DNA of 60,244 bases from Candidatus Cloacimonadota bacterium. GTDB taxonomy: Bacteria; Cloacimonadota; Cloacimonadia; JGIOTU-2; B8-G9. The position numbers were made by a program, and so were the translations under genes. A model generated the notes under the pieces. The model saw only the letters and a program-made list of their open reading frames with translations. It did no database searches and was not told where the DNA came from. Positions 1 to 60,244 of the stretch are shown piece by piece. Position 1 is the first letter of the stretch, and each line of letters begins with the position of its first letter. Where the stretch lies: positions 1 to 60,244 of the forward strand of contig QMNM01000001.1 in assembly GCA_003647765.1 (NCBI GenBank). Direction: 5' to 3'.

Positions 1-123
1 AGAGAAAAGAGAAGAAGATATATTGAAGTGGCTGGATGATAACACTGAATCCTTACCTGAAGATTCTTTTCATCCTGAACTTATACCTGATTATACTCCG
101 ATTCCTTCCAAGCCTGTTTTGAA
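1..123. repeat. Terminal direct repeat, left copy (circular overlap)
   Basis: Bases 1-123 are identical to 60122-60244. The repeat lies inside the giant virion-protein gene and the frame is kept across it, so it most likely marks a circular or permuted assembly rather than physical genome ends. Confidence 0.95.
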
Positions 124-3100
124 ACGGAAGCCCGAAAGGGTCTCTATGTTTTCTTTTGGTGTAGATTCAGATTTATCTCTGAAGAAGAAGATAGAATCAG
201 CGTATTCTATTTTTCAGAATGATTGGAGAGAGTTTTTACAGGCAAGGAAGGAGAGGCTTTCTCTGGCATGGAAGGCTGTATCAAAAGGCATAATTTCTCC
301 TGAAGAAGTAGATAAATTTGATTTTGTAGTTTCTGCTCTTGAGTGGGTAAAAGGAACTGATTTTAAGCATTTAATTAAGCGTGGGTTAGTAAATGAAAAG
401 GAAGCAAGGGTAAGGATTAAATTTTTTGAGACTTATGCCCAGAGAGTATGGAATGCTATTGGTGAAAGGCTTACAGGTTTAGATAATGTTTTAAAGAGCT
501 GGGCAAGGGGTGAGTTAAATTCAATAGATCCCAAAGATACTATTCATATAAGAGGATTGATTGAAGATGCTTTATCTGATTATCCTGCTTATACTCTCCA
601 GCAGTTAATAGAATTGCGTCGTGCTCATCGTATAGAGATTATTAGAAGGCTCTCAAAGAGTTATGCTTATACTTTACTGGACAGGTTTATTGAGAAAGGC
701 AGGAAGATAGATAAGAGTAGTTTAGATGCGATTTATAAGCAGTTAAGGAAATATGTAATCGGGTCTTATGTTTTAGCGATAGAAGGGAATGAGCGGAGTC
801 CTTTATTGAAAGAGTTAATGGGAGCTGGGTTATCAAAGCAACAAGCTATTCAACTTGTAAAGAATTCTTCTGCCAGAGCGACCCTGTTTTATCTTGATTA
901 TTTCTGGAGCAATTATGTTAAGGAATCAATGGGATTTTACAGGCTGGATACTCCTTTAGGCTGGGCTGGTGGTTTATTTAAATGGACCTGGGATTTAATC
1001 AAACTTGATTTCAATGCTCTACCTGCCAAATCAAAGAGATTACTGGTTGGCGAACTAGAAGATAACATTCTTCCTACAATAGATAAATTTATAGAGTTTG
1101 GTGATAAGTTATTAAGCATAAGGAAGACTCTGGAGCTTCCAGAGTATAAGCATATTTCAGCTATTAGGGCTTTAATGAAGAAGTTGCGGGATACTATTGA
1201 TGCTTATTTAAATAAGTCTTTGGATGTGAAGAAAGCCCAGAGAGAACTGGAGCATATCTGGAATGTTATTGTAGATAAATATGCAGTAGGGAATCACAGG
1301 GTTTTAGCCAAACTGGTTGCTAGAGAATTATTCCTTACTAATGCAAGGATTGGTTTACATAGGAAAGATGTTTCTGATTTTGAGAGATATAAATATCAAT
1401 CTGATGGTTTCCTGCGATTCTTGAAGCGGTATAATGATGCTTATAGTGCTTTATTGTATCTGGCAAAGAATGGAGAAGGTGCGACAAAGATTGTTGCAGA
1501 GCATTTATTGAAACTTCCTTATACCAGTATAGTTCTTCCACATGTTCCTATTAGGTTTGTAGAGAATTTATTTGGTGGAAAGACGACTGGTTTATATCGT
1601 CCCTATGAAGGTAACATGTTTGGAGAGATTATTGTTGATCCGAATGCTCTGCCCGATATTTTTGAAGCTACCATTTTTCATGAAATTTTACATGCATTGA
1701 CATTACATACACTTCATTTTTCCAAGAAAAGAGAAGAATATAGGGAAAGAATTAATAGTATTATAAACGATATTCGTCCATTGATTTCGGAGGAAGAATA
1801 CAAGTTAGGAAAATGGATAGTAGAAAATGAAGCAAGGCTTACCAAGCATGAATTGAAGGAAAAGATTGATAAGACTATTGCGAAAGATAGTCTTTTACAG
1901 GAGCATGTAGCTAGGTATGGAAAGCAGTCGTGGTTATCTTTTCTTGTTTCTCTACATGATCCTGATGAGTTTATTGTAACAGCTATAACTGAACCTGCGG
2001 GCAAGTTGTTCCTTATTGAGCATGATAAAAAATCCATCTGGAGAAAGATTCTTGATTTCATCAGGAACTTGTTAGGATTTCCAGTTGAAAAGAGAGAATT
2101 GTTTATCAGGACAGTTGACACTTTGATGGATATTGTTGCGGAATCTCATCCTATTTATGTTGCAGCTTTCAGGAAATACTTTAAGTTGCCTATAAATAAA
2201 ACTTTATATCAATTAGCTATGGCTTCTGCTGAAGAACTTTCTGATTTGGCTAACAGGATACAGAAAGAACATGAGTTAACAAGGCAAAGAATTAATCTTT
2301 CTGATTTTGAAGATAAGGTAAAAGATTTTGTTGAGCATATAAGGACATACAAAGCTCCTCCGCAAATGAAGGATATTAATATAATCAGGGAAAAATTTGG
2401 ATTACCTTTCTGGACAGCACTTCAAAATGAGTCTTTTAAGCCTTTATTTGATCATGTTACAAAGACAATGGAGAATAAGAATTTCACTTTACATGCTATT
2501 CTTCAGAAAGGAGAGACATATTTTAATGGGCTTGATGAAAAAAGAAGAAAGTATGTGGATTCTGCTATAAAGATAAGCGATGCTTTACAGGTCAGATTTA
2601 CGGAGGAGCATTTAAGGAATTTTCCAAGAGTTATTTCTAACATGAAGATTGCGTTCAATTTGATGTATCAGCTTTTGAAGCAGGAAGAAAGGTCTGGGTT
2701 AAATAGAAAGCAGAGAGCAGAGAGAAGGCAGGTTGTCCTGCAACGATTAAATGAAGCCACAAAGTTAGATTTACCAAAAGAATACTCTCAACCGCAGTAT
2801 GTTATCAGGTTTAAGCATTTCTTTGATTATGCAAGATTGCCAATAGACAAGTTATCCGATGAAGAAATAAAAGCATATAATAATTATGCAGAAGTAACTC
2901 AAGAGACTTTGAATCATCTAGGCGATACTTTCTTATCTCTGGTTTGTAAGCTGGTAATAAAGAACTATTTACAGAAGTTAAAGATAGATGTTCCTTCTAC
3001 TGTTCAGACTCAATGGATAAATACTTTAGTGGAGTTTGGTAAGGATATAGAGCAGGCTAGAGAGCGGGTTGCCCGAATGAATCCAGAAGCTAGAGAGATT

Positions 3101-5302
3101 TGGGAATCATTACTCAATGATTTGGAGGCTCATTCTCTCTATCAGAAATACAAAGAGATTCAGGATTTGATTAAAGATACCAAATTCTATTCTCCTCGTA
3201 TGAGAGATCCTGATGCTTCTGATATGATTGTAGTTGTAGAGAGAGAAAAATTCTTGGAAGAATACAGGAAGGCTTATAGAGAGACAGGTAATAGAGCGAA
3301 GGCTTTACAGCAAGCGTATTATGCGACTGCGAATGCCAATGGTGTCTATTTAAGAGAGCATGTTAGAAGAATAGATCCTGATTATAAGAGAAAGTTAGAG
3401 CATATTCAGTCTGTATTTAAAGATAGCAGGTTTCTTGTGCAGAGATTACCTAATTACAAGTTAGCGGAATCTGTCTGGGGCAATGTAAGTGAAGGAGATC
3501 TAGGAGCATTTCTCTCTGCTGTTGCAGAAAAAGTAAGGAAAGAAAATGTTGATTCTGAAACTTTAATGGGATTCTTGGAGAAGGTTGCAGATACAATTCA
3601 GACTGAATTGTTAGCTAAAAGTAGAGCAAAACAGAGATTTATTAAGAGAAATCCTTATCTGATTTTAGGATATACTCTGGATAATGTAAGGGAAGAATTA
3701 TTCAATTATGTAAACAATGCTTCTAATTATGCTGCCCGAATGGTAGCATTGGTAGAAGGATTACCTTTATTGAATCAAATAGATCCTTATCAGCAGAGAA
3801 GGTTGAGAGATTATGCTCATAAATGGTTCTTTGATCAATTGAAGCCACAGAGCCAGTTTGATCGTATTGTAGGAAAAGTAAAATCCTTGATGTTTATCTG
3901 GTATTTGGGCGGAGTGATTCGTCCTGCTTTAATTCAATTTACACAAATGTTTATTTCTACCATTCCAATGACAAGTATTGTTTATGATATTCCAATAACC
4001 AGAAGTATCTCTGTTTTTATGAAGGCTTATAGAGATGTATTGGATCACAGGAATTTAGATGAAAATAAGTATTTGACTGCGGACGAAAAAGAGTTCCTGC
4101 GGATTACATATACAAGTGGAATAACCACAGCTCAATTTATCAATCAGATGAGAGATGAAGTTGCGGGCAGAGGAAAAGTTCTCTCTACTCTGGCTACTTG
4201 GTTGACTACTCCTTTTGCATATATGGAAGAAAATAACAGGCTGGCAACAGCTTTAGGAATTTACAGGATTTTGAAAGAGAAAGGAATAGTCAGGCATGCA
4301 AAGGATAAGAAAGCTATGGAAGAAGCTACAACAATTGTTAATATGTCTCATTATTTAATGGGTAAACTCAATCTTCCTATTATAGCAACAGGTGGAGATG
4401 TGGCTTCTGGTTTAATGCGTCTAGCTCTTACTTTCCGTTCATTTACATTAAACTTATTAGAATCTTATATTTACATGCTCCGACATCTGCCTAAAGGACA
4501 GAGAGTTTGGGGTCTCAATAAAGAAGGATTGAGATTTGTTGGATATAGTTTTGCTGCCTTTACCTTATTCGGTGGAATTCTAGCAATACCTTTCCTTGAT
4601 GACTGGCTACAATTATTAGAAAGATTGACAGGAATTCCTATAAGAAAAAGGTTAGTTACTGTATTTGGAAATCCAGATTCTCCGCTATCTGTTGCTTTAG
4701 AAAGAGGATTACCTGCTGCCCTGATAGGTATGGATTTAAGCGGTTCATTGAAGATAGAATTCCCAAGACGACCAGAAGATATTTTGAATACTATTTTTGG
4801 AGTATATGGTGGACTTTCAAAGAGTTTTGCGGACGCAATGGTTGCTTTAGATGGTTATGATAGTTTGAACATCTTGTATAGGATTATGCCACAAGTGTTT
4901 GCCAATCCGATCAGGGCTTATGAAGCATATAAAGGAATAAAGAATCAATACAATAAAGTAATTCTGGACGAAGAAGGGCGACCATTGAGACTTACAGAAG
5001 GAGAAGCTGTCCTACTTGCACTTGGAATTAGACCAACAAGGTTGGGCAGAACTTATCTCTATAAGAGCACAAGTAGGAACATAGAAAAATACTTTGATAG
5101 TAAGCGGAAGGCTATATACAATGCTTATAGAAGTGCAAAGACTGCATCAGAGAGATGGAAAGTTTACAGGATGATTTATGAATATAACATGGAAGCTGCC
5201 AAATATGTATCTATTCCAAAGATTACTTTACAATCCCTGAAGGCAGCTTCCAAACCTGTTGAGAGCAAGCTAACACAAGAATTGAAACTTAAGGGTTATT
5301 AA
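1..5302 (+). CDS. Giant polyvalent virion protein, C-terminal 1,759 residues (begins at 57084)
   Basis: This is the rest of the 2,779-aa protein. The apparent TTG start at base 23 is an artefact of the linear cut. Near base 1679 (full-length residues 1573-1577) the sequence HEILH, in a context FHEILHALTLH, is an HExxH zinc metallopeptidase signature, as found in peptidase domains of polyvalent phage proteins. Most of the rest is charged helical sequence. From about base 3640 a hydrophobic C-terminal module (GYTLDNVREELFNYV, then FIWYLGGVIRPAL) resembles the conserved end domains (LPD38-like) of large phage proteins. Likely role: ejection or internal virion protein that processes host or phage factors after entry. 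It ends convergent with the polymerase gene and overlaps it by 14 bp. Domain names are from memory. Confidence 0.85.
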   Translation, partial: EKREEDILKWLDDNTESLPEDSFHPELIPDYTPIPSKPVLKRKPERVSMFSFGVDSDLSLKKKIESAYSIFQNDWREFLQARKERLSLAWKAVSKGIISPEEVDKFDFVVSALEWVKGTDFKHLIKRGLVNEKEARVRIKFFETYAQRVWNAIGERLTGLDNVLKSWARGELNSIDPKDTIHIRGLIEDALSDYPAYTLQQLIELRRAHRIEIIRRLSKSYAYTLLDRFIEKGRKIDKSSLDAIYKQLRKYVIGSYVLAIEGNERSPLLKELMGAGLSKQQAIQLVKNSSARATLFYLDYFWSNYVKESMGFYRLDTPLGWAGGLFKWTWDLIKLDFNALPAKSKRLLVGELEDNILPTIDKFIEFGDKLLSIRKTLELPEYKHISAIRALMKKLRDTIDAYLNKSLDVKKAQRELEHIWNVIVDKYAVGNHRVLAKLVARELFLTNARIGLHRKDVSDFERYKYQSDGFLRFLKRYNDAYSALLYLAKNGEGATKIVAEHLLKLPYTSIVLPHVPIRFVENLFGGKTTGLYRPYEGNMFGEIIVDPNALPDIFEATIFHEILHALTLHTLHFSKKREEYRERINSIINDIRPLISEEEYKLGKWIVENEARLTKHELKEKIDKTIAKDSLLQEHVARYGKQSWLSFLVSLHDPDEFIVTAITEPAGKLFLIEHDKKSIWRKILDFIRNLLGFPVEKRELFIRTVDTLMDIVAESHPIYVAAFRKYFKLPINKTLYQLAMASAEELSDLANRIQKEHELTRQRINLSDFEDKVKDFVEHIRTYKAPPQMKDINIIREKFGLPFWTALQNESFKPLFDHVTKTMENKNFTLHAILQKGETYFNGLDEKRRKYVDSAIKISDALQVRFTEEHLRNFPRVISNMKIAFNLMYQLLKQEERSGLNRKQRAERRQVVLQRLNEATKLDLPKEYSQPQYVIRFKHFFDYARLPIDKLSDEEIKAYNNYAEVTQETLNHLGDTFLSLVCKLVIKNYLQKLKIDVPSTVQTQWINTLVEFGKDIEQARERVARMNPEAREIWESLLNDLEAHSLYQKYKEIQDLIKDTKFYSPRMRDPDASDMIVVVEREKFLEEYRKAYRETGNRAKALQQAYYATANANGVYLREHVRRIDPDYKRKLEHIQSVFKDSRFLVQRLPNYKLAESVWGNVSEGDLGAFLSAVAEKVRKENVDSETLMGFLEKVADTIQTELLAKSRAKQRFIKRNPYLILGYTLDNVREELFNYVNNASNYAARMVALVEGLPLLNQIDPYQQRRLRDYAHKWFFDQLKPQSQFDRIVGKVKSLMFIWYLGGVIRPALIQFTQMFISTIPMTSIVYDIPITRSISVFMKAYRDVLDHRNLDENKYLTADEKEFLRITYTSGITTAQFINQMRDEVAGRGKVLSTLATWLTTPFAYMEENNRLATALGIYRILKEKGIVRHAKDKKAMEEATTIVNMSHYLMGKLNLPIIATGGDVASGLMRLALTFRSFTLNLLESYIYMLRHLPKGQRVWGLNKEGLRFVGYSFAAFTLFGGILAIPFLDDWLQLLERLTGIPIRKRLVTVFGNPDSPLSVALERGLPAALIGMDLSGSLKIEFPRRPEDILNTIFGVYGGLSKSFADAMVALDGYDSLNILYRIMPQVFANPIRAYEAYKGIKNQYNKVILDEEGRPLRLTEGEAVLLALGIRPTRLGRTYLYKSTSRNIEKYFDSKRKAIYNAYRSAKTASERWKVYRMIYEYNMEAAKYVSIPKITLQSLKAASKPVESKLTQELKLKGY

Positions 5303-7673
5303 AACTCAAATCCTTTCCTATTTTTCCTTCAGTTTCAATGGGGTATCCAACATTGATGCCCCAATGCTTTTTTATGTATTCTTTCGTTCTATTTTCAAAA
5401 CAATCTTTCAATATCTCTTGTGCTTTTTCGGCAACATCTTCTCTTGCTCTATAATAGTAGGCATCGTGGATAAAAAGGTTAGTCAGGATTACTTTATCTT
5501 TCAGGTCGGGGCGGGATTTTATTTCCTTCCAGAACAACATTATTCCAAGACATGCTAGTTCGCTACTGAAATTCTGAACAGGAGTATTGATTGCCTGCCT
5601 TTCCGCTTTACTTCTCAACCTGAAATCATCAGAATCAATATGCGGTAAATGTCTTTTCCTTCCTAAAACACATCTTATATACTTATGCTTTCTTGCAAAC
5701 TTAACCATTCGTTCATGATATAAAGGAAGTTTCCAGTATCCATTGGGTTTAGAGAAGAAAAGTTCTCTATATCGCTCTGCTTCTTCTAAAGTGAAGACGA
5801 CATCATAGTTTTTAAAAGCATAATCAACCAGAGAATTTGCCTGCATTCCGTATATTAATCCAAAATTTATCGGCTTTGAGAGCTGTCTCAAGTCTTTAGT
5901 AATTTCTTCTAAAGGCTTTCCTGAAATAAGGGAGGCTGTTCTTTTATGTAAATCTATCCCTTCATCTAAAGATTTCAGGATATTTTCATCTTGAGCCAGC
6001 CAGCCTATTATTCTCATTTCACTTTGACTTAAATCCTGACTGCATATAACCCAGCCATCTTCGGCTACAATATTTCCCAAAACCTTTTCAGAGAATTCTC
6101 CGTGTGCTGGAAATTGTTGCATAGGAGGGTCTAATATTACAGTTCTCCCTGTTACTGTTCCTGTTAGGAATATCTTTGGGTAAATATATCCATCTGGATA
6201 CAGATTTTTTCTTATTGCTTTGATGTAAGTGTTCAGAATTTTGCTTATCTGTTTATATCTTAATAGCTTTGCGACCCATTCGTTATCTTTGAATCGTTTT
6301 AGATGATATTTATCGGTAGAAGGTTGTTTTGTTTTTTCTGTAAATTCAACAGGTTTCAATCCCAGCCCTTTCTTTGTAAACATAAACTTTGCAATGATGT
6401 CGGGAGTTAATGAGTCTGCATCTTTCTTTATTGATTTAGGGATAGCATCCATTAATTCCTTTTCCAATTTTTTCATCTCTGTATAGAGAGAATCTTCGTT
6501 TTCATCTAGTTTATTCAGGTCTATTTTCCATCCGTTCGCAGATACATCGCTGAAAACGTTTTCAACGGGAAGGCAGTAATATTTGTAATATCTGGTTAAT
6601 TTTTTATCTTCCATAATCTTTTTCTTCAGGACATTGAAGACTTCAATAGTAACTTTAGCATCAAGACTGACATAATTCAGGAGCTTGCTTTCTTCTAATT
6701 TTTCCATCTCTGTCCTATTTCTATTCACTACATCTTTTATATTGTAGTAGGAAGTGAAGACATTTGCCAGATGCTCTAGGGAATAGGAAGCTAGGTTTTC
6801 ATCTACAACATGAGCCATTGTCATTACATCAAATATTTGTCCTTTAACTTCGCAACCAAGATTCTTTTTACATACAAGTTCATCAAAAGGACGATTATGC
6901 ACGACTTTCTTTATATTCTCATCTTCCAGTATTTTCTTTATACTTTCTTTGAGTTTATTGTCTTTGGTAAGGGATGCGTAGGGCAACCCTTCTTTTCCTG
7001 CCAGACCTATACATAAGACTTTTCCTTTCATGTGTGCGACCCGCAGGTTCTCTGTTTCAAGGTCAAAAGCTATTATTTTTCCTTTGGGCAAATTGATTGT
7101 TGTATATTCATGTTTAAAATCTTCCTTCTGTTTATAGAGAGCGACAGCATGTTTGATGTCGGCATAAAACAATTTCTCTACTTCATTCATCTTTTCTAAT
7201 GGAATATACGGATACCCACGCTTGCATTGTCTTAAAACATAGGCAGGATGAAATGTTGGAATAACAACAGCATCTCCGAAGGGAAATTGTAGTCCTCTGA
7301 AACTGGAAATTCTTTTCTTATTGAACATCTGATAGAGAGCCAGTTCTCCTAATAAGACAATCACTTTGGGTTTGAGGATTCCCAGAGCTTTTACAACATG
7401 TTCTTTACAGCACTTTGATGCTTTTTCTAAATCGGTTTTTTTATCCTGCCCTAATTTCTGGCACATTGTAGCATTCAAGATAGATATATCTACTCTAGAC
7501 ATCCCAAAGAGTGAAAACGTTTTCATTAAGAGTCGCCCACTTTCTCCTACAAAAGGACGACCTTCTCTTACTTCTTCCCACCCAGGACCTTCTCCTATAA
7601 CCACAAATTCAGGATTATTTTTCTCATATTTAACTTTCTTTCTTCCTTTAAAAGGACAATCTTTACAGCTCAT
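5289..7673 (-). CDS. Family A DNA polymerase fused to a uracil-DNA glycosylase-like domain
   Basis: 794 aa with three parts. Residues 1-180 resemble a family 4 (Fe-S) uracil-DNA glycosylase: GEGPG at 27-31, FVGESG at 41-46, FHPAYVLR at 141-148 and four candidate cluster cysteines C3, C6, C71 and C88. Residues 195-350 carry the 3'-5' exonuclease motifs DLE (204-206), HNRPFDE (260-266) and YVSLDA (335-340). Residues 370-794 are the polymerase: motif A SQDLSQSEMR with D548, motif B RQLSKPINFGLIYG (597-610) and motif C IHDAYYY with H737 and D738; the usual motif C glutamate is Ala739. No 5'-3' exonuclease domain is present. It is the replicative polymerase, last in the leftward operon. The fusion suggests uracil sensing or removal linked to synthesis. 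Two palindromes (6551, 7512) lie inside. Confidence 0.93.
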   Translation of the reverse strand: MSCKDCPFKGRKKVKYEKNNPEFVVIGEGPGWEEVREGRPFVGESGRLLMKTFSLFGMSRVDISILNATMCQKLGQDKKTDLEKASKCCKEHVVKALGILKPKVIVLLGELALYQMFNKKRISSFRGLQFPFGDAVVIPTFHPAYVLRQCKRGYPYIPLEKMNEVEKLFYADIKHAVALYKQKEDFKHEYTTINLPKGKIIAFDLETENLRVAHMKGKVLCIGLAGKEGLPYASLTKDNKLKESIKKILEDENIKKVVHNRPFDELVCKKNLGCEVKGQIFDVMTMAHVVDENLASYSLEHLANVFTSYYNIKDVVNRNRTEMEKLEESKLLNYVSLDAKVTIEVFNVLKKKIMEDKKLTRYYKYYCLPVENVFSDVSANGWKIDLNKLDENEDSLYTEMKKLEKELMDAIPKSIKKDADSLTPDIIAKFMFTKKGLGLKPVEFTEKTKQPSTDKYHLKRFKDNEWVAKLLRYKQISKILNTYIKAIRKNLYPDGYIYPKIFLTGTVTGRTVILDPPMQQFPAHGEFSEKVLGNIVAEDGWVICSQDLSQSEMRIIGWLAQDENILKSLDEGIDLHKRTASLISGKPLEEITKDLRQLSKPINFGLIYGMQANSLVDYAFKNYDVVFTLEEAERYRELFFSKPNGYWKLPLYHERMVKFARKHKYIRCVLGRKRHLPHIDSDDFRLRSKAERQAINTPVQNFSSELACLGIMLFWKEIKSRPDLKDKVILTNLFIHDAYYYRAREDVAEKAQEILKDCFENRTKEYIKKHWGINVGYPIETEGKIGKDLSFNNP
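6551..6564. promoter_or_regulatory. Palindrome, perfect, in polymerase gene
   Basis: TGAAAACGTTTTCA, encoding ENVF at polymerase residues 372-375. Confidence 0.8.
7512..7525. promoter_or_regulatory. Palindrome, perfect, in polymerase gene
   Basis: TGAAAACGTTTTCA, encoding KTF at residues 51-53, in the glycosylase-like domain. Confidence 0.8.
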
Positions 7674-7692
7674 TATTGCCCTCCTTTATCTT

Positions 7693-8892
7693 TCATTGTA
7701 ATTTTAGGAAAGAAAAAATCCATGCTATTACATCAACAGTCCAAGCATTGCCTATTGTTTTATATCTTTGTGTGTCAGATATTTGTTTAATTCTGCCGTT
7801 TTCAAAAATTCCGTATTTTGTATAGTTATCGGGTAAAGTTTGTAATCTTTCACATTCAAGAGGAGTTAATCTCCTAATTTTTACTTTACTTCTATCTTTT
7901 TCAAACACAAGTTGTCTTCTATGCTTTTCAAAATACTGTTTCAGGTTTCCTCCTTTATAATAATTAGCATCAATACATAACGATTTGTTTCTATCTGTGA
8001 TATATTTTTCTTCAATTATTTTTGGTTGTCTGTAACCACCCTGCATTGTAGTCAATGTAGGAGATTTACCTTCAGAACTATAAATTCTTTTTATACAATC
8101 CTGTCCTTTTATAGCCAGCTCTGCTACTTGCCTGCATCTCAAACTTTCATTTACCCAACAATTTCCGTTTGAGAAATTTGTTCTCAATGTAGTAGCTTTT
8201 CCGTCAGTAATGTTCCTTCTGTTGTAAGGGTCTATAATAAAATCAAGTTTATCAGGAAGGTATTTAAAAGGCTTTTTTATGTAATATTTTTCATCTACTT
8301 CACTCTCCAAAATATCTTTCAGTAAAATACCTTTATCTTCTGGCAATCCTTTTATAGGTATATTTGTCCAATATAATCTCTTTCTATTTTGAGCTGATAC
8401 TAAAGCAGAATTGATTTCAACAGGTTCTACTTCCAGAGTTTCTGTTATTACTTTTTCCCATTTTTTCTGCATTTTTACATTTTCAAGCAAAAACCATTTA
8501 GGTCTAATTTCCTTTAATAATCTTACAAATTCCCAGAACAGATAAGATTGTCCTTCAAATTCAAATTTCTGCTGTTTTAATTCCAGATATTGTTCTAAAG
8601 TAGTAACTTCTATTTTTGTTTTAGTTGACATTCCATATCTTTTCCCACACAAAGAAAATCCCTGGCAAGGACTTCCTCCCATTATTAAATCAATATCTTC
8701 AAAATCTTCTCCTTTCAAATTTCTAATATCACCAACAAAGATTGTATTGGGAAAATTATATCTTGTTATTGCAATTGCATATTTATCAATCTCACTTGCA
8801 TAATAATTTTCATATTCAATACCTGCTCTATTCAGAGCTAATCTTCCACAAGAAATACCATCAAAAAGACTTAAGATATTCCTTAATTTCAT
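7693..8892 (-). CDS. C5-cytosine DNA methyltransferase
   Basis: 399 aa. It transfers methyl groups from S-adenosylmethionine to cytosine C5 in a specific DNA sequence. Visible motifs: I (LSLFDGISCGRLAL, 7-20), IV with the catalytic PC (GGSPCQGFS, C76), VI (LLENVKM), VIII (QNRKRLYW), and the C-terminal IX/X region (LTPLECERLQTLP, then TIGNAWTVDVIA). The target recognition region lies between VIII and IX. No cognate restriction enzyme is obvious, so it is probably an orphan methylase protecting phage DNA from host restriction. The start ATG follows AGGAGAAGGGGAGT. It sits just upstream of the polymerase gene in the same operon. Confidence 0.95.
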   Translation of the reverse strand: MKLRNILSLFDGISCGRLALNRAGIEYENYYASEIDKYAIAITRYNFPNTIFVGDIRNLKGEDFEDIDLIMGGSPCQGFSLCGKRYGMSTKTKIEVTTLEQYLELKQQKFEFEGQSYLFWEFVRLLKEIRPKWFLLENVKMQKKWEKVITETLEVEPVEINSALVSAQNRKRLYWTNIPIKGLPEDKGILLKDILESEVDEKYYIKKPFKYLPDKLDFIIDPYNRRNITDGKATTLRTNFSNGNCWVNESLRCRQVAELAIKGQDCIKRIYSSEGKSPTLTTMQGGYRQPKIIEEKYITDRNKSLCIDANYYKGGNLKQYFEKHRRQLVFEKDRSKVKIRRLTPLECERLQTLPDNYTKYGIFENGRIKQISDTQRYKTIGNAWTVDVIAWIFSFLKLQ

Positions 8893-8919
8893 ACTCCCCT
8901 TCTCCTATTTTCAGGGTTT

Positions 8920-9228
8920 TCAGGATTTCAAAAGTTCTAAAAAGTCTTTAACTCTAATAATCACAAAATCATTTTCATGTCTTTTTCCTGTAATATGCAC
9001 GACTACAATAGGGATCTTTCCTTTTGCCAGCGGGTCTTTTTTAGTGTATTCTTCCGCTTGCCGATACCATTTTTCTCCCACAAACTTCTTTCTTGATTTC
9101 GCTTCAATACAGAATTTCTCCGTTATTACATCGCTTTCTCCCAGCACTCCGACATCCTTTCCATTAAACAATTCAGCTATTGCTTTCTGGTTAGCCTTTC
9201 CTCTCCTTCTATTTCTCTTTGGATTCAT
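8920..9228 (-). CDS. Small PD-(D/E)XK nuclease, Holliday-junction-resolvase-like
   Basis: 102 aa from the ATG at 9228, which has AGGAGGAC seven bases upstream; an in-frame start 12 codons earlier lacks a good ribosome site. A basic N-terminus (NPKRNRRRGKANQ) is followed by a conserved-looking helix, then GESDVITEKFCIEAKSRKK, which fits the D-(x)n-ExK core of the endonuclease fold seen in archaeal-type resolvases and related phage nucleases. A hydrophobic strand (IPIVVVHI) follows. It probably resolves or trims branched DNA during replication or packaging. It overlaps the upstream nuclease gene by about 20 bp, implying coupled translation. The family assignment is inference from the motif only. 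Confidence 0.6.
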   Translation of the reverse strand: MNPKRNRRRGKANQKAIAELFNGKDVGVLGESDVITEKFCIEAKSRKKFVGEKWYRQAEEYTKKDPLAKGKIPIVVVHITGKRHENDFVIIRVKDFLELLKS

Positions 9229-10018
9229 TTTTGTCCTCCTTAAAACATATACTTCTGAAAACACACTTCCTTGCAGGAGGAGATAATCTTGAATTACATA
9301 TTTTAGGAGAGTCTTTTGTGGGATTGAATAAATGCATGAGAAGTTCTTTTATTCTGTTTTCTATTGAATATTCGTTTTTATCCACAAAGAAAGGTTTGAT
9401 TTGCAGGTTTTGAAAGTCTTTTTTGAAATAGAGAACTACCGCTTTGTCTTTTCTGATATGGAATTTTTGTAATCCTTCGTCCAGCTTTACTTTCTTTCGT
9501 TTGAACATCCATAGGTAAGTTAGCACTTGAAAAACATGGTCAAATAAAGGTTCTTGTAAATCATCAAATTGTCGGGCATTTATGCTTTTAATTTCAGCAA
9601 TATAAATTCCTGTTGGGTCTTTATAGAGAGCATCAATGTTCCCTACCAGTTTGAACTTTTTATTTGATAATTCCAGTCTGTAATCTTCCTGAACCAGATG
9701 TTTGCAGGGAATACGATTCCAGTCCCTATAAGACAAATAGTAAACGGATTTGCATTTTGGGCATCTCCATTTTGAGATTAGATAGGAGCTATATCTAGAA
9801 AAGAAATGTTGAATCAGGATGCCGTAGGCATAGGCAAGCATAACGGGTTTAGCATAGACAGGAGATTTTCTGAAGGGCATATTGGTTTTTCTGCTGTAAT
9901 AGACCGCACGGGGGCAGATTGTTGGAAGGTCGGATACATGAAAATACAAATCATTTCTCTCCCTACCTTTAAACTCTGCCTTTAAATTGTTGTATATATC
10001 TTCAACTATTTCCTTCAT
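9209..10018 (-). CDS. Cas4/RecB-type Fe-S exonuclease-like protein
   Basis: 269 aa. C35 occurs in a LPTICPRAVYY segment near the N-terminus and a cysteine group lies near the C-terminus (ARKCVFRSIC), the usual layout of a Cas4/AddB Fe-S cluster. Between them, VGNIDALYKD and YIAEIKS supply the D and ExK residues of a PD-(D/E)XK active site. A second cysteine set (CPKCKSVYY ... IPCKH) may bind zinc. The expected role is a single-strand exonuclease working with the neighbouring RecA-like protein and helicases in recombination. No cas1/cas2 or CRISPR array is present, so a spacer-acquisition role is not supported. Confidence 0.7.
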   Translation of the reverse strand: MKEIVEDIYNNLKAEFKGRERNDLYFHVSDLPTICPRAVYYSRKTNMPFRKSPVYAKPVMLAYAYGILIQHFFSRYSSYLISKWRCPKCKSVYYLSYRDWNRIPCKHLVQEDYRLELSNKKFKLVGNIDALYKDPTGIYIAEIKSINARQFDDLQEPLFDHVFQVLTYLWMFKRKKVKLDEGLQKFHIRKDKAVVLYFKKDFQNLQIKPFFVDKNEYSIENRIKELLMHLFNPTKDSPKICNSRLSPPARKCVFRSICFKEDKNESKEK

Positions 10019-10235
10019 CTAACATCTCCTTCTTTGTTTCGTTTAAAATAGACATGAGTTTGATAAATTTTTCCAATCTTTTATAGTTCAAAGGTTTTTC
10101 TACCAGAAGTCTATATACCTGTTGCATCTGGAATTTCAGAAGGGTCTCAAGAATTCGTTTTGCTTTCTCAAAATTTTTATCTGTCCAGTTATCTGGGTTT
10201 AGATAAATATTCATTAATTCTTCTACCAAACTCAT
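10002..10235 (-). CDS. Small helical protein of unknown function
   Basis: 77 aa from the ATG at 10235 (AGGAG seven bases upstream; a GTG one codon earlier is the alternative). The sequence is predicted largely helical, with Leu/Lys-rich segments (KRILETLLKFQMQQVYRLL, KFIKLMSIL). It overlaps the ends of both flanking nuclease genes by a few bases and so belongs to the same translational unit. I do not recognise a family. A small accessory subunit for one of the adjacent nucleases is possible but only inferred from position. Confidence 0.65.
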   Translation of the reverse strand: MSLVEELMNIYLNPDNWTDKNFEKAKRILETLLKFQMQQVYRLLVEKPLNYKRLEKFIKLMSILNETKKEMLDEGNS

Positions 10236-10648
10236 CACAACACTCCTATTTTTTTCAGAATTAGTTTATCCAAAATGAGCAAATTACCATATTCTTCCCT
10301 GAACATCCTTGCTTTCTTTTTCGCTCCAGCTTCCCATATACCTTTAATTTCAATGAAGTGTCCATTAACTTCAAAATCAGGAATATACCACTTCAGGTTG
10401 CTCAATCTGAAAGCATAAGGTTCATATTTCCATTTAAGTCTATATGCTTCGCAGAATTTTTTAGCGAAATCCAGTTCCCATCTGCTTCTGAAATTAAAAT
10501 GTGGAGGAAGTGGGAAGCCTCCTTTAATTCTCTGCGGAGGATAAGAAATCAAGTAATTAGCAAAACACTTTCCACTACAAAAAACACTATACTTATCCAC
10601 AAAAGGCATGATTACTCTTTTCTTACACCATAGACAATAATGTATCAT
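10235..10648 (-). CDS. Zinc-finger PD-(D/E)XK nuclease (TnsA/T7-endonuclease-like)
   Basis: 137 aa starting at the ATG at 10648, which follows GGAGGGGAAAAA. The N-terminus has a CLWCKK ... FCSGKCF four-cysteine zinc site. A typical restriction-fold nuclease follows: FRSRWELDFAK (glutamate helix), LKWKYEPYAF, YIPDFEV (PD) and HFIEIKGIW (ExK). This order is that of small phage nucleases related to TnsA or T7 endonuclease I, which cut branched or specific DNA. The gene overlaps the RecA-like gene by 4 bp (stop/start overlap), so the two are translationally coupled and probably act in recombination-dependent replication. Confidence 0.7.
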   Translation of the reverse strand: MIHYCLWCKKRVIMPFVDKYSVFCSGKCFANYLISYPPQRIKGGFPLPPHFNFRSRWELDFAKKFCEAYRLKWKYEPYAFRLSNLKWYIPDFEVNGHFIEIKGIWEAGAKKKARMFREEYGNLLILDKLILKKIGVL

Positions 10649-11628
10649 TTTTTCCCCTCCCACCATTTGTTTATGATTTGGTTTACTAAATTATCCCTGA
10701 ACTCTAAATTTTCCATCAAAGTTTTTTCTATCTCTTTTTGTGTCTTATATTTATTTCCAGCGTATTCATAGGAAGATTTATTTCTATTGATTATTCCCAG
10801 ATCAAGGGCAAATTTCAGGATAAGATTTTCATCAACAACCTTTCCCTGCTGAATATCAATTTTAAACTCTCCGCTAATGCGTGGGTAACCAGCTTTATTC
10901 TTTTCTATTGTGAATTGATGAACAGCTCTGTAAGGAATATCTCCTTTAGTTTCATATTTGGACAGGTATAAATGCACTATGAGATAGGAGAGATGTTCAA
11001 CTATATATCCTCCTGGCATTCTGATTTTTGATTCAAATTTCCTTGCTCCGACATTAGCCCTAGCTTGGTTTATCAGGATGCAGGTCAAAGGTCGCTTTTC
11101 CTTTTGAGCATTTGCCATACTAACCAATAACTTATTGAGCATTTTCCTTATTAACCTTGCCGACCCAGCTACTTGAGTATCTTCACTATCGTTTTCAACT
11201 TCACTAATAGAGATAATGGCAGGCAAGCTGTCTATCACAATAAGACTTACAGCGGGTTCTAAACTCATCTGATAAGCCAAATCCACTCCTTGTTCTCCAT
11301 AATCAGGAGAGATTATAACGATCCTTTTCATATCAGATACAAAATTAGACATCCATTCTTTGTTTAATGCCTGTTCAAAGTCAATATAGACAACATAATC
11401 CTGTGAAAACGTTTTCAAAAAGGAATCAATTACTTTAAAACTGAATGTGGTTTTGCCCGAACTCTTTGTGCCCCATAGGGTCGTAAATTTATTTACAGGA
11501 ATCCCTCCACCTGTAAGCAAATCAAAAGTAAATATTCTTGTAGGGATTTTTGTTATATTTGGGAATGTCTCTCCTATATTCAAAACATTCCCATATTCTT
11601 TTGTTATCTTTTCAAACAGTTCCTTCAT
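10645..11628 (-). CDS. RecA-like recombinase
   Basis: 327 aa. It is an ATP-dependent strand-exchange protein. Walker A is GTKSSGKT (53-60) and the Walker B strand is SLIVIDSLPAI. ILINQARANVG is a loop region typical of RecA/UvsX, and the core shows the expected order with a glycine-rich MPGGYIVEHLS loop. It is shorter than bacterial RecA at the C-terminus. It lies in the replication operon between a nuclease gene (4-bp overlap) and the 94-aa gene (4-bp overlap), which suits recombination-dependent replication and repair. A palindrome lies inside the gene at 11404. Confidence 0.93.
   Translation of the reverse strand: MKELFEKITKEYGNVLNIGETFPNITKIPTRIFTFDLLTGGGIPVNKFTTLWGTKSSGKTTFSFKVIDSFLKTFSQDYVVYIDFEQALNKEWMSNFVSDMKRIVIISPDYGEQGVDLAYQMSLEPAVSLIVIDSLPAIISISEVENDSEDTQVAGSARLIRKMLNKLLVSMANAQKEKRPLTCILINQARANVGARKFESKIRMPGGYIVEHLSYLIVHLYLSKYETKGDIPYRAVHQFTIEKNKAGYPRISGEFKIDIQQGKVVDENLILKFALDLGIINRNKSSYEYAGNKYKTQKEIEKTLMENLEFRDNLVNQIINKWWEGKK
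11404..11417. promoter_or_regulatory. Palindrome, perfect, in recA-like gene
   Basis: TGAAAACGTTTTCA, encoding KTF just after Walker A. Confidence 0.8.
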
Positions 11629-11909
11629 TTTTTAAACCCCCATTTTGTTAATCTTTCTTTTATCCTTTTTTCAACAAACTTTCTTGCTTCTTCATAAGTT
11701 TGTTGTATTTCTCCCTTCCTGCAAGGAACTGTTACTCCCACCCGCAGAGATAGACTTTCATATTCAGCCAATTTCAATGTTCTTTTTAACTCATAAGTAA
11801 CCCATGCGGGTTCTTCATCTGCGGGAGTTTTAGATGGGATTTGAACCATCTCATTATCTTCCACTATTGTCATCTGAACTGTTTTGTTCTTCATATCTTT
11901 TTTTGACAT
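11625..11909 (-). CDS. Conserved-looking 94-aa protein of unknown function
   Basis: 94 aa. The start ATG follows GAGGAGG with good spacing. The N-terminal third is polar and acidic; the rest (LSLRVGVTVPCRKGEIQQT and a Lys/Arg helix) looks like a compact alpha/beta domain. It overlaps the RecA-like gene by 4 bp. The segment LRVGVTVPC loosely echoes LYRVGMTNPCKG in the next upstream gene, hinting at related folds, but the resemblance is too short to claim homology. Probably an accessory replication or recombination protein. Confidence 0.65.
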   Translation of the reverse strand: MSKKDMKNKTVQMTIVEDNEMVQIPSKTPADEEPAWVTYELKRTLKLAEYESLSLRVGVTVPCRKGEIQQTYEEARKFVEKRIKERLTKWGFKK

Positions 11910-12018
11910 AGTTCCAAACCTCCTCTGGTTTATGATAGGGTTTTTGTCTAAAATAGTAATAAGCCTCCTCCAAGATTTTCAGAGAAACACCTTTCTCTGC
12001 CAAATATCTGGCTTGGAG
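11854..12018 (-). CDS. In-frame continuation after the TGA at 12019 (readthrough tail or decayed gene)
   Basis: Immediately after the TGA stop of the 76-aa gene the same frame stays open for 54 codons. It encodes a protein-like sequence (LAEKGVSLKILEEAYYYF, then KPEEVWNYVKKRYEEQ) and ends in TAA at 11854. It has no ATG and no clear ribosome site, although a TTG occurs seven codons in. It overlaps the start of the 94-aa gene in another frame by about 56 bp. Either TGA is sometimes read through, a TTG start is used, or a once longer gene was split by a stop mutation. Confidence 0.4.
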   Translation of the reverse strand, partial: LQARYLAEKGVSLKILEEAYYYFRQKPYHKPEEVWNYVKKRYEEQNSSDDNSGR

Positions 12019-12249
12019 TCAGAAATCAAATAGCCAAGTAAACCTTGCAGTATTCTCTACAACACCTTTGCAGGGATTTGTCATTCCTACTCTATATAAG
12101 CAAACGCTTACAGGATAATTTTTATAAAACCCAAATTTTCCTTCTAGTTTATAGTATAGCAAAGTATTTATTTTGTTCTTCAGGAAAACTTTTGCTTTTT
12201 TTGGAGAGAGATTTCTCTTTTTTGCTAGTGGAGTATTTCCTCTTGGCAT
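12019..12249 (-). CDS. Basic 76-aa protein of unknown function, possibly truncated
   Basis: 76 aa with an AAAGGAGG site before its ATG. The N-terminus is strongly basic (KKRNLSPKKAKVFLKNK), followed by an aromatic-rich beta-like part (YYKLEGKFGFYKNYPVSVC) ending TWLFDF before TGA. It lies between the 94-aa gene and the SF2 helicase gene, so a role in nucleic-acid transactions is plausible. The same frame continues open after the TGA for 54 codons (see 11854-12018). No family recognised. Confidence 0.6.
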   Translation of the reverse strand: MPRGNTPLAKKRNLSPKKAKVFLKNKINTLLYYKLEGKFGFYKNYPVSVCLYRVGMTNPCKGVVENTARFTWLFDF

Positions 12250-12260
12250 CCAGCCCTCCT

Positions 12261-13538
12261 TTAGAGTTTGATTATTTTAATTTTACAACCTTCATAATCC
12301 TTACTGCGTTTAGTGAAATAATTTCTCATCAAGGGAGAAAAGTTATCCACAATATCAACAATTATTGGCTGTCTTTTGTGTTCACTGATTCTCAAAACTC
12401 TCCCTATTGCCTGTTTGACTGAAGTTCTGGGAGTAGCCAGAATTAGACAATCAATATCAGGAGCATCAAACCCAATTCCCGATGCCTGATATGTCCCTAA
12501 AATAATCCTTTCCTTTCCTGTATAAGTTTTCTTTTCTCCTATAACCCACGCTTTATCAGGAACATCTATCAGCTTATTATACTCATAGAGCAATTCAAGA
12601 ATATCACTCAATATCAGAACTTTGTATCCTTTTTTGTAAGCCTTCAATGCTAGCTGGGCAACAATCTTATTCCTGCGTGGAATATTCAATTTCTTCAGGA
12701 ATCTACTTTTTATAAATCGCTTATTAATGAAACAATCTTTTGTGCTGGTCAATGGACTGTTGAATTCAATCTTCAGCACCTTTGGAGTAAGCAGGGTTGC
12801 TTCAGTCTTGGCTATAATAGGACCTATATGCCAGAAGAACAGATTTTCCATTCCATCTTCTCTATGCGGAGTAGCTGTCAGCCCTGTCCTGAATCTGGGA
12901 TTAAACAAAGTAACAGTTTGATTAAACTTCTCTGCTCCCAATATATGAACTTCATCATAGATTACATGTCCAAAATATTCTTTATAGGGAACTTCTTTCT
13001 TTCGTAATAATGTCTGGATCATGGCTATTGTAACAGGACGCAGGTCTTCTTTCTCCTGCCTGATTTCTCCCACTTCCATACCTAAAAATTCCTTTACCGC
13101 TCTTTTCCATTGTTCATAGAGTATTTCAGTATGAACGACAATCAGAGTGCGGTATTTTAATAGAGTAGCAAGATATAACCCAACAACTGTTTTTCCTGTT
13201 CCTGTTGGCATCTGGATAATTCCACCATAAGGAGCTTTTGTCTTTACTGCTTTTGCGTATTGAATCAGCACATCTTTCTGATATGGACGCAATTTGATGT
13301 TGTGTTTTAGCTTAACCCTTTCCCACTTTCCTTTTACTGGAGGATATTTTTTCAGCTTTAGGAAATAACGGGGGACTCCCACATAGTCCCCCTTGTTTTC
13401 ATAGAGAATGAGTGGCTCTTGCTCCCTACCAAAGTAGTCCTGTCTGGTTATAACCAGACGATTTAAATCTACTCTGGATTTGGGAACATAGAGCCACTCT
13501 TTACAGACAATTTTAGAACGGGACTTCATCGTCGTCAT
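12261..13538 (-). CDS. Superfamily 2 DNA helicase (UvsW/XPB-like)
   Basis: About 425 aa, depending on which of several clustered ATGs (13529-13556) is used; an AAAGGAG lies just upstream of 13538. An N-terminal region of about 85 residues is followed by the Q-region LRPYQKDVL, motif I MPTGTGKT, motif Ia VVHTEILYEQW, motif II DEVH, motif III TGLTATPHR and C-terminal motifs V/VI (GFDAPDIDCLILATP, then QAIGRVLR). This is a DEAH-type ATP-dependent helicase like T4 UvsW, which remodels forks and recombination intermediates. It overlaps the end of the SSB gene, suggesting coupled expression. Confidence 0.9.
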   Translation of the reverse strand: MTTMKSRSKIVCKEWLYVPKSRVDLNRLVITRQDYFGREQEPLILYENKGDYVGVPRYFLKLKKYPPVKGKWERVKLKHNIKLRPYQKDVLIQYAKAVKTKAPYGGIIQMPTGTGKTVVGLYLATLLKYRTLIVVHTEILYEQWKRAVKEFLGMEVGEIRQEKEDLRPVTIAMIQTLLRKKEVPYKEYFGHVIYDEVHILGAEKFNQTVTLFNPRFRTGLTATPHREDGMENLFFWHIGPIIAKTEATLLTPKVLKIEFNSPLTSTKDCFINKRFIKSRFLKKLNIPRRNKIVAQLALKAYKKGYKVLILSDILELLYEYNKLIDVPDKAWVIGEKKTYTGKERIILGTYQASGIGFDAPDIDCLILATPRTSVKQAIGRVLRISEHKRQPIIVDIVDNFSPLMRNYFTKRSKDYEGCKIKIIKL

Positions 13539-14352
13539 CGTCTCCTTTCTCATCATCTAAATCGCTAAAATCTAAATCGTCATCTTCTTCGTCTTCTTCT
13601 TCGTCAATATCATTTTCTTCATTATCTTCTTCATCTTCTCCATCATCATTTTCTTCAAAGAGATCATCAAGTTCTTCTTCTTTTTCTTCTTCGTTATCTT
13701 CTTCCACAAAGAGATCGTCCAGTTCTTCATCAAGATTTTCTTCAGACCCGACAACAGTTACATCAAAACCCATGTTTTCTAATTCTTCATCAGTAGGAGG
13801 AGCTAGGACTTTCTCATAATCATAAGGTTCGGAGTCCTTTAGCTTCTTCAAATCTACTCTACCCAGTCTTTCAAATACAGCTCCGCAGTTTGGATCTTGG
13901 GCTGTATATCTTTTCACTTCAAATACAAGACCTCTTAAATTCTTTACCTTCTTCTTAATGTCTTCAATGATATTTATTGCACTCCCTTTTAAAGGCAACA
14001 GAACCTTCCTGTTTTTGAGCTTCCTTCCATCACTTGTTACGATTGTTCTAGTATCTATAATTGTGTAATATGCGGTATATGTTGGTCTATCTCCGCTCTG
14101 GCAGACAGGACAAGGCTTGAAGTCAGAAGTGCAGGTTACATAGTTGCCCCATCTTCCTGCTATTTTTAGGTTATGCTCTTTGATGTAGAAACCATCTGAA
14201 TCAAGAAAGATGATCTTCGCAGTTTCCTGCGGTCTTAACCTGAAGCGTGGGACGCTTTTCTCTTTCTTCATTTCAGCTATTGCATCTAATCTCTGCTTTT
14301 CCTTGAAACCTTCTTCTCCGATCCTAAACCATGTTGCATTTTTCTTTGCCAT
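13513..14352 (-). CDS. Single-stranded DNA-binding protein with long acidic tail
   Basis: 279 aa. The N-terminal 170 residues look like a phage OB-type SSB with a cysteine pair (PCPVCQ) that may bind zinc, as in T4 gp32. The last 75 or so residues are almost entirely Asp/Glu and end DDDDEVPF, matching the acidic C-terminal tip (DDDIPF) through which SSBs recruit partner proteins. It is placed between primase and helicase in the replication operon. It would coat single-stranded DNA and organise the replisome. The length of the acidic tail is unusual. A shadow reading frame within the tail is not a gene. Confidence 0.88.
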   Translation of the reverse strand: MAKKNATWFRIGEEGFKEKQRLDAIAEMKKEKSVPRFRLRPQETAKIIFLDSDGFYIKEHNLKIAGRWGNYVTCTSDFKPCPVCQSGDRPTYTAYYTIIDTRTIVTSDGRKLKNRKVLLPLKGSAINIIEDIKKKVKNLRGLVFEVKRYTAQDPNCGAVFERLGRVDLKKLKDSEPYDYEKVLAPPTDEELENMGFDVTVVGSEENLDEELDDLFVEEDNEEEKEEELDDLFEENDDGEDEEDNEENDIDEEEDEEDDDLDFSDLDDEKGDDDDDEVPF

Positions 14353-14364
14353 AACAGACCTCCT

Positions 14365-15291
14365 TTATATTTTTTTGATTGATTTTAATGCCTTGTTAAT
14401 AACTCCTTTTTCAACCATCTCTGCGGGATCATTACATCCTTGATAATCCTTTACTTTGTAGAAGACCATGTAATCTTTGAGCTTCTCATAAATTCTTTTT
14501 TCAGCTTTCTCTCCTGCCTTATCATTGTCAAAAAACAATACCAATTCTTTAGCTTCGCAGGTTCTCAAAGTTTTCAATTGAGCATTACTTATTTCCGATC
14601 CTCCCGCAGACCATACATTGTATATCCCAACATCCCATAACTTCAAAAGATTCCTTTCTCCTTCTACCAGAATTAAAGGCTCATCTGGATTTATAGGAAG
14701 ATGATAACCAAACCATACTCCCAAGCTGTGGGGCATCTGCCCCCCAAACTCTTTGTAAAATCTATATCTTGGTTGCTCTGGATCTAACCCTAAATATCTT
14801 CCTTTCAAGGCTATTACTCTATTGTTGTAGTAGCGAATTGGAATCACGACCCTTCTCTCTTTCGGATCATATCTCAATGAAAACGTTTTCACTGTTTCCT
14901 TCTTGAATAATTTTCCTGTGTAAATAGGGAAAGGAATATAGTTTATATATCTTGGTTTCTTCGGAGATATATCTCTGAACAGAGTAGGGATAAACAATTC
15001 CTTCTTCCCAAACTCTTTTAGAGAAGGATCATCTATTCCTGTTACATTTTTCCATGTATTATAGATACGGCTGACATGTCCTTTTATTCCGCACCCAAAA
15101 CAATGAAAGACACCGTTAGCTAGATTGATTCCAAACGATGGATTTCTATCCACTCCACCTTCATGAGTCCATTTTGCGAATGGGCAAGAGCTGTTTATCC
15201 AGTTCCCGTTTTTTCTGACCTGCGGGTTTTCTATCCCTAATCGGCGAAGCAAGTCTATATAAATGTGCAGGTTCATATATGTTTTGCCCAT
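14365..15291 (-). CDS. DnaG-type DNA primase
   Basis: 308 aa from the ATG at 15291, which follows AAGGAGGAGG; an in-frame upstream extension is unlikely. An N-terminal zinc-binding domain is seen (C36, H43, C64, C67 in SCPFAKWTH ... HCFGCG). The catalytic core has TOPRIM motifs VEGERN (E210) and FFDNDKAG (D255, D257). The C-terminal helicase-binding domain of cellular DnaG is absent, as usual for phage primases. It would make RNA primers for lagging-strand synthesis beside the DnaB-type helicase encoded just upstream. A palindrome at 14878 encodes KTF inside the core. Confidence 0.92.
   Translation of the reverse strand: MGKTYMNLHIYIDLLRRLGIENPQVRKNGNWINSSCPFAKWTHEGGVDRNPSFGINLANGVFHCFGCGIKGHVSRIYNTWKNVTGIDDPSLKEFGKKELFIPTLFRDISPKKPRYINYIPFPIYTGKLFKKETVKTFSLRYDPKERRVVIPIRYYNNRVIALKGRYLGLDPEQPRYRFYKEFGGQMPHSLGVWFGYHLPINPDEPLILVEGERNLLKLWDVGIYNVWSAGGSEISNAQLKTLRTCEAKELVLFFDNDKAGEKAEKRIYEKLKDYMVFYKVKDYQGCNDPAEMVEKGVINKALKSIKKI
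14878..14891. promoter_or_regulatory. Palindrome, perfect, in primase gene
   Basis: TGAAAACGTTTTCA, encoding KTFS in the primase core. Confidence 0.8.
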
Positions 15292-15514
15292 TTTCCTCCT
15301 CCTTTTCAGGTTTTCTAATGTTCCATTTTTTAAGATATTCATCATATAAATCCCACTCCTTATCTGTCATTATTAATTCTGGCTCTCCCATAAAACACAT
15401 TACAACAAACATCTCCATCATATAGGGAGTCCAATCTAAAGCCTGTTCTCCGAAATAGTGAATAAATGTCCTTATGATTCTATGTTGCTCTGGATGCAGT
15501 TTGATTTTCTTCAT
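15161..15514 (-). CDS. 117-aa protein overlapping the primase gene
   Basis: The ATG at 15514 has a good GGAGGTGAAAA site and lies within the end of the helicase gene. The first 75 residues are protein-like (helical, aromatic: HRIIRTFIHYFGEQALDW). The last 43 codons overlap the primase N-terminus in another frame and are basic and low-complexity. The N-terminal part is probably real. The long (131-bp) overlap is unusual and could mean a frameshifted 3' end or a natural overlap. Function unknown; its position between helicase and primase suggests a small replisome accessory. Confidence 0.55.
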   Translation of the reverse strand: MKKIKLHPEQHRIIRTFIHYFGEQALDWTPYMMEMFVVMCFMGEPELIMTDKEWDLYDEYLKKWNIRKPEKEEENGQNIYEPAHLYRLASPIRDRKPAGQKKRELDKQLLPIRKMDS

Positions 15515-16697
15515 TTTTCACCTCCGAAAAATCCATTCTTTCCCAGTCCCAATTGATTTCAAAGGACTGGGTTATTCCTTCTCTATTTGCAAAAACATCT
15601 ATCACTTTTGTAGGAGAATTATCTTCTCCATGAATTCCTATTGCAACCGAAACTAATTGGCTCAAAGCATCGGTCAATTGTATCTTTTCCAGATCTCCTC
15701 CTTTAGTTCTTGATGCTTGTCTATTAAATTGGAACGAAACCACAAAAGGTTTGGAGTAAGTAAGAGCAAGGTTCTTTAGCTCATTGGCTAATACAGTCGC
15801 ATTCTCCCACAAACTCTTATAGTGCTTCTGGATTTTAATCAGATACCCGCCGTCAATGAACACAATATCTGGATTATATTTCTCTACAAGGAATGCAATA
15901 TCATCTATGGTTTTTGAAAACCTGCCTTCAACATATAAGAAAGGTAGTTCTGTATCCAGCAAGGAAGCGATTTCTCTTTCTGCAAATGAACTGATTTCTC
16001 CTGTATGAAGTGCAGAGAAATTCAGCTTGGAATGCAGAGCAATAATCCTTTTAGCTTGTTGCTTTATACTCATCTCCATTGAAATAAGCATAGGAATATA
16101 TCCCTGTTGGGCTACATGTAGAGCAGAATAAGCCATGATAAGAGATTTTCCCATCTTCGGTCGGGCAACAATCAGGTCCAAATCTTCTGGTTGATAGCCT
16201 CCAGTCAAGAAATCCAGCGTATCCCAGCCTGTTGGAATCCCAATTGGCTTATCTATCTTTGTTCTTTTCTCCTGAATATAATCCAGAACTGTTTGGGCTA
16301 AATCTCTGAAAGTTTTAACTCCATCTTCTATTTGCTTCAATCTCTTATATCTGGCAATAAACCTTTCCATTCTGGAAATAAGAGCATCAATCTCATGCTT
16401 CCGTATATCTTCTTCTATTTCAGTAGAGAGATTTAACAAATCTTCTTTGAGTTTCCTTTCTATGCACCGTTGATAGAGAAGATCAATAGGAGCATCGGGC
16501 ACTAGGATTTCTTCTTCATCTATCAGCTCGGCAAAGGTCTGGATTGATGGAAGGCTTCTATATTTCTCTACATATTCCTTTATTATTTTATATTGTTCCT
16601 TTTCGTAATCAATGAAAATGTTTTCATTCAGCAAACGAAATAACTTCAGATCCCTGTCTCGCAGTATTGCTACCAACAAATTTGTCCCGATTGACAT
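15480..16697 (-). CDS. DnaB-type replicative helicase
   Basis: 405 aa. The N-terminal domain of about 125 residues is all-helical (LKLFRLLNENIFIDY ...), as in DnaB. The RecA-like motor follows: GIPTGWDTLDFLTGGYQP, Walker A ARPKMGKS (178-185), ISMEMS (motif 1a) and the Walker B strand PDIVFIDGGYLI, then FQFNRQA (motif 3 region) and a final NREG region. It is a hexameric 5'-3' helicase at the fork working with the primase and PolA fusion. A separate helicase loader was not recognised; the upstream 116-aa gene is a candidate. A palindrome variant (16613) encodes ENIF near residue 25 and also supplies the stop of the overlapping upstream gene. Confidence 0.9.
   Translation of the reverse strand: MSIGTNLLVAILRDRDLKLFRLLNENIFIDYEKEQYKIIKEYVEKYRSLPSIQTFAELIDEEEILVPDAPIDLLYQRCIERKLKEDLLNLSTEIEEDIRKHEIDALISRMERFIARYKRLKQIEDGVKTFRDLAQTVLDYIQEKRTKIDKPIGIPTGWDTLDFLTGGYQPEDLDLIVARPKMGKSLIMAYSALHVAQQGYIPMLISMEMSIKQQAKRIIALHSKLNFSALHTGEISSFAEREIASLLDTELPFLYVEGRFSKTIDDIAFLVEKYNPDIVFIDGGYLIKIQKHYKSLWENATVLANELKNLALTYSKPFVVSFQFNRQASRTKGGDLEKIQLTDALSQLVSVAIGIHGEDNSPTKVIDVFANREGITQSFEINWDWERMDFSEVKNEENQTASRAT
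16613..16626. promoter_or_regulatory. Palindrome, one central change, in helicase gene
   Basis: TGAAAATGTTTTCA. Read on the minus strand, its first triplet is the stop of the 162-aa gene. Confidence 0.75.
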
Positions 16698-17112
16698 CTA
16701 TGATAACTCCTTCTTCTTCTAAATATTCTATGTTTTTCCCAAATATTTCCTGAAGTTCCAGCTTTCCCAGAACATCCATAACGATTTCTTTCTTTAACCG
16801 AAGGAGCTTAAATATATGTTTATACTTCACATCTGTTGTGGAAGAATCTACCAGCACCACCGACCCTTGAACTTCAGGATAGATAGAAAGAGAATCTACC
16901 TTTAAATTCCCATACTTGTAAATTTTATATAATTTTTTAGCAACACAATAACAAACAAGGCTTTCCTTTTTGATTGATTTCCTTCCCATTAGGATAATAG
17001 GATTTCCGTTTATTCTCCGCAGGAACTCCTTTTCATACCCGTAATCATAGGGAGAAAGAATCCTGATTCCGTGCGTTTTCATCACAACAAACACTGGGTT
17101 AGTCTTCATCAT
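16624..17112 (-). CDS. 162-aa protein of unknown function
   Basis: The start is placed at the ATG at 17112, which has AGGAG eight bases upstream; the longer frame to 17169 has no ribosome site. The product has alternating hydrophobic and charged segments (NPIILMGRKS, SVVLVDSSTTDVKYKHIFKLLRLK), like a compact alpha/beta protein. It overlaps the 116-aa gene upstream and the helicase gene downstream. Its stop TGA is the first three bases, on this strand, of the palindrome at 16613-16626. Location in the replication operon suggests a replication accessory; nothing more specific is supported. Confidence 0.65.
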   Translation of the reverse strand: MMKTNPVFVVMKTHGIRILSPYDYGYEKEFLRRINGNPIILMGRKSIKKESLVCYCVAKKLYKIYKYGNLKVDSLSIYPEVQGSVVLVDSSTTDVKYKHIFKLLRLKKEIVMDVLGKLELQEIFGKNIEYLEEEGVIIDVNRDKFVGSNTARQGSEVISFAE

Positions 17113-17449
17113 TCTTAAATCTCCTGTAAATCTTGCCATAATTAAAACAGAAAGATACAAGACTTCCATTATAGTTCTTAATCTTCCAAGCTAAATAATC
17201 TTCATTCTGGATTGCAAATCGGATCACTTGTGGAAGATCATCTGTGGCTATTTCATTAAGAAACTTTTTCAGGATTGCTTTGACCTTATATGTCATAGGA
17301 ACTAAATCGCTGGCAAGCCCTTCTACTTTGTGAGCCAAAACCCAAAATTTAACCAAATCTTTTTCTTTCCAACCTTTGCTTTTATACAATTTGATAAGGG
17401 ATCTCAAAGATTCTTCTCTGTCAACGGAAGGCAACCTTAAAACTTTCAT
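17099..17449 (-). CDS. 116-aa protein, first gene of the replication operon
   Basis: The ATG at 17449 follows GAAGGAGGG and lies about 20 bases downstream of a consensus-like promoter. The sequence is helical and basic (SLIKLYKSKGWKEKDLVKFW, LPQVIRFAIQNEDYLAWKI). As the first gene before the DnaB-type helicase it could be a helicase loader or initiator, by position only. Small phage replication proteins often end with a comparable Trp-containing helix, but I cannot assign a family. Confidence 0.65.
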   Translation of the reverse strand: MKVLRLPSVDREESLRSLIKLYKSKGWKEKDLVKFWVLAHKVEGLASDLVPMTYKVKAILKKFLNEIATDDLPQVIRFAIQNEDYLAWKIKNYNGSLVSFCFNYGKIYRRFKNDED

Positions 17450-17470
17450 TCCACCCTCCTTCGTTTTTCA

Positions 17471-17501
17471 ATTATATAACATCAGTATTTGTTTTTGTCA
17501 A
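17471..17501 (-). promoter_or_regulatory. Leftward sigma-70-type promoter for the replication operon
   Basis: On the minus strand TTGACA (17496-17501) is followed, 17 bases on, by TATATA (17473-17478), with TATAAT overlapping at 17471-17476. It drives the genes from 17449 leftward to the polymerase. Confidence 0.75.
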
Positions 17502-17553
17502 TATCAAAAATAAAAATTTTGATTTTCTTTTCAAAATATGTTAGAAAGAAAGT

Positions 17554-17823
17554 ATGCAAGAGTTAATTCCAGGATTCCCACCTTTTCCGCTTGAGAAAAA
17601 AGTTAGGAGAGAGACAAAACTTTTCTGGACTTTCTTTGCAAGATGTCCGAAGGTTGATAATTTTTGTATCTACTATCGTCCTGCGTGGAGAAGATGTATG
17701 TTGTTGAAGGACAATAAGGGTAGGGAAGGGCGACCGATTAAGCAAGTAAAAGAATGTCCAGATGAATACGGATTCAAGTTTGGTCCTTCTGCATATAGAA
17801 AGATATATGAACCTTTAGATTGA
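17554..17823 (+). CDS. Small cysteine-containing protein, isolated rightward gene
   Basis: 89 aa on the plus strand between two leftward blocks. The ribosome site is weak (AGAAAGAAAG). The sequence is plausible as a folded protein, with FFARCPKVDNFCIYY, RRCML and KECPDEYGF cysteines that could bind a metal. Its TGA stop is the first three bases of the palindrome at 17821. A hairpin terminator follows. Function unknown; it could be a small regulator, given the divergent promoter region. Confidence 0.5.
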   Translation: MQELIPGFPPFPLEKKVRRETKLFWTFFARCPKVDNFCIYYRPAWRRCMLLKDNKGREGRPIKQVKECPDEYGFKFGPSAYRKIYEPLD

Positions 17824-17834
17824 AAACGTTTTCA
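17821..17834. promoter_or_regulatory. Dispersed palindrome, perfect copy
   Basis: TGAAAACGTTTTCA. Its first three bases are the stop codon of the 89-aa gene; a terminator hairpin follows 15 bp downstream. Confidence 0.85.
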
Positions 17835-17848
17835 CTCTAAAAATTAAA

Positions 17849-17868
17849 ACCCCCTCATTTGAGGGGGT
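17849..17868 (-). terminator. Intrinsic terminator of the AAA+/regulator operon
   Basis: The 8-bp stem ACCCCCTC/GAGGGGGT with a four-base loop is followed on the minus strand by TTTTAATTTTT. It lies just beyond the stop of the AAA+ gene at 17935. Confidence 0.8.
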
Positions 17869-17934
17869 CGGAAGAAGGAGGGGAAGGAGGACTTTTGGGT
17901 ATCAGTTATATTTTACTGTTTTTTGTTTGAATAG

Positions 17935-19461
17935 TCAATTCAATAATACCTTTTTATTTGCGGATTTTTTCTTTGTGGTAGAAGAATTAGCAAGTCTTGC
18001 TCTTGTCTTTCCCCATTCCCGCAACGCTTCAATTTCTTCTTTCCTGCTTACAGACAAAGGTATAGTTTCTTCTATTGCTTCCAGTATATCGTTATCATTC
18101 ATGTCTCTATCTTCATAGAAAGCCTTGAGTTTTGCTTGTTTTATTGCAGTTTCTATTTCCGCTCCTGTAAATCCTTTTGTTGCTTCTGCGATTTTATCCA
18201 GATCAAAGATTTCTGGTTTCTCTCCTACTTTTCGCAGATGTATCCTTGCAATTTCTTTCCTTTCATTAGGAGCGGGCAAATCCACAAACCATATCTCATC
18301 AATTCTTCCTCTCCTTTCTAATTCTGGAGGAAGGGCTAGGACATTATTAACTGTAAATGCAAAGAAAAGTGGAGCTGTATTTTCCTGCATGAAATAGAGA
18401 AAAGAACTAATTACTCTTGCAGTAGTTCCTGCATCAGAAGAATCTGATGAAGATAACCCTGAAAATGCTTTTTCCGCTTCATCTATCATTACCACTGCGG
18501 GAGCTTGGGCTTCTATTTCCTTTAAGACCTTGCGTGTGTTTGCTTCTGTTTCTCCTAATCTACTGTTAAATAACTTTCCTATATCCACACGCAATAAAGG
18601 AATCTGGAAAAGGTTAGCCAGAATTTTACAGGAGAGAGTCTTCCCTGTCCCTGGAACTCCAGCCAAAAGCATTCCTTTAGGGACAGGAACTTTCTTTTTT
18701 ATTGCCTGTTCTCTATTCTTGAAAACTTTGCTGACCATTATTGCCCATTGTCTTAAATTATCCAGCCCGCCCAGATCATTAATTGTTTCCTGTGGAGCGA
18801 TATATTCAACCAGCCCTTCTTTCTTTACCTTTTCCGCTTTCAATCTTTGAATCAATTGCGGATCTATTTTTCCTTTACCTTTCACAATCGCTATTTCAAA
18901 CATCTTTTGGGCTTCAATCAGAGTAAGCCCTGATAAATACTCCGCACATTCTTCTAATAAAACTTTCCTTACTTTCAGTTCTTCTCTTTTACAGATCTCT
19001 TTCAGGAGATCAAAAATTTCAGTCTTTGAAGGTAGCGGAATATCAATTACTTGGCAGTATTGGCTGATTTCTGGTGGCAGATTGAATTCTCCCTGCAGGA
19101 TTACATGAACGAATTTAGAACTGTTCGCTATTTTCCTGATAAAAGAAATAATCGCAGGAACATTTAATCCTTCCCTGATGAAGCGATGATAGTTTAGTAG
19201 GAGATAAATGGTAGGCTCATCTTCTTCTTCAGCGATATGCCGAAGGATGTCAAGATAATTAGCATATTCTCTATTCCCAAGTCCATCAATAGCGTCCCAG
19301 ATTTTTAATTGGTATTCGCTCAAATCTTCTATGCGGGAAGATTCTTTTAGCTTCTTATTCAGAACTCCCACCTGTTCCTTAACATATTCAATTGCTCTTT
19401 CTGTTTCTATTGTGTTTAAGACAATTATTTTACATTGACTTCTGATCAGAAGTTCCAGCAT
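17935..19461 (-). CDS. Ycf46-type AAA+ ATPase
   Basis: 508 aa. An N-terminal domain of about 220 residues (LLIRSQCKIIVLNTIETERA ..., IPLPSKTEIFDLL, LSGLTLIEAQKMF) matches the layout of cyanobacterial/plastid Ycf46 proteins. It is followed by a classical AAA+ module: DLGGLDNLRQWA, Walker A GVPGTGKT (268-275), Walker B VVMIDEAE (323-330), sensor-1 FFAFTVNN, arginine-finger region ELERRGRIDEI and sensor-2 FTGAEIETA. The lid is followed by a basic tail. It is expected to be an ATP-driven remodelling machine of unknown substrate. DUF1257(Ycf35)-like and DUF2997-like genes lie in the same operon, a grouping I recall from cyanobacterial genomes. Confidence 0.8.
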   Translation of the reverse strand: MLELLIRSQCKIIVLNTIETERAIEYVKEQVGVLNKKLKESSRIEDLSEYQLKIWDAIDGLGNREYANYLDILRHIAEEEDEPTIYLLLNYHRFIREGLNVPAIISFIRKIANSSKFVHVILQGEFNLPPEISQYCQVIDIPLPSKTEIFDLLKEICKREELKVRKVLLEECAEYLSGLTLIEAQKMFEIAIVKGKGKIDPQLIQRLKAEKVKKEGLVEYIAPQETINDLGGLDNLRQWAIMVSKVFKNREQAIKKKVPVPKGMLLAGVPGTGKTLSCKILANLFQIPLLRVDIGKLFNSRLGETEANTRKVLKEIEAQAPAVVMIDEAEKAFSGLSSSDSSDAGTTARVISSFLYFMQENTAPLFFAFTVNNVLALPPELERRGRIDEIWFVDLPAPNERKEIARIHLRKVGEKPEIFDLDKIAEATKGFTGAEIETAIKQAKLKAFYEDRDMNDNDILEAIEETIPLSVSRKEEIEALREWGKTRARLANSSTTKKKSANKKVLLN

Positions 19462-19479
19462 ATCTCCCTCCTTTTTATA

Positions 19480-19500
19480 GCCCCAGCATAGAGCTGGGGC
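19480..19500 (-). promoter_or_regulatory. Hairpin in the leader of the AAA+ gene
   Basis: A perfect 8-bp stem GCCCCAGC/GCTGGGGC with a five-base loop lies 20 bases before the AAA+ start. There is no clear U-run, so it is more likely an RNA-processing or attenuation hairpin than a full terminator. Confidence 0.5.
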
Positions 19501-19510
19501 ATTTGTTTGC

Positions 19511-19843
19511 TTATAGAGAGCGGTATCTTACATAGAAGAACTCAAAATCATCTTCTCCTACTTCCTTTCCTTTGTCTGCGGGATTGCTAACCCTGTATTT
19601 CAATTTCATAACCAGCATCTCATCTCCATCATTTAAATCAGTTTCCGCTCTATTAAGTGGAACTTCTATTCCTGTCCATTTTCTTATTAACTCAACATTC
19701 TGCGGATACCCTATATAAGACTCTAACTCACCCCTTTTGTGGGCTTTTTGGAGCAAGAGCTTAAACTCCTGAAAAGAAATTTTGTATGCAGAATACTGCC
19801 CTTCCTTTGGCATTACTGCAGAATTTAACAACTTTACTGCCAT
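19511..19843 (-). CDS. DUF1874 / STIV B116-like protein (AcrIII-1 ring-nuclease fold relative)
   Basis: 110 aa. The pattern LLNSAVMP ... ESYIGYPQNVELI ... GIEVPLNRAET ... DGDEMLVMKLKYRV ... ADKGKE follows the DUF1874 family, whose viral AcrIII-1 members cleave cyclic tetra-adenylate to block type III CRISPR defence. The catalytic histidine of the usual IGH motif is Tyr46 here. Arg84 corresponds to the family's conserved arginine, while the nearby glutamate is not evident. This suits a B116-like member that may bind rather than cut a ligand. The gene lies between the DUF2997-like and AAA+ genes and has its own strong GGAGG site. The family call is from memory of the motif; the activity is unproven. 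Confidence 0.7.
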   Translation of the reverse strand: MAVKLLNSAVMPKEGQYSAYKISFQEFKLLLQKAHKRGELESYIGYPQNVELIRKWTGIEVPLNRAETDLNDGDEMLVMKLKYRVSNPADKGKEVGEDDFEFFYVRYRSL

Positions 19844-19865
19844 GATAAACCTCCTTTTTTGGTTT

Positions 19866-19937
19866 TTATCCGCAAGGGATTATTTTGCACTCTTTACAAT
19901 TCTTGAACGGGCAGATGGAGCACTCACTTAAATCCAT
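19866..19937 (-). CDS. 23-aa cysteine-rich miniprotein (possible Fe-S or zinc peptide)
   Basis: The ATG at 19937 has AGGTGG just upstream; GTG at 19943 and a longer frame to 20069 are alternatives. The peptide CSICPFKNCKECKIIPC has the spacing C-x2-C-x4-C-x2-C-x4-C, suited to a metal cluster. It lies between the DUF2997-like and DUF1874-like genes. In cyanobacteria a ferredoxin gene often accompanies DUF2997/DUF1257 (from memory), so this could be a reduced equivalent. The start is uncertain. Confidence 0.4.
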   Translation of the reverse strand: MDLSECSICPFKNCKECKIIPCG

Positions 19938-19957
19938 ATCCACCTGCCCGTTCTCTC

Positions 19958-20131
19958 CTATTCGGAGACAGATATAATGCAATCTGTCTCCGTCAGATCT
20001 TCTTGTTCCAGAATTATTCCTAGTCTGTCTGTAATTTGCCTTATTGGTTCTCTGCATTCTTCCCCCCAAAAATTTTGCCCTTCTATTCTTACTTCCCCGT
20101 TTTCTTTGATTTCAATTTTAATTACAGGCAT
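19958..20131 (-). CDS. DUF2997-like small protein
   Basis: 57 aa with the ATG at 20131 preceded by AAAGGAGGG. The sequence MPVIKIEIKENGEVRIEG, then CREPIRQITDRLGII, matches the DUF2997 pattern of two N-terminal strands, a conserved cysteine and a helix followed by a polar tail. It overlaps a longer frame in another phase (19866-20069) that is largely a shadow. It sits directly after the Ycf35-like gene, an arrangement typical of the DUF1257-DUF2997 pair. Molecular role unknown; probably a subunit or substrate adaptor of the AAA+ protein encoded downstream. Confidence 0.65.
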   Translation of the reverse strand: MPVIKIEIKENGEVRIEGQNFWGEECREPIRQITDRLGIILEQEDLTETDCIISVSE

Positions 20132-20142
20132 GTATCCCTCCT

Positions 20143-20403
20143 TTATAGTTGTATAAAAATTGTGTTTTCTTTCTGTTCTACTATACCATTAACGAAATTT
20201 GATAAATAATCTGCAACAATACCAGTCAATTTTTCCGTATCCATATTATCGTATTTTACATATCCGTTATCATCTACATAAATAGGAGCGAACAAGCCTT
20301 GCCCAGTTATACGACCATTTTTCACTTTAAATCCTTTGCGTCTGGCACTTTCTAAAAACAAATTCTTTTCTACCTTTAGGCTTAATTTTACTCTTTGAGA
20401 CAT
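20143..20403 (-). CDS. Ycf35 / DUF1257-like protein
   Basis: 86 aa with a GGAGGTCATT ribosome site. The order of elements fits DUF1257 (plastid Ycf35): an N-terminal strand and helix (LSLKVEKNLFLESARRKGFKV), a central strand pair around a glycine-rich turn (GQGLFAPIYVDDNGYVKYD), then a helix with a tyrosine (LTGIVADYLSNF). It immediately precedes the DUF2997-like gene and shares an operon with the Ycf46-type AAA+ gene. The function of this protein set is not established even in cyanobacteria. It is somewhat shorter than typical Ycf35. Confidence 0.55.
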   Translation of the reverse strand: MSQRVKLSLKVEKNLFLESARRKGFKVKNGRITGQGLFAPIYVDDNGYVKYDNMDTEKLTGIVADYLSNFVNGIVEQKENTIFIQL

Positions 20404-20421
20404 AATGACCTCCTTTATCTT

Positions 20422-20877
20422 TTACCACCAAAGTTTTTTATTGGATTTCTTTAATATCTTTAATTCTTCTTTTCCTTTAGTGAAAATGTTTTCAATGTTT
20501 CCTTCTACAAAGAACTTGGTTTTCGTATGGACTATTTTCTTATAACTAGCTTTCTTGCTCACCTTTGCTCCCACAATAGTCGCAGAATAAGGATGCCCAA
20601 ATACTATAAATACAATTCTCATCACGATCCAGATTCCGTCTGGAAGCCATACCGCCATCTCTCTACTGTTCATGTAAGGATACTCGTTTACAGGACGCAA
20701 GTATTCTATTTCGTCTGCAAGGAATCGGTAATTTATATAAGCATTCCACTCCGACAGCCTTATTGCGTTCTTTGGCAAAGTATTTGCTTTCCCTATCGCT
20801 ACTCGCAAGCTCCTTTCCGTATCCAGCGTATATGTTCCACAAAAAAACCTTATTTTATTCTTCATTGAACAATTCAT
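20422..20877 (-). CDS. 151-aa protein of unknown function
   Basis: The ATG at 20877 has GGAG seven bases upstream; a second ATG lies four codons on. The product has a mixed alpha/beta look, with a hydrophobic stretch (WIVMRIVFIVFGHPY) that is probably a buried strand rather than a membrane segment, and a basic C-terminus. The palindrome variant at 20481 encodes ENIF near the C-terminus. It overlaps the preceding regulator-like gene by 23 bp. No family recognised. Confidence 0.6.
   Translation of the reverse strand: MNCSMKNKIRFFCGTYTLDTERSLRVAIGKANTLPKNAIRLSEWNAYINYRFLADEIEYLRPVNEYPYMNSREMAVWLPDGIWIVMRIVFIVFGHPYSATIVGAKVSKKASYKKIVHTKTKFFVEGNIENIFTKGKEELKILKKSNKKLWW
20481..20494. promoter_or_regulatory. 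Palindrome, one central change, in 151-aa gene
   Basis: TGAAAATGTTTTCA, encoding ENIF. Confidence 0.75.
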
Positions 20878-21460
20878 TTTCCAACTCCTGCCTATTTACC
20901 AGAAATTCTTGGCAAATATATTCTAATGCAGAACTAACACTTTCTACTCCTATCTCTTTCTTCGCTCTTTCCACTGCGGATATTATCACATCATACTGGT
21001 CGTTTTTCAACTTCAGGGTCAAAGTGGTAGTCTTTTCTTCCCTTCCGCCCACTTTCTCTTTTCGCTGTTTAATTTCAGCCTCTAATTCCCTAAAAGACAT
21101 AGAAGGAGCTTTTTTTAATAACTCCTTTATATCTTCAATAGACTCTAATTTTGCTATTTCTTTTAATTTAGTCCATGAAATTTCCATAACCACTTGTCGT
21201 GGGAGATCAAATCGCTCTATAAATTCTCCAATCTGGGCATACCACAACCCTACTCTATAAGGAATGCCCAGATCCTCCTCTATCCATTCCCTAAACTTTG
21301 AGAATCCCCAATTCACAAACAGTTCTTCCTTCTTAACCTGATACACTTTTAAGTAAAGATCATACTTTTTTTCATCTATTTCCCGCAACAACTCTTTTAT
21401 CTCCTCTCGGATTGTCTTCTTTACTTGTTTTGTCTTCTTTGTGGAAAGTTTTTTACTCAT
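20855..21460 (-). CDS. Helical, charged protein, possible DNA-binding regulator
   Basis: 201 aa from the ATG at 21460 (GGAGG six bases upstream; the TTG two codons earlier is too close). It has a Lys/Glu-rich N-terminus, then a central helical region, WGFSKFREWIEEDLGIPYRV, then VVMEISWTKLKEIAKL and MSFRELEAEIKQRK. This pattern is seen in phage and plasmid helix-turn-helix proteins with ParB/KorB-like helical bundles. A C-terminal ribbon-like part (LTLKLKNDQYDVIISAVERA) follows. It is one of few genes here that could bind the dispersed palindromes, but this is speculation. It lies early in the leftward operon. Confidence 0.6.
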   Translation of the reverse strand: MSKKLSTKKTKQVKKTIREEIKELLREIDEKKYDLYLKVYQVKKEELFVNWGFSKFREWIEEDLGIPYRVGLWYAQIGEFIERFDLPRQVVMEISWTKLKEIAKLESIEDIKELLKKAPSMSFRELEAEIKQRKEKVGGREEKTTTLTLKLKNDQYDVIISAVERAKKEIGVESVSSALEYICQEFLVNRQELENELFNEE

Positions 21461-21827
21461 CTCCAACCTCCTTTATTTTCTTTAAGGAGTAACGGAAATA
21501 ACCTGTTGTTTTCTTAATATACTCCTGTAGCTCCGTCTGCGGTATGTATTTTTTCACCGCAGATGTTACAGTAACAACTTTCACAAAATCCTTTTTTAAT
21601 CTCTTTGCGACCTTTACAGGGTCATATTCCGCCCGCTCACTGTAAGAAATCGTCAGCTTAAACCTCTCTCCATAATAAGTTCCTTCTTCCTGCGGAAGAA
21701 GGGCTTTTAACTTTTCTTTTTCTTCATTTAATTTTTTTATCTTCTGATCAATCTCTCCATATTTATCAATTAATTTTTTCAAATCAACCTTCTGTCCGTT
21801 TTTCCTTCCATTATTTTTCCTTGCCAT
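21453..21827 (-). CDS. 124-aa coiled-coil protein
   Basis: An N-terminal coiled coil (YGEIDQKIKKLNEEKEKL, then KALLP) is followed by a compact basic domain (DPVKVAKRLKKDFVKVV ... YFRYSLKKI). The ATG at 21827 follows AGGAGGGGTATC. It overlaps the downstream gene by a few bases. Similar short coiled-coil proteins occur in early regions of many phages, but I cannot name a family or a function. Confidence 0.6.
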   Translation of the reverse strand: MARKNNGRKNGQKVDLKKLIDKYGEIDQKIKKLNEEKEKLKALLPQEEGTYYGERFKLTISYSERAEYDPVKVAKRLKKDFVKVVTVTSAVKKYIPQTELQEYIKKTTGYFRYSLKKIKEVGDE

Positions 21828-21846
21828 GATACCCCTCCTTTGTTTG

Positions 21847-22044
21847 TTATTTTGTTTTTTGGTATATTGTTAACCATTTGTGCAAGGTTTCTTTCTTACA
21901 ATATTCACAGTATTGTAGGAGAAACGGATTCTTTACATATTTGCTTTTTATGAATGGTATATCTTTATCCGATACTCCCATCATATAAAAGATATTAGTT
22001 TTACCACATCTTACGCACCGTGCTTCGTAAACCCATTGTTTCAT
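21847..22044 (-). CDS. 65-aa zinc-ribbon protein
   Basis: Two CxxC pairs (RCVRCGK and YCEYCKK) are separated by about 35 residues, a typical zinc ribbon. It is the first gene of the leftward operon from the promoter at 22084-22117, with GGAGG before the ATG at 22044. Possibly a small transcription or RNA-binding factor expressed early; unproven. Confidence 0.65.
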   Translation of the reverse strand: MKQWVYEARCVRCGKTNIFYMMGVSDKDIPFIKSKYVKNPFLLQYCEYCKKETLHKWLTIYQKTK

Positions 22045-22088
22045 CCTTTTCCTCCTTTGTTTGTTTTTGTTAAACTTTTGTTAATTCT

Positions 22089-22117
22089 AATTTAATCACA
22101 GGTTTTGTTTTTGTCAA
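22089..22117 (-). promoter_or_regulatory. Leftward promoter for the 22.0-17.9 kb operon
   Basis: On the minus strand TTGACA (22112-22117) is separated by 17 bases from TAAATT (22089-22094). Confidence 0.65.
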
Positions 22118-22125
22118 GAAAAAGT

Positions 22126-22153
22126 TTGAAAATTTTTTCAAATTTATTATAAT
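22126..22153 (+). promoter_or_regulatory. Rightward promoter before terS
   Basis: TTGAAA (22126-22131), a 16-base spacer and a perfect TATAAT (22148-22153). The palindrome at 22160 covers the expected start point. Confidence 0.75.
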
Positions 22154-22159
22154 TGTCAG

Positions 22160-22173
22160 TGAAAACGTTTTCA
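22160..22173. promoter_or_regulatory. Palindrome on the predicted transcription start (operator)
   Basis: A perfect TGAAAACGTTTTCA begins seven bases after the TATAAT box, so a bound protein would block initiation. It is the clearest operator position in the set. Confidence 0.85.
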
Positions 22174-22199
22174 ATTCAACAAAAAAAGGAGGTTGAGCG

Positions 22200-22676
22200 A
22201 TGAAATATTATTTGCCACCACCAAGAGAGTTCACAGATGAAGAATTGGAAGGTTTTGACAAACTTGGAGAGAAGGTCAAGAAGTTTGCCCACTATTATTT
22301 GACTACAAGGAAGCCTGTATCTTCTGCAATAAAGGCTGGGTTTAGTAGGGAGAAGGCAAGGTCAGCTGCGAATCGCTTACTCCAGAACAAGAAAGTCCGA
22401 AGGTATATTGAATATCTCAAAGCACAAATGAGACAGATGGCAGAAGTGGATAGGGATTATATTGTGTTAAAGCTCAAGGAGATTGTAGAGAAAGAGAATG
22501 CATCAGATCAGGTCAAGATTTCGGCATTGAATACGCTGGCAAAGATCGGAGGCTTTCTCCAAGATTCAAAGCCTCCGCAAACTTTCGTGTTAAATGTGAT
22601 AGGGCTAGATGAGGAAAAAGATAAAGTGAAGGAAGTTGGAGTGAGTGTTCAATTTGACAAGGTTGATAAAATTTAA
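22200..22676 (+). CDS. terS: Terminase small subunit (Terminase_2 type)
   Basis: 158 aa. The N-terminal region KVKKFAHYYLTTRKPVSSAIKAGFSREKARSAANRLLQNKKVRRYIEYL has the signature order of Terminase_2 small subunits (KFxxxYL ... AxxxAGxS ... AxxxLxxxxV), the DNA-recognition helix-turn-helix. A central oligomerisation helix region (DRDYIVLKLKEIVEKE, then LNTLAKIGG) and a C-terminal tail that would contact the large subunit follow. It recognises phage DNA to start packaging. Unusually it lies 10 kb away from terL, at the head of an accessory operon with its own promoter and operator. The 3' end overlaps a conserved TTGACA leader element. Confidence 0.85.
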   Translation: MKYYLPPPREFTDEELEGFDKLGEKVKKFAHYYLTTRKPVSSAIKAGFSREKARSAANRLLQNKKVRRYIEYLKAQMRQMAEVDRDYIVLKLKEIVEKENASDQVKISALNTLAKIGGFLQDSKPPQTFVLNVIGLDEEKDKVKEVGVSVQFDKVDKI

Positions 22677-22719
22677 GTGAAAGCAAAAAAACAAAACCAA
22701 AAAAAGGAGGGGAGTTATG
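22641..22719 (+). promoter_or_regulatory. Conserved leader element, copy 1
   Basis: TGAGTGTTCAATTTGACA (22642-22659), then AAGCAAAAAAACAAAAC and a strong ribosome site. Copies occur near 24968 and 26181. No matching -10 box is present at standard spacing. Confidence 0.5.
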
Positions 22720-22941
22720 GCAAACTTTATAAGCAAAAGAGCACCTAAAAACTGGTATCCTTCACCGCACGAATGGGTAAAAGGAAAAAGTGGGAAGAAG
22801 GAGTATGTAGGAAGGGTTATCCCTTCCATCAAAAATGAGAAAAAACCTGCAATATTTAGGAAGGGGCGGGGGGTCTTCTGTTACATTTTGACTCCCGCAG
22901 GGAAAAGAGTGGCTGTTTATGAATTAGAGCCATTAACCTAA
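22717..22941 (+). CDS. 74-aa basic protein of unknown function
   Basis: The ATG follows AAAGGAGGGGAGTT. The sequence is basic and beta-rich (WYPSPHEWVKGKSGKKEYVGR, GVFCYILTPAGKRVAVYEL), resembling a small OB- or SH3-like barrel. It directly follows terS and carries the first copy of the conserved leader element. No family recognised. Confidence 0.6.
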   Translation: MANFISKRAPKNWYPSPHEWVKGKSGKKEYVGRVIPSIKNEKKPAIFRKGRGVFCYILTPAGKRVAVYELEPLT

Positions 22942-22963
22942 ACTAAACAGAAGGAGGGGAGAT

Positions 22964-23473
22964 ATGATTTGTCCTGTATGTAATCTCAATTATCCTGATA
23001 GGCAGTGTCCTAGATGTGGCTGGAAGCCAGGGCACTGTCCTAACTGTGGTTTTGTTCTCATTAATGATGAGTGTTTTAGGTGCGGATTTAAACTCCTAAA
23101 AATTGAAAACGTTTTCACTCAAAAGGAGGGGAAAATGCTTAATTTAAGGCTAATTAACGAAGAAGGTAAAGAAAAAGAAATAACCGCATTAGATTTTGAA
23201 CATTTAGCAGAGAAGGTTTTTGATTTCTATTACAACGGTCAACCTAATTTCATCACTCCGCACATTTTAGAATACAGCCATAAACGGAATGGAAATAGAT
23301 TTCTGTTCGTAGAATTAAGTAAGGGAGAAGGGATTTATCATGAGCGGATATATGGAGTTACAGTTTTGGAAGGCAGACTAAAAGGGAACAAACTGTATCT
23401 GAAGCGGAGAATAGACAAAATGAAGTGTTTTAAGAATATCAATGAAGCCAAGACCTACATCAGAAGTTTATAA
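22964..23473 (+). CDS. Zinc-ribbon protein with an internal in-frame start (two possible products)
   Basis: 169 aa from the ATG at 22964 (AGGAGGGGAGAT upstream). Residues 1-45 hold four or five cysteine pairs (MICPVCNLNY, CPRCGW, HCPNCGF, CFRCGF), a double zinc ribbon. After the palindrome at 23104 (encoding ENVFT) a second strong ribosome site, AAAAGGAGGGGAAA, precedes an in-frame ATG at 23135. A 112-aa product without the ribbons can therefore also be made. The C-terminal part is alpha/beta with no recognised family. Either this is one fusion with a shorter isoform, or two genes that lost the stop between them. Confidence 0.65.
   Translation: MICPVCNLNYPDRQCPRCGWKPGHCPNCGFVLINDECFRCGFKLLKIENVFTQKEGKMLNLRLINEEGKEKEITALDFEHLAEKVFDFYYNGQPNFITPHILEYSHKRNGNRFLFVELSKGEGIYHERIYGVTVLEGRLKGNKLYLKRRIDKMKCFKNINEAKTYIRSL
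23104..23117. promoter_or_regulatory. Palindrome, perfect copy, before an internal start
   Basis: TGAAAACGTTTTCA in the F orientation (AT...CT flanks), followed within six bases by AGGAGG and the ATG at 23135. Confidence 0.85.
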
Positions 23474-23484
23474 AGGAGGGGGAG

Positions 23485-23853
23485 ATGAGACCAATAAAGC
23501 GAAGGTATTATAAAGTGATTATTGAGGAGTATTGTTGTAGGTGTCCACGAGAGGTCAATAAGATGGTTTTAAGCAATGTAATCGCAGAGACTTTTGAAGA
23601 CATGGAAGGGGTAGAATGGTTTTTGGAGGAGCGATACGGTAAGATTCCAAGAATAAAGAAACATAACCTTCTCTATGATGATGAGGAAAGGGAAGTTGGT
23701 TTTACTTATTCCTTCTGGAATAGGGATATTAGAGACTTCTCTACGAGATGGTGGCAAGTGGACTTCATTTTTATCTTTAAAGTGATAGAGGAAAGAGATC
23801 CTGTTCATAGGTTTTTACACAGACAAAAGAAAGTGAATGCAAAAGTTGCATGA
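23485..23853 (+). CDS. 122-aa protein of unknown function
   Basis: The ATG follows AAAGGAGGGGGAG. Alternating strands and acidic helices are seen (YYKVIIEEYCCRCPREV, FEDMEGVEWFLEERYG, WWQVDFIFIFKVIEE), with a CCRC group that might bind a metal. It lies in the rightward accessory operon. No family recognised. Confidence 0.6.
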   Translation: MRPIKRRYYKVIIEEYCCRCPREVNKMVLSNVIAETFEDMEGVEWFLEERYGKIPRIKKHNLLYDDEEREVGFTYSFWNRDIRDFSTRWWQVDFIFIFKVIEERDPVHRFLHRQKKVNAKVA

Positions 23854-23896
23854 TTTGTTAAAATAAAAACAAAAAACCAAAAAAAGGAGGGGAGAG

Positions 23897-24910
23897 ATGA
23901 AGCACTATTATTCAAATTACGAGCTTATAGAGATGTTCGTTGAGGGAAAAATCCCATCTGGAGAAGTAATTTATAGTTACAATGGAAATCTTACAGCGAT
24001 GGACAAGATTATTTGGACCTATAACTCTCCATTGGGAATAAAGAAAAACGGATTTATCTTAGTGAACGGTGATAATTACTCTTTTACTTCAAATAGGCAT
24101 AGAAACATGTTGCTAGAATGCACTAACACTAGAGGAACAGGGGTAGCGGTTTCATTTTCCGCTATTTCAAACCTTATAGAAGAGTTTGACTGGGACTTTA
24201 CTAGGAACTGGGATTCTGACGATAAGATTCCTGTATTACCGTTTAAAGCAAAGAGTGCATGGTTTGATTGGGTTGAGGTTATTGACTTTATACCTGATAA
24301 GCATGAATATCATGATTTTAAGTATGAGTGGAAAGCTGAAGAAAAAATGAAGGGGTATCCTGAAGATGTAAAAGTTTGTTTAGAGAGATTGAGGAAGAAT
24401 TACACAGCGACGGGAGTGAGTAAATCTAGGTGGAATGGTAAACTTATCTTTACTGTTTGGGGACACACAGCGGCGACAGTTCTCCTACGGATCAGAGGTC
24501 TGAATATCTTAGCTGGATTTGATGAAAGAAGTTATTACTGTTCTTTATTACCAAGTGGGGCTTGCACTGTAAAAGAAGCATTTGAGATATTAAAACCTGA
24601 ACCTGTAAAAAGAGCGGAAGCTGAAGGTAAGCAAGTTTTAAGACAAGGGGAATGGTTTTTTGTTAAAGTTGCGGACGATCCCAAAGAGATCGGGTTAAGA
24701 AATAAAGACTTTAAAAAGAGCTGGTTGCCATGCAGGAAGGGCGGAAGTCGGCACTGGTGCAGACTTCTCTATAAAGATGAGAAAATTTATGCTACTGGAT
24801 TAGTAAGGCACGAAGGTAGGGAACACAGGGCTTTGAAGCTGGACGGCATTTACCAAGCATATTACAATACGGCAATAATGAGTGTGAGTGCCGACTCCAG
24901 AGTTGACTAA
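23897..24910 (+). CDS. 337-aa protein with a conserved RQGEWFF motif
   Basis: Strong AAAGGAGGGGAGAG site before the ATG. The N-terminal 200 residues are mixed alpha/beta with many aromatic residues. The C-terminal 120 residues carry RQGEWFFVKVADDP, then HWCRLLYKDEKIYATGLVRHEG, then a final TAIMSVSADS. I recall a comparable RQGEWFF ... VRHxxH arrangement in uncharacterised proteins of bacteria with complex genomes. It is not a known phage structural protein, so it may be an accessory or defence-related factor. No catalytic site is clear. Confidence 0.6.
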   Translation: MKHYYSNYELIEMFVEGKIPSGEVIYSYNGNLTAMDKIIWTYNSPLGIKKNGFILVNGDNYSFTSNRHRNMLLECTNTRGTGVAVSFSAISNLIEEFDWDFTRNWDSDDKIPVLPFKAKSAWFDWVEVIDFIPDKHEYHDFKYEWKAEEKMKGYPEDVKVCLERLRKNYTATGVSKSRWNGKLIFTVWGHTAATVLLRIRGLNILAGFDERSYYCSLLPSGACTVKEAFEILKPEPVKRAEAEGKQVLRQGEWFFVKVADDPKEIGLRNKDFKKSWLPCRKGGSRHWCRLLYKDEKIYATGLVRHEGREHRALKLDGIYQAYYNTAIMSVSADSRVD

Positions 24911-24945
24911 CTCCAAACTCCATATTCCACAAAATAAGCCAATAA

Positions 24946-24968
24946 CACCGCACCTTTTCGGTGCGGTG
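24946..24968 (+). terminator. Hairpin after the RQGEWFF gene
   Basis: Perfect 9-bp stem CACCGCACC/GGTGCGGTG with a TTTTC loop, without a downstream U-run. Likely a weak terminator or processing hairpin. Confidence 0.5.
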
Positions 24969-25022
24969 AATGTTCAAGTTGACAAGAAATTTAAAATAGA
25001 AGCAAAAAAAGGAGGGTTTGCT
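24968..25022 (+). promoter_or_regulatory. Conserved leader element, copy 2
   Basis: TGAATGTTCAAGTTGACA followed 21 bases after TTGACA by AAGCAAAAAAAGGAGGG and the start of the next gene. Confidence 0.5.
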
Positions 25023-25388
25023 ATGTTAAAGATTAAGTTTAAAAAAGTTTATATCTATGAGCCTGAATTGGGGAAAAAATATTGCTGCAGGTTATACGTG
25101 TATTTACCAGCCTGCAATAATTGCTTACTAAAAAAAGAACTATTAAGCGAAACCCAATTGTTGGGATCCGTTCTGCATGAAAATTGGGGAACTTTCATAG
25201 ACGAAAATGGCGAATACTGGCGACGAAAACATATCGTCTTGTTCGCAAAACATGGGTGGCAAGACCTACAACAACAGGTCAACGATGAAATAAAACATAT
25301 CATTAACCAGCTGAAAGAAATAGTAAACTTCAATAAGGAACAGGAACAAAAGAAACCTAGCGACGAGTCCCTTATAGTTGAAATATAA
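25023..25388 (+). CDS. 121-aa accessory protein, paralogue A
   Basis: Start at the ATG at 25023, which follows AAAGGAGGGTTTGCT; the longer frame from 24888 is non-coding. MLKIKFKKVYIYEP and the central ENWGTFIDENGEYWRR ... LQQQVNDEIKHIINQL align along their length with the product of the gene at 25475. The two are a tandem duplication with diverged sequence. The C-terminal half is a long charged helix. It is followed by a degenerate palindrome and a hairpin. Function unknown. Confidence 0.65.
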   Translation: MLKIKFKKVYIYEPELGKKYCCRLYVYLPACNNCLLKKELLSETQLLGSVLHENWGTFIDENGEYWRRKHIVLFAKHGWQDLQQQVNDEIKHIINQLKEIVNFNKEQEQKKPSDESLIVEI

Positions 25389-25396
25389 TAAACCGT

Positions 25397-25410
25397 TGAA
25401 AACATTTTTA
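25397..25410. promoter_or_regulatory. Degenerate palindrome copy
   Basis: TGAAAACATTTTTA, two mismatches to the consensus, just after paralogue A. It is in the same relative place as the copy after paralogue B (25846), so it probably arose with the duplication. Confidence 0.45.
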
Positions 25411-25413
25411 ATC

Positions 25414-25434
25414 GGGCTACCACAACGGTAGCCC
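25414..25434 (+). terminator. Hairpin after paralogue A
   Basis: 8-bp stem GGGCTACC/GGTAGCCC with a five-base loop; no U-run, so termination may be partial. Confidence 0.5.
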
Positions 25435-25474
25435 TAGACCTTACCTATAATTAAACCAAAAAAGGGGGTTGAAA

Positions 25475-25840
25475 ATGTTAAAGGTTAAAGTCAAAAAAAG
25501 TTACATTTATGATCCGACTCACAAAAGACCTTTTATTGGAATGTTAGAAGTATCCCTTCCAGCAGAAAAATGTTATATTAAAGAGCCTCTCAGGAAGTAT
25601 AAGGTTTATCTGTTTGACGAAGAATTACTTGAAAGCTGGGGTTGTTATACAGAAGATAAAGACGGTAAATGGAGATCCAGAACATATATCACCTACAAGT
25701 CTTCATGGGAAGAAGCAAAAGAAGATCTAAATAAAAAGACAGAAGAAGTGATAAACACCTTGCGTCAAATTTATAGAGAATATAAACAAAATGTCGAATC
25801 CGCTCCTAATGAAGAAGAAAACATCTATATCATAGAATAA
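25475..25840 (+). CDS. 121-aa accessory protein, paralogue B
   Basis: ATG at 25475 preceded by AAAAAGGGGGTTGAAA. It resembles paralogue A: MLKVKVKKSYIYDP, ESWGCYTEDKDGKWRSR and the C-terminal helix EEAKEDLNKKTEEVINTL. Both genes end with an acidic tail (ESAPNEEENIYIIE here). The block gene-palindrome-hairpin is repeated in both copies, so the unit was duplicated as a whole. No recognised domain. Confidence 0.65.
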   Translation: MLKVKVKKSYIYDPTHKRPFIGMLEVSLPAEKCYIKEPLRKYKVYLFDEELLESWGCYTEDKDGKWRSRTYITYKSSWEEAKEDLNKKTEEVINTLRQIYREYKQNVESAPNEEENIYIIE

Positions 25841-25845
25841 ATCAT

Positions 25846-25859
25846 TGAAAACATTTTCA
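25846..25859. promoter_or_regulatory. Palindrome, one central change
   Basis: TGAAAACATTTTCA between the stop of paralogue B and a strong terminator. Confidence 0.75.
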
Positions 25860-25861
25860 AC

Positions 25862-25890
25862 GGGCGGGCTTTTTGCCCGCCCTTTTTTTT
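25862..25890 (+). terminator. Strong intrinsic terminator of the terS operon
   Basis: Perfect stem GGGCGGGC/GCCCGCCC with a five-T loop, followed by eight T residues. Confidence 0.92.
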
Positions 25891-25927
25891 GCTCTCACTC
25901 TATAGACCTACGACCTAGCACAGCCTA

Positions 25928-26164
25928 TATAGACTAATACTCCATTATAAATCTCTTAAAGAGATTTATAATGGGTATATGTCTATAAGGTCGTCAGCCT
26001 GTATAGACTTATATCCCATATAAAATATCTTAAAGATATTTTATATGGGTATTAGTCTATCAGGTCGGATATATACAGCTAGCACTATAGACGAGCACTC
26101 CACCCTTATATGTCTATATGCTATTATTAATTCTTTAAAGAATTAATAATAGCTATAAGACATA
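25928..26164. repeat. Three long inverted repeats with shared TATAGAC outer arms
   Basis: Three near-perfect inverted repeats lie at 25942-25974 (16-base arms), 26015-26049 (17-base arms) and 26120-26153 (17-base arms, no loop). Each centres on CTTAAAG or TTTAAA and is flanked by imperfect outer arms TATAGAC/GTCTATA. Between them occur GGTCG and CTAGCAC motifs. No gene lies in 25891-26244. The arms differ in sequence but keep pairing, so the structure (cruciform or RNA) is what is kept. Candidate origin, structured RNA or recombination site. Confidence 0.8.
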
Positions 26165-26180
26165 TTAGGGCGGGCTGGAG

Positions 26181-26244
26181 TGAATGTCCAGGTTGACAGG
26201 TTTGATATACTGGAAGCAAAAAAACAAAACAAAGGGGGTCGCTT
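26181..26244 (+). promoter_or_regulatory. Conserved leader element, copy 3
   Basis: TGAATGTCCAGGTTGACA, then AAGCAAAAAAACAAAAC 21 bases after TTGACA, before the 93-aa gene. It is preceded by a GGGCGGGCTGGAGTGAA repeat (26168-26184) that recurs at 26992-27008. Confidence 0.5.
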
Positions 26245-26526
26245 ATGGAACTCATTATTAAAAGCATTGAAAAAATGTTCTTAAAGAGCGGGGAAAAATC
26301 TAGTAATGTGGACAAAGGAAAATTGATTGTAGATAGGGACAAATTGATTTATAAAAACGGTAAAGAGATTGAAGTAGAGCTGGAGCGGGTAGAAAAAGAA
26401 AAAAGTTATTCGTTATTATACGCAAGACTTGAATTAGAGGGCGGGATTGTTGCTCAATTAAATGTGTATGAATTGAAAAGAAAAGAAAAGAAAAATCAAC
26501 GAAAAAAATCCAGTAGCTTGATTTAA
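26245..26526 (+). CDS. 93-aa protein of unknown function
   Basis: ATG after AAAGGGGGTCGCTT. It is highly charged (KGKLIVDRDKLIYKNGKEIE, then EVELERVEKEKSY), with a final very basic stretch (KRKEKKNQRKK). It sits alone between the inverted-repeat region and the iteron-like array, with its own leader and terminator. An origin-linked replication or partition protein is possible from position only. Confidence 0.6.
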   Translation: MELIIKSIEKMFLKSGEKSSNVDKGKLIVDRDKLIYKNGKEIEVELERVEKEKSYSLLYARLELEGGIVAQLNVYELKRKEKKNQRKKSSSLI

Positions 26527-26533
26527 AGTTGCA

Positions 26534-26564
26534 AGGGGCGGACAAAATGTCCGCTCCTTTTTTT
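26534..26564 (+). terminator. Intrinsic terminator
   Basis: Stem GGGGCGGACA/TGTCCGCTCC (with G-T pairs) around AAA, followed by eight T residues. Confidence 0.85.
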
Positions 26565-26635
26565 TGCCCAAATAACCCCACCCCTATCGGACACAGGGGG
26601 GTTTATATAGGGGACGGGGCGGGGCTTTTTGTGAA

Positions 26636-26938
26636 CCTCTCACAAAAATCCCGAATTTCAGAAAATCCCAAATTCTAGAAAATCCTAAACTTTTAAAAAT
26701 TCTAAATTTTAACTTTCTCACAAAAATCTTAAATTTCAGATGAACTTCTCACAAAAATCCTAAATTTCAGAAAATCTTAAATTTCACAAAAATCCTAAAT
26801 TTTGTAAAAATCTTAAATCTTGAATTTTGTAAAAATCCTGAATTTTAGAAAACCTTAAAATTGAAAAATCCCGAATTTCAGAAAATCTTGAATTTTGTAA
26901 AATTCTGAATTTAGGAAATCCTGAATTCTTCTATAAGG
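26636..26938. repeat. Iteron-like array, about 15 degenerate 15-18-bp units
   Basis: About 15 head-to-tail copies of a unit like AAAATCCTGAATTTCAG (variants CTTAAATTT, CCCGAATTT), mostly 17-18 bp apart, in an AT-rich gene-free stretch. Neighbouring GC-rich hairpins (26573-26625) precede it. This resembles an iteron origin with an unwinding element. No coding potential was found in 26565-27049. Confidence 0.75.
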
Positions 26939-26981
26939 AATTTTAAGAGTTTTTATATAGGGAGAGTTTTTGGGTAGGGAA

Positions 26982-27001
26982 GCCCGCAGGTGGGCGGGCT
27001 G
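26982..27001 (-). terminator. Hairpin beyond the kinase gene
   Basis: Stem AGCCCGC/GCGGGCT with a six-base loop, downstream of the leftward gene ending at 27050. There is no convincing U-run. Confidence 0.4.
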
Positions 27002-27004
27002 GAG

Positions 27005-27018
27005 TGAAAACGTTTTCA
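27005..27018. promoter_or_regulatory. Palindrome, perfect, tandem pair member 1
   Basis: TGAAAACGTTTTCA with AG...AT flanks; its centre is 29 bp from the next copy. Confidence 0.85.
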
Positions 27019-27033
27019 ATCCGTCCCTGCCAG

Positions 27034-27047
27034 TGAAAACGTTTTCA
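27034..27047. promoter_or_regulatory. Palindrome, perfect, tandem pair member 2
   Basis: Second copy in the same orientation, ending two bases from the stop codon of the kinase-like gene. Confidence 0.85.
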
Positions 27048-27049
27048 AT

Positions 27050-27595
27050 TTAAACAGTTACATAAGACGCACCATAGTAAATTTTGTCGTCTCTATTAAT
27101 CTTAATTACCCGCACATCGTTTTTTATCCCGTCCAGCATCCGCTCTAAACAATGATGAATAAAAAATCCGTCCCGATCATCATACCCATCAGGCAACTCA
27201 TATAACAAAATTACATCATATAACTTGTCCACAGACTCAACACATTTCCTTGCCTGCACAAAATATTCCGCAAGAAAAGGATACTTCGCTACCTGTAAAA
27301 GAATATAGGAGAAAACATCAAATATCGTCCTGTCCGCTACAAAACTGGGCATCGTCCTTACACAAAATAAATAAGATAAAAGAATCGCTGACTCAAACCT
27401 TGCCCACGAAACTAAATCCTCCTTCGCTGGATTCCTCCAGTTAAAATGAGTTAATTTCAATAAATCCCTCGCAAACTCTGGAATCAATGGTAAATCAGAA
27501 ATTCTGCTTAACTTTGTAGCAAGCGTGGTCTTCCCTACTCCATGTGCTCCAGAAATACCAATTCTTTTATACTCACTTAAATCTAAAACCTGCAT
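27050..27595 (-). CDS. P-loop NTPase/kinase-like protein (AAA_28/NadR-like)
   Basis: 181 aa from the ATG at 27595, which follows AAAGGAGGGTAAT; the apparent upstream extension reads through a palindrome and is leader. Walker A is GAHGVGKTT near residue 20, followed by LIPEFARDLL and VADRTIFDVFSY, as in NadR/thymidylate-kinase-like AAA_28 proteins. Acidic DGYDDRDG may be the lid. It probably phosphorylates a nucleotide or nucleoside. It ends the leftward block that also encodes dUTPase, so a nucleotide-metabolism role fits. Confidence 0.75.
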   Translation of the reverse strand: MQVLDLSEYKRIGISGAHGVGKTTLATKLSRISDLPLIPEFARDLLKLTHFNWRNPAKEDLVSWARFESAILLSYLFCVRTMPSFVADRTIFDVFSYILLQVAKYPFLAEYFVQARKCVESVDKLYDVILLYELPDGYDDRDGFFIHHCLERMLDGIKNDVRVIKINRDDKIYYGASYVTV

Positions 27596-27612
27596 ATTAC
27601 CCTCCTTTTCAG

Positions 27613-27626
27613 TGAAAACGTTTTCA
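27613..27626. promoter_or_regulatory. Palindrome, perfect, upstream of the kinase gene
   Basis: TGAAAACGTTTTCA seven bases before the ribosome site of the gene starting at 27595. Confidence 0.85.
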
Positions 27627-27833
27627 ATGTTTGAGTTTGAATCTCGGCACAAGTTTGCCATTATAAAATACAACTTCTTCCCACATAGAAAGCGGTCTCG
27701 CCCACACAACATCAGGACTCCTTATATCATGATAAATTACCATATCTTCCTTCGTCTCCGTATGCTTCGCAATACACAAAACTTTATACAAACCTCCTTT
27801 AAAATGCTTATAAATCCTCCCAACTTTTACCAT
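27624..27833 (-). CDS. DUF1653 protein
   Basis: 69 aa. VGRIYKHFKGGLYKVLCIAKH, then VIYHDIRSPDVVWARPLSMW and VPRF follow the DUF1653 pattern (YxHxKGxxYxVxxxAxHSET ... YxxLYG ... WxRPxxMF), a small beta-barrel found in many phages and bacteria. AAAGGAGGG precedes the ATG at 27833. The biochemical role is unknown; it may act in nucleic-acid or nucleotide transactions, given its dUTPase and kinase neighbours. Confidence 0.85.
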   Translation of the reverse strand: MVKVGRIYKHFKGGLYKVLCIAKHTETKEDMVIYHDIRSPDVVWARPLSMWEEVVFYNGKLVPRFKLKH

Positions 27834-27845
27834 CCTTTCCCTCCT

Positions 27846-28334
27846 TTAAATCCCAGTCTGCCCAATCCCTCCTCTATTCTCATTTAACAACCTTTCAACT
27901 TCAATAAACTCAATCTTCTCCATATTCTTTATTATTCGGAATTGACAGAGTCGGGCATATAAAGGAACAAAAGTCCCTCTGGTCGCATAAGCAAGAAAAT
28001 GCCAAATATCATCATCTCCACAATAAGAATTATCAATAACCGCAGGAGGATTCGTCTGCTGTAAACCATATCTTCCAAATGTAGAAGACCTTGCCACAAT
28101 CCATGCTTCATGTCCTTGTGGTAATTCTATAGAAACTCCAAGCCCAAATTTTACATACTCTCCCCCACCAATAAACCAACCTTTCTGTTTCTCTCCATTA
28201 ATTTCCCATTCAACAGGTTTCCGTTCTTTCTCATCTATAATCAATTTTGTCGCATACAAATCAATCCAGTCTCCTTTCTCTATAACTTTCAATCTGGGCA
28301 TTGAAGGATCATGATATTTAACTTTTATCTTCAT
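27846..28334 (-). CDS. dut: dUTP diphosphatase (trimeric dUTPase)
   Basis: 162 aa. It hydrolyses dUTP to dUMP and pyrophosphate, keeping uracil out of DNA. The five family motifs are visible: 1 DWIDLYA, 2 ARSSTFGRYGL, 3 VIDNSYCGDDDIW (catalytic Asp in VIDN), 4 RLCQFRI and 5 RGGIGQTG at the C-terminus. The region between motifs 1 and 2 is somewhat longer than in short phage dUTPases. It overlaps the 120-aa gene by 4 bp. It fits with the uracil-glycosylase-like domain on the phage polymerase. Confidence 0.93.
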   Translation of the reverse strand: MKIKVKYHDPSMPRLKVIEKGDWIDLYATKLIIDEKERKPVEWEINGEKQKGWFIGGGEYVKFGLGVSIELPQGHEAWIVARSSTFGRYGLQQTNPPAVIDNSYCGDDDIWHFLAYATRGTFVPLYARLCQFRIIKNMEKIEFIEVERLLNENRGGIGQTGI

Positions 28335-28693
28335 CGGATAGCCTCCTTTACAACCAGAGACTCTAAAATGTTCTCTACTATCAAATAAAGCCTGTAATTA
28401 TCTTTCAAAACCACATCGCTTACTTTCATTCCCATGATTTCTTCAATAGGGAATCCGACCATATCCATGATTCCATGTGCCGTGTCCACAATCACAGTAG
28501 AATTGATAAAAACCAGCTTATTTTTATTTTCTTCATATTCTCCATTCTTCGCATCAAGCAAAATCCTGATCGCATCGTCTATTCTTTCTTTATACGCTTC
28601 ACTTCTCCTGCTCAAACTCTCCTTCGCTACATTTAAATTTGCAGAAAGCATATTCTTCTTTTCCATATAGTCTAAACATTCCTTTACTGTCAT
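28331..28693 (-). CDS. 120-aa protein of unknown function
   Basis: Overlaps dUTPase and the endolysin gene by 4 bp at each end (coupled). An N-terminal helical half (ECLDYMEKKNMLSANLNVAKE, then RIDDAIRILLDAK) is followed by a strand-rich half (LVFINSTVIVDTAHGIMDMV, RLYLIVENILESLVV). No motif points to a function. Confidence 0.65.
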   Translation of the reverse strand: MTVKECLDYMEKKNMLSANLNVAKESLSRRSEAYKERIDDAIRILLDAKNGEYEENKNKLVFINSTVIVDTAHGIMDMVGFPIEEIMGMKVSDVVLKDNYRLYLIVENILESLVVKEAIR

Positions 28694-29118
28694 AATTCCC
28701 CCCGCAAAGTTTTGACTAATACTCTAGTTAAATTATTGATTCCGTAATAATATGCTCCGTTCCTATCCCGATACCATACAGTCCGCACAAGACTTTCTCT
28801 AATGTCAATATGCCACCCTGGATTGTTCCAGAATGGATAAAACCCAATTGCTCCTATTTTTCTAAATTGGGACAATAAACAAAATTGCTCTAAATAGGAA
28901 AATCTATCTGGACTCACTTTCCAATGAAAATCCACTGCCATTCCTTTATAATGGAGTGATTTAGGAGAGTGCCCGCTGTCGTCCCACGCAACATGGATTA
29001 TAATCGGAAACCCAGACGCTTCTCTTATTTCATCCATCAGAAATACAAGGGAAGGAATAACTTTGTCGGGATCTTTCCTGAATTCTTCTTTTTTAAAATG
29101 TTTTACTCTCTCCCACAT
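28690..29118 (-). CDS. Peptidase M15-type endolysin
   Basis: 142 aa from the ATG at 29118 (AAAGGAGGATTTT upstream). The zinc ligands of M15 D-Ala-D-Ala-type peptidases are present: SLHYKGMAVDFHW (H56, D63) and GWHID (H103). Short single-domain M15 enzymes are common phage endolysins that cut peptide cross-bridges of peptidoglycan. No signal peptide or cell-wall-binding domain is visible, so a holin is needed; the membrane protein at 38201 is a candidate. It is unusual that lysis lies in the leftward block, away from the late operon. Confidence 0.85.
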   Translation of the reverse strand: MWERVKHFKKEEFRKDPDKVIPSLVFLMDEIREASGFPIIIHVAWDDSGHSPKSLHYKGMAVDFHWKVSPDRFSYLEQFCLLSQFRKIGAIGFYPFWNNPGWHIDIRESLVRTVWYRDRNGAYYYGINNLTRVLVKTLRGEL

Positions 29119-29169
29119 AAAATCCTCCTTTAATTTAAAATGATGTTGTGCAAAGAAAAGCAAAACTCA

Positions 29170-29760
29170 ACAATGCCACAGCAAGGGATTGGTAAACTTG
29201 GCACTGCCGTTGCCGCTCCTTACGAAACAATGCCTATGCTACTCTTTACGAAACAACACCTATCCTTACGAAACAGCACCTATGCTGCTCCTTACTGAAC
29301 TATACCCTGGCGATTCCTTACAAAACAATGCCTCTGCGATTCCTTGCCATACTAAACCTACGCCGAACACAACGATACTGCACTTAACCCCTGCCTATAC
29401 AACGCTACGCATTGTAGCACACCGCCCTTGCTATGATATTCAGTGCTTTGCCAATGCAAAACTTCTTGAAGCATTGCTCCGCCTTTGCTAAACCTGACTC
29501 TGCTAATCTCTGCCTCTGCTATACCTAGCCACTCCTTACTACTCATCACCACTGCTGGACAACTCATTACTTTCCGTCGCTTCACCGTTGCGAAACTAGG
29601 TATTACTTCGCCATTGCAAATCAGCACTCTACTTGACCATGCCTTTCCATTGCGTCCCACAACCCAACCATACAGAGCAATACCATAGCTTAACGGCACA
29701 GCACTAAACCATCGCCCGACTGGGCAACGCCTCTGCTCTGCAAAAATATACTATACGATG
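29170..29760. repeat. 0.6-kb tract of degenerate tandem repeats
   Basis: A gene-free stretch between the endolysin and RAMP-like genes. The clearest part (29215-29340) has five or six units of about 22-27 bp like CTCCTTACGAAACAATGCC; the rest keeps fading echoes (TAGCARAGGC on the minus strand). Composition differs sharply from flanking genes. A 113-codon open frame on the minus strand (29358-29699) is repeat-derived and has no ribosome site. Confidence 0.75.
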
Positions 29761-29766
29761 CCATTA

Positions 29767-30390
29767 CTACTTAACTCTTTCCCAAGTAAATCTTCCATAC
29801 CCACCATTTCTCCATTGCCCTAGTCCCTTCAGTTTTCCATAATCCAGCAATGTTTCTATTACTTTCCAATTCAATTCTTTATGTGGAAGAAGGGCTATTT
29901 CTATTTCAAATTCAACAGGATCAATAAAATCGGAACTGATTAATGAAACTCTAGGACCTTGTGGAGTGTTGGCACGCAGAGACCGCTCTAATCTTCCATC
30001 AGGCTTCTCTTTCAACCAGATATATCGTGGAAAAACAAACACATAATTGTCAATCTTGCTCCGCAAGTTCTTTATTTTCAGTATATCTTTCAACACATTC
30101 CCAGCTTCTTTCAGGAAACCTTTGATATGATAATCCATTAAATAAACTCCATCAGCGTCAGTGTAGAAACCAGTTTCTCCCTGCCCTTCAGGAGCTAATT
30201 TCTGTTCTATCTGCATCTGCATTTCTTGCTCATCTAACTGCTCTGGATCAGCATCCATTAAATCTTCTTCCTTTCCATAATACTTTGCCTGAACATATCT
30301 TGTGAAAACTTTTAAATCTTTAGGGATACTGCCCAGCAATTTCTCAATCAAAATGATTTTATACTTTCTCTTATCCATCTCTATACCCAT
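29767..30390 (-). CDS. RAMP-like phage protein with a glycine-rich loop
   Basis: 207 aa from the ATG at 30390 (GGAGGGCGTG upstream). The chain has an N-terminal strand (KYKIILIEKLLGSIP), an acidic Gln-rich linker, TGFYTDADGVYLMDYHIKG, FVFPRYIWLK and finally LGQWRNGGYGRFTWERV. The last segment is like the glycine-rich loop of RAMP (ferredoxin-fold) RNA-binding proteins such as Cas7/Cas6. A widespread phage family with this layout exists (from memory) but its role is unknown. It is coupled to a helical 151-aa gene upstream. RNA binding is inference only. Confidence 0.7.
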   Translation of the reverse strand: MGIEMDKRKYKIILIEKLLGSIPKDLKVFTRYVQAKYYGKEEDLMDADPEQLDEQEMQMQIEQKLAPEGQGETGFYTDADGVYLMDYHIKGFLKEAGNVLKDILKIKNLRSKIDNYVFVFPRYIWLKEKPDGRLERSLRANTPQGPRVSLISSDFIDPVEFEIEIALLPHKELNWKVIETLLDYGKLKGLGQWRNGGYGRFTWERVK

Positions 30391-30401
30391 CACGCCCTCC
30401 T

Positions 30402-30857
30402 TTAAAAATATTTTTCTATCAAATCCAAATCTTTTAAAGCCTCATCCATATAACTTTCAGCATTGATTTCTGGATCAAAGTAGAGATAAATATTGAACAG
30501 ATGCTCAAGAATTTTGCCGAAATAGGCAAACTCAAACCTGTTCCTGACCGACGACCAGATGTCATCTCCTAATGCCAGCAGAAAATTCAAATAATACCTG
30601 ACATCAAACTCTTTCTTACTTTTCTTCACATCTTCAAAAAATTCTTCTGCCTTCTTGCTAGTAATCGCAAGCTCTTTTCCTAAATCTCCCTTGAATGTAG
30701 CATAGAGATACTCCCGAAGTCTATCTCTCCTTCTCTTGATTGCATTTAACCATGCCCAAACTTTAATAGGGAGATGCTTCTGCCTGAACATTTCAATGAA
30801 GGCTTCATCAGATAGGCAGGCAAGATAGAAGAATTTACGCTGATCTTTGCGTGCCAT
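30402..30857 (-). CDS. All-helical 151-aa protein
   Basis: Strong GGAGATGGC region before the ATG at 30857. Helices dominate (DEAFIEMFRQKHLPIKVWAW, KKAEEFFEDVKKSKKEF, YFGKILEHLFNIYLYF). It is encoded directly upstream of the RAMP-like protein, 12 bases apart, so the two are probably expressed together and may interact. No family recognised. Confidence 0.65.
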   Translation of the reverse strand: MARKDQRKFFYLACLSDEAFIEMFRQKHLPIKVWAWLNAIKRRRDRLREYLYATFKGDLGKELAITSKKAEEFFEDVKKSKKEFDVRYYLNFLLALGDDIWSSVRNRFEFAYFGKILEHLFNIYLYFDPEINAESYMDEALKDLDLIEKYF

Positions 30858-30871
30858 CTCCTTCCCCTTAT

Positions 30872-30885
30872 TGAAAACATTTTCA
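30872..30885. promoter_or_regulatory. Palindrome, one central change
   Basis: TGAAAACATTTTCA placed directly between the TAG stop of the 82-aa gene and the ribosome site of the next gene. Confidence 0.75.
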
Positions 30886-31134
30886 CTACAACTTTTTCTT
30901 CTTATACTTCCTTGCCATGTTCACTTTTCTCAATCTAACACTCTTTGGCTCTTTATAATGCTTGGACAACTTCTTCCTGCCCTTCGCAGTCAAATCCAGC
31001 GTCCCTTTTTTCAAATATCCCAACTTTTGCCAATGTCCAACAATAATCCTATACGCTTCCTCTCTTGGAATCTTTTTCTCTCTCATTAAAGCTGCGACAG
31101 CATGCTCTACTGGTTCTGGAACTTTCTTTCCCAT
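30886..31134 (-). CDS. Small basic protein
   Basis: 82 aa, strongly basic at the C-terminus (VRLRKVNMARKYKKKK). The N-terminal half (EAYRIIVGHWQKLGYLKKG) looks like a winged-helix or similar small domain. It follows the promoter at 31161-31189 directly. Possibly DNA-binding; unproven. Confidence 0.65.
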   Translation of the reverse strand: MGKKVPEPVEHAVAALMREKKIPREEAYRIIVGHWQKLGYLKKGTLDLTAKGRKKLSKHYKEPKSVRLRKVNMARKYKKKKL

Positions 31135-31160
31135 CCCTTCACCCCTTTTTGTTAATGTTT

Positions 31161-31189
31161 ACTTTAATTACTAATTTTAAAAATGTCAA
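31161..31189 (-). promoter_or_regulatory. Leftward promoter of the 31-27 kb block
   Basis: On the minus strand TTGACA (31184-31189), 17 bases, TAAAGT (31161-31166). Confidence 0.65.
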
Positions 31190-31207
31190 TACTAAAATTT
31201 TAATTTT

Positions 31208-31414
31208 TTATTTTCTCTTACTCAATTTTCTCAAAGTAAGAGCAAGTCTTGCTTTTCTCGCAACCCTTCCACTTCCTTTTGCTTTCTTTCTCAACCATGA
31301 AACTTTGATTGTTCCATCAGGATTCAATGCTCCTTCTCTCTTTGCAATTGCCCGCAGAGACCCTGGTCTCTTAATTGCCTTCTGAATCCATTTGTTATCT
31401 TTCTTCTTTGCCAT
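31208..31414 (-). CDS. Basic 68-aa protein, conserved phage type
   Basis: ATG at 31414 after AAAGGAGAGAAAA; the longer frame to 31453 has no ribosome site. The sequence KWIQKAIKRPGSLRAIAKR, then ARLALTLRKLSKRK, resembles a widespread small phage protein of the pattern KWIQKAxKxPGxLR ... AxLAxTL. It is net strongly positive, so nucleic-acid binding (packaging or condensation) is likely. It is separated from the next gene by the leftward promoter. Confidence 0.7.
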   Translation of the reverse strand: MAKKKDNKWIQKAIKRPGSLRAIAKREGALNPDGTIKVSWLRKKAKGSGRVARKARLALTLRKLSKRK

Positions 31415-31429
31415 TTTTCTCTCCTTTTT

Positions 31430-31600
31430 CTGATCTTCCGAAATTATTTCCAATTTTCCAAAAATATCTCCGATTTTTAAAAATTATTCCCAATCCTATC
31501 AAAATATTCCCAAATCTCCAAAATTCTAAAATTTTCTCCTTTTTTCTGATTTATTTACCAAAATCCCTGATTATTTTCAATCTCCAAGTATTGAGCAGGG
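31430..31600. repeat. AT-rich degenerate repeats of about 20 bp
   Basis: Five or so units like AAAATATTCCCAATC (GAAATTATTTCCAATTTTCC, then AAAATTATTCCCAATCC). The style resembles the iteron-like array at 26.6-26.9 kb on the other side of the leftward block. Confidence 0.55.
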
Positions 31601-31611
31601 AATCAAAAATT

Positions 31612-31640
31612 TTGACATTAACAAAAAGTTTACATAATTC
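31612..31640 (+). promoter_or_regulatory. Rightward promoter without a following gene
   Basis: TTGACA (31612-31617), 17 bases, TAATTC (31635-31640). The next gene starts 670 bp on, so it may drive a non-coding leader or RNA. Confidence 0.5.
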
Positions 31641-31649
31641 TCCGTCGGC

Positions 31650-32055
31650 GTGCTAGGTCGTATTAGTGTATTGATAAAGACGGGAAAATTTGTTTTTGTT
31701 TTCAAAAAGTTGTAGAGAATCCCTACTAGAAAATTCCAATTAGAGTCAAAAAATTAATTTTTGCAAAAAGTTTTTCAATTTTTCTCAAAATTTCTCAAAA
31801 TTTCTTCACAAAGCTCAATGTCAGTTCAGATAGCCTTAAGCCTTAAGCCTTAAGCAGACCAAAATAAACCACGAGTTCTGGAAAGAAAAGAAAAGTGCAT
31901 CTCTAAATAAAATATTAAAATATTTTATTCAGAGACTTATAGTAAAATATAGACATTTACATGTCTTATATTTTACTAAAGGCAAAAGAAAAGAAAGATA
32001 AACAACTAAATAAAACTAAAAATAAAAAAATATATAAATAGCCCTAGCACTATAC
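31650..32055. repeat. Structured non-coding region with hairpins and CCTTAAG repeats
   Basis: Holds GTGCTAGGTCGTA (31650-31662), the exact reverse complement of 25909-25921; three CCTTAAG copies in tandem (31834-31854) and one at 32056; two long stem-loops (31901-31934 and 31940-31978, one mismatch or bulge each); and CTAGCACTATA (32044-32054), also found at 26079-26089. No gene was found in 31415-32308. Confidence 0.65.
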
Positions 32056-32259
32056 CCTTAAGCCATTTTTTATTTTACTTTCAATTTTTGTAGGGAGACA
32101 CTTGATTTCTCCTATAAACCATTGAAAAATAAAGTTTCGCTGGAAATTTTTGATTTTGTCAGTTTAAATTTGAAATGTTGGTAAGGCAGAGAAAGCAACG
32201 CTTCCTGTTGTTTGATTTTGTCAAAAATGAAATTTCTCTATTTTTTATTGAAGTTGTTA

Positions 32260-32288
32260 TTGACAAAATGATTTTTGTGTATTATTGT
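32260..32288 (+). promoter_or_regulatory. Promoter of the late operon
   Basis: TTGACA (32260-32265), 17 bases, TATTGT (32283-32288), about 20 bases before the first late gene. Confidence 0.7.
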
Positions 32289-32308
32289 TAAGGAAAAAGG
32301 AGGTGGGC

Positions 32309-32659
32309 ATGGAAGAAAAATTGCGGAATAAGTTGATTGACTGGTATTACAAAGAAGGGCTTTCTCCTGGAGAGATTGCGGACAAGATTGGGAGGAGCAG
32401 GTCTGCGGTTTATTTTTTGCTTCGCAAGTATGGTCTTCCATTGAGAGGAGATGAGAAGGGAAGGAAATTGTTATCTCCTGCCTGTCCGAAGTGTGGCTCT
32501 CATGAAGCGATTACGCTAGTGTCTGCGAATGGAGGGAGTGAAATTATCCGCTACCGAATTTGTAGAAAGTGCAAGTATAAGTTCAGAACAAAGGAGGTGA
32601 TAATTGGAAGGGCAGATAGCGATAGTGGAGACATGGTCTCCAGCAAACAGGACTCTTGA
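32309..32659 (+). CDS. Helix-turn-helix protein with zinc ribbon
   Basis: 116 aa from the ATG at 32309 after AAAGGAGGTGGGC. Residues 1-45 contain a clear helix-turn-helix (KEGLSPGEIADKIGRSRSAV, then YFLLRKYGLP). Residues 58-90 hold a four-cysteine ribbon (ACPKCGSHEA ... RICRKCKYKF). As first gene of the late operon and neighbour of terL it could be an alternative packaging subunit or, more likely, a transcription regulator, since a Terminase_2-type terS exists elsewhere. It is a candidate binder of the dispersed palindromes. It overlaps the next gene by 56 bp. Confidence 0.7.
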   Translation: MEEKLRNKLIDWYYKEGLSPGEIADKIGRSRSAVYFLLRKYGLPLRGDEKGRKLLSPACPKCGSHEAITLVSANGGSEIIRYRICRKCKYKFRTKEVIIGRADSDSGDMVSSKQDS

Positions 32660-33059
32660 TATTACAGTGATAGCAGAGACTTTAGATGAGATTGTAGATA
32701 AAATTGGTTTAGTCAAGCATGGAGATGCGAGGATAATAACTTATGATCCCATCCCTTTACACCCCTTATTGGTGCAGTATGTAAAATTGCCTAAAAACGA
32801 AATAGAAGGAGGTTTGAGCGTTTTACAGCCATTAGAAGAATCTTACATTGCGATGGATTTTTGGACTGATGTTTATTACAGGCTTCTATTGGAAAAAAAG
32901 ATTGATAAATCTGTGCCTGAGTTTGTGTATGGGAACATTGTATTGAATTCTTGCAAGAAGTTTGATCCGAATGTTATAATAAGAGTGTTGGAAAGGAATT
33001 TCTTGGCATGGAAGACGAAGGTGAAGGTTTTTCGTTATACTGGAAATCCAGCGGATTGA
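32604..33059 (+). CDS. 151-aa protein between regulator and terL
   Basis: Starts at the TTG at 32604 with AAAGGAGGTGATAA upstream. Mixed alpha/beta (ITVIAETLDEIVDKIG, YIAMDFWTDVYYRLLLEKK, VIIRVLERNFLAWKTKVKV). Its stop TGA is the first three bases of the palindrome at 33057, which is followed by the terL ribosome site. No family recognised; position suggests packaging or head assembly. Confidence 0.6.
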   Translation: MEGQIAIVETWSPANRTLDITVIAETLDEIVDKIGLVKHGDARIITYDPIPLHPLLVQYVKLPKNEIEGGLSVLQPLEESYIAMDFWTDVYYRLLLEKKIDKSVPEFVYGNIVLNSCKKFDPNVIIRVLERNFLAWKTKVKVFRYTGNPAD

Positions 33060-33070
33060 AAACGTTTTCA
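33057..33070. promoter_or_regulatory. Palindrome, perfect, before terL
   Basis: TGAAAACGTTTTCA supplies the upstream stop codon and is followed by GAGGAGG and the terL start. Confidence 0.85.
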
Positions 33071-33083
33071 CTAGAGGAGGGCG

Positions 33084-35966
33084 ATGGAGAGTTTCTCTAT
33101 AAACGAAGTTCCTTATAACTTCAATGATGTTCCTACCATTAAGAAGTTTTATCTTTCAAACAAGAAAATCAGGGCTATTGTAGGACCGTATGGTTGTTTT
33201 CCAGAATATTGTGAGTATTTGAGTTTTTCTGATGGAGAATATCGCTGGAAGAAGATCAAGGATTATCAAGAAGGGGAAAAGATTGCGGTTTATGATTTTG
33301 AGACAAAGGAGCTTCGGTTTGAGAAGCCTTTGGCTTATGTAAAGCTCCCTATGAATGATCTCTGGATTCATATTCGTGGCAGTAGATTTTTTGAAGCGAT
33401 AGTTTCTCCTGAACATGTCTTTCCCTATATTGTGTCTCATTCTGGGAAATATGGAGTGAAGTCCATTACTGAATTGATTAAGTGGGGGATTACGAATGCA
33501 AGGGTGGTTAATACTTTTCGCATTTGTGGGGAGACTTTTGGTTTAGATGAGTGGTTGGTCAGGTTTATAGCGATGCTTTCTGCTGATGGGCATAAGTGTT
33601 CTGATACCAGATGGCAGGTTTCTTTGAGGAGACGGAGGAAGATTGAGAGGTTGGAGTTTTTGTGCAGGAAGGTAGGAGTTCCTTATTCTCGTAAAGTTTA
33701 TGATTCCCGTCCTACTGAAAATGTTTTCATTTTAGATTTATCTTCTCATCCGCAACTTGCGGGGTTGACCAAGAAGTTTCCGAATTATTTTTACAATTTA
33801 TCTTCTGATTTACTTGATGTTTTAGTGGATGAGATTTTGTATTGGGACGGCTCATTTTACAATGGGAATGATAGGAGATATTTTACGACCATTAAGGAGA
33901 ATGCTGAATTTATCCAGTATGCTTCTCATGCAACGGGCAGGCGTGCTTCCGTTCTTAAAGTTTCGTATCCGAAAGATAATTGGAAGGATTGTTATATTGT
34001 TCATATTTCTGGGAAGGGGGTAAAGAAGACCTGTTTTATTGACAAGGATGCTCCTAAAGATAGGTCAATAAGGTATATTTCTCCGAAGGAAGGTGAATTT
34101 AAGTATTGTTTTACCACTTCAACAGGGTTTTTTCTTGTTAGGTTTAATGGAGCTGTTTATATTTCTGGGAATTCGGGCAAGTCATCTGGTTGTGTTATTA
34201 CTATGCTTCGTCATACTTGTGAGCAGATGCCAGATCCGCATGGGATAAGGAGAACTAGATGGGTTGTTGTTAGAAATTGTTATTCTGATGATACAGAGAT
34301 TCTGACAGAGAAGCGGGGCTGGGTATTGTTTAAAGATTTACTTCCTGATGATAAGGTGGCTCAATATAATCCTGCGACTGATAGATTGGAATTTGTAAAG
34401 CCGACTTATTATTATCGCTCCTATTATAGTGGAGATATGATTTGGGTTCATTCCAGTAGAAAGGAGCTTGATCTTCTTGTTACTCCAGATCATAGGCTTT
34501 ATGTTGCTGATTATAAAGATGGAAAGTGTGGGTCTTTTGATTTTAAAATGGCAAAGTTTTGTTATGGGAAGAAAGTTGCTTTTATTGGTTCTGATGGAGA
34601 GTTGATAGTTGCAGATGAATCTGATTGGGATATGGTAGCTTATAGTGGAATGGTTTATTGTGTAGAAGTTCCTACTCATATCATTTTGGTTTGCAGGAAT
34701 GGAAAACCAGTTCTTTGTTCCCAGACTTACAGACAGCTGAAGGACACAACCAAAAAGACAATAGACTACTGGTTGCGGTTTGCAGAATGGAGAGAATCAG
34801 AGTTTAAGTATATTCTCAAGTTCAGGTTGCAGGATAATACGATAGTGGAGTCTGAATGGCTTTTGAGAGCGTTGGACAGACCAGAGCATATTGCGAATTT
34901 ACTTTCTTTAGAGATAACGGGTGCGTGGTTGAATGAAGCAAGGGAGATTCCGAAGGAGATTTTTGATGCGATAGAAGGAAGATTGCGTTATCCTCCTACA
35001 ATAAGAGACAGAGATGGGAAAGTTTTATATGGTCCTACTTGGTTAGGGATTTTGTTAGACACGAACCCTCCTGATGAAGATCATTGGTTTTACAAGTATT
35101 TTGAAGAAAATAGACCAGAGAAAGCGGAGATTTTTCATCAGCCATCTGGTTTATCTCCTGAAGCGGAGAATATCAGGAATCTTCCTCCGAATTATTATCA
35201 GGATCTTTGTGTTGGCAAGGATCAGGATTGGATAGATGTTTATGTGCATGGGAAATATGGTTCTGTAAGGTCGGGCAAGCCTGTATTTTCTCTCTACAAT
35301 GATGAGATTCATTGTGCGAAAGAGCCGTTAGCTCCATTGATGGGATTTCCGTTGATAATTGGAATGGATTTTGGTTTAACTCCTGCTGCTGTGATTTTAC
35401 AGAAGCCTCCACGCAGGTTATTTGTTCTTGATGAAGTTGTAGCTGAAGAACCGATTGATGTAATTGAGTTTATTCGTTATATGCTTCTTCCTTTTATGGA
35501 GGAGAAGGAATTTTATCGGGGCAAGAATTTCATAATTGTGGGAGATCCAGCAGGTAAGGCAAGGTCGCAGGTTGATGGAAGGAGTGTATTTGAAGCGATA
35601 AATCAGTTAGGGTTGCGTGCTTATCCTGCCTATACGAACTCTTTACAAATCAGGTTAAATGCGGTAAATCAATATTTAACAAGATTGGATACTTTTGCTG
35701 GGGAGATGAAGCCAGCGTTTTTATTATCTCCTACTTGCAGGATGCTGAGGCAAGCCTTGAAAGGGAAGTATAGGATGAAAAGGGTAGCGACTGGGACAGA
35801 TATGTATTCTGATGTTCCTGTGAAGGACAAGTGGTCGCATGTTGCGGATGCGTTGCAATATGGAGCTTTAGGGTATAGGAAGCCGACTTTTAATGAAGAA
35901 TTTGATGAGTTTTCTAACATAGAAGGGCGGGGAGGACCAACGCATTTAGGAACAGGTATTTATTAA
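33084..35966 (+). CDS. terL: Terminase large subunit with two inteins
   Basis: 960 aa precursor; removing inteins at residues 38-363 and 399-546 leaves a 486-aa terminase. The spliced N-terminus restores Walker A GPYGSGKSS and the following VVVRN/TYRQLKDTT. EITGAWLNEARE fits the Walker B/catalytic region of the packaging ATPase. The C-terminal RNase H-like nuclease has IIGMDFG (D762), IIVGDPAG (D821) and KWSHVADALQYG (D922). It cuts and pumps DNA into the capsid. ATG after GAGGAGGGCG. The main gene neighbours are portal and head genes, while terS is 10 kb away. Confidence 0.95.
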   Translation: MESFSINEVPYNFNDVPTIKKFYLSNKKIRAIVGPYGCFPEYCEYLSFSDGEYRWKKIKDYQEGEKIAVYDFETKELRFEKPLAYVKLPMNDLWIHIRGSRFFEAIVSPEHVFPYIVSHSGKYGVKSITELIKWGITNARVVNTFRICGETFGLDEWLVRFIAMLSADGHKCSDTRWQVSLRRRRKIERLEFLCRKVGVPYSRKVYDSRPTENVFILDLSSHPQLAGLTKKFPNYFYNLSSDLLDVLVDEILYWDGSFYNGNDRRYFTTIKENAEFIQYASHATGRRASVLKVSYPKDNWKDCYIVHISGKGVKKTCFIDKDAPKDRSIRYISPKEGEFKYCFTTSTGFFLVRFNGAVYISGNSGKSSGCVITMLRHTCEQMPDPHGIRRTRWVVVRNCYSDDTEILTEKRGWVLFKDLLPDDKVAQYNPATDRLEFVKPTYYYRSYYSGDMIWVHSSRKELDLLVTPDHRLYVADYKDGKCGSFDFKMAKFCYGKKVAFIGSDGELIVADESDWDMVAYSGMVYCVEVPTHIILVCRNGKPVLCSQTYRQLKDTTKKTIDYWLRFAEWRESEFKYILKFRLQDNTIVESEWLLRALDRPEHIANLLSLEITGAWLNEAREIPKEIFDAIEGRLRYPPTIRDRDGKVLYGPTWLGILLDTNPPDEDHWFYKYFEENRPEKAEIFHQPSGLSPEAENIRNLPPNYYQDLCVGKDQDWIDVYVHGKYGSVRSGKPVFSLYNDEIHCAKEPLAPLMGFPLIIGMDFGLTPAAVILQKPPRRLFVLDEVVAEEPIDVIEFIRYMLLPFMEEKEFYRGKNFIIVGDPAGKARSQVDGRSVFEAINQLGLRAYPAYTNSLQIRLNAVNQYLTRLDTFAGEMKPAFLLSPTCRMLRQALKGKYRMKRVATGTDMYSDVPVKDKWSHVADALQYGALGYRKPTFNEEFDEFSNIEGRGGPTHLGTGIY
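33195..34172 (+). other. Intein 1 with LAGLIDADG endonuclease (TerL residues 38-363)
   Basis: Begins at Cys38 (CFPEYCEYLSFSDG) inside Walker A and ends VYISGN before Ser364. The block B-like VSPEH and block F/G CFTTSTGFFLVRFNGAVYI are visible. A central homing-endonuclease domain has FIAMLSADG and LYWDGSFYNG, the two LAGLIDADG-type motifs. Penultimate residue is Gly instead of His. It carries a palindrome variant (33716). Confidence 0.92.
33716..33729. promoter_or_regulatory. Palindrome, one central change, in intein 1
   Basis: TGAAAATGTTTTCA, encoding ENVF inside the endonuclease part of intein 1, so the site also occurs in an inserted selfish element. Confidence 0.75.
34278..34721 (+). other. 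Intein 2, mini-intein (TerL residues 399-546)
   Basis: 148 aa. Starts CYSDDTEILTEKRGW, has block B LLVTPDHRLY, then VYCVEVPTHIILVCRNG, and ends VLCSQ before Thr547. There is no endonuclease domain. The last residues are Ser-Gln rather than His-Asn, a rare ending. Splicing restores VVVRNTYRQLKDTT, a typical terminase sequence. Confidence 0.9.
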
Positions 35967-35973
35967 GGAGTGA

Positions 35974-37980
35974 ATGATGTTGGAGTTTATACCAGTTTCA
36001 GCTCTCCCGCAATCAGAGACAGGTGAGCCTGTTGAAGAAATGCAGGAATTGAAAGTAGATTCTCCTATAACGCAACAGAATTTAGCTGCTTATGTTTTAT
36101 CAAAGTTTGAAGAAGCAAAAAGGGCGAAGCAACCAATTGAAGAAAGGTTAGTTGATTGTTTGGAGCGGTATCAATCAAAGTATTCACAACAGAAGTTAGC
36201 TGAATTAAGGGAGATAAATGCTCCTGAAGTTTATATTCCATTGACTTCAATTAAGTGCAGGGCTTTGACTGCATGGCTTGTGGATATTTTATTTAGCACT
36301 GATGAATTGCCTTATGATATTTCTCCTACTCCTATTCCCGAACTTCCGCTTGAAGTTCAGAATGTAATTTGGGAGAGGGTGAAGGATGCGGTTGCTCCTA
36401 TTGTAGAGCATATTCCTTTTGATGAATTGCGTTCTTTAGTTATGGATGCGAAGACTTTAGCTGAAAGGGAATTGAAGAAGCAGATAGAGAAATATTCTGT
36501 GAAACTTGCGGAAGGGTTTAAGAAAAGATTAGATGATGTTTTGATTGAAGGTGGGTTTCATGAAGCCTTATCCAAATTTTGTGTTGATATTGCGATTTAT
36601 CCCACTGCGATAATCAAAGGTGGGGTGTTGAAGAAAGAGAAAGGGTATGTCAGGACTGCGTATGGGTTAGAACCGCAGGACAAAGAAGTTTATGTTTTCA
36701 AGACAGTTTCTCCTTTCAATATTTATCCATCTCCTTATTCAGTGAATTTTGATGATTATGTGATTGAAGTTTTACAGCTTCTTCCGCAGGATTTGTATGA
36801 TTTAAAAGACCTTCCTGGGTATAATTCTGATGTAATAGAAGATGTTTTGAACAGGTATGAGTCTGGGTATAGGTTTCATCATTTAAATTATAAGTGGGAT
36901 GTGGATAGTTTGGAAGGTAATGAAGGGGCAGTGGAAGCTGATTATCCCTATATTGATGTTTTAGAATTTTGGGGATCTGTTAGAGGCAAGCTACTTCAGG
37001 ACTATGGAATAAATGTGAAAGATCCAGATCGTTATTATGAAGCGACGGTTTGGGTTATAGAGAATCATGTTTTGAAAGCTGTTTTGAATGAAGATCCGTT
37101 AGGAATGAAGCCTTATGCGAAGGCTTCGTTTATCAATGTTCCTTATTCTTTTTGGGGCATTGCCTTACCTGAAGTTCTTGCTCCGATTCAGGATTCTATA
37201 AATGCGATGGCTAGGGCTATTGTAGTGAATGCGGTTCTTTCTTCAGGACCAATTGTTGAAAGGAATATAGATAGGATTTCTCATTCTGATCCAAAGGTAT
37301 TGATGCCCTGGCATATATATGATGTGCATGAATCTGCGATGAACAATGCTCCTGCTTACAGATTTAATTATCCGCAATTGACTGCGGACAGGTTAATAAA
37401 CACAATGATGTTTTATATCAAGTTAGCGGATGATACTTGTGGGATTCCAAGTTATACTCATGGGAGTTTGATGCCGACTGGTTCTGTTGGTCGCACTGCG
37501 ACTGGGTTATCAATGTTTATTAACAATGCGACCAGAGGAATCAAGGCAGTTCTTCGCAATATTGATACTGGGATAATTGAGCCGATAATCAAGCGGATGT
37601 ATTATACTTTAGTAACCAAGTCTAGGTTGACTGATATTCCTGATTTAAAGATAAGGACGAAGGGAACTATTGCTCTTGCTGAAAGGGAGATGGAAGCCAA
37701 CAGGGCGTTGGAGCTTCTCCGAATTATATCCAATCCATTAGATCAGCAGTTAACTGGGCTTGAGGGTCGCAAGTATCTTCTCACTTCCATTGCCAAGTCA
37801 ATTGGTATTGATCCAGACAAGGTATTTGCTCCTACTGATGAGATACAGGAGTTATTGCGTCCTATTATTGAGCAGACGCAGGCACAAATGGCACAAACCA
37901 AGAGTCCTTTGAATTCTGTGCAGAATGAAGCTGTGCAGAAAGGGTTAGATGTATCTCAATTTGTGGAGGAGAATGGATGA
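35974..37980 (+). CDS. Portal protein
   Basis: 668 aa; double ATG after AAGGAGTGA. It is the gene after terL, with a portal-like layout: long helical N-terminal stem (VYIPLTSIKCRALTAWLVDIL), a wing with membrane-independent strands, PEVLAPIQDSINAMARAIV, GRTATGLSMFINNATRG near residue 510 (a stretch typical of podovirus-type portals), and an acidic/Gln-rich C-terminus. It would form the dodecameric ring at the packaging vertex. Family-level call from size, position and the GRTATGLS region. Confidence 0.82.
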   Translation: MMLEFIPVSALPQSETGEPVEEMQELKVDSPITQQNLAAYVLSKFEEAKRAKQPIEERLVDCLERYQSKYSQQKLAELREINAPEVYIPLTSIKCRALTAWLVDILFSTDELPYDISPTPIPELPLEVQNVIWERVKDAVAPIVEHIPFDELRSLVMDAKTLAERELKKQIEKYSVKLAEGFKKRLDDVLIEGGFHEALSKFCVDIAIYPTAIIKGGVLKKEKGYVRTAYGLEPQDKEVYVFKTVSPFNIYPSPYSVNFDDYVIEVLQLLPQDLYDLKDLPGYNSDVIEDVLNRYESGYRFHHLNYKWDVDSLEGNEGAVEADYPYIDVLEFWGSVRGKLLQDYGINVKDPDRYYEATVWVIENHVLKAVLNEDPLGMKPYAKASFINVPYSFWGIALPEVLAPIQDSINAMARAIVVNAVLSSGPIVERNIDRISHSDPKVLMPWHIYDVHESAMNNAPAYRFNYPQLTADRLINTMMFYIKLADDTCGIPSYTHGSLMPTGSVGRTATGLSMFINNATRGIKAVLRNIDTGIIEPIIKRMYYTLVTKSRLTDIPDLKIRTKGTIALAEREMEANRALELLRIISNPLDQQLTGLEGRKYLLTSIAKSIGIDPDKVFAPTDEIQELLRPIIEQTQAQMAQTKSPLNSVQNEAVQKGLDVSQFVEENG

Positions 37981-38204
37981 TTGATTTGAAGCAATTAAGG
38001 AAAGTTATTCGTTCCAATCCTGCTCTTTATCAGAATTTAAGAGAGTATTTTCAGTCCAGATTGCGGGAGAATTTTTTAAAGATGGTATCCTGTGAGGATA
38101 CCACGAGGCTTCATTTTCTTCGTGGTGTAGCTTTTAGTAATCTTCAGGTTATAAATGATCTTTTTGAAGATAAAGAGGAGAAACAGACAGGAGTGAAGTT
38201 ATGA
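37977..38204 (+). CDS. 75-aa protein of unknown function
   Basis: Overlaps the portal gene by 4 bp (ATGA), so coupled. Helical and basic (KQLRKVIRSNPALYQNLREYF). A segment RGVAFSNLQVINDLFEDKEE is a short amphipathic helix. Small proteins in this place are often head accessory factors; no family recognised. Confidence 0.6.
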   Translation: MIDLKQLRKVIRSNPALYQNLREYFQSRLRENFLKMVSCEDTTRLHFLRGVAFSNLQVINDLFEDKEEKQTGVKL

Positions 38205-38545
38205 TATGGGATTCACTCAATTTTGGTGTTTCTCTTTTAACAACTATTACAGGTATAGCAATTGTATGGGGGAAGATGGTGGAGAGGGTAAAGAGGATTG
38301 AGGATGATGTATTAGGGTTGAAGAAGGTTTTGGGGAGGACAGGGAACGGCTCATCGCTCTATATTACTTCCAGAGAGCATGAGAAGGATATAAATGTTTT
38401 AAGGGAAGACATACAGGAAATAAAGGATATGGTGAGACAATTGCAATTGGATTTACAGGAGCATGCAAGGCAGAATACTGAAGAATTACAGGCAATTCAG
38501 GCAACGATAGGCAAGATGCAGTATTATTTAGATACGCACAAGTGA
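38201..38545 (+). CDS. Membrane-anchored coiled-coil protein, candidate holin or spanin
   Basis: 114 aa. One N-terminal membrane helix (FGVSLLTTITGIAIVWG), then a long coiled coil (VKRIEDDVLGLKKV, REHEKDINVLREDIQEIKD, LQLDLQEHARQNTEELQ). This is like XhlA-type holin partners or Rz-type spanins turned round. It overlaps the 75-aa gene by 4 bp. Its stop TGA is the start of the palindrome at 38543. The only predicted small membrane protein here, so it is the best lysis partner for the M15 endolysin. Confidence 0.6.
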   Translation: MIWDSLNFGVSLLTTITGIAIVWGKMVERVKRIEDDVLGLKKVLGRTGNGSSLYITSREHEKDINVLREDIQEIKDMVRQLQLDLQEHARQNTEELQAIQATIGKMQYYLDTHK

Positions 38546-38556
38546 AAACATTTTCA
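38543..38556. promoter_or_regulatory. Palindrome, one central change
   Basis: TGAAAACATTTTCA; supplies the upstream stop and lies just before AAAGGAGGG. Confidence 0.75.
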
Positions 38557-38573
38557 ATCAAAGGAGGGTTCTG

Positions 38574-38855
38574 GTGCTGGTAAAAGTTCCCTTTAATCAA
38601 ATTCAGGTAAACATGGTAGCGTTTGAGGGTGCGGAGGTTATTTTTCCTTATGGAGATAAATGGTTCAGAATGAAGTGGGACGATGTTCCTACGAGGTTCA
38701 AGCAACTGTATGTTCTCAAGTTAAGGCTAGGAGGGGTCAGAGTTCCTGATGCTTTACAACAGCATTTTGTTGATAACATAGATGTGGTTGATTTAAGTAT
38801 AGAATTGGATTTAGACAAAGCTGAAGAAATAGATGAGAGTTATCCTGTGAGGTAG
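38574..38855 (+). CDS. 93-aa protein of unknown function
   Basis: GTG start with AAAGGAGGGTTCTG upstream. Strand-rich N-terminus (LVKVPFNQIQVNMVAFEGAE, VIFPYGDKWFRMKW), acidic C-terminus (DLSIELDLDKAEEIDE). It precedes the fibre gene and may be a small structural or chaperone protein. Confidence 0.6.
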   Translation: MLVKVPFNQIQVNMVAFEGAEVIFPYGDKWFRMKWDDVPTRFKQLYVLKLRLGGVRVPDALQQHFVDNIDVVDLSIELDLDKAEEIDESYPVR

Positions 38856-38861
38856 AGATAA

Positions 38862-40484
38862 ATGCCAATTTCCTATGACAGTTCAACCAATACAATATCA
38901 GTGGTTGGCGGAAGCGAAGCAAGTCCCTATTCTTTTGAAGATATTTATCAAGCGGATCAGAATAATGGTTGGGGTGTTGTAAGCAAGCCTACTGGTGATA
39001 GTTATGTTATTGGGTCTAAGTTAGTTATTGGAGATGGTTCAACATGGACTTATTTTGCAGATAAGGAAAAGCTGGTTATATTCACGCCTACTTTAGATTA
39101 TCATGAGGCAATAATTTTAATAAAGAGGCATGCTTATTTTTGGATTGGAGAAGGAGATGAAGATACTCGGACTGGGCATAAAGGGTGTGTATTTGATGTT
39201 AGGGAAGCAGTATTTAACAGCTGGGCTTTTGTAATTTATAATGAGTCTGAAGGAGATATAAGATTATATGGAGTAACGATATTTAACAAGAGGTTTGAAG
39301 GCTATAGGCACAATTTATGGCTTAGAGGTTCTGTTAATAGAGTATGGAGTTGTCAAGTGAAGGGAGGGGGTTCGGGGATATATCCGACTGAGAATTTAGA
39401 TATAAATGAATTTTTGGTTCAAGATTGTGGTCAAGGGTGGATTTATGGTTATAATCCTGTATATCCGATTACCAAGATAAATGTTGAGTATAATAATACT
39501 GGAGTTTATTTTTATGCTGATCAGGTGTATAATCTTAGGAATGCGAGGTTTATGAAGAATAATAGGACAATTCATACAAGTGATTTGAGAGCTTCGGCGA
39601 GGCTAACTGATTGTGAAGCGGATGATTGGAGTATAGACTGGGCAGGAAGTCCAGATTTAGATAAAGCTAAAGTAGAAAGGGCTTATACTTTTAGTGTTAA
39701 GATTACGGACAGGAGTGGTAATCCTATTCAAAATGCTTTAGTAGAGTTATATGACAGAGATGGTAATTTAGTGTTTGCAGAGTTGACTAATGTAGATGGG
39801 GAGATTTCTGAACATTCAATAGTTTCTATAACCTATACTCCGACTGAGACTATTGATAATAATCCTTATACGGTTAAGATAACCAAAGATGGTTATACTT
39901 CTTTGGAAGCTCAAATAACAATAGATAGACCAATGAAAAATCTTATCTGGCAGTTAGATGCTCTTGATTATACTTTAGATGAGATTATGCAGGAGCTTCA
40001 GAGTCATCGTGATGCGGTAGAACCAAAGATAGATGTTTCTATATCTTCCCGCAGTTCTCACACTCCTGCCGATGTCTGGACTTATCCTACAAGAGAGCTA
40101 ACTAACCCAGACAATTACAAAGCTGATATAAGCGACCTAGCTAGAGAAAGCACTGTTCAGGCTATAAAGTCTCAAACGGATAAATTACAATTTAATACGG
40201 ATAGTGATGTGAAGGCGACGCTTGATGGAGAGAGAGTAAGGCTGACTTCGGATATTGAATTATTGTTAAATATCATTTTAGGTCTTGTTCAGCATAATTA
40301 CAGGTTGTTTAATACGACTTATACAGAGATAAAGGGAATGAAGAAGCTGACTTCTGCTACTGTTAAAGTTTATTCTTCAAGGGAAGATTGTGAGAATGAT
40401 GTGAATCCTTTGAAGGTTTATGATTTACAGATAAGTTATGATGAAGATGGTTGTGTAGTTGATTATAGGAGTGTGGAGTCCTGA
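38862..40484 (+). CDS. Tail fibre/spike-like structural protein
   Basis: 540 aa. N-terminal 270 residues have beta-helix character (SYVIGSKLVIGDGSTW, repeated aromatic turns, RNARFMKNNRTIHTS). Residues about 280-370 are an Ig-like/carboxypeptidase-regulatory-like domain (VKITDRSGNPIQNALVELYD, then ELTNVDGEI). Then SSRSSHTPADVWTYPTRELT, a motif common in phage structural proteins, and a C-terminal helical/strand end. Likely receptor-contacting. The next gene starts inside its stop codon (TGATG). Confidence 0.7.
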   Translation: MPISYDSSTNTISVVGGSEASPYSFEDIYQADQNNGWGVVSKPTGDSYVIGSKLVIGDGSTWTYFADKEKLVIFTPTLDYHEAIILIKRHAYFWIGEGDEDTRTGHKGCVFDVREAVFNSWAFVIYNESEGDIRLYGVTIFNKRFEGYRHNLWLRGSVNRVWSCQVKGGGSGIYPTENLDINEFLVQDCGQGWIYGYNPVYPITKINVEYNNTGVYFYADQVYNLRNARFMKNNRTIHTSDLRASARLTDCEADDWSIDWAGSPDLDKAKVERAYTFSVKITDRSGNPIQNALVELYDRDGNLVFAELTNVDGEISEHSIVSITYTPTETIDNNPYTVKITKDGYTSLEAQITIDRPMKNLIWQLDALDYTLDEIMQELQSHRDAVEPKIDVSISSRSSHTPADVWTYPTRELTNPDNYKADISDLARESTVQAIKSQTDKLQFNTDSDVKATLDGERVRLTSDIELLLNIILGLVQHNYRLFNTTYTEIKGMKKLTSATVKVYSSREDCENDVNPLKVYDLQISYDEDGCVVDYRSVES

Positions 40485-40657
40485 TGTTATTTTTGGGCAA
40501 GATTATATTTGGTGGAGAAGTTTTTTATACAGGAAATTACACATTGCCTTTGCAATTGAAAGTGAAGAAAAGCGAATTTAAGTTAGTTGTTAGGAAGAAA
40601 GGGATAGTTGTGAAGTTGACTATTCCCAATTATAATATTTTGATAGACAAAAAGTGA
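40484..40657 (+). CDS. 57-aa protein, stop codon in a palindrome
   Basis: ATG overlaps the preceding stop (TGATG), with GGAG upstream. Sequence MLFLGKIIFGGEVFYTG ... KKSEFKLVVRKKGIVVKLTI is strand-rich and basic. Its stop TGA (40655) is the first triplet of a perfect palindrome. Probably a small structural protein. Too short for reliable family recognition. Confidence 0.6.
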   Translation: MLFLGKIIFGGEVFYTGNYTLPLQLKVKKSEFKLVVRKKGIVVKLTIPNYNILIDKK

Positions 40658-40668
40658 AAACGTTTTCA
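40655..40668. promoter_or_regulatory. Palindrome, perfect
   Basis: TGAAAACGTTTTCA; supplies the stop of the 57-aa gene and precedes TTGGAGGGAGAT of the next gene. Confidence 0.85.
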
Positions 40669-40685
40669 ATTTTTTGGAGGGAGAT

Positions 40686-41033
40686 ATGGCTGGCATTCCT
40701 GATTTTTACAGGGGGGACACGCAGATATATGAGCTTACCATTACTGATGAGAATGGTAATCCTGTGGACATAACTGGTGCTACTGTTTGGTTTACTTTAA
40801 AGACGGATAAGAGTTTGCCTGATAATGAAGCAGTGATTCAGAAGGTAGTAACCGACCATGTTGACCCTGCGAATGGGAAGACGAAGGTAGTTTTGACTGC
40901 TGATGAGACAGCGAATTTAGTTCCCAATACTTATTATTTTTATGATTTTCAGATTAAGTTTCAGAATGGGGATGTATTTACGCTTATTGCGGACAAGGTA
41001 AAGATTTTAGAAGATGTAACCAAGTCATCGTAG
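40686..41033 (+). CDS. Ig-like domain, BppU-type structural protein
   Basis: 115 aa from the ATG at 40686 after GGAGGGAGAT; the frame four codons longer is leader. MAGIPDFYRGDTQIYELTIT, then NPVDITGATVWFTLKTDKS and a final strand VFTLIADKVKILED match the N-terminal Ig-like domain of baseplate upper proteins and other phage adhesion proteins. Likely connects or decorates fibres. Confidence 0.75.
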   Translation: MAGIPDFYRGDTQIYELTITDENGNPVDITGATVWFTLKTDKSLPDNEAVIQKVVTDHVDPANGKTKVVLTADETANLVPNTYYFYDFQIKFQNGDVFTLIADKVKILEDVTKSS

Positions 41034-41042
41034 GGCAGGGCG

Positions 41043-42521
41043 ATGGCGATAATCAAGTTAAATGTCTCTATAAAGAAGCCAGTAATAAATTGTTCTATTC
41101 AGAAGAAGGAAATTAAGTGCACTTTTAGGGAAGTGCTTTTTACTTATAATGAGGATTATGAAGTTGATTTTTTAGCGAATCATTTAGAAGGTGCGGGCAA
41201 CATAAAGATAACCGAAGATGAGCAGAATAAGAAAGTTATTATAGATGATACACATGATCATGATTCGCAGTATTTAAAGAAGGATGAGAAGGCTGTGGAT
41301 TCGTTCAAGCTGGACGGCAAGGATTCTTCCTATTACACTACTGCCCAGAATATAACTTATGATAATTCCACATCGGGGCTTTCTTCTACAAATGTCCAAG
41401 ATGCAATAGATGAATTAGATGATGCGTTGGACAATTTATCTACTGATGCAAAGGATATAAATTATGATAATTCTACATCAGGCTTATCTGCTACCAATGT
41501 TCAGGATGCTTTAGATGAGATAGACAATAATGTAGATTCGTTAGAGAGTGATGTAAGCAATTTGAATAATGAAGTGAGTGGTTTAAATAATGATGTAGGT
41601 AATTTAAGTAATGAAGTTAGCAATTTAAGCGATGAGTTTGATGCACATAAGGCAGATACCAATAATCCGCACAATGTAGTAGCGTCGCAGGTTTCCTACG
41701 ACAATACCACTTCAGGTTTAAGTGCGGGCAATGTTCAATCTGCTATTGATGAAGTAGTTTCGGATTTAATTTCTCATATAAATGATCAGAATAATCCGCA
41801 TAATGTAACAGCGTCCCAGATAGGGGGGCAGAATATTTTAAATGAGCTTTTGAATGTAGATGGTAGCGGGTCGGGTTTAGATGCTGACCTATTAGACGGT
41901 TTTCATGCGGATACCAATCCTGCTCCAAATACTATTATTCCTTTGAATAATGTAGGTATTTTGGATTTATCGGAGACTTCAGCTAAGATAAATGCTTATA
42001 CTATCAGAAGGGTGGATTTGACTGATGCAGAAGAAGATTATTTTCTGGAGGTTGGGGAGGAAGCATATATAGAATTTACAAACACAACAGAAGTTCCTTT
42101 GCATATAGCTACAAGTAGTGGTTCTTATTATGAGCTTGATTTACTTCCCACTAATGAAGGTAGTCAAAGTGGGGGAGGAGTAGCTCCTATTTTTCTCAAA
42201 CCTAACAACACAACCTATTCAAATGCTTTTAAGTTTGCTCAAATGTTCAGGAATAGAGATACACACAGTTCTTCTTATGAAACTTTTTCGGCTTTTAGAA
42301 TTGGTTTTAATTGGGCACATATAAGATGTTATATATGGAACACGACGCAATATAAATCTATAATTAGTTTAAATAATCTGTATGGAGGTGATCCTGATTA
42401 CCCTGGTTTAGTAATTGCAAGCACTAATTGGCGGAATACAACTACTCCCTGGACTTCTCTTGGGACAATAACTTTTCCACAACTATCGTCAGGAAAAATT
42501 CTTATAAGGAGAATTTTATAA
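41043..42521 (+). CDS. Tail fibre with repeated YDNSTSGL...NVQ...ID units
   Basis: 492 aa. Near residues 100-240 at least three related repeats occur: ITYDNSTSGLSSTNVQDAID, INYDNSTSGLSATNVQDALD and VSYDNTTSGLSAGNVQSAID, separated by coiled coils (LNNEVSGLNNDVGNLSNEVS). LLDGFHADTN near residue 285 is another common fibre motif. The C-terminal 180 residues form the likely receptor-binding tip. Trimeric fibre. The repeats can recombine and vary tip length. Confidence 0.85.
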   Translation: MAIIKLNVSIKKPVINCSIQKKEIKCTFREVLFTYNEDYEVDFLANHLEGAGNIKITEDEQNKKVIIDDTHDHDSQYLKKDEKAVDSFKLDGKDSSYYTTAQNITYDNSTSGLSSTNVQDAIDELDDALDNLSTDAKDINYDNSTSGLSATNVQDALDEIDNNVDSLESDVSNLNNEVSGLNNDVGNLSNEVSNLSDEFDAHKADTNNPHNVVASQVSYDNTTSGLSAGNVQSAIDEVVSDLISHINDQNNPHNVTASQIGGQNILNELLNVDGSGSGLDADLLDGFHADTNPAPNTIIPLNNVGILDLSETSAKINAYTIRRVDLTDAEEDYFLEVGEEAYIEFTNTTEVPLHIATSSGSYYELDLLPTNEGSQSGGGVAPIFLKPNNTTYSNAFKFAQMFRNRDTHSSSYETFSAFRIGFNWAHIRCYIWNTTQYKSIISLNNLYGGDPDYPGLVIASTNWRNTTTPWTSLGTITFPQLSSGKILIRRIL

Positions 42522-42592
42522 GGTTGGTATTTGTAGCTTTACTTGACACATATAAAAAGTTTCGTTAATAAATAAAATAAAGGAGGTCAGAT

Positions 42593-43426
42593 ATGCCTGA
42601 AAATGCAGTAAGGAAGGATGAAGATCAGTTTACACAACAGCAAGATGCTCAACAGCAGGATAGTCAGCAGGATATTCCTGATGAAGGGATGCAGGGAGAA
42701 CCGCAAGCTCCTGCTGTTGATTGGGAACATAAGTATAAAACCCTTCAAGGGAAGTATAATGCGGAGATAGGCAGGCTTCAGACTTCTCTGCGGGATCTTC
42801 AAGCGGAGAATGAAGCGTTGAAGACGGAGTTAAAGACTTTGAAAGAGATGATTGAAAAGAGGAATACGACTGAAGCGAATGAAGAAATGTTGCAGAATTT
42901 GAAGGAGACTTTTCCTGAAATATATGATGTTTTGAAGCAAATGAGTTCTAGGTTTGTAACCAGAGATGAGTTAGAGAGGATCAAGCAGGAAGTTGCTCAA
43001 GAGATTCAGCCTGTTATGAAGACCACATTTGAAGCTCAATTGACAGCTCTTGTTCCTGATTGGCAGGAGTTAAATTATGATCCAGATTTTATTAATTGGT
43101 TACAGCAGAAAGCTCCTTTTTCAACCAAGACTTTACATGAGTTGATGTTAGATGCTTATAATGCGGGCGACGCACAAGCGGTTGCCCAATTTTTTATAGA
43201 GTATAAGAATCAGAAGAAGCAGAAGTCCACTTTGCCCCCACAAAGCAATGTAAGTCCTGTGGGGAGACAAGTGGCGAGGACGACTACATCTCCCAGACTG
43301 ATAAAGCGGGAGGAGATTGTGAAGTTTTATAGGGATTGTGCGTTAGGTAGATATACTCCTGAAGAAAAGGCAAAGAAGGAGGAGGAGATCAGGAAGGCTA
43401 TTGAGGAGGGAAGGGTGATAGACTAA
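42593..43426 (+). CDS. Capsid scaffolding protein
   Basis: 277 aa, ATG after AAAGGAGGTCAGAT. A Gln/Asp-rich N-terminus (QQQDAQQQDSQQDIPDE) is followed by a long coiled coil (residues about 45-90: LQGKYNAEIGRLQTSLRDLQ) and a helical C-terminus with a basic end. Composition, coiled coil and its position just before the major capsid gene match phage scaffolding proteins, which template procapsid assembly and then leave. Confidence 0.8.
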   Translation: MPENAVRKDEDQFTQQQDAQQQDSQQDIPDEGMQGEPQAPAVDWEHKYKTLQGKYNAEIGRLQTSLRDLQAENEALKTELKTLKEMIEKRNTTEANEEMLQNLKETFPEIYDVLKQMSSRFVTRDELERIKQEVAQEIQPVMKTTFEAQLTALVPDWQELNYDPDFINWLQQKAPFSTKTLHELMLDAYNAGDAQAVAQFFIEYKNQKKQKSTLPPQSNVSPVGRQVARTTTSPRLIKREEIVKFYRDCALGRYTPEEKAKKEEEIRKAIEEGRVID

Positions 43427-43447
43427 CTCTAACAGGGAGGTGTGGTC

Positions 43448-44371
43448 ATGCCAATACCAAGACTTCCGAATTATCCTGATTATAATGCAACCAAGAATAT
43501 TCCTGTAATATTTGCGGGGAAAACTCTTGAGAAATTTTATGCTGCTTCTACTGTGGCTAATATAGCCACAACTGATTATGTGGGGGAGATTAAGAATCAA
43601 GGAGACACTGTTTGGATCAGGACTGTTCCATCTATTACTATCAAGCCATATAAGAAAGGGCAGAGGTTAGAGCTGGAATATCCAGAATCTACATATGTAG
43701 AGTTTACTGTTAATCGTGCTAAATATTACAATTTTGCTCTTGATGATATTGATATTAAGCAGTTTGATTTGAATATGATGGATAAATATGCTCAAGATGC
43801 CAGTCAGCAGTTAAAGATTGTGTATGATAGGGAAGTATTTGGGACTATTTATGTGGATGTAGATGAGAATAATCGTGGTCCTAATGCAGGAAAGCAGACT
43901 CATGCGTTTAATTTAGGAGAGACTGGTTCTCCGCTTGAAGTAACGAAAAATAATATAATTGATCTTATAGTAGATATGGGAACTGTTCTTGATGAGCAGG
44001 ATAGGCCAAGAACTGATAGGTATATTGTTCTTCCTCCGAAGATTGCTGGTCTTATCAAGAAATCTGAATTGAAAGATGCATCTCTTACTGGAGATAGGCA
44101 GTCAGTATTGAGAAGTGGTCTTATAGGCAGGATAGATGATTTTGATATTTATATTTCTAATTTACTTCCTATTGTAGAAGATGGTGGGAGCAAGTGCACT
44201 TACATTTACTTTGGGCATAAATCTGCGTTAGTATTTGTAATGCAGTTAGTAAAGGAAGAAACCTATCGTCCACCTGATACTTTTGCGGAGGCAATGAAGG
44301 GGTTAGTTGTTTATGATTTTAAGGTATTACAGCCTGCAAGTTTAGGTGTTGCTTATGTTAAATTAGTATAA
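43448..44371 (+). CDS. Major capsid protein
   Basis: 307 aa from the ATG at 43448 (GGGAGG seven bases upstream). It carries sequences typical of HK97-fold capsids of podovirus type: GDTVWIRTVPSITIKPYKKG, LDDIDIKQFDLNM, IVLPPKIAGLIKKSEL and FAEAMKGLVVYDFKVLQP (the last resembling the usual C-terminal strand). It directly follows the scaffold gene. N-terminal cleavage is not evident. Confidence 0.88.
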   Translation: MPIPRLPNYPDYNATKNIPVIFAGKTLEKFYAASTVANIATTDYVGEIKNQGDTVWIRTVPSITIKPYKKGQRLELEYPESTYVEFTVNRAKYYNFALDDIDIKQFDLNMMDKYAQDASQQLKIVYDREVFGTIYVDVDENNRGPNAGKQTHAFNLGETGSPLEVTKNNIIDLIVDMGTVLDEQDRPRTDRYIVLPPKIAGLIKKSELKDASLTGDRQSVLRSGLIGRIDDFDIYISNLLPIVEDGGSKCTYIYFGHKSALVFVMQLVKEETYRPPDTFAEAMKGLVVYDFKVLQPASLGVAYVKLV

Positions 44372-44383
44372 GGAGGTAAACAA

Positions 44384-44818
44384 ATGGCAGTAATAGATGC
44401 ATTAAACGGATATGAAGCAGGAGTCCCATTCAGGACTTCTGGGGCATTATTTGTATTAGAGAACACTATTGATTTTGATGCTTTAAATGTAGCCAGTGGA
44501 GATGTTATTCAAGCTCTTCCTGTTGGTGCGGGCATGAGAGTTTTATTAGTAGAGACTGAGATAGTAACTCCTTCTGATGCTGGCACTTCTGCTACTGCTA
44601 CAATAGGAGATGGAGATGACGATGATGGTTTTGATGCTGATGTGGATTTAAAAGCGACAGCGGGCACAATTGTTTCTACTGGTTCTGGTGATGCTTATGC
44701 TGTATCTGGAAAGAGATATACTGAAGATGATACTATAGATATTATTCCTACTTGGAGTGGAGATGTTTCTGTAAAAGGTAAGGTGAAAATCAGGGCACTT
44801 GTTGCCAAGATGGGATAA
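44384..44818 (+). CDS. Capsid decoration-like protein
   Basis: 144 aa, ATG after AAGGAGGTAAACA. Strand-rich and acidic (GDGDDDDGFDADVDL), with short hydrophobic strands (VGAGMRVLLVETEIVTP). A single gene between capsid and a terminator, which suggests a highly expressed head protein such as a decoration or head-fibre protein. Confidence 0.65.
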   Translation: MAVIDALNGYEAGVPFRTSGALFVLENTIDFDALNVASGDVIQALPVGAGMRVLLVETEIVTPSDAGTSATATIGDGDDDDGFDADVDLKATAGTIVSTGSGDAYAVSGKRYTEDDTIDIIPTWSGDVSVKGKVKIRALVAKMG

Positions 44819-44823
44819 TCAAG

Positions 44824-44847
44824 AAGGGGGCGGTTGCCCCCTTTTTT
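44824..44847 (+). terminator. Terminator after the capsid genes
   Basis: GGGGGC/GCCCCC stem (with flanking AA/TT) and GGTT loop, followed by TTTTTT. Likely partial, since late genes continue. Confidence 0.85.
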
Positions 44848-44850
44848 AAT

Positions 44851-44864
44851 TGAAAACGTTTTCA
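44851..44864. promoter_or_regulatory. Palindrome, perfect, after the capsid terminator
   Basis: TGAAAACGTTTTCA three bases beyond the T-run and six before AGGAGG of the next gene. Confidence 0.85.
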
Positions 44865-44877
44865 CTAAAAGGAGGCA

Positions 44878-45066
44878 ATGATGGCAAAGAAGAAAGATAT
44901 AATAGAATTAGTAGATCAGAAGGCAGAGAAGGAAGAAGTGAAGGTAAAGAAGGAAGAACCTGAACATCCTCCTTATCTTAAGCATGTTCCTACTGGAAGG
45001 ATTTATCCTTATCATCCGATTACAGCCCAGCGGGGGGATATGATTCCTTATTATAAGAAGGAGTAG
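44878..45066 (+). CDS. 62-aa charged protein
   Basis: Double ATG after AAAAGGAGGCA. Lys/Glu-rich (AEKEEVKVKKEEPEHPPYLK) with a conserved-looking end (VPTGRIYPYHPITAQRGDM). The latter pattern resembles short head-completion peptides in other phages but I cannot assign a family. Confidence 0.6.
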   Translation: MMAKKKDIIELVDQKAEKEEVKVKKEEPEHPPYLKHVPTGRIYPYHPITAQRGDMIPYYKKE

Positions 45067-45069
45067 TGA

Positions 45070-45687
45070 ATGACCCGACTTGAAGTATTGGATCAGGTGC
45101 GGAAGTTTTTATCAGATGAGAAAGCTCCTTATTTATGGAGTGATGATGAATTAAATTTTTATTATGATTTAGCTGTAAAGGAGTTTTGTAAGCATACAAG
45201 GATTTTTCTGAAGACGGTAGAGTATAGCACGGAGGCTGGGAAGTTTCTCTATGATTTTCCTTCATCTTTAATTGATATTGATTTTGTTTCTGTGGAAGGT
45301 AGGGATTTAGACAAGATTCCTTATGAGTTTATTTCTTCTCATAAAGGGATTTTAGGAGAGGTTAGATGGTTTTGTTTGGATTATCGTCCTGATAAAGTTT
45401 TATTGCATTATGCTCCAGAGTCGGATGGGATGAAGGTAGAGATAACAGGACCAGCAATTCCTGAAGGTGCGGAGATTGATTCTGCTGTTCCTGTGAAGTA
45501 TTCTCATTATTTAGTTGATGGAGTGATAGCCACTGCTTTTACGAAGACTGATACGGAGACGATTTCTCCGTTAGCTGAAAAGTATTTAGCGTTATGGATG
45601 GCTGATATTGAGAAGGTAAAGAGAGATTTAGAAAGGCAGTATCAGCATTATATTAACAGGACTATAATACCGAAAGGTTTGTTATAA
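45070..45687 (+). CDS. Head-tail adaptor protein
   Basis: 205 aa. LDQVRKFLSDEKAPYLWSDD, then LNFYYDLAVKEFCKHTR is the usual beginning of head-tail adaptors of podovirus-type phages (gp6/DUF6682-like). A strand-rich middle and a C-terminal helix (LAEKYLALWMADIEKVKRDL) follow. It would dock under the portal. It overlaps the next gene by one base. Confidence 0.75.
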   Translation: MTRLEVLDQVRKFLSDEKAPYLWSDDELNFYYDLAVKEFCKHTRIFLKTVEYSTEAGKFLYDFPSSLIDIDFVSVEGRDLDKIPYEFISSHKGILGEVRWFCLDYRPDKVLLHYAPESDGMKVEITGPAIPEGAEIDSAVPVKYSHYLVDGVIATAFTKTDTETISPLAEKYLALWMADIEKVKRDLERQYQHYINRTIIPKGLL

Positions 45688-46409
45688 TGGCAAAGGCAGG
45701 AGCGGATTATAGAAGGGATTTATTAAAGGCTTTTGGTTTCAGGGGGGAAGCCAAACTTCCTCCCTATCATGTTTTTAATCAGCAAGAGCCTTATGTTCCT
45801 TCTCTTATAAATGGATTTATTACAGATGATTTTACCATAAAGAATCAGCCGATTTCTGGGCTTATTTTTGTAGGGGAAGCGAAAGTTCCTCCATTACATT
45901 TTACTTTCAGGGCATTAGCTCGTGAGTGGGAAGTGAGAGATAATGTTCTTATTTATTCCAAGCCTTTTGGGAAGTTAATTAAAGGAGATTTACATTTTCA
46001 GGATGAGAGTTTGAAGCCGATTATTTTTGATTCACTTATTAATGCTGTGAGTATTTCTCCCAGTGGAGAGACTCCACGCTGGGGTCTTTATATTTCTACT
46101 CATCAAGGAGTTTATGAATTAAAGTTTTCTGAAAGCAAACCTGTTGTATCAAGGGTTATAGATGCTCCTGCGTGTGGGAGTATTGGAGTATTTACTTTAG
46201 AGAAAAGCACTGAAGATTTAGTTGCGGGGACGCAGGTTTGTGTTATTCCGACCAAAGTTGGGATTTATCTTGCCACTTCTTCTGGGATTAAGATTTTGAC
46301 TCCGCAGGAATCTGATGTTTTGAAAGATATTGATTATGTGCATATTGCTTTAAAGAATGATGATTATGGGCAGTATCTTTTGTTTTTAGTTGCTCCATAT
46401 AAGCAATAA
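45687..46409 (+). CDS. Structural protein of unknown type
   Basis: 240 aa, starting at the ATG in TAATG overlapping the adaptor stop. Strand-rich, with repeat-like segments (PISGLIFVGEAKVPPLHFTF, SISPSGETPRWGLYISTHQG). Possibly an internal connector or tail protein of the neck. Ends directly before a palindrome. No family recognised. Confidence 0.6.
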   Translation: MAKAGADYRRDLLKAFGFRGEAKLPPYHVFNQQEPYVPSLINGFITDDFTIKNQPISGLIFVGEAKVPPLHFTFRALAREWEVRDNVLIYSKPFGKLIKGDLHFQDESLKPIIFDSLINAVSISPSGETPRWGLYISTHQGVYELKFSESKPVVSRVIDAPACGSIGVFTLEKSTEDLVAGTQVCVIPTKVGIYLATSSGIKILTPQESDVLKDIDYVHIALKNDDYGQYLLFLVAPYKQ

Positions 46410-46411
46410 AT

Positions 46412-46425
46412 TGAAAACGTTTTCA
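46412..46425. promoter_or_regulatory. Palindrome, perfect
   Basis: TGAAAACGTTTTCA with symmetric AT...AT flanks, before GGGAGGTAGGT of the next gene. Confidence 0.85.
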
Positions 46426-46442
46426 ATTTTAGGGAGGTAGGT

Positions 46443-47243
46443 ATGGGAAATATAATGATTTCAACAGGGTTAGCTGGTGCTTTAGCAACAAAAGGTTCTC
46501 TAAAAGAGCTTTTAACTGATTTTGTGTTAGAGATATTTAGTGGTGCGATTCCTGCTTCTGCTGATGATGCAGAGAGCGGGACTAGGTTAGTAACCATTAC
46601 TACTGATGGGGAGGATTGGAGTCCTTCTAAAAAGCAGGTAGTTTCTTTTGATGTAACCAATGAAGGGGCTGAAGGGGATTCTGTTACTATAACCATAACT
46701 CCTGTTGTTCCATCTGGGAGCAATGAGGTTATTCAGTATAACAGGACTGCTGATGATGATACTACTTTAAAGGTTGCGTTAGGTATTGCAGAAGCGATAA
46801 ATGCGAATTCTAATTTAGTGGAAGCGGTAGCTTGTGGTTCGGGCACGGTAGTTGTATCCAGCAAGTATAAAGGAGATGGGTTTTCTTTGAATGTAGTGGC
46901 AAGTGGTTCTCTTGCTGTTTCTGATGTGCAGGAGGTTGTAGCGAATGTAAGGGGCAAGGGATTACATTTTGAGAGTCCGCAGACTGTTACTGCTGGGGTG
47001 TTAGAGAAAGCCAATGATGATGTATGGAAAGGGACTGTGGTAGCGACTGGGACAGCTTCTTATTTTCGTATAAAGGCTCATGATGATAATGGTGGTGCGG
47101 ATTCAAGCAAGTTAAGGATACAGGGCACTGTAGGCACTCTTTCAGATTCTCCATTGCAGATTTCAGGTTCTTCTACTTTAACTGCTGGCACTAGTGTAAC
47201 GATTGGGACTTTTTCAATAAGAATTCCGTTAAACAATGGTTAA
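46443..47243 (+). CDS. Minor structural protein, paralogue of 49155 gene
   Basis: 266 aa. ISTGLAGALATKGSLKELL and ESGTRLVTIT at the N-terminus and YFRIKAHDDNGGADSSKLRI, then RIQGTVGT ... SVTIGTFSIRI at the C-terminus match the ends of the 49155 product. Between them lies a different inserted domain (VVSFDVTNEGAEGDSVTITI ..., Ig-like). It overlaps the next gene by 8 bp. Probably a fibre or decoration protein with an exchangeable middle. Confidence 0.7.
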   Translation: MGNIMISTGLAGALATKGSLKELLTDFVLEIFSGAIPASADDAESGTRLVTITTDGEDWSPSKKQVVSFDVTNEGAEGDSVTITITPVVPSGSNEVIQYNRTADDDTTLKVALGIAEAINANSNLVEAVACGSGTVVVSSKYKGDGFSLNVVASGSLAVSDVQEVVANVRGKGLHFESPQTVTAGVLEKANDDVWKGTVVATGTASYFRIKAHDDNGGADSSKLRIQGTVGTLSDSPLQISGSSTLTAGTSVTIGTFSIRIPLNNG

Positions 47244-49143
47244 GAAGATATTACAGGGGGATGTGTGGCACAAGTATGTTGGTCTTGCCCAGCATTTATT
47301 TAACAAGTTACCTGCTGGGCAGAAGAAGGTTTATCGTGTTGGTGATGCGGTAATAGAAGTATGCAAGAAGAATCCTAGTGATTATATTCGGATAAGGGTT
47401 TCGGAAGAACGGGGGAAGGATGTTGCTATTTTCGCTACTTTTCAATGGGATTTTGCTGGGGATGAAGACCATTTTAAGTTAGATTTAGCTTTTTGGAAGA
47501 TAGATAGTGCAGGGAATATTGACACGATTTGGGCTGACCAGTTTGACTGGTATAATGGATATATCAATGAGCCTTTATGTGGTCGCTTCGGAGTAATCAA
47601 TCCTTTATCCTTCTATTTATATTTTTATGACAATCTTTCTCATACAACCACTGATAAGGAGAATGTTAGGGTTTGTTATGATAGGTGGGGTAATGAGAAG
47701 CGTGTTTTTTGTGATAGAGAACATTCTTCTTATACCAGAGCGTATGTTTACAGGTTTGATTTAGATTATAAGAAGCTCTCCTTTTCGGCTAAAAAGATAA
47801 AGACTTATACGGATAGTAGTTATTATGAGTGGCAATGGATGCATCCTTATTGTGAGCAATATGATCCCAATGATTGGCATTGGGATGATTGGTTGAATGC
47901 GTGGTCTTATGCCAAGTTAGGGAATCGCATATTTGAGAAGAAGTGGAAGTCTGTTTTAGATATTTATCCTTTAGGAGATGATATAAAAGAGCTTTATCTG
48001 GAGCATCATTCAAAGGTTCAGTATTTTGATATTAATGATGTTCCTTATAATCCTGAAGGGCAGGCTAGTGAATATTGTCCTGCCAGTCGTTATACTCATT
48101 ATCCTAGATATACGCAACTTGAAGAAGCGTATAAGCGTGATCCCAGAGCCAGAGCGAGTGTGCATAATTCCCTAAAGTATAATGGTCATAGTATTACTTT
48201 AGAGAATACGAAAGTTCATTGTTGTATGCGTTTTTATTATACGGGGTTGTATTATGAAAGAGATATTCCCTGTTTTGGTGGGAGAGATGTTTCAAAGAAT
48301 CCCATAAATGCTTTTATTGTTAACGAATCGGATTTTGTGTGGTGTTATTATGAGAAAAGGGATATGAATCATTTTTATGTGGATTGTATTCGTAAGTCTT
48401 TGGGTTCTTATGATATTCCGCAGGAGTTATATGGTCCTTATACTTATGTTTCCTGTTATGATCCTTATCAGCCTGATGGGTTTTTGGGTGCGGGAGTTCC
48501 CTATTGTCATGTAGCCCAGCATCATGGGTATGTGAAAAGAGTAACTTTTCCTGCTTTATCTTTATTGACCAGAAACAGGATGGTTTTTACTGCGAATTTA
48601 AGGATAATCAGGGAGTTTTCTTATGCGGATAATGTATTTGATGTAGTTCCGCTGGACGAGATTTCTTTTTTTACAGACAAGCATGGGAATGATGCGTTAA
48701 TTTTTGATAGAATGGTTTTAATGTATCCTGATCCTGCTTTTGAGAAATCTGATCAGGAGCGGTATAAAGGTTTCCTAATAGTTGATGATGCGGATTATAG
48801 TTATTGTGGATTGGGTTTTTCTAATCCTATTTTTTTCAAAGGTCCTTATTTTCTTCCTTTTGTTCAGTTTAAGATAGAGGATGATACTATTTTTTATAAG
48901 CCAAAGAAGAAGGAACATTTTGGGCAGAGTTTATTGAATCCCACATATTGGGATTGTATAATTTTTCCTAGAATTCCAGATGCAGGGTTTTTTATAGGGA
49001 AGCAGGGTGCTCCTCCAGGGTTAAAGAGTGTTTTGTTGGGGGAGAGAGTTTTATTAGATGTTCAATACTTGCAAAAGTATAAAGACAAGTGGTATAAGAA
49101 TGGTGATGAATTAGAAGATTTTAATGAAAAACTTTTAGGATAA
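47236..49143 (+). CDS. Large aromatic-rich structural protein
   Basis: 635 aa, unusually rich in Tyr, Trp, His and Asp (DEDHFKLDLAFWKIDSAGN, YDPNDWHWDDWLNAW). The sequence suggests a beta-propeller or beta-sandwich tail protein. It overlaps the previous gene by 8 bp and so is coupled to it. No known family recognised. Possibly a receptor-binding or tail-tip protein. Confidence 0.65.
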   Translation: MVKKILQGDVWHKYVGLAQHLFNKLPAGQKKVYRVGDAVIEVCKKNPSDYIRIRVSEERGKDVAIFATFQWDFAGDEDHFKLDLAFWKIDSAGNIDTIWADQFDWYNGYINEPLCGRFGVINPLSFYLYFYDNLSHTTTDKENVRVCYDRWGNEKRVFCDREHSSYTRAYVYRFDLDYKKLSFSAKKIKTYTDSSYYEWQWMHPYCEQYDPNDWHWDDWLNAWSYAKLGNRIFEKKWKSVLDIYPLGDDIKELYLEHHSKVQYFDINDVPYNPEGQASEYCPASRYTHYPRYTQLEEAYKRDPRARASVHNSLKYNGHSITLENTKVHCCMRFYYTGLYYERDIPCFGGRDVSKNPINAFIVNESDFVWCYYEKRDMNHFYVDCIRKSLGSYDIPQELYGPYTYVSCYDPYQPDGFLGAGVPYCHVAQHHGYVKRVTFPALSLLTRNRMVFTANLRIIREFSYADNVFDVVPLDEISFFTDKHGNDALIFDRMVLMYPDPAFEKSDQERYKGFLIVDDADYSYCGLGFSNPIFFKGPYFLPFVQFKIEDDTIFYKPKKKEHFGQSLLNPTYWDCIIFPRIPDAGFFIGKQGAPPGLKSVLLGERVLLDVQYLQKYKDKWYKNGDELEDFNEKLLG

Positions 49144-49154
49144 GGAGGTTTGTT

Positions 49155-50006
49155 ATGGCTTTCAGGTTTTCAACAGGGTTAAAGAACAAACTTTTAGGCA
49201 AGACTGTTGATATAATTGAGAATGGGTCTTTTAGTTCAGATGCATCTGGCTGGTCTGCTATTGATGCCACACTTCAGGCTGTTGAAGGTGGATATGAAGG
49301 TAAATGTTTACAGATTACTAACACGACTACTGCGAAAGGGTATGCATATCAAGGTAAGCCTGTAAAGATGGGGCATCGGTATATGCTGGAGTTATATCAT
49401 AAGAATGGGACTGCGAAGGGTAGGGTGAAGGTAGGACCAGACATAAATGATGGTTCTTATGTAGATCAGCAGTTAGATGATTCGGAGTGGACTCGTCATC
49501 TTTTTCTGATAGAAGTTCCTGATGATGTGAATACTATTTATATAACTCTTGTTGTGGATTCTGAAACTGCGAATGATACGACACTTTTTGATGAGATTAA
49601 GTGCACTTGGGAGGCTTCTTCTATTAAGGAGATTTTTAAGAATTCCAAGCTCATAATTTATTCAGGCACTCAACCTGATAGTCCTGATGAAGCTCCAGTA
49701 GGGACGAAGTTAGTGGAGATTACGAAGAATGCGAGTGGTAATTTTGATTTAGAGTTTGCGGAAGCGGAAGATGGTTCTATTGACAAAGTTCCAGTAGATA
49801 ACTGGTCTGGGTATGCTACTGCTGATGGAGATGCGGGCTGGTTTAGACTTATAACCAATGGAGATTCGGGGGTATATTCTGAAACAGATTGTCGTATAGA
49901 TGGGTCAGTGGGAACTGCGGATGCAGAGTTAATTATGGCGGATACACATATAACCAATGGGTCTATTCAGACGATTTCAGTGTTTAGGATAAGTATCAGT
50001 ATTTAG
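49155..50006 (+). CDS. Minor structural protein with carbohydrate-binding-like insert
   Basis: 283 aa, ATG after AAGGAGGTTTGTT. FSTGLKNKLLG, then IKEIFKNSKLIIYSG and VGTKLVEIT, and the end GWFRLITNGDSGV ... ISVFRISIS are shared with the 46443 product. The insert (IENGSFSSDASGWSAIDATL ... GHRYMLELYHKNG ... DDVNTIYITLVVD) looks like a CBM4/9-type sugar-binding jelly roll. Likely a host-surface-binding virion protein. Confidence 0.7.
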   Translation: MAFRFSTGLKNKLLGKTVDIIENGSFSSDASGWSAIDATLQAVEGGYEGKCLQITNTTTAKGYAYQGKPVKMGHRYMLELYHKNGTAKGRVKVGPDINDGSYVDQQLDDSEWTRHLFLIEVPDDVNTIYITLVVDSETANDTTLFDEIKCTWEASSIKEIFKNSKLIIYSGTQPDSPDEAPVGTKLVEITKNASGNFDLEFAEAEDGSIDKVPVDNWSGYATADGDAGWFRLITNGDSGVYSETDCRIDGSVGTADAELIMADTHITNGSIQTISVFRISISI

Positions 50007-50028
50007 AATAAGTATAGGTATGTAAGCT

Positions 50029-52311
50029 ATGGGATTTAAGGACAAAAAAGAGTTTAGTTGGAAAGTTTTTGAGAGAGGAGCTTATTGGACTATATATACT
50101 CATGTTGGCGTGTTTGGATGGAAGAATTTTTATTTTATTTTGAGGCAGTATGGAAATGTTCTTTTCTTGAGAAAATATAAATTTCCCGATGTATTACTAT
50201 GGGAAAGAAAGGTATATAATAAACCAGACTGGAAAGCTCTACCATTAGGAGCTGGGGTAGTAACACCATCTAGGATCTATTTTGCTAGATGGATAGATGA
50301 AGATGTAGGATGGATAGAACATAAAGATGATGTAGGGGATTATCCTACTTTCCATCCTATTTTATCGGCAGGTGGTAGAAAAGAAAATTTACAAGGACTT
50401 GCGTCTGTAAAAAAATGGTCAGCTACATTATACAGAGATGCTTATTTGTTTCATTGTGATGTAGGAGCACATCGTATTTTAGTTACTGATCTTGATGGGG
50501 GGTATATAGGAGAATTTGGAAGTTATGGTAGTTTACATGGGCAATTTAAAAAACCGCATCAATGTGCTTTATATTGGCATCCTGTATTTGGAGATATACT
50601 TTTTGTAGCGGATTATGGTAATGGGAGAATAACGGTATGGCAGATAGAGTCTATAAATCCTTTTAAAGTAAATCCAGTGGCAGGTGGGATTGAAGGTTTA
50701 GTTGATGATGATCGTCCGTGTGGGGTAGCGGTTTGGAGGAATCAACTATATATAAGATGTTATAAACATAAAGTAAAAGAATTTAAAATAAATTCGGATT
50801 TAACATTGGAGGCGACTGGAAATGAAGATTCTTTTGATTCTGATTGGGTTAATGGATTATGTATGTATTTAGCAAAAGATTCTAATTCTCTTGTTACTCT
50901 TGTTCAGAGTTATGCTGGTGAATTTCAGGCTTCAAGAGTAAATTTAGTTACTTATACAATAACTGCCATTGAAAATACAATGGAAGGTTCGGTAGGGTTT
51001 CGTTGCGATGCTTTGAGTTTTGGGATTGAAAATAGTTTTGGGTTTAGTATTCGTGCTGGACATCAAGGAGTATGGAAAGGATTTGATTTAGAATTTGAAG
51101 GGTATGCACCACCTCCTCCTGTTGTAGATGTTGATTTTAAATTTTCCTGTTCTGCGAAGCATGATATTCGTGCAATGATTCGCTCCTTTGGTTTCAAAGG
51201 ACGTGTAGAACAAAGGCAGATAATAGAATTTATATTCTTCTCTTTTTTAGGACATTCTAATTATATGTTTGGAAATGTAGATTTTTCCATAGACATGGAT
51301 ATAATCGTTACTGAATTTCTCACTGGTGAAAACATTTTCAATTTTAAGATGATAGCGAATGCTCCGCTGGTTTATACCTGCCATCTTGACACAAAGCCTA
51401 TTGAACTTGAAGGAGAGCTTATTAATTCTTCTTTTGTTTCCTGTTCTCTTGAATTACCTTCATTAGAGATTGTTATCAGAGAGAGTCCTGCAGGGAGCGT
51501 TGATTTACCTGCGATAGATATTTTTGGAGAGATAGAAGTTCCTGTTGTTGGTAATGTGGGTTTGAATTTAGCAAGGTTGCAATCATCAGGGCAGATAGTA
51601 AATCCGTTCTTTGTTGGTGGGCAGGCAATTGTGCCTGCAATGAAAGTTTCTGGTCTTATTTATCGTCCTGATTTAATCAGTGGTAATTTAATTTTCAGAG
51701 CTTTACAGACAAATGGAATTGGGTATGCGTCGCTGGATAGATTAGATATTCATTGTATTTTGAATGAGTTACAAATGAATAGTGAAATTCTTGTGAATCC
51801 TGTTTTGGTAGGAGAGTGTGAACTGGCTCTATTTGAAGTAAGGGCTGTTGAAAGGAAGGAGATTTCTTCTACTGAAGAAATTTATCAGAATGATGAATTG
51901 AATGTTGTTTCTGCTGAATATCCTGAAGTTGAAGGTAGGGAATTGTTAGGTGTTGCTGTAAATCTTTTGAACAAGGGAATTACGAAATTAGCGAATACTT
52001 CAAATATGGTTATAGATTTAGGTTATATAGACCTTCACAAGTCTGTAATAAATCAGTATTTGGAAGTTTTTATTAGTGGAAAATCTGACCAGCCAGCTAT
52101 TGGAGAGTTAATTATAGGAGATTATTCTTATTCAATTGATGAGTGGGTAACGGAAGGGGAGTGGAGGATTCTTGTTGGTAAAGGTTTGACAAGACGCACG
52201 GCTTCCAATCCTGATAAAAGATATATTCCTATTAAGTTAAAATTAGTTTCAGGTTTTGAGTTAAAGAGTGTGGTTGTGAAGGCAATACCAGTTGCTAGGA
52301 GAGGAAGGTAA
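50029..52311 (+). CDS. Structural protein with NHL-type beta-propeller
   Basis: 760 aa; weak ribosome site (AGGTATGTAAGCT). Residues about 130-300 contain NHL-like repeats (HRILVTDLDGGYIGEFGSYG, then ILFVADYGNGRITVWQI). Residues 360-760 are strand-rich, with repeated short segments of the kind ...G-polar-hydrophobic-...V. A final jelly-roll-like part follows (NKGITKLANTSNMVID). A palindrome variant (51327) encodes ENIF. Likely a tail or spike protein that contacts the host surface. Confidence 0.7.
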   Translation: MGFKDKKEFSWKVFERGAYWTIYTHVGVFGWKNFYFILRQYGNVLFLRKYKFPDVLLWERKVYNKPDWKALPLGAGVVTPSRIYFARWIDEDVGWIEHKDDVGDYPTFHPILSAGGRKENLQGLASVKKWSATLYRDAYLFHCDVGAHRILVTDLDGGYIGEFGSYGSLHGQFKKPHQCALYWHPVFGDILFVADYGNGRITVWQIESINPFKVNPVAGGIEGLVDDDRPCGVAVWRNQLYIRCYKHKVKEFKINSDLTLEATGNEDSFDSDWVNGLCMYLAKDSNSLVTLVQSYAGEFQASRVNLVTYTITAIENTMEGSVGFRCDALSFGIENSFGFSIRAGHQGVWKGFDLEFEGYAPPPPVVDVDFKFSCSAKHDIRAMIRSFGFKGRVEQRQIIEFIFFSFLGHSNYMFGNVDFSIDMDIIVTEFLTGENIFNFKMIANAPLVYTCHLDTKPIELEGELINSSFVSCSLELPSLEIVIRESPAGSVDLPAIDIFGEIEVPVVGNVGLNLARLQSSGQIVNPFFVGGQAIVPAMKVSGLIYRPDLISGNLIFRALQTNGIGYASLDRLDIHCILNELQMNSEILVNPVLVGECELALFEVRAVERKEISSTEEIYQNDELNVVSAEYPEVEGRELLGVAVNLLNKGITKLANTSNMVIDLGYIDLHKSVINQYLEVFISGKSDQPAIGELIIGDYSYSIDEWVTEGEWRILVGKGLTRRTASNPDKRYIPIKLKLVSGFELKSVVVKAIPVARRGR
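51327..51340. promoter_or_regulatory. Palindrome, one central change, in gene
   Basis: TGAAAACATTTTCA within the NHL protein gene. Confidence 0.7.
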
Positions 52312-54278
52312 TGGATTTAAATGAGTTAGTGAATTATTACAATCAGATTACGAATAATATTTCGGTGATAGGGAATGAGATTGTGAATTTTTCTGATGAA
52401 GTAAAGAGCGTTGTGGTTAACACTTTTACCGTGCCTGAAGGAGATGATGATCCGTCTGCCTATGATCATTTTGCAGGAGATAGCTGGACAGATTTTTTAG
52501 ATGAATTAGAAAATAAAGTTCCTGATATAGATATAGACATTCCAGATTTCAGCGTGGATTCTTCTGATTATAAAGCGATTATTTCGTCTTTAAATGATGC
52601 GTTGGATCAACTTTTTGAAGAAGCGTCTTCCTATGTAATAAACCTTCCTTCTATTTCCATTCGTGAAGGAGATGATATTCCTGATTATTCTTTTGAATAT
52701 ACTTATCCAGAGAATATTTCTCCTTCTATTCCAGAGTTGCCGACGATTCCCGACCCTTATATTTTTCAGATTCCTGATTTAGATATTGAAGTTCCAGACA
52801 AGGAGACTTTTTCTGTTAATGATTTATTGATTTACATAAATGATTATGTAGCACAAATTGTGGAGGCTCTGGATAGTATTTCGGTTAATTTAGATGTATC
52901 TCATGATTTCAATTTAGATATTGATACTTCTTTTTATAGAGACGCAAAGAGTCTTGATGACTGGAAGAAGGATTATGATAGGGTTTTAGGGTATCAGGGT
53001 CGGATTGATTTGAATTTGATTAAGGAAGTGGTGGAAGGGGAGCGGTTGGATTCGTATGTATTTTCAGAAGAAATGATAAAATCTCTGGCTGATTTTTCAG
53101 AGAGAGTAGTCAGGGTTGCTCCATTGAAGCATTTGAAGACTCTGGAATTAGAGAAAGAATTAGACCAGCTTTCAAGCGAAGCTGTATCCAGAGGCTTTTC
53201 TGATGATGTGATTGATGGGAGTCTTTATTATGATATTTCTCTACATAAGTTAAAAGTTAAGAATGAATTAGCTGAAATTAAAGCTAAAGTGCTTTCTGAA
53301 TACGGTGAGCGTGTGTGGAAAATGGTGGAGAACAAATCTGCTCTATTCAATATTTTTTCTTCTTTCTTACTTCTTTCTTATTTTTCATTAGTTGATATGG
53401 TTTCAAAGATTTATATGACAGAGATACGCAGGGTAAATCAGTATATTTCAATACTGGAGAGATTCTGGCAGTTGAAGATTCGGCAGGTTGATTCTTTGAT
53501 AAACAAAGTAAAATCCAATCTTTCTATGCTTGTTGCGGATGTGCGACAGAAGTTATTAAATGAAACAATTGATTTAGATAGTGAGATTTTTTCCAAACAG
53601 GCTTTGTCTCTATTGGTAGAGAATGTAAATCAGAAGATTCAGAGATTTTTGCAGACATTGAAAACATTTTCAACGAAGGTGCGGGAAGAAAGAACGAAAT
53701 TAGACCTTTATCAGATTAAGTCTTATTTAATTCAGCAACAGATGAGATTAGAGACGATAAAGAGCGACCAGTATATAGTAAAGAACAGGAATAATCTTCT
53801 TACTGCTTTAAGAGATATAACAGATATGGATATTTTGAGTTCCAAGCTGGATTTTATAAGCAGGAGTCAGCGGGCTAAATTGGAAGTAGTCAGGACTTAT
53901 TTAGATTATATTTCAACCGCATTGCGGAAGTATAACAATGTTCCAGATTTAACCAGACGGATTGAGAATTTGCGGGCAGAGATAGACAAGTTCTCTATTC
54001 AATCCAATGCAGAGAGCAGGATAAAGAATTTGTGGTTATCTACTATGGATGAGAGAGCGGGGAGAGATACTTTTGATTATAGATTGTTTATGAAGAAGGC
54101 TTTATTTGATGTGGACAGGGCTGTTGATTTTGCTTTAATGCATTTAAGGGACAGGTTGAATAAAGACACGACAAAGTATAGGATTTTAGGAGAGTATTAT
54201 GAAAGGAATATTCGTGGAGTGTTATCTGCGGCACATACAATTGTTTCCATGACTGATAAGCTATTGGAGGGTGGTTAA
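52311..54278 (+). CDS. Long coiled-coil internal/ejection protein, paralogue 1
   Basis: 655 aa, overlapping both neighbours by one base. Pro/Asp/Ile-rich N-terminal third (PDIDIDIPDFSVDS, PSIPELPTIPDPY) then about 400 residues of near-continuous helix (LKHLKTLELEKELDQLSSEA, RRVNQYISILERFWQLKIRQ). The same architecture is found in the next gene. Long helical proteins before the giant protein fit the set of virion-internal proteins ejected by podoviruses. A palindrome variant lies at 53659. Confidence 0.7.
   Translation: MDLNELVNYYNQITNNISVIGNEIVNFSDEVKSVVVNTFTVPEGDDDPSAYDHFAGDSWTDFLDELENKVPDIDIDIPDFSVDSSDYKAIISSLNDALDQLFEEASSYVINLPSISIREGDDIPDYSFEYTYPENISPSIPELPTIPDPYIFQIPDLDIEVPDKETFSVNDLLIYINDYVAQIVEALDSISVNLDVSHDFNLDIDTSFYRDAKSLDDWKKDYDRVLGYQGRIDLNLIKEVVEGERLDSYVFSEEMIKSLADFSERVVRVAPLKHLKTLELEKELDQLSSEAVSRGFSDDVIDGSLYYDISLHKLKVKNELAEIKAKVLSEYGERVWKMVENKSALFNIFSSFLLLSYFSLVDMVSKIYMTEIRRVNQYISILERFWQLKIRQVDSLINKVKSNLSMLVADVRQKLLNETIDLDSEIFSKQALSLLVENVNQKIQRFLQTLKTFSTKVREERTKLDLYQIKSYLIQQQMRLETIKSDQYIVKNRNNLLTALRDITDMDILSSKLDFISRSQRAKLEVVRTYLDYISTALRKYNNVPDLTRRIENLRAEIDKFSIQSNAESRIKNLWLSTMDERAGRDTFDYRLFMKKALFDVDRAVDFALMHLRDRLNKDTTKYRILGEYYERNIRGVLSAAHTIVSMTDKLLEGG
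53659..53672. promoter_or_regulatory. Palindrome, one central change, in gene
   Basis: TGAAAACATTTTCA, encoding KTF within the coiled-coil protein. Confidence 0.7.
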
Positions 54279-56119
54279 TGTCCACGATAGGTAGTTTAAT
54301 AGACGAACGAATTAATACGATTCTTACTGAATCCGCAGAGATAACTTCTGCTATAAATCATTATGTTGAAGAAATCAGGAGAAGGGGAAGCATCAGGATA
54401 ACAGCTCCGCCCCCGCCAGACATTGATTTTGATTTATATCCCTTACCTGATTTTCCGACCGAATCTCCCATATCAGATATAGATGAATTACCAGAGAGAG
54501 TTTATCCTGATAGGGATATTGTTGATTTTGATGTGTCTTCTTATCTGTCGGAGATAGAAGATTTGATTAAGGAAGTGAGCGTTCAGTCTCCTACTTTTGA
54601 TTCCATTAATTTGGAAGTATCTTCTGTATCTCCTCCAGAGATTCCTGATGAATTACAATCAATAGAATCTCCGACTTTAGATTCTTTACCTTCTTTTACT
54701 GCTCCTGAATTAGAAGGGATTGAGCGTCCGCTTCTATTCAATCCAAGATATGATTTTGATTTTTATCAGGATGATTTAGTTATTGAGTCTAAAAAGTTTT
54801 TTGAGCAGATAGATTCTCTATTGAATCAGGATTTACAATATGGGATATGGTTGAAACAGCTTATTGAAAAGAGAAGGTCGGATGTAGAAAGGGTAATAGG
54901 TTTTTATGAGCAGGTTATTTCTATTTTAGAGAGTAAGGATTTTCTTGAGCGTTCGGAGCTGGCTAGGCAAAGGATTGATTCTATCATTAGTGATAAATAT
55001 GACCAATATATTGAGCCTGTTTATGATGTTTATACTGCCAATGCTCCTGCATTTTTAAAGGAGAAATTGAGCAAGTTAGACCAGCAAATAGACAATCTTG
55101 TTAGTGGTCGGGCAGATGAGTTGGTTTTCAGTGAAAACGTTTTCAAAGATAAAGATAGGCAGGACAGGCTTTATGAGCTGATAATGAAAGCGAAGGAAGA
55201 ATTAAACAGGCAGGAAGAATTATTTGTAAACACTTTAGTTTCTCTACAAGAGCTTTTTCAGTCTTATGTTTTGCTTTATCTCAATCGGGTTTATTTAAAT
55301 GCGTATATTTTGTATGAGAAGGAGAATTTATTAACTGCTTTGCGGGATGTTTATATTGTGGTTGTGGGACGATATGTTTCTCTATATAAGGAAACTTATT
55401 CTGATTATTATTCTGTTATTCTCAAAAGAAGTCGGGCAGTTCTGGAGTATATAGATTCAATTTTGAGAAAGAACAATGCTTTGTGGCAGGCATATAATAA
55501 TCAAGTTTCTCTATTAGAAGATTTTGTAAATCAATATCAGTCTTTAGCTAGGACTTATAGTTCTCGTGTGGATTTTGAAGCTAGCAAAGTTTCTCTAATG
55601 GAGGGTATGTTTAGGATCAATCAATCCAAACAGGATTTATTTGAAGCTATTGCAAGGAAAGTGAGAAATATGTATTCTTTAAGAAAGGAGAAGATACAGG
55701 AGATACTTACAAAGGCAGATGCGGAGATGGGATTAGAGAGAATGTATCAGCAGATAACACAGGAGAAGGGCAGGGTTCTGGAGAATATTCAAAGGCTTCA
55801 ATCTCAAGTTTTATCTACTGATGTAATCAGGTATGGGAAGGAATTTAATAAATGGCTTGAAGATATAATGGTAGATTATAGGGCAAAAGTCAGGGCTAAT
55901 GCGGTAAAGATTAATTTATTATCGCAAGCGTATGATACTTTTGTGCGGAGGGCACTCAAGTATGCTTCCTATTTAAGAACAGCACAAGGAATGATTAATG
56001 ATTTTACAGAGAGATTAGCCCTGATGGCATTTAGTCCATTGGCAGAGATGTCTAATGGGCTAAATAGTGCAATAGATGCAGTAGTTAATGGTATGTATGA
56101 GTTTGTAGTGGAGGCTTAA
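54278..56119 (+). CDS. Long coiled-coil internal/ejection protein, paralogue 2
   Basis: 613 aa; start overlaps the previous stop. Same layout as its neighbour: a Pro/Asp-rich N-terminus (PPPPDIDFDLYPLPDFPTES) followed by long helices (LIEKRRSDVERVIGFYEQVI, SSRVDFEASKVSLMEGMF). It ends with a hydrophobic-polar tail. Likely partner of paralogue 1 inside the virion or in the ejection channel. A perfect palindrome at 55132 encodes ENVF. Confidence 0.7.
   Translation: MSTIGSLIDERINTILTESAEITSAINHYVEEIRRRGSIRITAPPPPDIDFDLYPLPDFPTESPISDIDELPERVYPDRDIVDFDVSSYLSEIEDLIKEVSVQSPTFDSINLEVSSVSPPEIPDELQSIESPTLDSLPSFTAPELEGIERPLLFNPRYDFDFYQDDLVIESKKFFEQIDSLLNQDLQYGIWLKQLIEKRRSDVERVIGFYEQVISILESKDFLERSELARQRIDSIISDKYDQYIEPVYDVYTANAPAFLKEKLSKLDQQIDNLVSGRADELVFSENVFKDKDRQDRLYELIMKAKEELNRQEELFVNTLVSLQELFQSYVLLYLNRVYLNAYILYEKENLLTALRDVYIVVVGRYVSLYKETYSDYYSVILKRSRAVLEYIDSILRKNNALWQAYNNQVSLLEDFVNQYQSLARTYSSRVDFEASKVSLMEGMFRINQSKQDLFEAIARKVRNMYSLRKEKIQEILTKADAEMGLERMYQQITQEKGRVLENIQRLQSQVLSTDVIRYGKEFNKWLEDIMVDYRAKVRANAVKINLLSQAYDTFVRRALKYASYLRTAQGMINDFTERLALMAFSPLAEMSNGLNSAIDAVVNGMYEFVVEA
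55132..55145. promoter_or_regulatory. Palindrome, perfect, in gene
   Basis: TGAAAACGTTTTCA in the second coiled-coil gene. Confidence 0.8.
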
Positions 56120-56120
56120 T

Positions 56121-57074
56121 ATGGCTACTTTTGATTGGAGAGAACAATTTAGGAGAGAGAATAGGCAGTTTTTGAAAGAGATAGAGCCATATATGGTTGG
56201 GATGATGGGTGGGCTTGGTGGTAAGTTTGGGAGAGGATTAGGGAAGGTTGCGAAGTGGGCATTACCTACTTTTGGTTTATACTGGTTTATGTCTGGGAAG
56301 AAAGAGAAACCACAACAACCTGTATCTGCGATCCCGCAGACTCCTGTTATTACACAGGAGCAATATGAAGCTGTAAAGAATATGGTAAAGGGAATGGTAT
56401 CTGGGGCAGGGACTCCTGATTATTTTACACAGGCTTTAAATCTCCCACAGAGTTTCCTACAACAATATCAGGATATTGTTTCGGCATTAGGGAAGACTCA
56501 AAAAAGGCAGAGTCGGGCATTAAAGAATTTAGCCAGTGCTATTCCTTTAGTATCAACAAGTGGGCTGGCTTACTGGAATCCCAATATTGTTTCTGCGTTA
56601 GAAGATAGGATTACGACTTTAGCCAGTATGGCTATTCCCAGAGATACAAGTTGGGATTCTCTGTTAAGAGCGAAGTATGCAAGGAGAGCATTACAGGCTT
56701 TATTGCCAGCGTATTCTAGATTAGTTTCTGCTACAAGGCAGACGATTACTCCTTCTGCTGTTGCTCCTAATTTATTAGTTCAAGCTATGCAATTAGAGAC
56801 TGCCCCACAGACAGCTTTATTACAGGCATTACCTTCTGTTTATGAATGGCAACAGAGAGCATTAATTGAAGCTGCAAAAGCTCAAGCAAAGGCAGAGCAG
56901 GAAAAGAGAGCATTGATTGATAAAGCGATACAGCAACAACAGGAGATACCAATCAAGGTAGCACAGGCATTATCAAGGTTGACTTTATCTCCAGAGCAAA
57001 CACAGGCATTATCCAATTTCTTATTTAGTCTTTTGAATTTACAGAGAAGTGCTTTACCAATTCCTACTATGTAG
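56121..57074 (+). CDS. Ala/Gln-rich virion protein with a hydrophobic segment
   Basis: 317 aa. Glycine-rich region followed by a hydrophobic segment (MVGMMGGLGGKFGRGLGKVA, then WALPTFGLYWFMSG), possibly membrane-inserting, then Ala/Gln/Leu-rich helices (QALLPAYSRLVSATRQ, IQQQQEIPIKVAQALSRL). It lies between the helical proteins and the giant protein, so is a likely small ejection protein. No family recognised. Confidence 0.65.
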   Translation: MATFDWREQFRRENRQFLKEIEPYMVGMMGGLGGKFGRGLGKVAKWALPTFGLYWFMSGKKEKPQQPVSAIPQTPVITQEQYEAVKNMVKGMVSGAGTPDYFTQALNLPQSFLQQYQDIVSALGKTQKRQSRALKNLASAIPLVSTSGLAYWNPNIVSALEDRITTLASMAIPRDTSWDSLLRAKYARRALQALLPAYSRLVSATRQTITPSAVAPNLLVQAMQLETAPQTALLQALPSVYEWQQRALIEAAKAQAKAEQEKRALIDKAIQQQQEIPIKVAQALSRLTLSPEQTQALSNFLFSLLNLQRSALPIPTM

Positions 57075-57083
57075 GAGTGAGTT

Positions 57084-60244: not shown

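Follow-up and report, generated by a model that had tools for sequence, protein, structure and literature searches.

A phage gene set resembling a compact form of an AAA+ ATPase, DUF1257, DUF2997 and Fe-S protein module

The window, that is the whole stretch of 60,244 bp analyzed here, is the complete viral contig IMG/VR 3300013103_000002. A direct terminal repeat of 123 bp is present at positions 1-123 and 60122-60244, which indicates that the phage genome is complete and was assembled as a circle, and genes for a terminase, a major head protein, a DNA polymerase, a RecA/UvsX-like recombinase, a DnaB-like helicase and a DnaG-like primase were identified. The same contig is also found in an incomplete genome bin of 1.97 Mb, whose class includes a Cloacimonadota MAG, and this binning suggests a Cloacimonadota-type host; the company that the phage keeps would point to a hot environment. 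The ORF of the terminase large subunit (33084-35966, plus strand, 960 aa) matches terminases only in its last part, and its other parts match the PhoH-like and ribonucleotide-reductase (possibly intein-type) families of PHROG. A weak dUTPase match, slightly below the Pfam cut-off, can be observed at 27846-28334 (minus strand).

The gene run under study is read leftward from 20403 to 17935, with all of its genes on the minus strand, and is followed by a terminator. The features, with the evidence for each of them in brackets, are as follows.

20143..20403, minus strand: DUF1257(Ycf35)-like protein, shortened, 86 aa (conservation, N-terminal profile match, predicted topology)
19958..20131, minus strand: DUF2997 protein, 57 aa (Pfam PF11211)
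19866..19982, minus strand: cysteine-rich peptide, 38 aa (conserved cysteines, HMM self-family)
19511..19843, minus strand: DUF1874/STIV_B116 protein, 110 aa (Pfam, 54 bits)
17935..19461, minus strand: Ycf46-type AAA+ ATPase, 508 aa (Pfam AAA, phrog_8638, tree)
17848..17869, minus strand: intrinsic terminator, 9-bp stem with a T-rich tail (sequence and fold)
17554..17823, plus strand: Cys-containing 89-aa protein, possible accessory (conserved beside the AAA gene)

The 9-bp stem of the terminator (17869-17848) is followed by TTAATTTTT. In order to assess the conservation of the run, four related IMG/VR viral contigs (L002-L005) were used for comparison. The DUF1257-like, DUF2997, Cys peptide and AAA genes are kept in the same order in all four, with identities to the window of 62-70% for the AAA protein and 32-50% for the small proteins, and the neighbourhood is therefore not a product of chance. 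The stop of the Cys peptide overlaps the AAA start in L003-L005, where one additional small gene separates the DUF1257-like gene from that of DUF2997; about 14 bases lie between Cys peptide and AAA in L002. A family of 67-89 aa proteins with the cysteine pattern CxxYRxxWRxC...CPD, to which the 89-aa protein belongs, adjoins the AAA gene in 5/5 related contigs, in the same direction in L003-L005 and inverted in the window and L002; it is a possible accessory to the module. The initial annotation had described one leftward operon closed by a terminator and including a tiny cysteine-rich peptide, and this description agrees with the common strand, the 9-bp stem with its T-rich tail, and the conservation of the 38-aa peptide with its five cysteines in L002-L005. 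Between DUF1874 and AAA, a GC-rich hairpin of 8 bp was noted at 19480-19500 (minus strand), and in the predicted fold of 19462-19520 (minus strand) the ribosome-binding region of the AAA gene pairs with the end of DUF1874 (MFE -23.4 kcal/mol, z -4.3); this predicted intergenic fold may represent translational control or an insertion scar.

The 508-aa protein matches Pfam AAA with 84 bits, and phrog_8638 covers its residues 4-502 (E=4e-108). It is 35% identical to a Prochlorococcus homologue over residues 4-492, and the next family, FtsH-like proteins of about 620 aa, is found only near 1e-22. A degenerate N-terminal domain precedes the C-terminal AAA domain, which contains Walker A (268-275) and Walker B (323-333). 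Walker A, the DE of Walker B, the sensor-1 N and the Arg finger are all intact, and the protein is accordingly predicted to be an active classical-clade AAA+ ATPase. The pore loop lacks the usual aromatic residue (SRLG here, mostly SLVG in relatives), which makes threading doubtful. In the tree, the protein clusters with cyanobacterial Ycf46 and with module ATPases, apart from FtsH, with a support of 100/100; the clade of the window phage is distinct from that of the proteobacterial phages (100/97), and no specific closeness to the Cloacimonadota module gene can be observed.

The 57-aa protein scores 30.9 bits against Pfam PF11211 (DUF2997), above the curated cut-off of 24.1. Its residues G12, G23 and C26 are invariant across an alignment of 14 diverse members. 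A PDB profile search with DUF2997 was empty or weak, and a glycyl-radical role for the family was considered and dropped, as an RVxGY-like motif is lacking. The best start of the Cys peptide is the TTG at 19982, with GGAG just 5' of it; the peptide overlaps the end of DUF2997 and itself ends at 19866. Its five conserved cysteines are spaced C-x2-C-x4-C-x2-C-x4-CG, and its HMM recovers its own family in L002-L005 (E 1e-19 to 1e-22). Its spacing differs from the Fed7-like 4Fe-4S pattern, C-x2-C-x2-C ... CP, and it resembles neither ferredoxins nor proteins of the radical-SAM type. The peptide may bind a metal or an Fe-S cluster.

For the 86-aa protein, Pfam DUF1257 (PF06868) gave no match in a search of its own genome even at E<=10, nor any match in L002-L005, and tblastn of the 86-aa and 57-aa window proteins against phage records returned nothing. 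The protein is nevertheless conserved in L002-L005 and occupies an equal relative position in the five contigs. When the family of four was compared with DUF1257 profiles by hhalign, the alignment began at Met1, with pairwise E values of 1.1e-4 and 2.7e-3 for two alignments; the latter outscored 100/100 column shuffles and a reversed control. The AlphaFold2 topology, E-H-E-E-E-E-H-E-E, has the same order as that of the canonical DUF1257 model; the two models are independent, that of the 86-aa protein having been built from its own four sequences. Several weak PDB look-alikes (AMPK KA1, BamC) are shared by both, with best Z values of only 5.8 and 6.9. Foldseek/VIA found no significant PDB or viral match for the 86-aa model, and for the canonical model two viral proteins of DUF1257 size were the sole significant matches; a PDB profile search with DUF1257 was empty or weak. 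No function can thus be derived from the fold for either protein. The canonical MSH start and the invariant D, Q, Y and G are not found: the window protein begins with MSQ, and no more than S2 is retained, together with one Tyr and one Gly at plausible places. Synteny, N-terminal profile similarity and the predicted topology together point to a shortened DUF1257, and we use the label "DUF1257-like" because both the Pfam match and the MSH start are missing.

Both small proteins are shorter than usual, with 86 aa where DUF1257 has about 125-147 aa and 57 aa where DUF2997 has about 65-75 aa. The identities proposed in the initial annotation thus fared well for the Ycf46-type ATPase, by its full-length profile match and its grouping with cyanobacterial Ycf46, and for DUF2997, by its score above the Pfam cut-off, and the set is indeed compacted in the phage; the DUF1257 identity is weaker, as synteny, the N-terminal profile and the predicted topology point to it, but no Pfam match, canonical residues or significant Foldseek match.

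The DUF1874/STIV_B116 protein was also placed in its family by Pfam (54 bits) and by sequence matches in the PDB. It lies between Cys peptide and AAA in the window only and not in L002-L005; in L002, a DUF1874 gene is present at another place of the phage, and its motif is the usual IGH. In the window protein this motif is IGY, so that the catalytic His is replaced by Tyr46, whereas GH is present in 6/6 other viral copies aligned. The AcrIII-1/Crn2 ring nucleases belong to the same family, and Tyr46 aligns with their catalytic histidine, H495 in Csx1-Crn2, whose change to Ala abolishes cA4 degradation (PMC7293037). H47A AcrIII-1 retains cA4 binding, and a sponge role for the window protein is therefore possible. 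Judged from the genomes compared, DUF1874 is outside the conserved module. Models for Csm1 and Cmr2 detected no Cas10 in the incomplete bin; the sole Csm1 match there is an RNase Y-like HD protein and was rejected.

A survey of gene neighbourhoods found the set in other genomes. The AAA, DUF1257 and DUF2997 triple is present in cultured phages of Rhizobium (RHph_I4), Aeromonas (HJ05), Pseudomonas (SM1) and Rhodobacter (RcMenchie), and also on plasmids of Bacillus, Paenibacillus, Pseudanabaena and Arthrobacter and on an IncC plasmid. Both DUF families are annotated as such in RHph_I4; in RcMenchie, DUF2997 passes and DUF1257 was detected only through BLAST to RHph_I4, and the small genes of the Arthrobacter and IncC plasmids are below the Pfam cut-offs. 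Altogether, the module is present in at least six bacterial phyla. The gene set in phages is thus already present in public genomes and is not new. Among 80 viral contigs found by DUF1257, DUF1257 and DUF2997 adjoin in 77, and an adjacent AAA gene was seen in none on the fetched stretch; in marine viral contigs the DUF2997-DUF1257 pair nearly always occurs without one. The cultured relatives of these viral DUF1257 genes are in the Prochlorococcus phages P-SSM2, P-SSM5 and P-SSM7.

Bacterial and archaeal genomes were scanned once with DUF1257 alone, and the best-scoring 80 loci were analyzed (54 picocyanobacterial and 26 other). The alignment of DUF2997 proved too divergent for a scan of this kind. 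As these are the best-scoring loci and most of them are closely related, the following figures are counts and not independent events. DUF2997 adjoins DUF1257 in 53/54 picocyanobacterial and 23/26 other loci; among the latter, an AAA gene is beside DUF1257 in 19 and a gene for an NrdG-like radical-SAM protein is present in 11. A strict C..C..C...C motif revealed no ferredoxin near DUF1257, and with the looser Fed7 motif a ferredoxin-type motif was found within 1.5 kb in 54/80 loci, versus 0/132 background stretches of equal length. The recurrent Fe-S partner is a ferredoxin in picocyanobacteria and an NrdG-like protein elsewhere (E about 1e-33 versus NrdG, slightly below the equivalog cut-off), and many modules have no visible Fe-S gene. 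Hsp70-family genes recur (11 loci, Pfam-checked), and no recurring nuclease or toxin partner was seen at the loci. The DUF1257-DUF2997-ferredoxin set is retained across reduced Prochlorococcus genomes.

Several loci deserve separate mention. In a marine cyanophage-like contig (L151, 1162-5387), two ORFs read by eye as nrdA and nrdB directly precede DUF2997-DUF1257, which is followed by transaldolase-like and glutaredoxin-like genes, also named by eye. The module of the Bacillus plasmid is near a thymidylate synthase gene. The Pseudanabaena plasmid (L019, 110-7722) has one run of GrpE, Hsp70, DUF1257, an SMC/AbiEii-like ATPase, DUF2997, AAA and a WD40 protein. On the IncC resistance plasmid (L014, 5725-7885), an AAA gene accompanies DUF1257-like and DUF2997-like genes, and 782 plasmid records, the majority of them conjugative, match its ATPase.

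In cyanobacteria, cluster g has already been described as DUF2997 - ycf35 (DUF1257) - fed7, with ycf46 elsewhere (PMC4284462). The phage resembles it in its DUF2997, DUF1257-type and Ycf46-type proteins and in an adjacent small Cys/Fe-S gene, but has the AAA gene within the run, a DUF1257 of 86 instead of about 130 aa, and a five-Cys 38-aa peptide of no known family in place of the ferredoxin. RHph_I4 / L338C, HJ05, SM1 and RcMenchie are likewise tailed phages with AAA, DUF1257 and DUF2997 in one direction, whereas they have a full-length DUF1257, the AAA gene first, an extra protein of about 200 aa and no Cys peptide, and their AAA proteins form a separate supported clade. The Cloacimonadota/Delongbacteria operon AAA-DUF1257-DUF2997-radical SAM (L024, L025) is as compact as that of the phage and has the same gene set, except that its fourth gene is of the NrdG-like radical-SAM type and its AAA shows no specific kinship to the phage protein. 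IncC plasmid pKHM-1 (L014) has AAA followed by the two DUF-like genes, as in the phage set, with no Fe-S gene seen and with small genes below the Pfam cut-offs; the SGI1/IncC paper uses Ycf46 only as the superfamily name of another ATPase. In the literature searched, no description of the AAA/DUF1257/DUF2997/Fe-S association as a module was found, DUF1257 and DUF2997 are seldom named together, and the surveys of conflict systems and jumbo phages do not mention it. The mobility claimed in the initial annotation is thus borne out by carriage in other phages, plasmids and viral contigs, and the cyanobacterial neighbourhood with a ferredoxin by cluster g and the motif at 54/80 loci.

By sequence and gene order, a classical-clade AAA+ protein with a degenerate N-terminal domain can be seen to travel with DUF1257, a Cys-bearing DUF2997 and an Fe-S or Cys-rich partner. 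We consider it nearly an even chance that the four phage genes are a compact version of this conserved module, which would be an ATP-driven protein remodeller with thiol or iron-sulphur chemistry. In such a machine, the ATPase hexamer would remodel or mature client proteins, DUF1257 would act as an adaptor, and DUF2997 with the Fe-S partner would provide the chemistry (thiol, metal or electron) by which the client is gated or delivered; the 38-aa Cys peptide, at the place of the Fe-S protein of others, is perhaps the Fe-S partner of the phage. Just downstream of the module genes, and in the same orientation, lie the genes of the DnaB-like helicase and the primase, which hints that the phage would use the module during replication. 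Against this reading stand the dissimilarity of the Cys peptide to the usual Fe-S partners, the non-aromatic pore loop, the many modules in which no Fe-S gene can be seen, and the marine viral DUF2997-DUF1257 pairs, nearly all of them lacking an adjacent AAA gene.

The linkage is conserved and the ATPase motifs are intact, and the remodelling complex of the initial annotation is plausible; its link to counter-defence through DUF1874 was not supported, since this gene is within the run only here, is elsewhere in L002 and has lost the catalytic His. The corresponding explanation, that the AAA protein dismantles host defence or machinery while DUF1874 blocks CRISPR signalling, would fit carriage by phages and plasmids and the position of DUF1874 inside the run. 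We regard it as improbable: picocyanobacteria and other bacteria have the module on the chromosome, and parts of it are plastid-encoded in algae (PMC4284462, PMC5940233), so that it is not restricted to invaders, DUF1874 is missing from the module of relatives, which together with its missing histidine leaves a weak anti-CRISPR hint, and the AAA protein shows only a general AAA match to known defence ATPases (PADLOC). There is still less to be said for the module itself being a defence or superinfection-exclusion system of phages and plasmids. Its mobile, modular character, the Hsp70, SMC-like and WD40 neighbours in the Pseudanabaena plasmid and an IetA-like AAA similarity would be in line with this, but its retention in reduced Prochlorococcus genomes and the lack of a recurring nuclease or toxin partner argue against it.

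Maturation of a metallocofactor or radical enzyme is unlikely too, albeit the least so of the alternatives. By analogy with MoxR-type maturation ATPases, the module would insert or repair a cofactor, e.g. that of ribonucleotide reductase; the NrdG-like partner, the nrdA and nrdB readings before the L151 pair, the thymidylate synthase near the Bacillus plasmid module and the non-aromatic pore loop favour this, whereas no reductase subunit adjoins the module in the window or at most loci, and picocyanobacteria have a ferredoxin instead of the radical-SAM gene. It is also quite improbable, to about the same degree as a defence system, that only AAA and DUF2997 belong together and that the 86-aa protein is a chance neighbour other than DUF1257: its missing Pfam match, modest profile score and lack of a significant structural match are set against its equal position in five contigs and its predicted topology, which follows the canonical order.

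Returning to the redox-linked remodeller, we tentatively propose, with slightly less confidence than for the phage genes as such, that Ycf46, Ycf35 (DUF1257), DUF2997 and an Fe-S/Cys protein may form one redox- or metal-coupled AAA+ machine common to plastids, cyanobacteria, other bacteria, plasmids and phages, of which the window phage would carry the most reduced version known, where a 38-aa peptide would be all that is left of the Fe-S protein. The genes ycf46 and ycf35 have long been mysterious in plastids and cyanobacteria; their strong co-occurrence with DUF2997 and an Fe-S partner across unrelated genomes suggests one testable machine, for which the phage copy could be a small test case, and a four-gene version from a putative hot-environment phage would be convenient for reconstitution and structure work.
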